Below are positions 1-42,886 of a stretch of 42,886 nt of DNA, in pieces. The notes beneath the pieces are model-generated. The model ran no database searches, was not told the origin of the DNA, and saw only the letters and a program-made list of their open reading frames with translations. This DNA comes from Acidobacteriaceae bacterium (GTDB taxonomy: Bacteria > Acidobacteriota > Terriglobia > Terriglobales > Acidobacteriaceae): contig JASIAO010000193.1 in assembly GCA_030041955.1 (NCBI GenBank), positions 1 to 42,886 of the forward strand, given 5' to 3'. Position 1 is the stretch's first letter. The number at the start of each line of letters is the position of its first letter. The translations under genes were made by a program, and so were the position numbers.

Positions 1-445
1 GAATCACGTGAGGAAAACGAGCCGGATCGTTCTTGACCCATGCGGGAGCGTAGTGCATGTTGCCGTTCTTCCACGTCCCGAACCACAGAAGCACGAGGTG
101 CAGGTTGTGTGCGCGCGCTCCCTCCACCAGCTGATCCACGTTGGTGGTGTCGAACTGTCCTTCGCGGGGCTCGAACTGCTCCCAGTAAACTGGCGCCTCG
201 ATGGTATTGGCGTGCAGCGCCGCCATCGACTCCCAAACCTGCGGTAACTCGCTCGGCCAGGCGCTGGAATTGTGAATCTGCCCGCCCAGAATGAGGAAGG
301 GGCGGCCGTCGACGAGCAGCGTGTAGCGGCCGTCTTTCTGCACGATGCGAGGAGCATCGGCCGCCCGGGCCGGAAGGCCGGCGGTGAGAACAGCAAGTGA
401 AAGTCCAAGCCAGGCGGCGAAGGTGCGAAATGGAAATCGAATCAT
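1..445 (-). CDS. Beta-galactosidase / GH35-like glycoside hydrolase, N-terminal part (truncated by window edge)
   Basis: Not in the ORF track because it runs off the window. Reverse-complement translation from ATG at 445: MIRFPFRTFAAWLGLSLAVLTAGLPARAADAPRIVQKDGRYTLLVDGRPFLILGGQIHNSSAWPSELPQVWESMAALHANTIEAPVYWEQFEPREGQFDTTNVDQLVEGARAHNLHLVLLWFGTWKNGNMHYAP. Signal peptide followed by a GH35/GH42-like barrel start. Confidence 0.85.
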   Translation of the reverse strand, partial: MIRFPFRTFAAWLGLSLAVLTAGLPARAADAPRIVQKDGRYTLLVDGRPFLILGGQIHNSSAWPSELPQVWESMAALHANTIEAPVYWEQFEPREGQFDTTNVDQLVEGARAHNLHLVLLWFGTWKNGNMHYAPAWVKNDPARFPHVI

Positions 446-940
446 GCGCTTTGATCTCCGCAGTAATGTAACCGAGTACATCACGCACTTTACCAGTGTT
501 TCGCGATTTTTTCTTCTGCGCCATCCCTGCACTCGACATCTAAACAGAACTCCAGGCCAGGATCGAGGACGTGCAGCAGGCGCGCTTTTCTGTTCTCATA
601 TTGCGATCGTTTCCATTGCCGGACCAGCGCGTGTTGCGTGTACGTTACCTCATCTTTTGCACCGCTCGCTTACGGCAAATTGAATGATTACTCCCCGAAA
701 ACTGGATTCGCGATCTTCATCCGACGAGTCCAGGCTTGTGTCGCCGACTTTGAAGGCAAGCATCCACTCGATCATGTGACACCGCTTCGAACTCGCAGCG
801 TTGCATGGGTATGTGCCGGCGACCGAGCGTAATCCCATGAGCCTCAGGCGGATCAAAGGTGCTGGCAGGGAAGAAAGATCGTGCTCTCGAGTTCGATGTG
901 TCGGAATGATCCAATGGAGGTTCTGCGTGCCAGGTAGCTT

Positions 941-3900
941 TCAGCTTTGGCGCGAGTTCTGTCCAGGATCGTATGTTTCGACGATGTTCTTTGCTTTCTC
1001 GGTCGAGGCGTTCGCCAGCAAAACGTCCAGGCGATAACCCGCCGCGCGTGCGGCCCGGGTTGCGCGCTCGGTTTCCGTCACCATCTCGTGCACGGCCTGT
1101 CGTGTTGCGGCAGATTTCGCGCCCGTGCCGTCGCCGGCCAGCCTGGCTAGTCGCGGCAGGTGCAGCCACCACAGCATTTGCTCATGCGCTTCTTTATTGA
1201 ACCAGCGCACCCCGTCGGCCTCATGCAGGCCGGTCAGCCACACAACATCGGGATCGTTCCAGTCGAGCACGTACGGCTGCTTCGGCTCTGCGATCAGGAT
1301 CCGTACACGCGCCGCCGCGCGATAGCCGGTCTCGCCGGCGAGTCCCAGCGGCTCGAATGCATCTGCCAGTGCCGAGCGCAAATGCAGCCGGTCGAAAGCT
1401 TCACCGCGGTCCACTTCTTCCGGCAGCAGATCCGCAAACGTGCGTACCAGGCACCACGCCGCCACCGGCGCCCACATTGTCGCCGCGCTGATGGTGGGGC
1501 TGTAGCTGGGCAGCACCGCGCGCGCATCCAGAGGCCATCCGTGCACTGCGGCTTTCTCGAGCTCGGGAACGCGAGATGCCGCCTCCAGTAGTTGCCGGTA
1601 CTTCTTCCGCGCGGCGCTGGTTGGTCCATCGGCGGCAGTAACCTCGCCTGCCGACACATCGCCGCTCGCTTCAGCCGCTGCCTTCTCCGGCTCCGGCTGC
1701 GCCTTTTTTCTGCCCTCGATGGCGGCCAGCGCCTCGCGGAAGAACTGTTCCGCATGCTTCTCCAGTGCGTCGAGTGTTTCCTCGCGGCCGCAGGGTGCGT
1801 GGGCGGCCCGGGAAATCAGCTCAGCTTCGCCGCTCTTTTCCTCGGCCTCGGCCAGATCGGACCAGCATCGCAGCAGGTCCTCGGCGAGCGCGCTCCGCAG
1901 CGCCTGATGGACCGCCCGCAGCTTCAGTTTGGCCAGCGCGTCGTCGAGGCTCCAGACGCCGCCTCCGTTCAGGTCACGGTACAGCGCATCCCACGGAGCT
2001 TCCTCAGTGGCGCGCAGTTCGCGCCAGTTCTGAAAAACGTGATATTGATACGCGCGCAGCCGCAGGTTCAGCCCCTGCTCGCGGATCTCCGCGGCGCGCC
2101 GCAGATAGTGCAGGCCGTTGGCGCTGTCCTGGAAGGCGAGAATCGCGTCGCCGTCGGAGCCGGCATCGAGGCCGAGCGCCTCATGCAGCCTTCTCTGCGC
2201 CAATTCCCCGGTTCTCTTGTCCGCTTTGGCCGCGGAACCATGCAGCGTGCCGGCGGTGCTCGCGAATCTGTTGTGGTAGACGACGAGGGCGCGCTGCTCG
2301 CCCAGCCGGTTCGTCCAGGCAAAGACGTTCTCGTCCACCTTGCCGTCCTCGCGCCAGAAGTCGAAGAGCCAGAAGTGTTCGCTTTCCGCAAACAGGCGGC
2401 GGTTCTTCAGCAGCGGGGCGATCTCGCGCTGGTGCCTCTCGACGAGGTGGAGATTCGGTGTCTCCTCGTAGCGGGGGCGCTTGTATTCCATGCCGTACTT
2501 TTCCGTGAAGGCCTCGATCTGCCCGTGGCCGAACATGGGCAGCCCGGGCAGCGTGGCCATGATCGTACACACGCCGAAATATTTGTCGCCGGTGCCGAAC
2601 TGGTCGATGGCCGTGCGCTCGTCGGGATTGCTCATGAAGTTGACGAAGCGTTTGAGGATGTCGGGATCGAACTCGATGGTGTTCTTGATGACCGAGCGGT
2701 ATTTCGCGTTCTCCTCGTCGCGCAGCATGTTCATGAAGGCGCTGTTGTAGACGCGGTGCATGCCCAGGGTGCGGACGAAGTAGCCCTCCAGCAGCCAGAA
2801 GGCCTCGGCCAGGAGCAGCGTTTCCGGCACCTCGGCGGCAACGCGGTCCACGACTTCGCGCCAGAACTCCGCGGGCATAGCCGCGTCGAACTGCTCCTGA
2901 GTCATTGCGTGCTCAGCGCGGGATGGGATCGATCCGCCGCTGCCCGGCACCGGGAACCACAACCGCTGCACGTGTCGCCGTGCCAGCGTCATGGCCGCGT
3001 CGAAACGGATAATGGGGAACAATCGCGCCACGTGCAGGATGGCCTGAATCACCCGCTCGCGTACTTCCGCGCGCAGATAATTCAGCTGCGCTGTGTCATT
3101 CCACGGGAAGCTGGTGCCGTCGTTGCCGTGGTAGATGAAGTCCACGTGGCCGCTGGCGGTGTCGCGCCGCTCGAAAACCACGGCCGCGTCGCTTTGGTCG
3201 TAATAGTGGTCCTCGATTCTGATTTGCACGCGCGCATCGTTCGACAGGTCCGGCCCGCTGAAGCTGTAGGCGGGGTAGGGACGGTCGGGCCGCGACAGAA
3301 ACCACTCCGGATGCTCGACAACCCACGGCGAATCGATGCCCATGTGGTTCGGCACCATGTCGCTGGCCAGGCGGATCCCGTAATGCCACGCGCGCTCGCG
3401 CAGGTTGCGGTAGGCCGCGTCGCCGCCCAGATCGTCGGCGATGCGATAGTCGTAAAGCGAATACGCCGACGCCACCGCGTCTTCCTGGCCGCGCATGCGC
3501 TTGATGGTCTGTGACGCGCGGCTGCGCTCCCACACGCCGATCAGCCACAGCGCGTTCATGCCCCGCGCGCGGAGCAGCTTCAGTTCCTCGTCCGGAATCT
3601 GGTCGAGGCGTTCGATAGCGCGGCCGTACTGGCGCGAGAGTTGCGCCAGCCAAACGTAGGTGCTCTTCGCAATCATCACCACGTTCGGCATCCAGTCCAG
3701 ATCGGTGCTGAATCGCTCGTACTCGACATCGCCGGGATGATCCCCTGCACGCCCGTACTCCGGCACCGGGTAATACGCCTTGCCGAACTCGACCGGAGAG
3801 TGAGGCCGCTGCTGCGAGGGCGGATGGAAGCGCATCCAGATGGCGATTTCCTCCTCCTTGAGCAGGTCAGTGGCCAGCAGGATTCTGCGGATGCCCTCGC

Positions 3901-4579
3901 CAAGATACTGCGCCCAGTTCTGCCGAATCCACGCCAGTTGCCCGCTCAGCGAATCCGGCGCTGCCTCCATGGGTGCACGCAGCAGGTCGAGCAGGTTGCC
4001 GCGGCCCATTCCAGTTGCGGGGCGGGTGGCGAAGTAGCTGCGGAGCTCAGCGGTGACCTCTTTGTACGAGGTGCTCTGCGCCAGCTTTGTTTCGTCGTAC
4101 AGCTCCCGGAAGGGCTGGAACGCGGGGTTCCGGTTCGCCAGCCACAGCAGCATGATCTCTTCCAGTACGGCTTCGCGATTTCGCAACCCCTCGGTCGAGC
4201 CGTCGAGCCACGTTTCCAGCTTTGCCTCGCCGCGATAGACAGCGACGTTGGGAAATTCCTCGGCGAAGGCGCGCAGCAGGCGGTCGACATTGGCCTCGCC
4301 GACGCGTTGCGCAAACCACCGCAGTGCTGCGCCGTTGACCTCCGGGTCGCGAGTCCTGCGGTACTGCGCCACGATGGCGTGGGAGATCTCGTCGATCAGC
4401 CCCATTGCGAACAGCGCGCCCGGATGCACGGGATCGGACTTGTCCCGCGCTTCGCTCATGCGCCAGGCCAGTACGCGGCACTGCGACAGATCGGCGAAGA
4501 TCGCGTTGCCGACGAAATTGAACAGCGTATCGCTGACCTGGTAGCGGTCGCGAACTTCGCGCGAAATGTGAAATTCCAT
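941..4579 (-). CDS. Very large GH13 alpha-amylase-family protein with N- and C-terminal extensions
   Basis: 1222-aa ORF (start 4579 or 4609). GH13-like motifs: SDMVPNHMGID (region I), IIRFDAAMTLARRH (region II), LLLAEAFW (region III), FVNFMSNPDE (region IV-like). Confidence 0.85.
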   Translation of the reverse strand: MEFHISREVRDRYQVSDTLFNFVGNAIFADLSQCRVLAWRMSEARDKSDPVHPGALFAMGLIDEISHAIVAQYRRTRDPEVNGAALRWFAQRVGEANVDRLLRAFAEEFPNVAVYRGEAKLETWLDGSTEGLRNREAVLEEIMLLWLANRNPAFQPFRELYDETKLAQSTSYKEVTAELRSYFATRPATGMGRGNLLDLLRAPMEAAPDSLSGQLAWIRQNWAQYLGEGIRRILLATDLLKEEEIAIWMRFHPPSQQRPHSPVEFGKAYYPVPEYGRAGDHPGDVEYERFSTDLDWMPNVVMIAKSTYVWLAQLSRQYGRAIERLDQIPDEELKLLRARGMNALWLIGVWERSRASQTIKRMRGQEDAVASAYSLYDYRIADDLGGDAAYRNLRERAWHYGIRLASDMVPNHMGIDSPWVVEHPEWFLSRPDRPYPAYSFSGPDLSNDARVQIRIEDHYYDQSDAAVVFERRDTASGHVDFIYHGNDGTSFPWNDTAQLNYLRAEVRERVIQAILHVARLFPIIRFDAAMTLARRHVQRLWFPVPGSGGSIPSRAEHAMTQEQFDAAMPAEFWREVVDRVAAEVPETLLLAEAFWLLEGYFVRTLGMHRVYNSAFMNMLRDEENAKYRSVIKNTIEFDPDILKRFVNFMSNPDERTAIDQFGTGDKYFGVCTIMATLPGLPMFGHGQIEAFTEKYGMEYKRPRYEETPNLHLVERHQREIAPLLKNRRLFAESEHFWLFDFWREDGKVDENVFAWTNRLGEQRALVVYHNRFASTAGTLHGSAAKADKRTGELAQRRLHEALGLDAGSDGDAILAFQDSANGLHYLRRAAEIREQGLNLRLRAYQYHVFQNWRELRATEEAPWDALYRDLNGGGVWSLDDALAKLKLRAVHQALRSALAEDLLRCWSDLAEAEEKSGEAELISRAAHAPCGREETLDALEKHAEQFFREALAAIEGRKKAQPEPEKAAAEASGDVSAGEVTAADGPTSAARKKYRQLLEAASRVPELEKAAVHGWPLDARAVLPSYSPTISAATMWAPVAAWCLVRTFADLLPEEVDRGEAFDRLHLRSALADAFEPLGLAGETGYRAAARVRILIAEPKQPYVLDWNDPDVVWLTGLHEADGVRWFNKEAHEQMLWWLHLPRLARLAGDGTGAKSAATRQAVHEMVTETERATRAARAAGYRLDVLLANASTEKAKNIVETYDPGQNSRQS

Positions 4580-4805
4580 CAATCGCTGTCCTGTTGGGCG
4601 AGAAATCATGACCTGTCGATAATAAGCCGCTCCTGCATTTGATGCCGGGAAGCGGCTACAGCGTCTCGAGTGTCACTGTTGCCTTTGTGACTCCTCCGGC
4701 GGGGAACGGCGAAGTTGGGCGCACTGTATTTCCACGAGTGGCGAGTATCGGAGTTACCCTCATTTTTCGACGCGCCCTGCAGCCATTGCGTATATTCGTC
4801 CGTAC

Positions 4806-5915
4806 GTGCCTGCAACAGTGCCATCGTCGGCTGTGACGGACCTCGTGGGCTCTGTACTCGTGCTCATCCAGTTTGACGTCTGCGAGGAGTTTCATCTCGA
4901 CCGCCTGCAGCAACTGGTCAGCGCCCGCCCTGTGCCGAAGCCGGGGATGAAGCAACCGGCTCCCGCCTATGTCCGTTATCAGAGGCCGCCGGTCGTGGAG
5001 GCGCTCGAGCCGCTGGCGCTCGAAACAGGCGAGCGGCTCGCTGGCGAGATCAAATACTACGACTATGGTGTGGTCAGCGTCGTATTTCAGCACTCCTTTG
5101 CGGGCGACTGGGATGGTCTCGTGCAGTTGGCCAGCCGCTGGGTCTGGGACCTTGACTTTGCCCCCCGCGCCGAGCCGATCGTCCGCAAACATCTGGAGCG
5201 GGTTTCCGTGGCCATGGAAAAGCCGTATTCACGCTGGCTCAGCGAGGACTATTTCATCTTTCACGTCCGCGAGGCATCCGGAGCGCCACGCGCAGCCGAA
5301 TTGGTCCGGGACCACGGCCACGCGATCGCGCAGATCGTGCGCGGCGACAGAGCACAGTTATCGGAAGGCGAATGCTCTGAAGTGTTGCGCTCGCAGATCT
5401 CCTATTATGCGACCGACGTTGCCGTAATCGGCTGGAACGCCACCTTTCTCTACGACACGCCTGCCGGAGCCGAAACTGCGATTCAGTTGCTCGAATATGC
5501 CAATTCGCAGTTGCTCGAATTCCGGCACTACGACGAGCTGCTGACCGAGGTTCTCACAGGTGTTTATGCGTCTGTCGGGAAGAAATCCGGAACTCTCGCG
5601 CGCTGGCGGTTGGCAAGATCGGCGACCAACCTGCATACGGTCCTGCTGGATGTGGTTGAGCTGACGGAACGCGCCGACAATGCTATCAAGTTTCTCAGCG
5701 ATATGTTCGCCGCCCGCCTCTACCGGTTGGCTGCAGCGAGAGTCGGAGTGCCCGATTATAAAGACCTTGTTGCCCAGAAGCTAAACACTGCCGAGGAGCT
5801 TTACCACTTCATGGTCGACCAGTTCAATCAGAGTCGCGCCTTCTTTCTTGAGGCAACCGTAGTGATCATTCTGGTGATTGAACTCGTTTTTCTCTTCCGC
5901 GGCCGCCCGTTTTGA
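4806..5915 (+). CDS. DUF155 / RMND1-Sif2-like protein with C-terminal transmembrane helix
   Basis: 369-aa ORF. Contains IKYYDYGVVSVVF, VRDHGHAIAQI and a C-terminal FFLEATVVIILVIELVFLFRG helix, resembling DUF155 architecture. Start codon uncertain. Confidence 0.55.
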   Translation: MPATVPSSAVTDLVGSVLVLIQFDVCEEFHLDRLQQLVSARPVPKPGMKQPAPAYVRYQRPPVVEALEPLALETGERLAGEIKYYDYGVVSVVFQHSFAGDWDGLVQLASRWVWDLDFAPRAEPIVRKHLERVSVAMEKPYSRWLSEDYFIFHVREASGAPRAAELVRDHGHAIAQIVRGDRAQLSEGECSEVLRSQISYYATDVAVIGWNATFLYDTPAGAETAIQLLEYANSQLLEFRHYDELLTEVLTGVYASVGKKSGTLARWRLARSATNLHTVLLDVVELTERADNAIKFLSDMFAARLYRLAAARVGVPDYKDLVAQKLNTAEELYHFMVDQFNQSRAFFLEATVVIILVIELVFLFRGRPF

Positions 5916-6175
5916 GAACCGGTTTCGTTGCCGGGCATCACAACATCGCAGATCACCAGATCGGAGCGCATTCTGCGTCTGCGGTGGCCGAACCGGGATC
6001 CACAGCGACAAGCAAAGCTCATGCCACAAAAGACGCATTGGGCGCCGACCATTCCTGCGATATATAGAATGCGCACGCTCCTGTGTGCGGGTCCCCGGAT
6101 ATTTTCACACTGCGCAGCATGGTTGGAGGTTGGATCGATGAGGCGTCGGCGCCCGCAAGGGGCTGAGGGAGCGGT

Positions 6176-8107
6176 ATGACACGCCGGACCAGGGCCCTGG
6201 TGTGCGTTGTTGTGGCGGGCGCAGCAGCCAGCCTCTGGTCGGTCCACGCGCAGCCGGGGCGGCGCTGGATGGAACTGGTAGTTTATCTCGCCGCCATCCT
6301 TATCAGCTCCAACATGAAGGTCCCGATGCCGAAGAGCAACGGGACCATGTCAGTGGACTTTCCGTTCATCCTCCTTGGTATCGTGCAGCTGGCGCCGGGG
6401 CAGGCGGTGCTGCTGGCGGTGGCCAGCGTGATGGCACAGAGCCGGGTGAAGGTGGTGAAGGCCTTTACCCTGGTGCAGATCCTCTTCAACATCGCCAACG
6501 TGGCCACGGCAACAGTTTTGGCGTGTCACACCTATGCGGCTTCGCTGGACCGGGTGCACGGCGAGGTGGCGCCGGCGCTCACCATTGCCGTGACCGTCTA
6601 CTTCCTCGCGAATACGATTCCGCTGGCGCTGGTGCTGGGCTGGGAGTCGGGCACTTCGCCTCTGCAGCAATGGCGCGATGAGTTCCCGTGGTATTTCCCG
6701 TTCTACGTGGTGGGTGCAGTGCTCGCCGCGCTGGCCAATTTCGTTGGCGACCACTACGGCTGGCTTACATCGATGCTCCTCATCCCGATGGTCTACACGG
6801 TCTATCGTGCGTACCGCGCGCAGATCGAGATCATCCGCGACCGGGAGCGGCACATTGTGGAGACCGAGGCGCTGCAGCTGCGCACCATCGAAGGCCTGGC
6901 GATGGCCATCGAGGCCAAAGACAAGAACACGCACCGGCACCTGAGGCGCGTGCGCGTGTACGTCTCGGAACTGGGCCGGTTAATGGGGCTGGACGAGCCG
7001 ACCATGAAGGCGCTGGTGACGGCTTCGTATCTTCATGACATAGGCAAGCTGGCCGTGCCTGAGTACATCATCAACAAGCCGGGCAGGCTGACACCGGAAG
7101 AGTTCGAGAAGATGAAGATCCACCCGGTAGTGGGCGCTGACCTGCTGGAGCGGGTACGCTTTCCCTATCCGGTGGCGCCCATCGTGCGCGCGCACCACGA
7201 GTCCTGGAATGGGAGCGGGTACCCGGACGGGCTGAAGGCCCAGGAGATTCCGATCGGAGCGCGCATCCTCACAGCGGTGGATTGCCTCGACGCGCTGGCC
7301 TCGGAGAGACCGTACCGGCGTGCGATGCCGCTGGACGAGGCCATGGCATTTTTGCAGGACAAAGCCGGAATTCAGTTCGACCCCGAAGTCGTGCAGTTGC
7401 TGTCAGAGCATTATCCCCGGCTGGAGCAGATGGCGCGTGAGGCGACCGAAGACAAGCCGCTGAACACAGACGTTTTTATCGGCCGAGGCGAGGCTCCCGG
7501 CGCCGGATACGAGCCGGAGAGGAGCCCGCAAAGCGCCAGCGAAAACGGCCACTGGGCGGCAGCGTGGCTGCGCGAACTGCGGCGGGGACTCGAGCGAGCG
7601 CGCGGCGTGCGCGAAACAAGCGCCATACTGGCGCACTGTGTGCAGGCGCAGATTCCATTTGACTGCATCGCGGTGTACACCCGGACCGGGGCCGCGATCC
7701 GGGCGCAGTACATGAACGGCTGGTGCGAATGCGCGTTCTCGTCCGAGGCCATTCCGCTGGGCGAGGGCTTGTCGGGCTGGGTGGCGGAGAACGCACGCTG
7801 CATCGTGAACGGCAATCCTACGGTCGAGCCCAACTTCGTGCCCGAGGCGGAGTTGTTTACGCCTGAGAGCTCGGCGCTGGCGGTGCCGCTGCTGAATGCG
7901 AGCGGCGTGTCATTTGGCGCCGTTGCGCTCTATTCACGGGAGCCGGCGGCATTTTCCAGGGATCATCGGCACATGCTCGAAGAGCTGACACAGGAATTCG
8001 CCCCTGCGCTGGCGCGCGAGATGCGCGCGGAGGAAGCAGGGGCCCGGGAACGCGCGTGCCTCGAGGCAGCCGCAGGTTCGGTTCTTGAGAACGTGCGGGC
8101 GTCGTGA
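6176..8107 (+). CDS. Membrane HD-GYP domain protein with C-terminal GAF domain (putative c-di-GMP phosphodiesterase)
   Basis: Hydrophobic N-terminal half, then HDIGK...HHESWNGSGYPDGL and DCLDALASERPYRRA (HD-GYP), then a GAF-like C-terminus (IPLGEGLSGWVAENAR). SD-like GAGGGAGCGGT before ATG 6176. Confidence 0.88.
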   Translation: MTRRTRALVCVVVAGAAASLWSVHAQPGRRWMELVVYLAAILISSNMKVPMPKSNGTMSVDFPFILLGIVQLAPGQAVLLAVASVMAQSRVKVVKAFTLVQILFNIANVATATVLACHTYAASLDRVHGEVAPALTIAVTVYFLANTIPLALVLGWESGTSPLQQWRDEFPWYFPFYVVGAVLAALANFVGDHYGWLTSMLLIPMVYTVYRAYRAQIEIIRDRERHIVETEALQLRTIEGLAMAIEAKDKNTHRHLRRVRVYVSELGRLMGLDEPTMKALVTASYLHDIGKLAVPEYIINKPGRLTPEEFEKMKIHPVVGADLLERVRFPYPVAPIVRAHHESWNGSGYPDGLKAQEIPIGARILTAVDCLDALASERPYRRAMPLDEAMAFLQDKAGIQFDPEVVQLLSEHYPRLEQMAREATEDKPLNTDVFIGRGEAPGAGYEPERSPQSASENGHWAAAWLRELRRGLERARGVRETSAILAHCVQAQIPFDCIAVYTRTGAAIRAQYMNGWCECAFSSEAIPLGEGLSGWVAENARCIVNGNPTVEPNFVPEAELFTPESSALAVPLLNASGVSFGAVALYSREPAAFSRDHRHMLEELTQEFAPALAREMRAEEAGARERACLEAAAGSVLENVRAS

Positions 8108-8961
8108 AAGCTTTGTCCCGTCTGCTGCGTTCACTGGCGCGAACCCTGGCGCTGGTGCTGCTGGTCATGATTGGCTCTACTCTGCTGGTGCGCCTGGCGC
8201 CTGGGTACCTGAGCGACGCGCGAGAGATGGATGCCCGATACAGCAACACGGTGCGGGAGGAACTGGCGCAGGAGGCGGCGCGCAGCCATTCGCTGCCGCG
8301 GATGCTGGCACGCGAAGCGAACAGCTGGCTGCATGGGGACGCAGGTATATCGCGGCAGTTCGGAGTGCCGGTGCGCGAGTTGATTCGACCGCGGCTGGCG
8401 GTGACGGGCGGTCTGCTGCTGCGTTCCTTGCTGTTGGGATGGGCACTGGCGCTCACAGCGGCGCTGGTGGCGAGCACACGGCGGAAATCGGGAATCGTGT
8501 GGCAGGCGCCGGCGACGCTGTTGCTGGCCATTCCGACGGCGGCCATGGCGACACTATGTCTGCTGGCCGGAAGCGGTGGACCGGTGTTTGTAATGGCGCT
8601 GCTGATCGCGGCGCGCGATTTTAAGTTTCTCTGCCGCATGCTGCGGCAGGCGTGGCTGGAGCCACACCTGCTGCAGGCTCGCGCGCAGGGCATCCGCATG
8701 CGGCGATTACTGGCGGTGCACGTGGCGGCTGCCATTGGGGCGCAGCTGGCCGCGCTGGCGGGATTGTCGCTGGTGACCGCACTGAGCGCGCTGGTTCCGG
8801 TGGAGGTGCTCTTCGACGTTCCCGGAGTGGGCCAGCTGGCATGGAACGCGGCCATGAATCGCGATTTGCCGGTCCTGCTGGCGGTCACCCTGCTGATGGC
8901 GCTGGCGGTGACCGCGTCGGGCATGCTGGGCGGACAGCCGAGCGAGTGGGAGCGCGCATGA
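8104..8961 (+). CDS. Peptide/nickel-type ABC transporter permease (DppB/OppB-like)
   Basis: Multi-TM protein with binding-protein-dependent transport motif region (QAWLEPHLLQARAQGIRMRRLLAVHV). GTG start overlaps upstream stop (GTGA). Confidence 0.8.
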   Translation: MKALSRLLRSLARTLALVLLVMIGSTLLVRLAPGYLSDAREMDARYSNTVREELAQEAARSHSLPRMLAREANSWLHGDAGISRQFGVPVRELIRPRLAVTGGLLLRSLLLGWALALTAALVASTRRKSGIVWQAPATLLLAIPTAAMATLCLLAGSGGPVFVMALLIAARDFKFLCRMLRQAWLEPHLLQARAQGIRMRRLLAVHVAAAIGAQLAALAGLSLVTALSALVPVEVLFDVPGVGQLAWNAAMNRDLPVLLAVTLLMALAVTASGMLGGQPSEWERA

Positions 8962-9746
8962 GGATTCGTCTGCTGCCCGTGTGGCTGCTGGTTGCCCTGG
9001 CGCTGGGCGCATCGCTGATCGTGGCGTTGCCGGGCGCGAGCTACGCCTATCAGGATCGCGAGCACACGCTGACCGGCGCGTCGCTGCAGCATCCGGCCGG
9101 CACCGATGAGCTGGGGCGCGACCGCCTGGTGCGGGTTTCCGCAGCTCTGCTGCTCAGCCTGGCCGGAGCGTTGGCTGCCTCAGCGCTGACCACCGCGGCC
9201 GCCGCGGCGATTGGCGCGCTGGCGGCGTTCGCGCCCCGTGGAGTGGCATGGCTGGTCATGCTTGTGTGCGATGCATTTCTCGCGCTGCCGTGGCTGTTCC
9301 TGCTGATGATGGTGCGCTCGGCGCTGCCACTGCAGGCGTCGCCGGCGCATTCGGCGGCCATCACCTTTCTGGTGCTGGCCGCTCTGGGATGGCCGGCCTG
9401 CGCACGCGCGGTGTATAGCGGCGGACTGGGTCTGAAGCGCTCGGATTGGATTATGCAGGCGCGGGCGTCGGGATTACGCGGCGCGCAGTTGATCCGCCAG
9501 GTCCTGCCGAATTTACGGCCCCTGCTGTTGCCGCAGTTCCTGGTTTGCGTGCCGGCGTTCGTGATCGCCGAGGCCAATTTGGGCGCGTTGGGTTTGGGCA
9601 TCGGCGAGCCGCTGCCGTCCTGGGGCGGGATGTTGCTGGAGCTGGATAATTCTGCGCTGCTGTTCCGGACGCAGTGGGTGTATTTCCCGGTGGCACTGCT
9701 GATTCTGGTTCTGCTTCTTCTTGAAGCAATCCCGGTGGAGGCGTGA
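8958..9746 (+). CDS. Peptide-type ABC transporter permease (DppC/OppC-like)
   Basis: Starts MRIRLLPVWLLVALALG; HPAGTDELGRDRLVRV is a typical OppC-like N-terminal motif; later QARASGLRGAQLIRQVLPN (EAA loop) and EANLGALGLGIGEPLPSWGGML. ATGA overlap. Confidence 0.85.
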   Translation: MRIRLLPVWLLVALALGASLIVALPGASYAYQDREHTLTGASLQHPAGTDELGRDRLVRVSAALLLSLAGALAASALTTAAAAAIGALAAFAPRGVAWLVMLVCDAFLALPWLFLLMMVRSALPLQASPAHSAAITFLVLAALGWPACARAVYSGGLGLKRSDWIMQARASGLRGAQLIRQVLPNLRPLLLPQFLVCVPAFVIAEANLGALGLGIGEPLPSWGGMLLELDNSALLFRTQWVYFPVALLILVLLLLEAIPVEA

Positions 9747-11383
9747 GGATGCGTAGAGGACGCGTGTTGGCCGGGTTCCTGCTGGCGATTCTGACGGCAA
9801 TGGCCGCGAAATACTGCTTAGCGCAGGCTGCGATGCGCTTGCCCGGCGAGCTGGCATGGAACATTGGCTACGATCCGAAGACTTTCGATCCCGCCAAAGT
9901 GGACGACATCGACTCGGAGACGGTGCGCTATCTCACAGGCGGCGTGCTCCTGCGCTTCAACCGCCTCACGCAGAAGGTGGAACCGCAACTGGCCGAGAGC
10001 TGGAATGTTTCCCCCGATGGAAAGACGATCACGTTCCGGCTGCGCGCTGGTCTGAAGTTTTCCGATGGCAGTGCGCTGACCTCCCGCGATGCAGCATGGT
10101 CGATCCAGCGCGTGTTGCTTCTTGGCGACTCGGCTCCGGTATCCGCTGAATTTGTCGCGCCTGACGGCGTGCATGTGGATGCGCCTGATGCGCGGACAGT
10201 GATTGTGCACCTTCCGCAGCGCGTGGTCGAGATCGGCAAAGTCTTCGACGAGATTGCGATCGAGCCGGCCGGTCGGCTGAGCGAGGGACGCGTCACATCC
10301 GGACCGTTCTATGTGGCGAACTATCTGCGCTCGCAGTATGTGCGGCTGCGGCGCAACCCATATTACGAGTTGCGGGATGCTGACGGCTCAGTCTTGCCGC
10401 GCGCGAGCGGTGTGCTGCTCGATATTGTCGAGAATCCGGAGGAGCAGATTCGGCTCTTTCTGCGCGGCGATTCCGACGTGATCGACCGGCTGTCCCCGGA
10501 ATATTACGAGATGCTGCGGCAGAGGAATCCGGGGACCGTGCGGGATCTGGGACCATCGCTCAACACGGAGCAAATGTGGTTCAACCAGTCACCTGCGTCG
10601 CCCCTGCCTGCGTGGGAGAAAGCTTGGTTTCGCAATCAGGCATTTCGCGTGGCGGTGTCGCAGGCCATCCATCGCGACGACATCGCACGCGTGGTGTATC
10701 TGGGGCATGCCACCCCGGCCTACAGCTTTATCTCACCGGCTAACACTGCCTGGTATAACCGCAATCTGGCGCCGCCGCGCACCGATGTCGCCGCGGCACG
10801 AGCCGGCTTGCTGCGTGCAGGCTTCCGCTTGCAGGGCGCGCAACTGGTGGATGCGGACGGGCATCCGGTGAGATTTTCCATCCTTACCAACGCGGGCAAC
10901 GACGAGCGCCTGAAGATGGCCACTCTGATCCAGCAGGACCTGTCCGCCGTGGGGATGCAGGTGAACGTGGTGACGCTCGACTTCCCGGCGCTGATCGAGC
11001 GGCTGATGCATACCCAGGATTACGAGGCGTGCCTGCTGGGCCTTGAGAATGTCGATGCCGACCCCAACGAGATGATGAATATCTGGCTGAGTTCGTCGCC
11101 CAACCATCAGTGGAGCCCCTCCGAGAAGACGCCGGCGACCGCGTGGGAAGCGGAGATCGACAAGGAGATGAATCTGCAGGCGACCAGCCGGAGCGATGCC
11201 GTGCGCAAGGCAGCTGTCGACCGCGTGCAGCAGATTGTGGCAGACGAGGAACCGTTTATCTACCTCGTGTATCCCAATGTCCTGGTGGCCGTCTCGACAC
11301 GCCTCGAAGGCGCGCAGCCCGCTGTGTTGGAGCCGGAATTGTGGTGGAACGTCGAAGATCTTCATCTGCGGGGGACCCGATGA
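9743..11383 (+). CDS. Peptide ABC transporter substrate-binding protein (SBP_bac_5 family)
   Basis: 546 aa; signal peptide; DPAKVDDIDSETVRYLTGGVLLRFNRLTQKVEPQLAESWNVSPDGKTITFRLRAGLKFSDGSALTSRD is diagnostic. GTG start in a GTGA overlap. Confidence 0.92.
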   Translation: MRMRRGRVLAGFLLAILTAMAAKYCLAQAAMRLPGELAWNIGYDPKTFDPAKVDDIDSETVRYLTGGVLLRFNRLTQKVEPQLAESWNVSPDGKTITFRLRAGLKFSDGSALTSRDAAWSIQRVLLLGDSAPVSAEFVAPDGVHVDAPDARTVIVHLPQRVVEIGKVFDEIAIEPAGRLSEGRVTSGPFYVANYLRSQYVRLRRNPYYELRDADGSVLPRASGVLLDIVENPEEQIRLFLRGDSDVIDRLSPEYYEMLRQRNPGTVRDLGPSLNTEQMWFNQSPASPLPAWEKAWFRNQAFRVAVSQAIHRDDIARVVYLGHATPAYSFISPANTAWYNRNLAPPRTDVAAARAGLLRAGFRLQGAQLVDADGHPVRFSILTNAGNDERLKMATLIQQDLSAVGMQVNVVTLDFPALIERLMHTQDYEACLLGLENVDADPNEMMNIWLSSSPNHQWSPSEKTPATAWEAEIDKEMNLQATSRSDAVRKAAVDRVQQIVADEEPFIYLVYPNVLVAVSTRLEGAQPAVLEPELWWNVEDLHLRGTR

Positions 11384-12219
11384 GCGGCGATCCGCTGTTG
11401 CGCGTGCAACTGGATGCTGGCTACGCCAGCCGTGCTGTGCTCCACGACGTTCGTCTGGAATTGGATTTCGGCGAAGTGCTGGGGCTGGTGGGCTCCAGCG
11501 GCGCGGGCAAGAGCACGCTGGTGTTGTCCCTCCTGGGGCTCCTGCCGTGGCGCGGTGGGTGCGTGACCGGCGAGGTTCGGCTGCGCGGCGAAAACCTGCT
11601 GCAGATGCCGGAGCGGCAATTGCGCGCGCTGCGGGGGCGCGCCGTAGGGTTCATCCCTCAGAGCCCCATGAGTGCGCTGAATCCGGCGCTGAGTCTCGAA
11701 CGGCACTTCAGGGAAGCGTGGCGGGCGCATCAGAGAATCGTGGGGGACGCTCTGAAGGACCGGATGTATGCGCTGCTCGAAGAAGTGCAGCTGCCGGCTA
11801 ACCGCGACTTCCTGGGCAGGCGGCCGGCTCAGATCAGCGTGGGACAGGCGCAGCGTGTGCTGATTGCCCTGGCGCTGCTGCATGAACCGTCGCTGCTGGT
11901 GGCCGACGAACCCACCAGCGCCCTGGACCCAGTAACGCAGACGCAAATTACAGAGCTGCTGCGAGGGCTGAACCGAAGGCATGGTGCGTCGCTGCTGTAT
12001 GTCTCGCACGATCTGGTTTCCGTACTGGGACTGTGCCATCGCATTGCTGTGCTGGATGCCGGAACGATTGTGGAGAACCTCAATGTGGAAGACCTGAGCT
12101 GCGCACGGCATCCGGCGACGCGGCGTCTGTTGGGAACGCTTCCCGTGCCTGCGGAAGTGCTGCTGCGCTATCGCAGTCAGTCCAGCAAGAAGAGTTACGC
12201 CAGTACTGCGCTGGGTTAA
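11380..12219 (+). CDS. Peptide ABC transporter ATP-binding protein (DppD/OppD-like)
   Basis: Walker A GSSGAGKST, signature ISVGQAQRV, Walker B LLVADEPTSALD, switch VSHD. ATG in an ATGA overlap with the SBP gene. Confidence 0.92.
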   Translation: MSGDPLLRVQLDAGYASRAVLHDVRLELDFGEVLGLVGSSGAGKSTLVLSLLGLLPWRGGCVTGEVRLRGENLLQMPERQLRALRGRAVGFIPQSPMSALNPALSLERHFREAWRAHQRIVGDALKDRMYALLEEVQLPANRDFLGRRPAQISVGQAQRVLIALALLHEPSLLVADEPTSALDPVTQTQITELLRGLNRRHGASLLYVSHDLVSVLGLCHRIAVLDAGTIVENLNVEDLSCARHPATRRLLGTLPVPAEVLLRYRSQSSKKSYASTALG

Positions 12220-12444
12220 CTCTCGGGATAACTTATCGCAATTCCTTGCAGTTTGTAAGTTACCATCGCGCTCCACGCAGAGTTACGTCGATAATGGCTC
12301 CTCTGGGCCATTGCGCGCGCTGCGCCACATCCGTAGAGTTTCATCGTTACACATCCCCCGTGTGTAAGCGCCTGTTCCCAGAAGATTACCTCAGTCATAC
12401 GGCCTGCCGGGAGCCGATCTGTGCCCTGGCCGAGAGGACTTTCT

Positions 12445-14283
12445 ATGCTGCGCTCGCGTCTTCACGGGTGGATTGTGCCTGTATTGCTTGTCGCTGTTAC
12501 AGGAGCGACAACGGCCAATGCTCAATCGAGCTCCAAGATTTCGCCTGACCTGTTGTCCAACCCCACATCCGGAAACGTTCAGGTCATTGTCCAGTACTAC
12601 AATCCGCCCTCGGCCGGCGAAACAGGATTGCTCGGCCTGCTGGGCGGCGTCTTGAAGCTGGTGCTGGGGCCCATTGACGCGTTGCTGATGAGCGTTCCGT
12701 ATAGCAGTCTCAACAGCCTGGCTTCGGACTCCAACGTTAAGTACATCTCGCCGGATCGCGTGCTGATCGCGCATCAGGAAGCTACGGGTATTCCCTCCGC
12801 GGCGTACACGACCGAACCAATTAACGCTCCGGCCGTGTGGCAGCTGGGTTATGAGGGAACAAATATCGGCGTCGCCGTGATCGACAGCGGCATCACGCCC
12901 GTGCCGGATCTGGGCACCAACGGATTGTCGCTCTCTCTCGATTCCGAGCTGATACCGCAGCTGTTGTCGGCGGGGAATGAAGTTCCGCCCTACGCCAATG
13001 GGCGCATCGTATACAGCCAGAATTTCGTTCCCGGCGAAAGCGATGCGCTGGACCACTACGGACACGGGACGCTGGTCGCCGGTTTGGTAGCGGGCAACGG
13101 CGCGCAGTCGACCGGATCGCAGTATTTCCGCACTTTCCGCGGCGCGGCGCCCAACGCGAACATCATCAACCTGCGCGTGCTCGATGAAAACGGCGAGGGC
13201 ACCGATTCTGCCGTAATCAACGCCATTGGCGAGGCGATCTCGCTCCAAAAAACCTGGAACATCCGCGTCATCAACCTGTCCCTTGGCCGCGCGATCTTTG
13301 AGAGCTACAAGCTCGATCCGCTGTGCCAGGCGGTAGAGAAGGCCTGGAAGGCGGGCATCGTAGTGGTGGTGGCGGCGGGCAACGACGGCCGCGACCTGAG
13401 CCTGAACCCCGAGGGTTACGGCACCATCGATTCGCCTGGCAATGACCCCTATGTCGTCACCGTAGGCGCAATGAACACGCAGTACACGCCGCAGATCAGC
13501 GACGACATCATTGCCAGCTACAGCTCGAAAGGGCCGTCGTTCATCGACGACGTAGTCAAGCCGGACCTGGTAGCTCCGGGCAATGTCGTGACGAGCCTCG
13601 AATTCAGTAACGATCCGCTGGCGGTGGGTAACCCCAGCTTCTACACCTGGTATTCGTTCTATCAGCAGAACGGCGAACAAAGTCCGTCCCAGAGTTACTT
13701 CCCCATGAGCGGCACCAGCATGGCGGCCGGCGTGGCCAGCGGCGCGGTAGCCGACTTGCTGCAGGCAACTCCCAGCCTCACGCCCGATCAGGTGAAGGCC
13801 CTGCTGATGGTGAACAGCGATCGCACCTATTTCCCCGCGACCAGCAGCGTGACCGACAACGGCATCACCTATGTGGCGAACTACGACGTATTCACCGTGG
13901 GCGCGGGCTATCTGGACATCGCAAAGACGATAAGCGCCGCGCTGGTGCACGACGGCTCGGTGCCTGCGGGAACAGCGATGTCGCCGATCGCGACCTACAA
14001 CGCATCGACCGGCGCTGTGACCGCAGTGACTGATCCCAGCGCGCTCTGGACGCAGTCCGGGGCATGGTCGGCGTCCAGCGTCTATGGGAGCAGGGCGTTC
14101 CTGTCGGGCACAAATTCTTCGGCGCTTTGGGCCACGACGCCGATTTGGACCAATAATGATCCGAACGGCGCTACGGCGCTGTGGGGCAAAACCGCACTGT
14201 GGGGCAAGAGTTCGCCTGAGGCTGAAACTGCCCTCTGGGGCAAGAGCGGAACCGGATCGTCGGCAGTTTCGCTGCTGTACTGA
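12445..14283 (+). CDS. Secreted S8 family serine peptidase (subtilisin-like)
   Basis: Signal peptide MLRSRLHGWIVPVLLVAVTGATTANAQ; catalytic motifs VIDSG, HYGHGTLVAG, SGTSMAAGVASG. C-terminal ALWGK repeats. Alternative GTG start at 12421. Confidence 0.93.
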   Translation: MLRSRLHGWIVPVLLVAVTGATTANAQSSSKISPDLLSNPTSGNVQVIVQYYNPPSAGETGLLGLLGGVLKLVLGPIDALLMSVPYSSLNSLASDSNVKYISPDRVLIAHQEATGIPSAAYTTEPINAPAVWQLGYEGTNIGVAVIDSGITPVPDLGTNGLSLSLDSELIPQLLSAGNEVPPYANGRIVYSQNFVPGESDALDHYGHGTLVAGLVAGNGAQSTGSQYFRTFRGAAPNANIINLRVLDENGEGTDSAVINAIGEAISLQKTWNIRVINLSLGRAIFESYKLDPLCQAVEKAWKAGIVVVVAAGNDGRDLSLNPEGYGTIDSPGNDPYVVTVGAMNTQYTPQISDDIIASYSSKGPSFIDDVVKPDLVAPGNVVTSLEFSNDPLAVGNPSFYTWYSFYQQNGEQSPSQSYFPMSGTSMAAGVASGAVADLLQATPSLTPDQVKALLMVNSDRTYFPATSSVTDNGITYVANYDVFTVGAGYLDIAKTISAALVHDGSVPAGTAMSPIATYNASTGAVTAVTDPSALWTQSGAWSASSVYGSRAFLSGTNSSALWATTPIWTNNDPNGATALWGKTALWGKSSPEAETALWGKSGTGSSAVSLLY

Positions 14284-14545
14284 TCGGTTGACCCAAAGGC
14301 TCGCGCGGCAGGGTGGGCTGCCCGCGGCAAGCGGTCAGGCGACAATTATCGAATTCGATGACCAGTGGCAGCGAAGGCGGGGTTGCAGATCGGCGTGCAG
14401 CCCCGCAGCCAGGCGGGAAGGACGACGATGTGAATCGGAATACGGCAGGCGGCATCAGGTCGTCGACACCCACCGTGAGCCCGGGCGCATGAGCAATTTG
14501 TTGTCTGCCTCGCAGCACCTCGATCGGCAGGCTACCGCCGCGGAT

Positions 14546-16480
14546 TCATCGCAGCTCAAATTGCAGCACCTGGATGGCGTAGCCCGGCACATCGTAATGC
14601 AAATTGTCCCCCGAAACCGCCAGTGTGCTCTCGACCGGAACGATGGCATCGGGATGATCGATCGTGTTCGTCGCCTGGGTGTCATGGGCGGCCAGCGTGG
14701 TCACCCGTGCCTGCGCGGCCAGGTGTGCTCCGCTGAAGTGAATGTCCAGCGTCTGCGGCTCCGACGAAGCATTCACCAGCTTCAGGTAAACACGCTTCGC
14801 CGCGCGATCCTCGGTGACCGAGTAGAAGAAGCGCGCGCCCGCGCCCTCCAGGATTGAGGCGGGTGTCTCTTTGCCAAGATGCGACGCGAACATCACCTGC
14901 GCGTAATAGCTTGGCGAGCCGTAGCTGTGCAGCGCGTCGTAGCCGATCAGGTCCGGTGTCCACTGCATCGCCAGCGGATTGATATTGACGAATAGCGGGG
15001 CGTACGACGCCATGATCACGATGTCGCTGTTGCGCTCCAGGCCCGTCATCCATGCGGCATCGCCGAGGGCCGCGCCGAAATTCGGCGTGGGCGTGCCTTC
15101 CCGTGTCGCCCATTCGCCGACGAAGATCTTCGGGCCGTTGCGGTCGGTCTTGTCATAGTGCCTCGCGTCGTGGAAGAACTCCGTGGCGCGCACGTAATAG
15201 TGCTCGTCGATCACGTCCGGGCGCACGCTCTTCACCGGCGCCGTGGCAATGAGTTGCAGATCGGGATACTTCGCCTTGATCGCGTGATAGAACTGCGCGT
15301 AACGGCCGTCATAACTGCCGGACCGGTCGAAGAAATCCTCGTTGCCGATCTCCACATACGTCAGCTGGAATGGCTTCGGATGTCCGTCCGCAGCGCGCTT
15401 CGCTCCCCACTCCGTATCGGCGCCGCCCGTCACGTATTCGATCTCCTCGAGGGCGCTCTGCACGTACGGATCGAGATCGGGCCCCGGATTCACGTGTTCC
15501 CCGTTGAGCGAGTAGCCTGCGTAAACAGCCAGCACCGGTTGCATGTGCAGGTCTTCGCACCACTCCAGAAACTCGAGCAGCCCCATCCCGTCCGTAGACA
15601 TGTAATCCCAGGGGCTCGGATGGCCCGGGCGATCGACCAGAGGCCCGATAGTCTTCTTCCAGTCGAAGCGATCGCGGATATTATCGCCCTCGAGGTAATT
15701 GCCGCCGGGGAACCGCAGGAAGGCCGGATGCATGGCCGCAAGCATCTCCATCAGGTCAGGGCGATTGCCGTTGGGCCGATTGTGATACGTGGGCGGGAAC
15801 AGCGAGACCAGGTTCAGCCACAGAGTCCCGGGATGCGCTACCGTGAGTTCGAGGTGATTCGCTGCCGAGGGCTCAACCTCTCCCGTCTTCAGCGTGAAAT
15901 GGTATTGCTGCCACGCTGTGCCGATGCCGGAGACGGCCGCCGAAGCGATCGTTTCCCCGCTCTGGTTGGCAACCAGGCTGACGGTCACCGGCCCAACCTG
16001 CGGTGAATCTTCCTTCGCGTAGAACGTTCCCTGATAGGTCGTGTTCGGGCGCAGCGCCATGCCCCAATAGCCCGAATTCAGCACGCCGGTCGGACTCCCT
16101 GCATCGGCCTGAGTCACGTCGAGGCGAAGGCTGTGCGGCAGCGACGTGCTGGGCCCGGTTGTGGTTTCGATATCCATCTTCGCGTCGGCCTGGCCCCGCT
16201 CCACGAGAAACCAGTCGCGAATGCCCGACCAATCGGCGCGGAAGGTGCGATTCTGCACCATCTCCGCATACAGGCCGCCATCGTACGAATGGTTGATCTC
16301 TTCCGTCATCAGTCCATACAAAGTAGGGCTGACGCTCGAAACAGGATGGTCAACCTGGATGGTCAGCTCAGCAGGCCGTGCAGCCTGCTGGGCCGGCGTG
16401 ATGGTTGCGGGAAGGAGGAAGAGGGTTTCGGCGAGCACGCAGAACGCAAGTCTTCTATTCACAGGAAAACCTTTCCACAC
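14546..16480 (-). CDS. Alpha-L-arabinofuranosidase (GH51-like), secreted
   Basis: 644 aa; signal peptide; LYGLMTEEINHSYDGGLYAEMVQNRTF, FLRFPGGNYLEGDNIRDRFDWKKTIGP and YVEIGNEDFF (acid/base) are GH51-type motifs. Confidence 0.9.
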   Translation of the reverse strand: MWKGFPVNRRLAFCVLAETLFLLPATITPAQQAARPAELTIQVDHPVSSVSPTLYGLMTEEINHSYDGGLYAEMVQNRTFRADWSGIRDWFLVERGQADAKMDIETTTGPSTSLPHSLRLDVTQADAGSPTGVLNSGYWGMALRPNTTYQGTFYAKEDSPQVGPVTVSLVANQSGETIASAAVSGIGTAWQQYHFTLKTGEVEPSAANHLELTVAHPGTLWLNLVSLFPPTYHNRPNGNRPDLMEMLAAMHPAFLRFPGGNYLEGDNIRDRFDWKKTIGPLVDRPGHPSPWDYMSTDGMGLLEFLEWCEDLHMQPVLAVYAGYSLNGEHVNPGPDLDPYVQSALEEIEYVTGGADTEWGAKRAADGHPKPFQLTYVEIGNEDFFDRSGSYDGRYAQFYHAIKAKYPDLQLIATAPVKSVRPDVIDEHYYVRATEFFHDARHYDKTDRNGPKIFVGEWATREGTPTPNFGAALGDAAWMTGLERNSDIVIMASYAPLFVNINPLAMQWTPDLIGYDALHSYGSPSYYAQVMFASHLGKETPASILEGAGARFFYSVTEDRAAKRVYLKLVNASSEPQTLDIHFSGAHLAAQARVTTLAAHDTQATNTIDHPDAIVPVESTLAVSGDNLHYDVPGYAIQVLQFELR

Positions 16481-16519
16481 AGGAAAACCATTGTACTTTG
16501 TGGATCGCTCTCGTCACCT

Positions 16520-16702
16520 TCACCGGGCCGTGCTTGTCTGCCCGTGCAGCACGAAGAACGTCACCAGCGATGCAATCAGCAACAGGAATACCAGCAGAAA
16601 TCCGCCGATCACGATCTGAGCGGTCCGCTCCTGCTCGGGCCGGGGGCGCGTGATCCCAAACGTGTTCAGAAAGATTTCCGTCAGCCAGGCCAGGATCTTC
16701 AT
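16520..16702 (-). CDS. Small membrane protein (60 aa), last gene of the ribH-nusB cluster
   Basis: MKILAWLTEIFLNTFGITRPRPEQERTAQIVIGGFLLVFLLLIASLVTFFVLHGQTSTAR; one TM helix; begins 6 nt after the nusB stop. Confidence 0.65.
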   Translation of the reverse strand: MKILAWLTEIFLNTFGITRPRPEQERTAQIVIGGFLLVFLLLIASLVTFFVLHGQTSTAR

Positions 16703-16708
16703 GGTGGC

Positions 16709-17125
16709 CTACTTTCTGCTGCGCGCCACCGCGTCGAGTACCCCGTTGAGAAAATCCACCGACTCCGGCGCCGAGTAGCGCCGCGCAATCTCCAGCGCCT
16801 CGTCGATCACGATGGGCGAAGGACTCCCGGGGAATCCGATCAACTCTCCGACGGCCATCCTCAGCACGTTGCGATCGACCGCAGCCATTCGTACCAGCCG
16901 CCAGTTCTTCGAGTGTTCTTCGATCAGCGCGTCGATCTCGCTCCCCCGCGCTGTCGCCACGCGAAACAAATCCTCTGCAAAACTGCGCGTTCCGGCGTCA
17001 ACTTCGTCGCGCGCCTGCCAGAACGTCTTGCGCACCTCATCCGGCGTCTGTTTCCCCACGTCTGACTGGAAGAGCATCTGCATCGCCAGCTCGCGCGCCT
17101 TCCTCCGCTTGCCCACCAGCGTCAT
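16709..17125 (-). CDS. nusB: Transcription antitermination factor NusB
   Basis: 138 aa; RRKARELAMQMLFQSDV, RNVLRMAVGELI, VIDEALEIARRYSAPESVDFLNGVLDAVAR. Confidence 0.93.
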   Translation of the reverse strand: MTLVGKRRKARELAMQMLFQSDVGKQTPDEVRKTFWQARDEVDAGTRSFAEDLFRVATARGSEIDALIEEHSKNWRLVRMAAVDRNVLRMAVGELIGFPGSPSPIVIDEALEIARRYSAPESVDFLNGVLDAVARSRK

Positions 17126-17991
17126 GCGCGCGTCCCCGCTGCAATCTTCCGCGAGAGCGACACCATCTCAATCGCCGCCGCCGCCGCTTCGAAGCCTTTG
17201 TTTCCGCCCTTCAGCCCTGCGCGGTCCAGCGCCTGCTCCAGCGTCTCGCAGGTCAGCACGCCGAACGAATGCGGCACGCCCGTCTCCTGCTGCGATTGCC
17301 CGATTCCCCGCGCGACCTCGTTATAGATCGCTTCGTAATGCGCCGTCTCGCCGCGCAGCAGGCAGCCCAGCGCGATCACCGCGTCGAACCTGCCCGTCTG
17401 AGCCAATTGCCGCGCCGCTGCAGGAATCTCCCACGAACCCGGCACGCGCGCAATCTCGATCTCGCCGCGCTTCGCGCCGCTGCGCAACAGCGCGTCCATC
17501 GCTCCCTGCAGCAGCCGCTCCGTGATCACCGCATTCCACCGCGCCACCACAATCGCGAAACCCATTCCTTCCGCGCTCAGGTCGCCTTCCAGCGCCGCCG
17601 GCCTGCCGCGCAGCGGATCGTTCCACGCCCAGAACGCCACCGGAAATCCTGTCACTGGCTCAGCCGTAAATATCCGCGACCTCCAGTGCGTCTCCTCGAT
17701 GGGGCCCACGCTTCCCGAGCCGCCATGATCCTTCAGCCACCGCTGCGCTATCTGATGCACCGCGTCCAGCTCTGTCACTTCAATCAGGAGATGCGATCCC
17801 AAAGCCGGCAGCTTTCCGGTCACAAACTCCACATTGCCCAGCGGCGCAAGAAACGGCCGTCCGCGGCCGCCCGATTCGGGCTCGTCCCAGCCCTTTCCCG
17901 GCTCAAATCCCAGCGCAGAAAAGAAGCTGGTCAGCGCCTCGAGCGCAGCCGGCGCCTCGACCGGGCGAATCCAGGTCATACCTTTGATCAT
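17122..17991 (-). CDS. ribH: 6,7-dimethyl-8-ribityllumazine synthase with N-terminal VOC/glyoxalase-like domain
   Basis: C-terminal half is RibH: VVARWNAVITERLLQGAMDAL, VPGSWEIPAAAR, ALGCLLRGETAHYEAIYNEVARGI, FGVLTCETLEQALDRAG, NKGFEAAAAAIEM. N-terminal ~140 aa (SFFSALGFEPGKGW...SRIFTAEPVTGFPVAFWAWND) is VOC-like. Confidence 0.9.
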   Translation of the reverse strand: MIKGMTWIRPVEAPAALEALTSFFSALGFEPGKGWDEPESGGRGRPFLAPLGNVEFVTGKLPALGSHLLIEVTELDAVHQIAQRWLKDHGGSGSVGPIEETHWRSRIFTAEPVTGFPVAFWAWNDPLRGRPAALEGDLSAEGMGFAIVVARWNAVITERLLQGAMDALLRSGAKRGEIEIARVPGSWEIPAAARQLAQTGRFDAVIALGCLLRGETAHYEAIYNEVARGIGQSQQETGVPHSFGVLTCETLEQALDRAGLKGGNKGFEAAAAAIEMVSLSRKIAAGTRA

Positions 17992-18074
17992 GATTCGAGG
18001 GTATCAGGGGACTGGCCGTCCAGGCGGATGCGCCTTCAGCGCGGCAATGCCGTCGGAGAACAACGAACAGCATG

Positions 18075-18113
18075 CAGGGCAGGAAGCCGCATCTCCGCGG
18101 TCTCCCTGCCCTG
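18075..18113 (-). terminator. Strong hairpin downstream of hppA (terminator-like, no T-tract)
   Basis: Perfect 9-bp inverted repeat CAGGGCAGG (18075-18083) / CCTGCCCTG (18105-18113), just past the hppA stop. Confidence 0.4.
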
Positions 18114-18130
18114 TCTGTGCTTCGTTTCCC

Positions 18131-20629
18131 TTAACGGCTCGCGCCGGCGGTACTCACGCCCAGCTCGGAGTCGGGCTGACGTGTTTCGGGTGGCTCGTTG
18201 CTCTGGATGCGCATCCCGTAAAACGAGCGGTGCACGAAGAAGAACGACAGCAGAAAGAAGACCGCCGCCAGTACGTGCGTCCACACCGGGTTGGACACCG
18301 ACAGTTTGACCGCCAACTCGACCGCGAGCAGGCCAAAGAGCGTGGTGAACTTGATGACCGGGTTGAGCGCCACGGAGGCGGTGTCCTTGAATGGATCGCC
18401 GACCAGGTCGCCCACCACAGTCGCTTCGTGCAGTGGCGTTCCTTTTTCGTGAAGCTCGACTTCCACGATCTTCTTGGCGTTGTCCCAGGCTCCTCCCGCG
18501 TTCGCCATAAAGATGGCCTGGTACAGCCCGAACATCGAGATCGAAATCAGATACCCGATGAAGAAGAAAGGATCGAGGAACGCAAATGCCAGCGCTGCAA
18601 AGAACAGGGACATGAAGATCGTCAGCATCCCGCTTTGCGCATACCGCGTGCAGATGGCCACCACTTTCTTGCTGTCGGCCGTGGAGGCTTTCGTGGCTCC
18701 CTCGATCTTCATGTTTTTCTTGATGAATTCCACCGCGCGGTAGGCGCCCGTGGTCACCGCCTGGGTGGCAGCGCCGCTGAACCAGTAAATCACTGCGCCC
18801 CCGGTGATCAGACCGAGCAGAAAAGGAGCGTGGAGCAGCGAGAGTTTGTCGACATTGGTGGTCAGCGAGTGGGTCAGCGCCATGATCGTTGCGAAGATCA
18901 GCGTCGTCGCGCCCACCACCGCCGTGCCGATCAGCACCGGTTTGGCGCTGGCTTTGAAGGTGTTGCCCGCGCCGTCCGCAGCCTCCAGCATTTTCTTGGC
19001 GTGCTCGAAATCCACGCTCACCCCGTACTGCTTCTTCACTTCTTCAGCGACACCTGGCTCATTCTCGATCAGCGACAGTTCGTAGATCGATTGCGCGTTG
19101 TCCGTCACCGGCCCAAAGGAGTCGACGGCGATGGTCACCGGTCCCATGCCCAGAAAGCCGAACGCCACGAGTCCGAACGCAAACATGGGCGACGCCAGGA
19201 TGATGTTGTCGAATCCCAGCGTGCTCACCCCGTATCCGATGGCCATCAGAACGATGACCGCCAGACCCAGATAATAGGATGAGAAGTTTCCGGAGACGAA
19301 CCCGGAGAGCAGCCCGAGAGCAGATCCGCCTTCTCTGGCTGACGCCACCACCTCTTTCACGTGCTTGGCCTCGGTAGAGGTGAAGACCTTCACCAGTTCC
19401 GGAATCAGGGCGCCGGCCACGGTTCCGCAGGACGTAATCGTCGCCAGTTTCCACCACAGCGAGGGGTCTCCGCCCAGTGTCGAAAGCAGGGCGTAGGTCA
19501 CAGGATAGGTGACGGCGATCGTCACGATGGAGGTGATCCACACTAGTGAGGTTAGCGGCTTTTCGAAGTTGAAGCTGCGGGCTTTGCCGTACTTCGCGCT
19601 GGCGATCATCCCGTTGAGGTAATAACCCAGGACTGCAGCCACCAGCATGGCGACGCGCACGGAAAACAGCCAGACCAGCAGTTGCACGCCCACCACTCCG
19701 CTTTTCGCGCCCAGAATGATGAAGGCAATCAGCGCTACCTGGACCACGCCATAGGTTTCGAAACCGTCCGCCGTGGGGCCGACCGAGTCGCCCGCATTGT
19801 CTCCGGTGCAGTCGGCAATCACGCCCGGGTTGCGCGCATCGTCTTCCTTCACGTGGAAGACGATCTTCATCAGGTCGGCGCCGATATCGGCAATCTTGGT
19901 GAAGATGCCGCCGGCCAGGCGCAGCGTGGCGGCGCCCAGCGATTCGCCGATGGCAAAGCCAATGAAGCACGGCCCCGCATAGCTGCCCGGAACGAACAAA
20001 ATAATGCAGAACATCATCAGCAGCTCGATCGAGATCAGCATCATGCCGATGCTCATGCCCGACTTCAGCGGAATGCTGAATGCGCGATACGGATTACCGC
20101 CCAGCGAAGCCCAGGCGGAACGTGAATTCGCCAGCGTGTTCACCCGGATTCCGAACCACGCCACAATGTAGCTGCCCGCCATGCCCAGCACACTGAACGC
20201 CAGGATGATGACCACTTGCGTTGCGGGTGTGTGCATCAGCACTGCGAAATATACAAGGATGACAACTGCGATGAAGCTCCACAGGAGGAGCAGGAATTTA
20301 CCCTGGCCGATCAGGTAGGTCTTGCAGGTCTCCCAGATCAGCTGCGAAACCTCCAGCATCGATCGGTGTGCCGGCAGGCCTTTCAGGTGAACGTACATGA
20401 AGAGGCCGAAGAGCATGCCCAGGATGCAGGCCAGAGGTCCCCAAAGCAGCAGGGTGTGGCCATTCATGCCGAAAAAGTGGACCTGGGTCAGATCCGGTAG
20501 CTGCAGATTGGCTTCGCCCCCGCTGCCCGGGCTGTCCTGCGCAAAAGCTGCGCCCGCGCCCAGCAGAAACAATGTGCCCATCACACTGGTGAGCCGTCCC
20601 CAGCGATGCGAAAAGAAGCTGCTCTTCAT
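18131..20629 (-). CDS. hppA: Membrane-bound ion-translocating pyrophosphatase
   Basis: From ATG 20629 (MKSSFFSHRWG...). H+/Na+-PPase motifs: DVGADL-like DIGADLMKIVFHVKEDDARNPGVIADCTGDNAGDSVGPTADGFETYGV, DSFGPVTDNAQSIYELS, AGGAWDNAKKIVE, GDPFKDTASVALNPVIK. ORF remains open in frame to GTG 20788. Confidence 0.95.
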   Translation of the reverse strand: MKSSFFSHRWGRLTSVMGTLFLLGAGAAFAQDSPGSGGEANLQLPDLTQVHFFGMNGHTLLLWGPLACILGMLFGLFMYVHLKGLPAHRSMLEVSQLIWETCKTYLIGQGKFLLLLWSFIAVVILVYFAVLMHTPATQVVIILAFSVLGMAGSYIVAWFGIRVNTLANSRSAWASLGGNPYRAFSIPLKSGMSIGMMLISIELLMMFCIILFVPGSYAGPCFIGFAIGESLGAATLRLAGGIFTKIADIGADLMKIVFHVKEDDARNPGVIADCTGDNAGDSVGPTADGFETYGVVQVALIAFIILGAKSGVVGVQLLVWLFSVRVAMLVAAVLGYYLNGMIASAKYGKARSFNFEKPLTSLVWITSIVTIAVTYPVTYALLSTLGGDPSLWWKLATITSCGTVAGALIPELVKVFTSTEAKHVKEVVASAREGGSALGLLSGFVSGNFSSYYLGLAVIVLMAIGYGVSTLGFDNIILASPMFAFGLVAFGFLGMGPVTIAVDSFGPVTDNAQSIYELSLIENEPGVAEEVKKQYGVSVDFEHAKKMLEAADGAGNTFKASAKPVLIGTAVVGATTLIFATIMALTHSLTTNVDKLSLLHAPFLLGLITGGAVIYWFSGAATQAVTTGAYRAVEFIKKNMKIEGATKASTADSKKVVAICTRYAQSGMLTIFMSLFFAALAFAFLDPFFFIGYLISISMFGLYQAIFMANAGGAWDNAKKIVEVELHEKGTPLHEATVVGDLVGDPFKDTASVALNPVIKFTTLFGLLAVELAVKLSVSNPVWTHVLAAVFFLLSFFFVHRSFYGMRIQSNEPPETRQPDSELGVSTAGASR

Positions 20630-20876
20630 ACGCCCTCCATTTCCCGCTCCCCGGCCTGGCGCAGCAGCCGTATGCCGCGCGGGAATGCCGGTGTCAAAAC
20701 CCAGGACTTCTCGGGTGAACAACCATGCGACCGCAAGCGACAAGATGCTCGCGGCAGGAATAAAACAGACCCAGGTTTGAACCGACACAAACCCTCCCTC
20801 CGTTGGAAATTAGGCTCGTTGCAACCGGTGCCCCGGTCGCGCTCAGGAAATGTATCACGGGAACCCCAGAGCTTAA

Positions 20877-20921
20877 CAGCGGCATGAACCGCCCTGCTGT
20901 GACCGCCGATACATGCCGCTG
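20877..20921. promoter_or_regulatory. 10-bp perfect inverted repeat in the hppA/GH28 divergent intergenic region
   Basis: CAGCGGCATG (20877-20886) - 25 nt - CATGCCGCTG (20912-20921). Confidence 0.4.
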
Positions 20922-21132
20922 AAGCCGATTCACGAAGTGGTCCTGACGTATATGAAAGGGAAGGGAATTGCCGGGCTGCGGGCCCCTGCAGTCCCCAGGC
21001 CCTCGAAGCACGCGGAATGATTTCGGGAGAACTGCATCTGCCGCGCGTGCCGACGCGTTTCCCTCCCGCTCCTGCTCTCAGGTAATGTTGGGATTGTTGT
21101 GGTCGAACCACTGTCGCGCAGGAGAGATTCCC

Positions 21133-22755
21133 ATGACCCCCATCAAGTCCGATTCCCGCAGAGATTTCTTCCGCCTCGCCGGCGCCGGCGTCACCGGAGC
21201 AGCATTCGGGGCCGCCGCCATCGCAGCCACTCCTGCTTCGGCGCAAACCTCCGCCGCCGCTCCAACCGGCATCTTCTCCGTCCGCGATTTCGGCGCCGTC
21301 GGCGACGGTCGCACCATCGACTCGCCCGCCATCAACAAAGCGATCGACGCTGCCGCAGCAGCTGGTGGAGGCACAGTCCTCTTTCCCGCCGGGACCTACG
21401 CCTCCTACTCCATCCGCCTGAAAAGCAGCATCGAGCTGCGCTTTAGCCCGGGGGCCACGATTCTCGCCGCCGATGGTGCCCACTACGATCTTGCCGAACC
21501 CAATACGCCCTGGGAAGCCTACCAGGACTACGGCCACAACCACTGGCACAACAGCCTCATCTGGGGCGTCGATCTCGAGGACGTCTCCATCGTCGGCCCT
21601 GGTCTCATCCACGGCACAGGTCTCAGCAAAGGCTGGGGTCCCGGACTCAAAGCCGAAGACCCCGGCGTCGGCAACAAAGCCATCGCTCTCAAAAGCTGCC
21701 GCAACGTCCTGCTGCGCGACTTCGCCATCCTGCAGGCCGGCCACTTCGGCCTTCTCGCCACCGGAGTCGATAACCTCACCATCGACAACCTCCTCATCGA
21801 CACCAACCGCGATGGCATGGACATCGACTGCTGCCGCAATGTCCGCATCACTAACTGCACCGTCAACTCACCCTGGGACGACGCCATCGTCCTCAAGAGC
21901 TCCTACGCCCTGGGCTATCCTCGCGCCACCGAGAACGTCACCATCTCCAATTGCTACGTCTCCGGCTACTGGGTCCTCGGCTCCGTTCTGGACGGCTCCT
22001 GGAAGCAGTACCCCACCGGAGGCAAGCCGTGGTGCACCGGCCGCATCAAGTTCGGTACAGAATCCAACGGCGGATTCATCAACATTGCCATCGCCAACTG
22101 CATCTTCGAGGGCTGCCAGGGCCTCGCGCTCGAAACCGTCGACGGCGCGCAGCTCCAGGACGTCTCCATCACCAACATCACCATGCGCAACATCTTCAGC
22201 GCGCCCATTTTTCTTCGCCTTGGCGCGCGCCTGCGCGGTCCCAAAGACACCACCAGCACCGGCACCCTGCGGCGCGTGAACATCGGCAACATCGTTTGCT
22301 GGAACGCCGCCTCCAAAGTCTGCTCCATCCTCGCCGGCATCCCCGGCTACGCCATGGAAGACGTCACCCTCCACGACATCCTCATCATCTCCGAGGGCGG
22401 AGGCACTGCGGAGCAGGCCTCGATCCAGCTCCCCGAAGACGAATCGAAATATCCTGAGCCGACTATGTTCGGCGCCACGCCGGCATACGGCTTCTACGTG
22501 CGCCATCTCCAGGGGCTTTCCATGACCAACATCCAGCTCCAGACCCAATCGCCTGACGCGCGCCCCGCGATCCTTCTCGACGACGTCCAGCACGCCAACT
22601 TCTTCCGCATTCAGACCCAGACCTCCCCCGGCACGCCCGTCTTCTCGCTGCACAATGTTAAGGACTTTGCAATCCGCTACAGTGAGCCGGTCACCGACCA
22701 GCGCATTCCCTCTGCGGCCTCCCTCGTCCTGCCCGACGGAACTGCATCGCATTGA
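21133..22755 (+). CDS. GH28-family (polygalacturonase-like) right-handed beta-helix protein, Tat-exported
   Basis: Tat signal SRRDFFRLAGAGVTGAAFGAAAIAATPASAQ; SVRDFGAVGDGRTIDSPAINKAIDAAAAAGGGTVLFPAGTY; DGMDIDCCRNVRITNCTVNSPWDDAIVLKS. Confidence 0.88.
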   Translation: MTPIKSDSRRDFFRLAGAGVTGAAFGAAAIAATPASAQTSAAAPTGIFSVRDFGAVGDGRTIDSPAINKAIDAAAAAGGGTVLFPAGTYASYSIRLKSSIELRFSPGATILAADGAHYDLAEPNTPWEAYQDYGHNHWHNSLIWGVDLEDVSIVGPGLIHGTGLSKGWGPGLKAEDPGVGNKAIALKSCRNVLLRDFAILQAGHFGLLATGVDNLTIDNLLIDTNRDGMDIDCCRNVRITNCTVNSPWDDAIVLKSSYALGYPRATENVTISNCYVSGYWVLGSVLDGSWKQYPTGGKPWCTGRIKFGTESNGGFINIAIANCIFEGCQGLALETVDGAQLQDVSITNITMRNIFSAPIFLRLGARLRGPKDTTSTGTLRRVNIGNIVCWNAASKVCSILAGIPGYAMEDVTLHDILIISEGGGTAEQASIQLPEDESKYPEPTMFGATPAYGFYVRHLQGLSMTNIQLQTQSPDARPAILLDDVQHANFFRIQTQTSPGTPVFSLHNVKDFAIRYSEPVTDQRIPSAASLVLPDGTASH

Positions 22756-22812
22756 CCCTGCTCTCTGATACATTGGTTGCGACTACACCGATTTACTCAG
22801 GAGATCTCCGCC

Positions 22813-24336
22813 GTGTTTCTGGGCATGGATGTCGGCACGGGCGGCACGCGAGCCGTTCTCGTGAATGAGCAGGGCCAGCTGATCGCCTCCGCCTCCAGCG
22901 AACACGCTCCCTTTCGCGTCGACCACCCTGGCTGGGCCGAACAGGATCCCGAAGACTGGTGGCGCGCCGCGCAGGAGGCCATCCGCGCTGTCCTCGCACT
23001 TGCTTCCGGCGCCAGGGTTGAATCCGCGGGGTCCCCGGCGCGCGTGCGCGCTGGGGTGCAAGCCCTCGCTCTCACCGGACAGATGCACGGCGCCGTCATG
23101 CTCGACAAAGACGGTCACGTCCTCCGGCCCTCGCTTATCTGGTGCGACACCCGCACCCAGCCCCAGTGCGACTGGCTGCACGCTCAGTTCGGGCCTGGCG
23201 AAGAAGGCCGCCGCAAACTCATCGACCTCACCGCCAACCCGGCTCTCCCCAACTTCACCCTTACCAAGCTCCTCTGGGTCCGCGAGCACGAGCCGGAAAC
23301 TTTTGCCCGCATCGCCCACATACTCTGTCCCAAGGACTACGTTCGCTACCGCCTCACCGGCGCATACGCCATGGACGTCCAGGAAGCCTCCGGCACATTG
23401 CTTCTTGACGTCGCCCATCGGCGCTGGTCCTCTGAAGTCGCGACAGCCGCTGGCATCCCCGAATCCTGGCTGCCCCAGCTCTTCGAGTCTCCGGAAATCT
23501 GCGCGAAGATCTCGCCCGAAGCCGCGCAGCTCACCGGTCTTAGCGCCGGGACTCCCGTCGCTGCCGGAGCCGGCGATCAGGGCGCAGGCGCGGTAGGCAT
23601 GGGCATTCTCGACCCCGGTTCCGTCTCGGCCACCATCGGCACCTCCGGCGTCGTCTTCGCCGCAACCGCCGCGCCCACCAAAGACCCGCACGGCCGTCTG
23701 CACACCTTCTGCCACGCCGTCCCCGGCCGCTGGCATGTCATGGGCGTCACCCAGGCTGCCGGGCTCTCCCTGCGCTGGCTCCGCGAAACTCTGGCACCGG
23801 GACAGTCCTACGACGACCTGGCCGATGCCGCAGCCAGGATATCCGCCGGCAGCGATGGCCTGCTCTGGACACCCTATCTCCTCGGCGAACGCACGCCGCA
23901 TCTCGACGGCGACGCGACGGCGGCCTTCGTCGGCATCACCTCCACCACCACGCTGGCCCACTTCACGCGCGCCGTTCTCGAGGGCGTCGCCTACTCGCTC
24001 AAGGACACGTTCACCCTCTTCGCCGAGCTCGGTATCCCGGTTAAAGGCGTCCGTCTCGGCGGGGGCGGCGCACGCGGCCCGCTCTGGCGCGAGATTCAGG
24101 CCAACATTTATGGATATCCCTGCGAGCGACTCACCGCCGAAGAAGGCGGAGCCTTCGGTGCAGCTCTCATGGCCGGCGTTGGCGCCGGTTCCTGGCCGGA
24201 TCTCGAAGCCGCCTGCGCCGCCGGTATCACCGTGGCCGAGACCATCCAGCCCGAGGCCCACTCCGTCGCCCGTTATATCCAGGGATACGCTGGATATCGC
24301 CGCATTTATCCCGCACTGAAGGGCATTCGCGGCTAA
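22813..24336 (+). CDS. xylB: Xylulokinase (FGGY family)
   Basis: GMDVGTGGTRAVLVNEQG, ALTGQMHGAVMLD, LIWCDTRTQPQCDWL, GAGDQGAGAVGMGILDPGSVSATIGTSGVV, RLGGGGARGPLWREIQANI. GTG start at 22813 preferred. Confidence 0.9.
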   Translation: MFLGMDVGTGGTRAVLVNEQGQLIASASSEHAPFRVDHPGWAEQDPEDWWRAAQEAIRAVLALASGARVESAGSPARVRAGVQALALTGQMHGAVMLDKDGHVLRPSLIWCDTRTQPQCDWLHAQFGPGEEGRRKLIDLTANPALPNFTLTKLLWVREHEPETFARIAHILCPKDYVRYRLTGAYAMDVQEASGTLLLDVAHRRWSSEVATAAGIPESWLPQLFESPEICAKISPEAAQLTGLSAGTPVAAGAGDQGAGAVGMGILDPGSVSATIGTSGVVFAATAAPTKDPHGRLHTFCHAVPGRWHVMGVTQAAGLSLRWLRETLAPGQSYDDLADAAARISAGSDGLLWTPYLLGERTPHLDGDATAAFVGITSTTTLAHFTRAVLEGVAYSLKDTFTLFAELGIPVKGVRLGGGGARGPLWREIQANIYGYPCERLTAEEGGAFGAALMAGVGAGSWPDLEAACAAGITVAETIQPEAHSVARYIQGYAGYRRIYPALKGIRG

Positions 24337-24512
24337 CTTCTCTTACTAATGCCCCTAACTAGCCCTCATCAAAGTTGTTATTCGCCGCATCCAACGCATT
24401 TCCAATGCTTGTAACGTGTCATGTCGGAATGTTTCCGCGGCACAAATTTCGGCCAAATTCGCTCGCGTTCGCAGGAAAGGTGCACGAATTACACGACTCG
24501 GGCAGCTCAGCC

Positions 24513-24539
24513 CACCCTGTACCCTGAGCCCTGAACCCT
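24513..24539. repeat. Heptanucleotide tandem repeat (CCCTGTA/CCCTGAG/CCCTGAA/CCCT)
   Basis: ACCCTGTACCCTGAGCCCTGAACCCTC; 7-bp period read directly. Confidence 0.75.
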
Positions 24540-24633
24540 CTTTCCCCTCGCCTCTTTTCCATCTTTCTGTAAGAATAGCTAACCAGAACCTCGCAAAGTA
24601 TTATCGACCCATGGCTTAGGAGTCTTCTGGACT

Positions 24634-27114
24634 GTGTTGCGCGATCTGAGGATTACCGTTCGTTACCTGCTCAAATCTCCCGGCTTCGCAATGACTGCAG
24701 TCCTCATGCTGGCCCTTGGCATCGGCGCCACCACGGCCATCTTCTCGATTGTCGAAGGCGTTTTGCTCCGCCCCTTGCCGTTCCCGCAGCCGCAGCGCCT
24801 CGTCATCCTCTCGGATGTAGTCCAGGGAGCTAACTTCGGCCGCAACGGGGAAACCGGGGTCACCGCCCCTGACATCCTCGCCTACACTCGCTATACCCAC
24901 AGCTTCGCTGCCCTTGGCGGATACGGATATGGCGGCTATGAGCTTTCCGGCAACGGTGAACCCGTCGAACTGAACGGCGCCCGCATGACCGCCGGCGTCT
25001 TTGCCGCGCTCGACGTCCCCCCGCTCCTCGGCCGCGTCTTTACCCAGCAGGAGGACGAGCAGAAGCAGCAGGTCGTTGTTCTCAGCTACAGCCTCTGGCA
25101 GTCGCGTTTTCACGGTGATCGCGATGTCATCGGCCGGAAAATACTCCTCGAACGCAGTCCCTACATCGTTATCGGCGTCATGCCCCGCGGTTTTGAGTTC
25201 CCCTTTTATTCCGGGGATGTCAACCACATCCTGCTCTGGGTGCCTATGAGCTTCACCGCCGATGACCTCGGCCCGGGCGCCTCAACCTGGAACTTCGGTA
25301 TGGTCGGCCGCCTGCGTGCCGGCGTTACAACCGCCCAGGCGCAGCAGGACGCCAACGCCGTCGCCCAGGAAATCAGGCGCAACTACCCCTCCCTGATAGC
25401 CGGAATGCATATCAGCGCCGCCGTCCAGCCGCTCCAGGAGGACACCGTCGAACAGGCTCGTCCTCTCATCCGCACGCTTTTTCTTGCCGTCCTCGTCGTG
25501 CTCATCATCGCCTGTGCCAACCTTGCCGGATTGCTTCTCGTCCGCGCCATCCGCCGCCGCCGCGAAATCGCCGTCCGTCTCGCCATCGGAGCGCCCGCAA
25601 CCGCTCTTCTGCGCCAGGCTGTCCTTGAAAGCGTTTGTCTCAGTTTTATCGGCGGCGTCCTCGGCCTCGTCTTCGCCACCGTCGCCATCCGCCTCGGTGT
25701 CAATCTCCTTCCGAGTTCCATGCCCCGCGTCGCCGATATCTCCATCGACTGGCGGGTCGCCGTTTTTGCGCTCGCTCTCGGCCTCTTCACCGGGCTGGTT
25801 TGCGGCCTGGCCCCGGCCTTTGCTGCGCTCCGCACCAATGTCAACCTGGCGCTTCGCGAAGGCGGACGCACCGGTACCGCCGGCAGCGGTCACGCCCGCC
25901 TGCGCTCCATCCTGGTCATCACGGAGATCGCAGTCGCCCTCATCCTTCTCTGTGCCTCCGGCCTGCTCCTCCGCAGCTTCCAGAAGATGCGCGACGTCGA
26001 TCTCGGTTTCCACCCGGACCACGTCCTCACGGCCTGGTACACTTTGCCGCAAAAGCAATACGGCACCCAGCCCGTCATTGACCAGTTCGACCGGCAACTG
26101 CTGCAGCGCCTGCGCCAGTTGCCTGGCGTCAGCGCAGTGGGCACCACGGACAATTTGCCCGGTCCCGGCGGCGGTTCCTCCGTCATATTCGACGTCGAGG
26201 GCTACGTGCCTCCTGCAGGTGCGCCCACGAATCTTGCCTTCCTGTCCGACATTACCGGCGACTACTTCCGGGTGATGCGCATCCCCCTTATCCGGGGACG
26301 TCTCTTCAACGATGCCGACACGGCAACGTCACCACTTGTCGTTATCGTCAGCCGCACTTTTGCCGATCTGTACTGGCCCGGCGAGGATCCTATCGGCCGC
26401 CACGTGCGCTGGGGCACTCGCACCATGGGCTACCCCTGGCTGACTGTCGTCGGTATCGTCGACGACGTGAAGCAATCCCGTCCGGACAGCAGGACCCTTC
26501 CCCAGATTTACCAGCCCGCGTTCCAGAACGTTCCATCCCTGGGTTCCAGGGCTACCCCCGAAGACATCGATGCTTACACCGGTGCGATCGTTCTCCGCAC
26601 CGCCGTGCCGCCCTTCCAGATGGAGAACTCCCTGCTGGCCACTGTGCGCTCCATCGATCCCCAACTCCCGCTCACCCGTGTGCAGACCATGGTGAATGCA
26701 GTCTCACACACCGAGTCCCCGCGCCGCTTCAACACCTCGCTCATCTCCGCCTTCGCCGCAGCCGCCGTACTGCTTGCCATCCTCGGGATCTACAGCGTCG
26801 TCGCCTTTTCGGTCGCGCAGCGCACCCAGGAGATGGCCATCCGTCTCGCTCTTGGCGCCCATCGTTCTGCCATTCGCGGTCTCGTCTTTGCTTCCGCCGC
26901 CAAACTCGCGCTCGCCGGCTGCGTTCTCGGGCTCGCCGGAGCCGCCGCCGCCTCAAAACTCCTGCGCGCCTTCCTTTTCGGCGTCAGTCCCTTCGATCCT
27001 CTGGTGCTCACTCTTGCCGCCGTGGCCGTCCTGCTCCTCGCCCTGGCGGCTGCGCTCATCCCGGCGCTCCACGCAGCCTCCGTTGAGCCGATACTGGCTC
27101 TCCGCGCGGAATAA
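24634..27114 (+). CDS. ADOP-type (acidobacterial duplicated orphan permease) MacB/FtsX-like ABC permease
   Basis: 826 aa starting MLRDLRITVRYLLKSPGFAMTAVLMLALGIGATTAIFSIVEGVLLRPLPF; two FtsX-like permease halves (LAVLVVLIIACANLAGLLLVRAIRRRREIAVRLAIGA and GIYSVVAFSVAQRTQEMAIRLALGA); no adjacent ATPase. Confidence 0.93.
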   Translation: MLRDLRITVRYLLKSPGFAMTAVLMLALGIGATTAIFSIVEGVLLRPLPFPQPQRLVILSDVVQGANFGRNGETGVTAPDILAYTRYTHSFAALGGYGYGGYELSGNGEPVELNGARMTAGVFAALDVPPLLGRVFTQQEDEQKQQVVVLSYSLWQSRFHGDRDVIGRKILLERSPYIVIGVMPRGFEFPFYSGDVNHILLWVPMSFTADDLGPGASTWNFGMVGRLRAGVTTAQAQQDANAVAQEIRRNYPSLIAGMHISAAVQPLQEDTVEQARPLIRTLFLAVLVVLIIACANLAGLLLVRAIRRRREIAVRLAIGAPATALLRQAVLESVCLSFIGGVLGLVFATVAIRLGVNLLPSSMPRVADISIDWRVAVFALALGLFTGLVCGLAPAFAALRTNVNLALREGGRTGTAGSGHARLRSILVITEIAVALILLCASGLLLRSFQKMRDVDLGFHPDHVLTAWYTLPQKQYGTQPVIDQFDRQLLQRLRQLPGVSAVGTTDNLPGPGGGSSVIFDVEGYVPPAGAPTNLAFLSDITGDYFRVMRIPLIRGRLFNDADTATSPLVVIVSRTFADLYWPGEDPIGRHVRWGTRTMGYPWLTVVGIVDDVKQSRPDSRTLPQIYQPAFQNVPSLGSRATPEDIDAYTGAIVLRTAVPPFQMENSLLATVRSIDPQLPLTRVQTMVNAVSHTESPRRFNTSLISAFAAAAVLLAILGIYSVVAFSVAQRTQEMAIRLALGAHRSAIRGLVFASAAKLALAGCVLGLAGAAAASKLLRAFLFGVSPFDPLVLTLAAVAVLLLALAAALIPALHAASVEPILALRAE

Positions 27115-27185
27115 CCACGTACCCTGCTGCGCTTCGTCTAAAGTTGGCAGAGAGGCCGTTCGCCCCTGCAGAGCGAACCTCTGCG

Positions 27186-27524
27186 ATGCTGCAAATCGCC
27201 AAATTCGTCGGGCTCCTGCTCAGCATCCTCTCGCTCTATGCTCTGCTGGGTCACGCGTTTTTCATTCCCGGGAGTCCCTGGCAGGACCGCCTGCTCGATG
27301 CCCTCGGCATGCTCGGCCTTGCCGCCAGCGTCTGCTTCGCCAGCGGCATCATCTTCGAGATTCCCGACCGCCGATTCGACCCCGAGCCCACGCCACGCCT
27401 CACTCAGACACTTCCCGTCCGCCTTTTCTTCTGGACCGTCGGTCTCGGCACTCTGCTCTTCGTTCTCTCCTGGTTTCTCGCCGCCGACTTCGTTCCCATG
27501 ATCTGGAAAAACCAGCCGTATTAG
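27186..27524 (+). CDS. Small multi-TM membrane protein of unknown function
   Basis: MLQIAKFVGLLLSILSLYALLGHAFFIPGSPWQDRLLDALGMLGLAASVCFASGIIF...; hydrophobic helices, codon-like composition. Confidence 0.7.
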   Translation: MLQIAKFVGLLLSILSLYALLGHAFFIPGSPWQDRLLDALGMLGLAASVCFASGIIFEIPDRRFDPEPTPRLTQTLPVRLFFWTVGLGTLLFVLSWFLAADFVPMIWKNQPY

Positions 27525-28150
27525 CCGTTGCTCGCTTCGCTCGTGTCCTGCCTCGTCGCGCCCTTCCCCTTCAGCTTCCGCCACATGTACCAGGCCAGCC
27601 CCGCAAAAATCACAACCAGCAACAGAATCGTCACTGCAAAGTGCCGTTTCGCGAATTCGCCCAGCGCGCTCACAATCTGCGGGCCGTACCTGACCGTCAG
27701 CAAGGCCTCGACTCCGAAGCGGATCATCCTGCCGGCGAACACCGCCAGCACAAAGCTCACCGTCCGCATCTCGAACACGCCGGCCCCGAATACGAACAGC
27801 TTCCAGGTCGTCGGCGGCGGCAGCAGCGACGGAATCATCACCGCCAGGAATTCCTGCTTCTCGAAGCGGTTCCGCAGCGCTTCAAACCGCGCCCGGTTCA
27901 CGTGCCGCAACAGAAACAGCTCGCCCCCGCCCCGTCCCAGATAGAAGGGAATCAGCCCGCCCAGCGCCGACCCCGCTGCGGCCAGGATCACGTACACATA
28001 AAAATGCCGCTTGTCGCTCCACGCCCACCCTGCCACCATGATGTCGATCGGCAGCGGCACCGACGCTGAGTCCACAAACGAGGCCACCAACACGCCCCAC
28101 GGCCCCAGCGGCTTCAGGAGGTGCTGCACCCACTTGAGATATTTCTGCAC
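27521..28150 (-). CDS. DedA/VTT-domain membrane protein (YqaA-like)
   Basis: 209 aa; GPWGVLVASFVDSASVPLPIDIMVAG, AAAGSALGGLIPFYLGRGGGE, IPSLLPPPTTWKLFVFGAGVF. Confidence 0.83.
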   Translation of the reverse strand: MQKYLKWVQHLLKPLGPWGVLVASFVDSASVPLPIDIMVAGWAWSDKRHFYVYVILAAAGSALGGLIPFYLGRGGGELFLLRHVNRARFEALRNRFEKQEFLAVMIPSLLPPPTTWKLFVFGAGVFEMRTVSFVLAVFAGRMIRFGVEALLTVRYGPQIVSALGEFAKRHFAVTILLLVVIFAGLAWYMWRKLKGKGATRQDTSEASNG

Positions 28151-28158
28151 CAGATGTT

Positions 28159-28692
28159 TCAGCTGCGCTCAACCTTTCCGCTTCGCCCCGCCGCCGCATG
28201 TTCCGTCTTTCCCGCCAGAAGATCCAGTGCGTGCGGCAGCAGCGGCAACGCAGCCCGCAGAGAACTGATCGCCCCCGACGGGCTGCCCGGCACATTCAGG
28301 ATCAGCGTCGTACCCCGCGTCCCGCACACTCCGCGGCTGAGCGCCGCCAGCGGCGTCTCGCGCCGTCCCTCGCTCCGCATCACTTCTGCCACACCCTCCA
28401 GCAGCCGATCGCACACGGCCCGTGTTGCCTCCGGCGTCACATCCCGGGGCCCAATCCCCGTTCCGCCGGTGGTCACCACCAGCCTCGCCCCATTCGCCGC
28501 CTGCCGCAGTGCGTCTTCAATCAGCCTCTGTTCGTCTGCAACCGTAACCCGCCCCAGCACCGCAAATCCATGCCCCTCCAGCTCCCGCGCCACCGCCGGA
28601 CCGGACACATCCCCCCGCTCGCCGCGCGCGCACGAGTCGCTCACCGTAATCACCACCGCAGTTCGCCTTGAGGCCCCAGGGTTACGAGTCAC
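28159..28692 (-). CDS. MoaB/Mog-family molybdenum cofactor biosynthesis protein
   Basis: AVVITVSDSCARGERGDVSGPAVARELEGHGF, LVVTTGGTGIGPRDVTPEAT, LNVPGSPSGAISSLRAALPLLPHALDLLAG. GTG start at 28692 preferred. Confidence 0.9.
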   Translation of the reverse strand: MTRNPGASRRTAVVITVSDSCARGERGDVSGPAVARELEGHGFAVLGRVTVADEQRLIEDALRQAANGARLVVTTGGTGIGPRDVTPEATRAVCDRLLEGVAEVMRSEGRRETPLAALSRGVCGTRGTTLILNVPGSPSGAISSLRAALPLLPHALDLLAGKTEHAAAGRSGKVERS

Positions 28693-28801
28693 GTTTTCGA
28701 TTGTACAAACTGCCCTGTAATTCCCGAATTGATGAGAAAATAGATAGATAGCATCCGTGGCGTTCCCGCCGGAGCCGCGCAAAAGAAGTTACCCAGGAAT
28801 G

Positions 28802-29917
28802 CCGATTCGAGTCACCCCAACCGAGACCCCCGTCGAGCAGCCGGAAGCCGAAGCTCCACGGCAACCCGAAGCGATCCCCGCGTCCATACCCCCGTCTTCG
28901 TCCAATGGATCTGGCGCACGCTCCTTCCGCTACGCCAATCGCTACGAAGAGCTCGACCACACCGATCTGCTCCATGTCATCGACGAGTTGGAGGGCGACC
29001 GCAACTGGGCCAGCCTCCGCGAAAAGCTCTGGATCGCGCTCATCATCCACCTGCTCATCGTGTGGTATCTCTTCTACGGCCCCAAATACATCTTCCACGT
29101 CCGCGTCGTCGATCCCTCCGTTGTCCTGCGCCAGCGCCAGAAGGACCTGACTTACCTGAACCTTCCTCCCGACGCGCTGAAGCCGCCACCCAGGCCGAAG
29201 CCGACCAACATCATCTCCGACAAGACCCGCGTCGCGCAGTCACCTCACCCGACCATCGACCGCAAGACGCTTGAAGAGCTCGAAGCGATGCGTCGCGCCG
29301 GACCGCCCGCGCCCGTTCAGGCGCCGCCTGCCCAAACCCCGGCTCCGCCGCAGCCTCAGGTTGCGCAGCAGCAACGGCCCACGCCGCCGGCGCAGCCCTT
29401 GCCGCAGAATAACCAGGCCAAATTGGACGCGCCCCCCATGGCGCCCATCCCCAACATCAACGCCGGCTCCAGCAATCCCAATGAGCAGCTTCAGCAGGAT
29501 ATGCGCCAGGCCATGCGTGGCGGCGGGGGCGGCGATGCCGGCCTCGGACGGCCTCCGCAGAATCAGGGCCTCAATGCCGGCGTCCAGATCCTCAGCGACA
29601 CCATGGGCGTCGACTTCGGTCCCTACATACAGCGCGTGATCTGGGATACCGAGCAGGCCTGGTGGCCCATCATACCCGATGAAGCGCGTCCACCCTTCAA
29701 CAAGCAGGGGCAGACCTACATCAGCTTCAAGATTCTGCCCAACGGTAACGTCGTCGACATGCACCTCGACGGGCCCTCCGGTGATGTCGCCCTCGACCGT
29801 GCTGCCTGGGCCGGCATCACCGGCGCATCGCCGTTCCCGCCGCTGCCCAGGAACTTCAAGGGACCGTTCCTTGAGCTCCGGTTCGATTTCCTTTACAACC
29901 TCGAGCCCGGACAGTGA
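28802..29917 (+). CDS. TonB-family protein (N-terminal TM anchor, proline-rich linker, TonB C-terminal-like domain)
   Basis: WIALIIHLLIVWYLFYGPKYIF helix; PVQAPPAQTPAPPQPQ linker; GQTYISFKILPNGNVVDMHLDGPSGDVALDRAAWAGITGASPFPPLP matches TonB C-terminal signature. GTG/ATG start uncertain (28757-28802). Confidence 0.85.
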   Translation, partial: PIRVTPTETPVEQPEAEAPRQPEAIPASIPPSSSNGSGARSFRYANRYEELDHTDLLHVIDELEGDRNWASLREKLWIALIIHLLIVWYLFYGPKYIFHVRVVDPSVVLRQRQKDLTYLNLPPDALKPPPRPKPTNIISDKTRVAQSPHPTIDRKTLEELEAMRRAGPPAPVQAPPAQTPAPPQPQVAQQQRPTPPAQPLPQNNQAKLDAPPMAPIPNINAGSSNPNEQLQQDMRQAMRGGGGGDAGLGRPPQNQGLNAGVQILSDTMGVDFGPYIQRVIWDTEQAWWPIIPDEARPPFNKQGQTYISFKILPNGNVVDMHLDGPSGDVALDRAAWAGITGASPFPPLPRNFKGPFLELRFDFLYNLEPGQ

Positions 29918-30033
29918 CCCTCCGCCGCCAGCAGCTTTTCGGCATTCTGTTGCTCGCGGCTGTCATCCTCGTCTTCGCCCTGCTGCGCGCCGATCGCCAC
30001 GCCCTCTTCCCAACCGGCTGGTGGCGCTGGTAA
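29914..30033 (+). CDS. 39-aa single-TM microprotein coupled to the TonB-family gene
   Basis: Read by hand, below ORF-track cutoff: GTG at 29914 within GTGA overlap; MTLRRQQLFGILLLAAVILVFALLRADRHALFPTGWWRW*. Confidence 0.6.
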   Translation: MTLRRQQLFGILLLAAVILVFALLRADRHALFPTGWWRW

Positions 30034-30057
30034 GAGCGACCCTCCCGCAAAACGAGC

Positions 30058-30082
30058 GGGGCAGAGACTCCATCCCTGCCCC
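30058..30082. terminator. Hairpin after the TonB/microprotein unit
   Basis: GGGGCAG (30058-30064) / CTGCCCC (30076-30082) inverted repeat, no T-tract. Confidence 0.35.
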
Positions 30083-30115
30083 CGTCATTCTGACGCTAAT
30101 CGCTAACCGCTGTCT

Positions 30116-30298
30116 TTACGCCGCTCTCTTCTTCCTCATCGGCTCTTTCGTCTCCGATTTGCCGAAGTCCGCCGCCAGCCCTTTGTTTTTGCTCGCCATC
30201 TGCGCCTGCGTCGGCTCAATCACATTGCCGAACTCGCGCCCACCCACCTGCTCATGTTTCTCCTGCTTCGGCTGAGACGCATTGTTTCTCTTCTCCAT
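30116..30298 (-). CDS. Small hydrophilic charged protein (60 aa)
   Basis: MEKRNNASQPKQEKHEQVGGREFGNVIEPTQAQMASKNKGLAADFGKSETKEPMRKKRAA; perfect Shine-Dalgarno AGGAGG just upstream of ATG (aggaggatgcaATG). Confidence 0.72.
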   Translation of the reverse strand: MEKRNNASQPKQEKHEQVGGREFGNVIEPTQAQMASKNKGLAADFGKSETKEPMRKKRAA

Positions 30299-30421
30299 TG
30301 CATCCTCCTGTTCTGATCTCTCTTTCTCTGGATGCCAGCGCCCCTCTGGAATTTGCCCGCAATCTGCGGAGTGTCTGCCCGCTCTGCCTTTGCGATTCTT
30401 GCCTTACGAGGTGCGAGTACG

Positions 30422-31483
30422 ATGAACACATCCGCCATGCTGACTCCAGACCAGGCCTGGGCCGCTATTCTGGCCCGCGATCCCTCCGCCGACGCGGAGC
30501 TGGTCTATGCCGTCACCACCACCGGCGTTTTCTGCCGTCCAACCTGCCCCAGCCGCCGTCCTGAGCGCGCCAACGTCCGGTTTTTCCCTGACGCGTCCGC
30601 CGCCGCCCATGCCGGATTCCGCCCTTGCCGCCGCTGCTGTCCGCAGGAGCGCCACGCCGACGCCGCCCTCGTCGAACGCCTCACCGACGCTCTCCACCGT
30701 TCGCGCCCGGTGACCCTTGCGGAACTCGGCCGCATCGCCGGCCGCAGCCCCTTCACTGTCGAACGCCTCTTCCGCCGCGTGCTCGGTGTTACTCCCGCAC
30801 AGTATCAGCGCCAGCACCGCGCTGCCTCGTTCCGTCGCGAGTTGACTAACGGTGCCGCTCGCATCACCGACGCCATCTACGACGCTGGCTACTCCGGCTC
30901 CAGCCGCGCCTACGAGAACACCCAGCTCGGCATGGCTCCCGGCTCTTACCGCGCCGGAGCTCCCCACGCCCGCATCGGCTACGCCATTGGCGCTTGCCCG
31001 CTCGGCCGCCTGCTCATCGCCGCTACAGAACGCGGTCTCTGCTCCGTGATCCTCGCCGGCACCGACCGTCAGCTCACCGCCGAACTACGCAAACAATTTC
31101 CCCTTGCCGATCTCCACCCCAACCCTCAGCTCGCGTCCATGCTGGACCAGGTTCTCTCGCAGTTCACCGAACACCCCGCCGTGCTCGATCTCGCGCTCGA
31201 CCTCCGCGCCACCGCATTCCAGATGCGCGTCTGGGAAGCGCTGCGCCGCATTCCGCGCGGCGAAACCCGCACCTACGCCCAGCTCGCCAGTTCGCTCGGC
31301 CAGCCTACTGCCGTCCGCGCTGTCGCACGCGCCTGCGCCACCAATCCCGTTGCCGTCGTCATCCCCTGCCATCGCGTGATTGGAAGCAATGGAAAGCTCA
31401 CCGGCTACCGCTGGGGCATCGAGCGCAAGGACAAGCTGCTCGAACTCGAAAAGCCAGCATCGTCCTGTCGCGAAAAGCGGTAA
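30422..31483 (+). CDS. ada: Ada-type bifunctional transcriptional regulator / O6-methylguanine-DNA methyltransferase
   Basis: Zn-Cys N-domain GVFCRPTCPSRRPERANVRFF...GFRPCRRCCP; AraC-type HTH; C-terminal active site NPVAVVIPCHRVIGSNGKLTGYRWGIERK. Confidence 0.93.
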   Translation: MNTSAMLTPDQAWAAILARDPSADAELVYAVTTTGVFCRPTCPSRRPERANVRFFPDASAAAHAGFRPCRRCCPQERHADAALVERLTDALHRSRPVTLAELGRIAGRSPFTVERLFRRVLGVTPAQYQRQHRAASFRRELTNGAARITDAIYDAGYSGSSRAYENTQLGMAPGSYRAGAPHARIGYAIGACPLGRLLIAATERGLCSVILAGTDRQLTAELRKQFPLADLHPNPQLASMLDQVLSQFTEHPAVLDLALDLRATAFQMRVWEALRRIPRGETRTYAQLASSLGQPTAVRAVARACATNPVAVVIPCHRVIGSNGKLTGYRWGIERKDKLLELEKPASSCREKR

Positions 31484-31558
31484 GAGCCGGTTCCTGGCGC
31501 CAACGCCACCGACTTGCAGCAGGAGCTCCTTAACTCTGTGCGCGTATACTGCTTTGCC

Positions 31559-32131
31559 ATGACCTCCGCTGCCTGGAAACTGGCTCTGCTTCCTGTGCTT
31601 GTACTCGCACCGGCGCTGTCCGCGCAGACAGCGGCCGTCCCTGCGAGTACCGCCGCCCCGAAGATTGAAAATCAGTTGAGTTTCACCGTTGTCGGCGTCA
31701 CCGTCCGCACCAGCAATGCCGCTGAAGCAGGCGGCCAGGGTCAGATTCCACAGCTCTGGCAGCGCGTGATGTCCGCCAACCTCCTCGACCAGGTTCCCAA
31801 TCGCGCCGGTAACAACATCGTTGTGGTCTACAGCGACTTCGCCGGCGACAGCGACGGCGAGTACAACTACACACTCGGCGTGCCCGTTCTTTCCGTGGCG
31901 AAGCTGCCTGATGGTTTCGTCGCGAAGACCATCCGCGCCGGACGCTACGCGGTCTTCACCTCCGATCAGGGTCCGCCAGAGAAGGTGGTGCCGGCTCTCT
32001 GGATGCGGATCGACCGCCTTACCCCTGCACAGCTGGGCGGAGACCGTGCCTACCACACTGACTTCGAGATTTACCCGGCCGATTCCGGCCCTGACTCCCT
32101 GCAGATGACCGCCCACGTCGGCCTTAAATAG
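31559..32131 (+). CDS. Secreted GyrI-like (AraC effector-binding-like) small-molecule binding domain protein
   Basis: Signal peptide MTSAAWKLALLPVLVLAPALSAQ; NNIVVVYSDFAGDSDGEYNYTLGVPVLSVAKLPDGFVAKTIRAGRYAVFTSDQG is effector-binding-like. Confidence 0.7.
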   Translation: MTSAAWKLALLPVLVLAPALSAQTAAVPASTAAPKIENQLSFTVVGVTVRTSNAAEAGGQGQIPQLWQRVMSANLLDQVPNRAGNNIVVVYSDFAGDSDGEYNYTLGVPVLSVAKLPDGFVAKTIRAGRYAVFTSDQGPPEKVVPALWMRIDRLTPAQLGGDRAYHTDFEIYPADSGPDSLQMTAHVGLK

Positions 32132-32387
32132 CAGGGAAGCGGCACCCACGCCCGGTACCCCACCATTTTGCCCAACCGATGTCGAAGGCCCGATGTCGAA
32201 GGCGTTGTCCGTTTGGCAGATGCGTGATCCACCAAAGAGGACTTTCGTAACCGCCATCCCCTCGATTTCTCTGGACTTGATTTCCGCGCTTCGCTACGCT
32301 GGTTGATAGTAGGGAAGGCTCTGTCCGCAGCGCGCGACAGAGCTTTTGTTTTTGGGATAGCCGCTTTCGTGTCCCGGCTTCTACTGG

Positions 32388-32416
32388 TCACTGACGACTG
32401 AATCACTGATCTCTGA
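32388..32416. repeat. Degenerate heptamer repeat TCACTGA x4
   Basis: TCACTGA-CGACTGA-a-TCACTGA-TCTCTGA read directly. Confidence 0.55.
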
Positions 32417-32502
32417 GTTGCGGCCCAGGCCGCGACGGCGCTCTTTGACAATTCGGATACAAAGCCAACCGTAGCGCGGCCGTCGTGGCCCTAACCTCCG
32501 TG

Positions 32503-32619
32503 TTTCCCACACATGCAGCAAAACGCCGTCTAAATGCTTTATTTCCCACACTTGCAAAGTGCGATCCTGTAACCGCTTTGTTTGCCACACCTGCGCACTT
32601 CTCGAAAAAATCGAGGTCC
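32503..32619. repeat. Three imperfect tandem repeats with exact 39-bp period
   Basis: TTTCCCACACATGC at 32503, TTTCCCACACTTGC at 32542, TTTGCCACACCTGC at 32581; each of the latter two is preceded by GCTTTA/GCTTTG. Confidence 0.8.
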
Positions 32620-32684
32620 CGGCCCACGAAAACATCGAAATGGGAGAATCAACGCGGAATGCATAAAGCCTTCGCGGGACTGAG

Positions 32685-32719
32685 CCCTGTACCCTGTACG
32701 CTGCACCCTGTACGCTGTT
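32685..32719. repeat. Heptanucleotide tandem repeat x5 directly upstream of thrS
   Basis: CCCTGTA-CCCTGTA-CGCTGCA-CCCTGTA-CGCTGTT, ending 3 nt before the thrS ATG. Confidence 0.8.
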
Positions 32720-32722
32720 TTC

Positions 32723-34747
32723 ATGAGTTCGATTCAGGTTCAGCTTCCCGATGGCTCGGTGCGGCAGGTCCCTGCCGGCACCACGCCGCTGGCCATCGCT
32801 GAGAGCATTTCCCCTCGTCTCGCCCAGGCCGCGCTCGTCGCGCGCATCCGGCCGCTCAAGGCTGCACCGGTGGCCGCAACTTCTGCCGATGGCACCGAGG
32901 CCTCCATGTACGCCTCTGAAGATCCGCACGCTGAGCGCCTCGTCGATCTCTCCACGCCACTCCAGGAAGACGTGGCCCTGCAGCTCCTTACCGACCGCGA
33001 TCCGGATGCGCTCAGGGTCCTGCGCCATTCCGCCGCGCACGTGCTCGCCACTGCCGTGCTCGAACTCTTTCCGGAAACCAGGCTTGGCCACGGCCCGGCG
33101 ACTGACTCCGGCTTCTTTTACGACTTCTGGCGTCCCACGCCGTTCACACCCGAAGACCTCAAGCTGATCGAAGGCCGCATGGCCGAAGTTGTAGCCCGCG
33201 ACGAAAAATTTGTCCACGATTTCGAGTCCCGCGACCAGGGTTTGAAGGAATTCCGCGCCGGCAACGACTTCATGAAGGTCCACTTCATCGAGAAATTCAC
33301 CAAACCCGGCGAAGCCATCTCCCTTTACCGCAACGGCAAATTCGTGGACTTCTGCCGCGGCCCCCACGTTCCCTCCACCGGACGCGTCAAAGCCTTCCGC
33401 GTGACCAACCTCGCCGGAGCTTACTGGCTTGGCGACGAGAAGAACCCGCAACTACAGCGCATTTACGGCACTGCGTTCTTTTCAAAGAAGGATCTCGACG
33501 AGCACTTCGCCCGCCTCGAAGAAGCGGCTCGCCGCGACCACCGCGTCCTCGGCAGGCAGCTCGATCTCTTCTCCATCCAGGATCTCGCCGGCGCCGGCCT
33601 GATCTTCTGGCATCCCAAAGGCGCCATGATCCGCAAGCTGATGGAAGACTGGATGCGCGAAGAATGTATCCGCCGCGGTTACGATCTGGTCTATACGCCG
33701 CACGTGATGCGCTCGCACCTCTGGGAAGTTAGCGGCCACGCCGGCTTTTACGCGCAGAACATGTTCACCCCCATGGAACTGGACGACGCCGAGTACCGGC
33801 TGAAACCCATGAACTGCCCGGGCCACATCCTCATCTACAAAAACTCGCCCAGGAGCTACCGCGATCTTCCCGTCCGCCTCGCAGAGTTCGGTAACGTCTA
33901 CCGCTACGAGCGCTCCGGCACCATGCACGGCCTGCTGCGCGTCCGCGGCTTTACTCAGGACGACGCACACATCTTCTGTACTCCCGGGCAGATCGAAGAC
34001 GAAGTCGTCGCCTGTATCGACTTCGCGCAGGCCGTCCTCACGACATTCGGATTTAAGGATTTCGTCGTCGAGCTCTCCACCTGGAATCCCAACGATCGCA
34101 AGAGCTACGCCGGCTCCGACGACAAGTGGGAACTCGCCATCCGTTCGCTCGAGCACGCGCTGGAGCGCAAGGCCATCCCGCACAAAACCATCCCCGGCGA
34201 AGCCGCTTTCTACGGCCCCAAGATCGACATTAAGCTCGTCGATGTGCTCGGCCGCCTGTGGCAGCTCTCCACCGTGCAGTTCGACTTCAACCTGCCCGCC
34301 CGTTTTGAACTCGAATACGTTGGCGAAGACGGCGAACGCCATCAGCCCGTCATGGTCCATCGTGCCCTCTTCGGCAGCATCGAGCGCTTCTTCGGCGTCC
34401 TTATCGAGCATTACGCTGGAGCCTTCCCGCTCTGGCTCGCACCCGTTCAGATCGGCATCGTCCCCATCAGCGAGCGGCATCGCGGCTATGCCGAAAAGGT
34501 GCAGCAGCAGCTGCAAAATGCCGGTCTGCGCGTCGAAATCGATGCCCGCAACGAGAAGATGAACGCCAAAATCCGCGACTTCACTCTGCAGAAAGTCCCC
34601 TATGTCCTTGTGATGGGCGACAAGGAGGAAGCCGGCAACGCTGTCAGCGTCCGCACCCGCGGCAAAGGCGATGAGGGGTCCATGCCGCTGGACCAATTCA
34701 TTGCCCGCGCGCAGAATCTGATTGCAGGCAAATCGATGGAGCTGTAG
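32723..34747 (+). CDS. thrS: Threonyl-tRNA synthetase
   Basis: 674 aa; TGS-domain start SSIQVQLPDGSVRQVPAGTTPLAIAESIS; HSAAHVLATAVLELFP; MNCPGHILIYK; HRALFGSIERFFGVLIEHYAGAFPLWLAPVQ. Confidence 0.97.
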   Translation: MSSIQVQLPDGSVRQVPAGTTPLAIAESISPRLAQAALVARIRPLKAAPVAATSADGTEASMYASEDPHAERLVDLSTPLQEDVALQLLTDRDPDALRVLRHSAAHVLATAVLELFPETRLGHGPATDSGFFYDFWRPTPFTPEDLKLIEGRMAEVVARDEKFVHDFESRDQGLKEFRAGNDFMKVHFIEKFTKPGEAISLYRNGKFVDFCRGPHVPSTGRVKAFRVTNLAGAYWLGDEKNPQLQRIYGTAFFSKKDLDEHFARLEEAARRDHRVLGRQLDLFSIQDLAGAGLIFWHPKGAMIRKLMEDWMREECIRRGYDLVYTPHVMRSHLWEVSGHAGFYAQNMFTPMELDDAEYRLKPMNCPGHILIYKNSPRSYRDLPVRLAEFGNVYRYERSGTMHGLLRVRGFTQDDAHIFCTPGQIEDEVVACIDFAQAVLTTFGFKDFVVELSTWNPNDRKSYAGSDDKWELAIRSLEHALERKAIPHKTIPGEAAFYGPKIDIKLVDVLGRLWQLSTVQFDFNLPARFELEYVGEDGERHQPVMVHRALFGSIERFFGVLIEHYAGAFPLWLAPVQIGIVPISERHRGYAEKVQQQLQNAGLRVEIDARNEKMNAKIRDFTLQKVPYVLVMGDKEEAGNAVSVRTRGKGDEGSMPLDQFIARAQNLIAGKSMEL

Positions 34748-34760
34748 AAAGGCGAAGGTG

Positions 34761-35024
34761 ATGCAGCTAGCCGAGCGGTTCGTCCTGGTGTTCACCGTTG
34801 CAGCCCTGGCTGGCTGCGGCTGGCTGCTTCTCTTTCGTACCCACCACATCGTCGCGCATGCGCGGCGGCGGCATCCCGTCAGCCCCGGCTGGATCCAGAA
34901 CTGGCCTTTTCATCGCATGATCTTCAAGCCCTGGTATCCGGCGTACCTCCGTTTTGGAGGGATCTTCGCCTGGCTGCTGGCTGTGTGGCTCGTCTCAATA
35001 GCTCTTCTCAGGTTTCTGCACTGA
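34761..35024 (+). CDS. Small two-TM membrane protein
   Basis: MQLAERFVLVFTVAALAGCGWLLLFRTHHIVAHARRRHPVSPGWIQNWPFHRMIFKPWYPAYLRFGGIFAWLLAVWLVSIALLRFLH, 87 aa directly after thrS. Confidence 0.65.
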   Translation: MQLAERFVLVFTVAALAGCGWLLLFRTHHIVAHARRRHPVSPGWIQNWPFHRMIFKPWYPAYLRFGGIFAWLLAVWLVSIALLRFLH

Positions 35025-35116
35025 TTCTTCGTCACGCAACTCAAGCGCGCCTTCCGCCTGCATGAGCTGCTCGCCCGGACCATCCTCCTGCCCGAGCGAG
35101 CAGCCTGACACTCGAC

Positions 35117-36403
35117 TTAGTGCGGGTGATTGTCCTCCGGCTTCTTCTGCTGAGGATGCTGCTCGGGCTTCGGAGCCGGCCGCGCCTGCGGCTTCGCTTC
35201 GGGCCTGGGTGCTGGCCGTGCTTCCGGACGTGCCTCAGGCCTGGGTGCTGGCCGTGCTTCCGGACGCGCCTCGGGCCTTGTTGTGGGTGCTGGCCTTGCT
35301 TCCGGACGTGCAGCCGGCGTAGCCCTCTCCTCCGGTCGCGCTGCTGGTGCCGGCCGTGCTTCCGGCCGTGACGCGGGAGTTGGTCTCGCTTCCGGAGCCG
35401 GTCTCGCCTCATTTGCGGGCCGTGCTGCCGGCCGATTCTCTACCGCTGCCGTTCTCTCCGCAACCGCGCGGATACTCGCAGGCGGAGCCTCCGGAGCTCT
35501 TCGTCCGTCATTCATCGGCCGGTTGTCCGCCACCAGTTGTGGGTGCCCGTGGTTCACGCTGGCAAATTGTGCGTGGTTCTGCATCGACGTTCGCATGATC
35601 GTGCGCTGCGCTGGCAGCGGTGCGGTATGCGGCTCGTTTCGCGCCGACCACTGCTGCGGTGTCGGACGGTAGTTGAGCCCGTCGTGCCCGCCGCTATACG
35701 CCACCCGCGACGTGTTGTACCGATTCACCACGTGGTAGTTGTAAACGTTGTGGATCACAGTCTCGTTCACATGGGTCACTGCGGTGTTGTAGTAGAACTG
35801 ATTCTGGCGCCAGTATCCGCCCTCGTACCCGTTCCCAAAATAGCCGAAGCCGTAGTTCACGCCGCCGTAGAATCCGATGTGCAGCCCCCAGTATCCCGGG
35901 TACCAGTGGTACCGCCCCGAATAGAAGCCCCAGTACCCTGGCGTCCAAAGCGCGCCTTCCCACGGAGCCAGCACCCACGCGCCCGGCACCCAGTAATATC
36001 CTGCCGGCGCATACGCCCAGTACCCCGGCGTCCAAATGTAACCGTCTCCCGGACACGGCGGCTGATCGTAGTCCGGCAACGTAGGCGGAGGCTGCGGTGC
36101 CACGTCTTCGTCCGTCTCGTCCGTGGCGTAATCCGTTGGCGGCGGAGCTTCCTGGTAATTCTCCGTCTCATCTGACGGCGCGGACGTCTGGTCGGCGGGC
36201 GGAGCCGGGGGATTCTGCGCGCTGGGCTGGCCCGTCGTGGTGTAGCTTGCCGGCGCCAGGTTCGCATCCGCCGGGTCGCCGTTGTCTGCTGCGGCCGGCT
36301 GTGTCTGGCTGGCGTTCTGGTTTTGGTTCTGATTGCTGTGGCAGCCCGCCACTGCGAATGCCACAACGACGAGGGGCGTCAGGTACTTACCAATCCTCTT
36401 CAT
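35117..36403 (-). CDS. YXWGXW-repeat lipoprotein with Ala/Arg/Pro/Glu-rich C-terminal tail
   Basis: Lipobox AVAGC in MKRIGKYLTPLVVVAFAVAGCHSNQ; repeated YIWTPGYWAY, YYWVPGAWV, ALWTPGYWGF, YHWYPGYWGL; C-terminal EARPAPRPEARP repeats. Confidence 0.85.
   Translation of the reverse strand: MKRIGKYLTPLVVVAFAVAGCHSNQNQNQNASQTQPAAADNGDPADANLAPASYTTTGQPSAQNPPAPPADQTSAPSDETENYQEAPPPTDYATDETDEDVAPQPPPTLPDYDQPPCPGDGYIWTPGYWAYAPAGYYWVPGAWVLAPWEGALWTPGYWGFYSGRYHWYPGYWGLHIGFYGGVNYGFGYFGNGYEGGYWRQNQFYYNTAVTHVNETVIHNVYNYHVVNRYNTSRVAYSGGHDGLNYRPTPQQWSARNEPHTAPLPAQRTIMRTSMQNHAQFASVNHGHPQLVADNRPMNDGRRAPEAPPASIRAVAERTAAVENRPAARPANEARPAPEARPTPASRPEARPAPAARPEERATPAARPEARPAPTTRPEARPEARPAPRPEARPEARPAPRPEAKPQARPAPKPEQHPQQKKPEDNHPH
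35205..35276. repeat. 36-bp tandem repeat x2 inside the lipoprotein gene
   Basis: CTGGGTGCTGGCCGTGCTTCCGGACGTGCCTCAGGC then CTGGGTGCTGGCCGTGCTTCCGGACGCGCCTCGGGC (12-aa unit on the minus strand). Confidence 0.8.
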
Positions 36404-36514
36404 GCGTGCGTTGGATGCCGAAACCTCGCGGCAAGGCGGTAATTTCCTTGCGTGCGGCCCGGCCTTCCTTTCCTCCGTTCCGGGCATTCAGTTTACGCCG
36501 TTTGTCAGAAGGGG

Positions 36515-37288
36515 TCAGCGCGTTTGGATCATGAGCGGTTCCTCCGCTGCGGACGGAACAAATTTCGCCACAATTTCCACTTCTTCCTCGCCCAGCGCCT
36601 CCCCTGCCAGAAGTATCGCCGGAGCGGGTCCCGGCGTGATCCGGTCCAGTTCCGACAGCGTTGTCCGCACCACATGCTGGTCCGGCTGTGCGGCGCGCGA
36701 AACTACGACGCACGGGAGGTCCGCGGGCAAACCCTCGCTCCGTAATTGCGCGGTAACTCCACGCAGGTCGCGCCCAGGCATGTAGACCACACGAGTCGCG
36801 CCCAGCAGGGAAGCGGGCTGCAGCTCCGAGCCCGGCGCATGATGCCCCGACGAAAAGCTGATGCTCGACGCGCTTCGTCTGTCGGTCAGGGGTTTGCGCA
36901 GCGCCGCTGCTGCCGCGAAGCCCGCTGTAATACCCGGCACCACCTCAAACGGCACGCTGGCCGCGCGCAGCGCATTCATCTCCTCGCCCGCACGCCCAAA
37001 CACCAGCGGATCGCCGGATTTCAGCCGCACCACGGCCAATCCCCGCCGCGCATGGTCGATCATCATCGCGTGAATCTGCTCCTGCGTGATGTTCTTCCGC
37101 CCGCAGCGCTTGCCGACGTTCACGGTCAACGCGCACTCTGCCAGCGCCAGCACTGCCCCCGGAACCAGATCGTCGTGCAGCACCACGTCTGCCATGGCCA
37201 GCAGCCGCGCCGCCTTTAGCGTCAGCAGCTCTGGATCGCCCGGACCCGCGCCCACCAGGTACACTGTTCCGCGCTTTGCCTCCGTCAT
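36515..37288 (-). CDS. cobA: Uroporphyrinogen-III C-methyltransferase
   Basis: 257 aa; GTVYLVGAGPGDPELLTLKAARLLAMADVVLHDDLV, RLKSGDPLVFGRAGEEMNALR, VVPGITAGFAAAA. Confidence 0.95.
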   Translation of the reverse strand: MTEAKRGTVYLVGAGPGDPELLTLKAARLLAMADVVLHDDLVPGAVLALAECALTVNVGKRCGRKNITQEQIHAMMIDHARRGLAVVRLKSGDPLVFGRAGEEMNALRAASVPFEVVPGITAGFAAAAALRKPLTDRRSASSISFSSGHHAPGSELQPASLLGATRVVYMPGRDLRGVTAQLRSEGLPADLPCVVVSRAAQPDQHVVRTTLSELDRITPGPAPAILLAGEALGEEEVEIVAKFVPSAAEEPLMIQTR

Positions 37289-37935
37289 GCGCTCACCTCA
37301 GCATCCCGCGCCGCTGCCACTCTCTCTCGCGCGAATTCCCGCGCGGGGCAATCCGCCGACCTGCACAGTTGACGTGCCGCAAGCTCATGCAGCAGCAGAT
37401 TCCGTGCCGCTCCCGACGGCATCGCGGCGCGAATCTCGCGCCGCAGCGCGCCCAGTTCGCTGAGCCATGGTCCCAAATCCGCCGGCAGCTGCGCATCGAT
37501 CTCCCGCCGCAACCGCTGCGCCAGCGCCGGGCTCTCGCCCGCTGTCGAAATCGCCACCTGCAAATCGCCGCGCGTCACCACTGAGCCGAAATAAAAATCG
37601 CAATTCGGTGGATCGTCGACCGCATTGCACAGCACATTCCGCCGCATCGCCTCCTCATAGACCGCGTGGTTGATGTCCGGCGCATTCGTTGCCGCGATCA
37701 CCAGGAAAACCCCTTCAAGGTCGCACGCCTCAAACACACGCTCGTGCCACACCAGCGCGCCCTCGTTCGCCAGCGACCGCACCTCTGCCTTCGCCTGCGG
37801 AGCCACCACGGTAATCTCCGCTCCAGCGCCACGCAGGCTTTCGATCTTTGCCAGAGCCACGGTGCCCGCACCGACCACGAGGCACTGGCGCCGCTCCAGC
37901 CGCAGAAAAATTGGCAACAGATTGCGCTCGCTCAT
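37285..37935 (-). CDS. Precorrin-2 dehydrogenase / sirohydrochlorin ferrochelatase-like (CysG N-terminal domain)
   Basis: LPIFLRLERRQCLVVGAGTVALAKIESLRGAGAEITVVAP, NAVDDPPNCDFYFGSVVTRGDLQVAISTAGESPALAQRLRREID. ATG 37935 overlaps reductase stop (ATGA); stop overlaps cobA start. Confidence 0.92.
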   Translation of the reverse strand: MSERNLLPIFLRLERRQCLVVGAGTVALAKIESLRGAGAEITVVAPQAKAEVRSLANEGALVWHERVFEACDLEGVFLVIAATNAPDINHAVYEEAMRRNVLCNAVDDPPNCDFYFGSVVTRGDLQVAISTAGESPALAQRLRREIDAQLPADLGPWLSELGALRREIRAAMPSGAARNLLLHELAARQLCRSADCPAREFARERVAAARDAEVSA

Positions 37936-39632
37936 CCGGCCAGCTCCGCAGGGACGCGGCCCGCCGGCAAATCGCGCTCCACCGGAGCCAAATCCTCGCC
38001 CGCCAGCGCCGCGCGCAGCTCCGCATCCTCTTTGCGGCCGAACCACGTGCGCAGGTTCTCCGCCGGCTCCCGCTCGTCCAGATACTTGCGCAGCAGCCGC
38101 TCCATCGCCTCCGGAACCAGCTGCGCCGGGGAGCGAAAGCCCACCGGCCGCGCCACTCCCGCGTGCTTGCCGACCGAGCCGCCGACGCAGAAGTAGTAGG
38201 CGTCGGTCAGCTTGCCATCGTGCTTGATCTTCTTTCCCTCGAGTCCGATGTCCGCGATCCAGTGCTGGCCGCAGCTGTTTGGGCAGCCCGTCACGTGCAG
38301 CCGCAGTTGCTGATCGAACTGCGGAAGCCGCTCCTCCATCTCATCCACCAGCCAGCGCAGAAAGCCCTTCGTCTCGGTAATCGCGAGCTTGCAGAACTCC
38401 GTGCCGGTGCAGGCGATGCCGCCGCGCCAGAAGGGTGTGCCGTCCACGCGCAGCCCGAGCGTCCCCAACTCCCGCGCCAGCTCGCCCGCGCGGCTGGTCG
38501 GAATATTCAGGAACAGCAGGTTCTGCATCACGGTCAGCCGCAGCTCGCCGCGGCCGCTCGCGCTGAATCCTTTCGCCAGTTCTGCTGCCGCCGCCAGCTG
38601 ATCGCCGGTCAGCCGTCCGCGCAACACGCTTGCGCCCACATAGCTCAGTCCTGGCTGCTTCTGGGGGTGAATCCCCGCGTGATCCCGCAGGATATCTTCC
38701 GGCACAACTTCTTCCACCGCTGGATCGAGGCTGTATCCAAGACGCGCTTCAATCTCCAGCAGGAATCGCTCCGCCATCCATCCTTCCTTCATGAAGAGAT
38801 ATTTCAGTCGCGCGCGATCCCGGCTCTCGCGCAGCCCCAGCTGATCCCGGAAGATTTCCGCAATCGTGCGTACCACTGCTGACGCTTGCTCCTGGCGCAC
38901 AAACGCGTTCAGATGCACCGCCAGATGCGGCTCATTCGAGAGTCCGCCGCCCACGCGCACCGAGTAGCCGACTTCGTCGCCGCGCCGGACCGCCGTCAGC
39001 GCGATGTCGTTGATCTCCGGATACGAGCACCACACGGGGCAACCCGTCACCGAGATCTTGAACTTCCGCGGCAGGTTGAAGAACTCGTTGTTGCCCTGCA
39101 GCTCGCGCGCAATCTCCACCGCCAGCGGTGACGCGTCGATCAGCTCATCGTGCGCAATTCCCGCCAGGGGGCAGCCCGTCACGTTGCGTACGACGTCACC
39201 GCACGCGCCCTTCGGCGACAGACCCACGGCGTCCAGCTTCTCCATAATCTCCGGCAGCGACTCAACCGTCAGCCAGTGGTACTGGATGTTCTGCCGCACC
39301 GTGATGTCCGCAAGGTTGCGCCCGTATTGCTGCGCAATCTCCGCCAGCGCCCGCGCCTGGTCCGCTCGCAAAATCCCGTTGGGCACGCCCACGCGCATCA
39401 TGAAGTAGTCGGTGGCTTTGCCCTCGCCGTTTTTGCCACCAGTTACTCCGGCGCCGTCGCCCTGCGTGTAAATGCCCCACCAGCGGAAGTACATGTTCCA
39501 GTCTTCGGGAATCGATCCGCGCCCGTTGCGGGCGAAGGCTCGAATTTCTTCAATCGCGTCCCAGGGATTCTTCTCGCGCTTCAGGCGCTCGGCCTTCTGC
39601 GCTTTCGTCTCTTTCACGGCCAGTTCCGCCAT
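37932..39632 (-). CDS. Ferredoxin-dependent nitrite/sulfite reductase (siroheme, 4Fe-4S)
   Basis: ITVRQNIQYHWLTVESLPEIM, GDVVRNVTGCPLAGI, FKISVTGCPVWCSYPEINDI, LHVTGCPNSCGQHWIADIGLEG. ATG at 39632 preferred. Confidence 0.93.
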   Translation of the reverse strand: MAELAVKETKAQKAERLKREKNPWDAIEEIRAFARNGRGSIPEDWNMYFRWWGIYTQGDGAGVTGGKNGEGKATDYFMMRVGVPNGILRADQARALAEIAQQYGRNLADITVRQNIQYHWLTVESLPEIMEKLDAVGLSPKGACGDVVRNVTGCPLAGIAHDELIDASPLAVEIARELQGNNEFFNLPRKFKISVTGCPVWCSYPEINDIALTAVRRGDEVGYSVRVGGGLSNEPHLAVHLNAFVRQEQASAVVRTIAEIFRDQLGLRESRDRARLKYLFMKEGWMAERFLLEIEARLGYSLDPAVEEVVPEDILRDHAGIHPQKQPGLSYVGASVLRGRLTGDQLAAAAELAKGFSASGRGELRLTVMQNLLFLNIPTSRAGELARELGTLGLRVDGTPFWRGGIACTGTEFCKLAITETKGFLRWLVDEMEERLPQFDQQLRLHVTGCPNSCGQHWIADIGLEGKKIKHDGKLTDAYYFCVGGSVGKHAGVARPVGFRSPAQLVPEAMERLLRKYLDEREPAENLRTWFGRKEDAELRAALAGEDLAPVERDLPAGRVPAELAG

Positions 39633-39668
39633 GGTGTCTCCGTTTCGGTGCGGCAATATTTCCAGCAA

Positions 39669-39708
39669 AAACAAAAAACCCGCGTCAGCATAGGGCTGAA
39701 GCGCGGGC
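39669..39708 (-). terminator. Intrinsic terminator (attenuator candidate) between Cys-rich uORF and reductase
   Basis: Minus strand CCCGCG-ct-TCAGC-cctat-GCTGA-CGCGGG followed by TTTTTTGTTTTT. Confidence 0.85.
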
Positions 39709-39736
39709 TTATGGGATCGGCTTGATCTTTAGGGGA

Positions 39737-39805
39737 TCACCCACAAGTCCGGCGCAGCGCGCAACAACAAGCGCAGCACATCGCCGGAATGGGGCACATG
39801 ACCAT
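39737..39805 (-). CDS. Cysteine-rich leader peptide (22 aa, 7 Cys)
   Basis: Hand translation of minus strand from ATG 39805: MVMCPIPAMCCACCCALRRTCG*. In-frame alternative ATGs at 39799 and 39781. Not in ORF track (too short). Confidence 0.75.
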   Translation of the reverse strand: MVMCPIPAMCCACCCALRRTCG

Positions 39806-39813
39806 TGATTTCG

Positions 39814-39842
39814 ATATTACCTGGCAAATCGCCAACGGTCAA
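39814..39842 (-). promoter_or_regulatory. Sigma70-like promoter for leader peptide / reductase operon
   Basis: Minus strand TTGACC (39842-39837), 17-nt spacer, TAATAT (39819-39814); predicted +1 falls at about the leader ATG. Confidence 0.7.
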
Positions 39843-39863
39843 AGCCGCCGCGCCCGGGCGGAC

Positions 39864-41264
39864 TCACAGTGCGGCTCTCTCCACGCGCAGCAGTGGCTTG
39901 CGCGAGTCCTTCAGCCATCGCACGCTCAGCACCAGGGCGATCGCGATCAGCGCGAGCGTCAGCCCCAGCCATAGTCCTGAAAGCCCCCACTTCATTGGAA
40001 AACACAGCACCGCGCCCAGCGGCAGTCCCAGAATCCAATAGCCTGCGAAATTCATCAGCATCGGGAAGCGCGTCTCGCCCAGGCCGCGCAGCGCGCCCGT
40101 CGAAACCGTCTGCGTGCCGTCGAAGATCTGGAACGCCGCCACAATCGCCAGGATGTGCGCTCCCAGGGCCAGCACGCGCGCGTCGCCGGTCCAGATGTGC
40201 AGAATTGGCCGCGGTACGGTGAGGAACAGCACCGCCATCAGCGCCATGAATCCCGCGCCGAGCCCGATCGCCAGCCATCCGGCCCTTCGCGCTCGCGCCG
40301 CATTGCCCGCGCCCACCGCATGTCCCACCGCAACCGCCGCCGCGGCGGAGATTCCCAGCGGAACCATATATGTGTAAGCTGCGCAGCTCAGCACAATTTC
40401 ATGCGTGGCCAGCGCAATGGGATTCAGGTGCGAAGCCATCACCGTCGCCGCTCCGAACGCCGCAACTTCCAGCACCACCTGCGAGGCCGCCGGCAATCCC
40501 AGCCGCAGCAGCTCGCGCAGCCGATTCCAGTCCGGACCCGGCCAGTGTGCAAACAGTGCATGCCCGCGCTTCGCCTCATGCGCCCACGCCGCCCACACCA
40601 GCACCGCCGCCATGTAGACGCGCGCCAGGCATGTCGACAGCGCCGATCCACGCACGCCCATCGCCGGAAATCCGAAGTGCCCGTAGATCAGCACCCAGTT
40701 TCCCCCCAGATTCACCAGGTTCGCCGTAATCAGCGCAAAGGCCACCGGCCTCACCCGCCCCACCCCCTGGAGATAGCGCCGGAACCCGCCATACACCAGC
40801 AGCGGCAGCGTGCCCCAGTTCAGAATCATCACGTACGAGCGTGTCAGCCGCGCCACTGTCGGATCGACCCCGTGTCCGGTGAAGATCCACTGCGCTGCCA
40901 CCATGAACAGCATCAGCAGGGGCGTGAACGCCGTGGCGATATACATCCCCTGCGCCAGCCAGCGATGGCAGTCGTCGTACCGTCCCGCGCCCCATGCCTG
41001 CGAGACCACCGTATCCAGCCCGAGCAGCAGCCCGATGCCGAACAGCGACGGCGCATAGTAGATGGCATTCCCCAGCCCCACCGCTCCAATTGCATCCGGA
41101 CTCAGCCGCCCCACCATGATCAGGTCGACGATGGTCATTGTCATCCATCCCAGCTCCGACAACACCACCGGAATGGCGAGCCCCAGCAGCGCGCGCAACT
41201 CCGCACCCAGCCGCGGTGCGTGATTGTGTTGCTCGAAGACCTGGATTTCCTGCTCGGATGACAT
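39864..41264 (-). CDS. MATE family efflux transporter
   Basis: 466 aa, ~12 TM; LGLAIPVVLSELGWMTMTIVDLIMVGRLSPDAIGAVGLGNAIYYAPSLFGIGLLLGLDTVVSQAWGAGRYDDC. Confidence 0.92.
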   Translation of the reverse strand: MSSEQEIQVFEQHNHAPRLGAELRALLGLAIPVVLSELGWMTMTIVDLIMVGRLSPDAIGAVGLGNAIYYAPSLFGIGLLLGLDTVVSQAWGAGRYDDCHRWLAQGMYIATAFTPLLMLFMVAAQWIFTGHGVDPTVARLTRSYVMILNWGTLPLLVYGGFRRYLQGVGRVRPVAFALITANLVNLGGNWVLIYGHFGFPAMGVRGSALSTCLARVYMAAVLVWAAWAHEAKRGHALFAHWPGPDWNRLRELLRLGLPAASQVVLEVAAFGAATVMASHLNPIALATHEIVLSCAAYTYMVPLGISAAAAVAVGHAVGAGNAARARRAGWLAIGLGAGFMALMAVLFLTVPRPILHIWTGDARVLALGAHILAIVAAFQIFDGTQTVSTGALRGLGETRFPMLMNFAGYWILGLPLGAVLCFPMKWGLSGLWLGLTLALIAIALVLSVRWLKDSRKPLLRVERAAL

Positions 41265-41348
41265 ACGGATGGCCCATTTTAGATGGGCCTTCCGACGGGC
41301 GGCCCTGTGGTAGATTCAGGGTAGCGAGCCCACGCATCGCCTTTGCGC

Positions 41349-41438
41349 GGAGAGATGGCCGAGTGGCTGAAGGCGCACGCTTGGAAAGCGTGTATGCTCG
41401 AAAGGGCATCCAGGGTTCGAATCCCTGTCTCTCCGCCA
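41349..41438 (+). tRNA. tRNA-Ser (anticodon GGA), CCA encoded
   Basis: GGAGAGA acceptor pairs with TCTCTCC; anticodon arm ACGCTTGGAAAGCGT; long variable arm TGCTCGAAAGGGCA; T-arm CAGGGTTCGAATCCCTG; CCA at 41436-41438. Confidence 0.96.
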
Positions 41439-41510
41439 TGAACTCTCTGCTGATCCCCGCGCAAAGAGCATTCATTCAGGATTGAGAGCCCTGATCTCGC
41501 AACCGCGCCT

Positions 41511-42272
41511 TCAATCGTGGTTCGGCGTGATGTTCCCGTTCTCCAGCTTCCACAGGATGTGTCGCACCAGTCCCAGCCACTCGTGGACGTCAGACTGTGT
41601 GAGCTGCAGATGCCGAACTAGCCGGCGAACCTTCTTTTCCAGAGACGGATCGGGGCCGGGGTGCCCATAGCCGCTGCACTCGAGTGCCATCAGCAGCAAG
41701 GAGATCAGCCGTTCTCGCTCCCCGGCCGTCGCGGAGGGTTCCTGCGCGGCGGCCTCTTCGCGGCCTGCCGGCGCCGTCTCTCGAATCACCTCGTACAGGA
41801 CGATGGCGACCGCCTGCCCAAGGTTCATCGACGGATGCTCGGTGCGAGTCGGGATTCGCAGCAATATCTGACAATGGCTCAGATCGTGATTCGACAATCC
41901 GACCTTCTCCGAACCGAAGAGAAGCGCCACTCTCGAACCGGAGCGAAGGCACTCCCGGATGATTTCAGCAGTCGTTTCCGGCCGGTAAAGAGGCTCCTGG
42001 GGGTTGCGCTGGCTGCCGCCTGTTGTTCCGACCACAAGGGAACAGTCCGCGACCGCCCCGGCAACGAGGTCAAATTCCTCCGCTTCAGTCAATACTGTTT
42101 CAGCGTCAACGGCTGACCTTGCCTCGCGAAACGCAACGTCATAGGGCCGGACGACACGCAAATGATGGAATCCGAAGTTGGACATGGCCCGCGCCGCTGC
42201 GCCAATATTGAGCGGGTTGCGGCAGCCGACCAGGACGACACAGAGGCGATCGAGTTCTGCAGAGGTAAGCAT
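41511..42272 (-). CDS. TrmJ/SpoU-family tRNA/rRNA 2'-O-methyltransferase
   Basis: VVLVGCRNPLNIGAAARAMSNFGFHHLRVV, VALLFGSEKVGLSNHDLSHCQILLRIPT, SMNLGQAVAIVLYEV knot motifs. Confidence 0.92.
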   Translation of the reverse strand: MLTSAELDRLCVVLVGCRNPLNIGAAARAMSNFGFHHLRVVRPYDVAFREARSAVDAETVLTEAEEFDLVAGAVADCSLVVGTTGGSQRNPQEPLYRPETTAEIIRECLRSGSRVALLFGSEKVGLSNHDLSHCQILLRIPTRTEHPSMNLGQAVAIVLYEVIRETAPAGREEAAAQEPSATAGERERLISLLLMALECSGYGHPGPDPSLEKKVRRLVRHLQLTQSDVHEWLGLVRHILWKLENGNITPNHD

Positions 42273-42404
42273 CGCAGTCCAATCTCAGGATAGCCTCCAG
42301 CCTGACGGACATTCGTTCCTCGATCCGGCCATCAGGTAGGATGGCAGCATTCTTCTGAACCACCACCGCGCCGAAGCGGAGGCGCGGGAGCCGGGGCTGA
42401 TCGG

Positions 42405-42886
42405 TTGTTCGAGAGTCTTCGACCATTTCGGCGAAGGGACGCTCTGCGCGATGCGCGCGCCGGCATCACGCTCGCCGCGATGAACATTCCGCAGGTACTG
42501 GGGTATACGCGGATCGCGGGCATGCCGGTGGTGGCCGGGCTCTATACACTCCTGGCGCCAATGGCGGCATTCGCGGTATTTGGATCGTCGCGATATCTGG
42601 TGGTCGCAGCGGATTCAGCGACAGCGGCGATTCTGGCGAGCGGATTGGCTGGGATGGCCCCGATGGCCAGCCCCGCCTGGGTGACGCTGGCCGGCTATGT
42701 GGCGCTCCTGACCGGTGCGTTCCTGCTGCTCGGCCGGCTCTTCCGGCTGGGATTCATCGCAGATTTCCTGTCGCAGACTGTGCTGTTGGGCTTCCTCACC
42801 GGAGTGGGATTCCAGGTTGGCATCGCAGTACTCGGCGAGACCATCGGCTTGCCGGTGAACTCGCGTCGAACGATCGGACAGCTGAT
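42405..42886 (+). CDS. SulP family sulfate/anion permease, N-terminal part (truncated by window edge)
   Basis: Not in ORF track. Translation from TTG 42405: LFESLRPFRRRDALRDARAGITLAAMNIPQVLGYTRIAGMPVVAGLYTLLAPMAAFAVFGSSRYLVVAADSATAAILASGLAG...GFLTGVGFQVGIAVLGE is SulP-like. Start codon uncertain. Confidence 0.85.
   Translation, partial: MFESLRPFRRRDALRDARAGITLAAMNIPQVLGYTRIAGMPVVAGLYTLLAPMAAFAVFGSSRYLVVAADSATAAILASGLAGMAPMASPAWVTLAGYVALLTGAFLLLGRLFRLGFIADFLSQTVLLGFLTGVGFQVGIAVLGETIGLPVNSRRTIGQL

Follow-up and report, generated by a model that had tools for sequence, protein, structure and literature searches.

The cysteine-rich leader upstream of a siroheme-dependent reductase operon very probably (about 0.88) controls transcription by ribosome-mediated attenuation in response to charged tRNA-Cys. 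The operon comes from a soil acidobacterium and lies on the minus strand of the window, by which we mean the whole 42,886-nucleotide stretch of DNA analyzed. As judged from its architecture, the switch would most likely turn sulfur assimilation on at cysteine shortage. Sequence and computation establish the leader and its promoter, the terminator, competing helices, their conservation and covariation, and a regulon. The attenuation reading, already put forward in a preliminary description of this DNA, is favored because Cys codons and terminator are conserved, a competing antiterminator covaries, and the downstream genes nearly all belong to sulfate assimilation.

The leader, its promoter and its competing folds

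The elements of the locus, in order of transcription, are as follows.

39814 to 39842, minus strand: sigma-70-like promoter TTGACC-N17-TAATAT (1 promoter-like site versus 0.1 expected in shuffles)
39737 to 39805, minus strand: leader ORF MVMCPIPAMCCACCCALRRTCG, 22 codons, 7 Cys, probably leaderless, with orthologues in relatives
39782 to 39788, minus strand: segment 1 (UCCGGCG), predicted to pair with segment 2 when ribosome-free (alignment columns 25-29/75-79; folds)
39761 to 39778, minus strand: regulatory Cys run TGC TGC GCT TGT TGT TGC (core TGTTGTTG nearly invariant in 21 aligned leaders)
39739 to 39755, minus strand: segment 2 (GCGCCGGACUUGUGGGU), end of the leader ORF and antiterminator 5' strand (duplex calculations; constrained folds)
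39701 to 39715, minus strand: segment 3 (CCCAUAAGCCCGCGC), antiterminator 3' strand, overlapping the terminator 5' arm (duplexes; folds)
39676 to 39710, minus strand: intrinsic terminator hairpin (3:4), AAGCCCGCG..CGCGGGUUU (folding; conservation in relatives)
39667 to 39678, minus strand: terminator U tract TTTTTTGTTTTT (from sequence)
37932 to 39632, minus strand: probable siroheme sulfite reductase (SirA/NirA-like), the controlled gene (nearest models 'nitrite reductase')
37285 to 37935, minus strand: precorrin-2 dehydrogenase (CysG N-terminal type), overlapping the reductase stop
36515 to 37288, minus strand: uroporphyrinogen-III C-methyltransferase (siroheme synthesis)

All the parts originally described are present: the promoter, the leader, the hairpin followed by its U tract, and the ATG of the reductase at 39632. 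TTGACC (39842-39837) is followed after 17 nt by TAATAT (39819-39814) and, 8 nt further on rather than the roughly 9 nt first given, by the ATG at 39805. The leader ORF stops at TGA (39739-39737), and the terminator stem CCCGCG...CGCGGG begins 29 nt past this stop and runs into TTTTTTGTTTTT. Folds are more stable than those of shuffled sequences both from the leader to the terminator (z = -2.7) and from the leader end through the terminator (z = -3.1). The Cys run also forms the center of a local hairpin, GCGC-UUGUUGUU-GCGC, in which alignment column pair 51/64 changes from CG to UA. At gathering score, the leader region matches no Rfam family, T-box and SAM riboswitch included.

Across relatives, an upstream promoter-like pair was detected for 50 of 72 leaders, and in 37 of these 50 the distance from the end of the -10 element to the start codon is 6-7 nt. 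A Shine-Dalgarno-like motif is absent from 71 of 72 leaders (one has such a motif). This spacing suggests that the leader AUG lies at or within a few nucleotides of the transcription start; the leader is probably leaderless because it starts 6-8 nt past the -10 element and has no Shine-Dalgarno sequence.

The predicted antiterminator, a helix absent from the preliminary description, joins the end of the leader ORF (GCGC-C-GG-A-CUUGUGGG) to the 5' arm of the terminator (CCCAUAAG-CC-C-GCGC). For 20 of the 21 sequences, the predicted energy of this 2:3 helix lies between -15 and -26 kcal/mol; in L016 the duplex is weak (-8 kcal/mol). Cognate strands form stronger duplexes than pairs made by exchanging strands among the sequences (p=0.0008, 21 sequences), an advantage that also holds for 68 sequences together and for both leader types taken separately (p<1e-4), with relatedness only partly removed in these permutation tests. 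Compensation is visible by eye, for example, as GGAU with AUCC in L020 and as UUGUG-A-GCGA with UCGC-CACAA in L015. The number of sequestered terminator-arm bases exceeds that of shuffles (9.0 versus 6.7; 61 of 69 loci, Wilcoxon 7e-11); the automatic test detected no such sequestration in L154 and L160. Shuffle tests of the antiterminator at single loci are mostly non-significant (7% at p<=0.05), and only pooled tests reach significance. The RNAalifold consensus contains only the 1:2 and 3:4 helices with little covariation, because an indel in segment 3 causes misalignment; duplex permutation was therefore used.

Folding with part of the leader sequestered, as first proposed for this locus, gave a switch between terminator and 2:3 helix that follows ribosome position in all 21 sequences: the terminator forms when a ribosome footprint is masked at the stop codon, and the 2:3 helix forms when the footprint covers the Cys run at a stage before segment 4 is transcribed. 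Unmasked full transcripts form 1:2 and 3:4. Once the complete transcript is at equilibrium, the antiterminator usually loses to the terminator, which means that switching has to depend on kinetics, as it does in trp. Other pairings were set aside. GUGGG with CCCGCG alone as antiterminator was replaced by the longer covarying helix. The alternatives named in the preliminary description, TGATC/GATCA over the leader stop and GGGtGATC/GATCCC, do occur in the window sequence but by eye are not retained in the aligned relatives.

From this arrangement we infer the transcription start, ribosome stalling, the polarity of the response and Cys-tRNA as its signal. Transcription would begin just before or at the leader AUG, allowing a ribosome to load on the 5' end. 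With ample Cys-tRNA, the ribosome would reach UGA and cover segment 2, the 3:4 terminator would form, and transcription would end before the reductase. With scarce Cys-tRNA, the ribosome would stall on the CCACCC run, opening the 1:2 hairpin and freeing segment 2 to pair with segment 3 before segment 4 is made; no terminator could then form, and the sulfite reductase/siroheme operon would be transcribed. Without translation, 1:2 and 3:4 would form, giving basal termination.

Conservation among relatives

The genome that contains the window carries a second, diverged copy of the leader (72% over ~100 nt) directly upstream of cysD, with the peptide MSLKMNPASGWGCCCCAPRTCG and its own promoter and terminator. 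Each of 11 same-genus relatives has at least one leader match, and in 10 of the 11 one match precedes the reductase. The peptides of these relatives share the frame MxxCPxPxxCCACCCALRRTCG, and promoter, Cys run, leader end and terminator all align. Alignment upstream of orthologous reductases, another check raised at the outset, likewise shows conserved Cys codons, promoter and terminator. In one leader (L014:911-985), an apparent 2-nt deletion near the end places the C-terminus in another frame (MGLCHIPWACCACCCTLRRSWMSR).

At E<=0.01, a covariance model of the leader finds matches in 40 of 160 genomes of the family and 26 of 79 genera, seed sequences counted. By inspection, 39 of 41 new matches encode Cys-rich peptides, MCRCTCCCCCCCCAFVSSDARGLLT being an extreme example. 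L068 and L071 are false matches, with downstream genes outside sulfur metabolism and no convincing leader. An exact pattern search over the phylum returned mostly chance matches in coding DNA and one real new leader, L028.

A set of 80 named reductase loci was retrieved through their proteins, independently of this model, and 79 of them were examined (L087 came without upstream sequence). A Cys uORF was called 120-270 nt upstream in 72 of the 79, and an intrinsic terminator is present in 69 of the 72 loci with a called leader. Cys runs are shorter in L130, L139 and L145, whose leaders have 2 Cys, and the available sequence of L110 begins inside the leader region with the terminator visible. 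A CC-containing uORF lies directly upstream of the reductase in 75 of the 80 named loci. Three of the 80 reductases (L158, L151 and L157) sit inside longer sulfur operons with a Cys leader at the head: in L158, the leader MHIVSIASMCCCRPCCVRSRVEVHS precedes yeiH, the first gene of a yeiH-reductase operon, and in L151 and L157 the gene order is cysN-cysH-reductase, with Cys leaders preceding cysD in both genomes. Reductases that seem to lack a leader thus fit the model because the head gene of their operon has one. L103, titled as an Opitutia bacterium, has an acidobacterial-type reductase and a Cys leader and is probably a binning error. Reductases with ~48% identity from a sister family within the order also have Cys uORFs, some with terminators; no Cys uORF was found for distant reductases of three other acidobacterial genomes (L181-L183).

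The frequency of the terminator bears on an alternative in which, as in mycobacteria, a ribosome stalled on, or passing over, the leaderless Cys ORF would alter access to the reductase ribosome-binding site, leaving the hairpin a by-product. Such translation attenuation would have the same leaderless poly-Cys architecture as that reported for M. smegmatis (Canestrari et al. 2020, via PMC13236596 and PMC9031893). We nevertheless regard it as improbable, given a GC-rich hairpin and U tract between leader and gene in those 69 loci and a conserved alternative helix that uses the terminator 5' arm rather than the GGAG before the reductase ATG.

Codon usage, regulon and enzyme identity

Cys-rich uORFs, defined by at least three Cys including CC, occur in 93% of 76 reductase loci compared with 3% of dinucleotide shuffles and 7% of reverse strands. 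The excess of Cys is the largest among the 20 amino acids, with Ala, Leu and Val moderately raised. Leaders prefer the rare Cys codon, with 224 TGT and 84 TGC against 57 TGT and 656 TGC in the reductases. In the L081-L160 leaders, 73% of Cys codons are TGT; reductase Cys codons of these GC-rich genomes are 92% TGC. Save for Cys, the peptides vary between clades (CCACCC, CCRxC, C8, CLCCTC), which points to the codons rather than a nascent-peptide motif.

The covariance-model matches lie upstream of the reductase in 25 cases, a Prx6-type peroxiredoxin in nine and cysD in two, with single matches preceding siroheme synthase, yeiH and a 3-mercaptopyruvate sulfurtransferase-like rhodanese. This tally covers matches outside the seed genomes' own leaders, except that reductase L046 is seed locus L016, and two matches are the false ones. 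Seed leaders additionally precede cysD and cysH. The Prx6-type genes stand behind leaders with Cys runs and terminators in several genera (L054, L063, L064, L067, L069, L075, L077, L078 and L079). These leaders possibly reflect a link between sulfur starvation and antioxidant defense like that of LsfA, which would tie an LsfA-type peroxiredoxin to cysteine supply. Such targets are less surprising because the Pseudomonas Prx6 LsfA takes its name from induction at low sulfate (PMC4199769).

Three further genes were observed. A TauE/SafE-like membrane protein (by eye; L217:6433-7197, minus strand, G441) follows the cysD region behind a leader and is a possible additional regulon member. In the window, an ORF start resembling SulP-type anion permeases (42405-42884, plus strand) is cut by the window end, and a tRNA-Ser (GGA) gene (41349-41438, plus strand) lies between genes for a MATE transporter and an RNA methyltransferase-like protein.

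CysB- or CymR-type regulators fill the role of sulfur-assimilation control elsewhere. With roughly even odds, leaderless, Cys-tRNA-sensing transcription attenuators may take that role in Terriglobales, as the main control of the whole sulfate-assimilation regulon (cysD-cysN-cysH-reductase, siroheme synthesis, yeiH, rhodanese and LsfA-type peroxiredoxins), one per operon and moving with the operon head.

The peptides and their targets also speak to a different signal, in which the Cys-rich nascent peptide would sense metal or redox state instead of tRNA-Cys charging. For copper-responsive Cys-rich uORFs, metal sensing by the nascent peptide has been proposed; Cys-rich peptides can bind metals, and peroxiredoxin genes are among the targets here. 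Yet Cys number and spacing vary freely between clades, the targets are chiefly sulfate-assimilation genes, and the antiterminator is placed as expected for stalling at Cys codons, making a metal or redox signal very doubtful. Finally, GC-rich DNA often folds and single-locus shuffle p-values are modest, but the excess of Cys uORFs over shuffles (93% versus 3%), the 2:3 covariation, the matches in all same-genus relatives and the second copy before cysD leave a negligible chance that base composition alone produced a Cys-looking ORF and a hairpin.

The preliminary description had argued for an assimilatory sulfite reductase rather than a nitrite reductase, and this assignment is supported because the window protein is the sole NIR_SIR protein found in its genome (97% complete), the closest relative with a solved structure is M. 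tuberculosis NirA (1zj8), none of the molybdopterin proteins examined reached a nitrate-reductase cut-off, and the same type of leader precedes cysD and cysH. The nearest NCBIfam models are of nitrite reductase, none at cut-off. CysD is the only PAPS_reduct protein found in this genome; cysH may lie in a gap, because the cysD contig ends just after cysD. The 'nitrite reductase' annotation should thus probably be corrected to sulfite reductase.

Comparison with known attenuators

The locus shares with the trp, his and leu attenuators a leader peptide rich in the end product, a 1:2 protector, a 2:3 antiterminator and a 3:4 terminator, as well as a biosynthetic operon downstream and rare regulatory codons. 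A leader ORF with regulatory codons, an intrinsic terminator and a downstream operon that makes the sensed amino acid are all found here; an antiterminator that excludes the terminator and is released when a ribosome stalls at those codons is a result of computation only. In contrast to these systems, the codons specify Cys rather than Trp, His or Leu, the leader is probably leaderless and the host belongs to Acidobacteriota. The likeness is one of architecture, and we claim no sequence homology.

Cysteine attenuation is already known as a concept. Shell et al. 2015 proposed that the Cys-rich leaderless uORFs of mycobacteria were the first known cases of attenuation directed by cysteine (PMC4633059), and Canestrari et al. 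2020 is cited as demonstrating translation attenuation (PMC13236596, PMC9031893). In a 2021 survey, a transcription attenuator with Cys codons, the uORFC-8-2 motif, was predicted upstream of the cysteinyl-tRNA synthetase gene cysS in Rhodobacterales (PMC8632094). Compared by description, this motif shares with our locus the prediction of transcription attenuation by Cys codons, tandem Cys codons in the first stem and a terminator at the end. However, it controls cysS alone, has two Cys codons near codon 14-15 and occurs in alphaproteobacteria, whereas the acidobacterial leaders serve a sulfur regulon. No account of Cys attenuators in Acidobacteriota was found in the literature searched, with most subscription papers outside the search; what appears to be new is the family in Acidobacteriota, the regulon it serves and the pairing of a poly-Cys leader, probably leaderless, with an intrinsic terminator. 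With its many naturally occurring sequence variants, the family lends itself to dissecting stalling, antitermination and leaderless initiation in a cysteine attenuator.

The leaderless polycysteine sORFs of mycobacteria resemble the acidobacterial leaders, which are probably leaderless too, in carrying a Cys run and lying upstream of cysteine and sulfur genes. They are cysteine-responsive, a property predicted here, and are described as acting through translation attenuation, whereas a terminator and an antiterminator are conserved in the acidobacterial family, which belongs to another phylum and encodes other peptides. Leaderless poly-Cys leaders seem to occur in two phyla that are far apart, and their outputs apparently differ, with termination here and translation in mycobacteria; this pattern suggests convergence.
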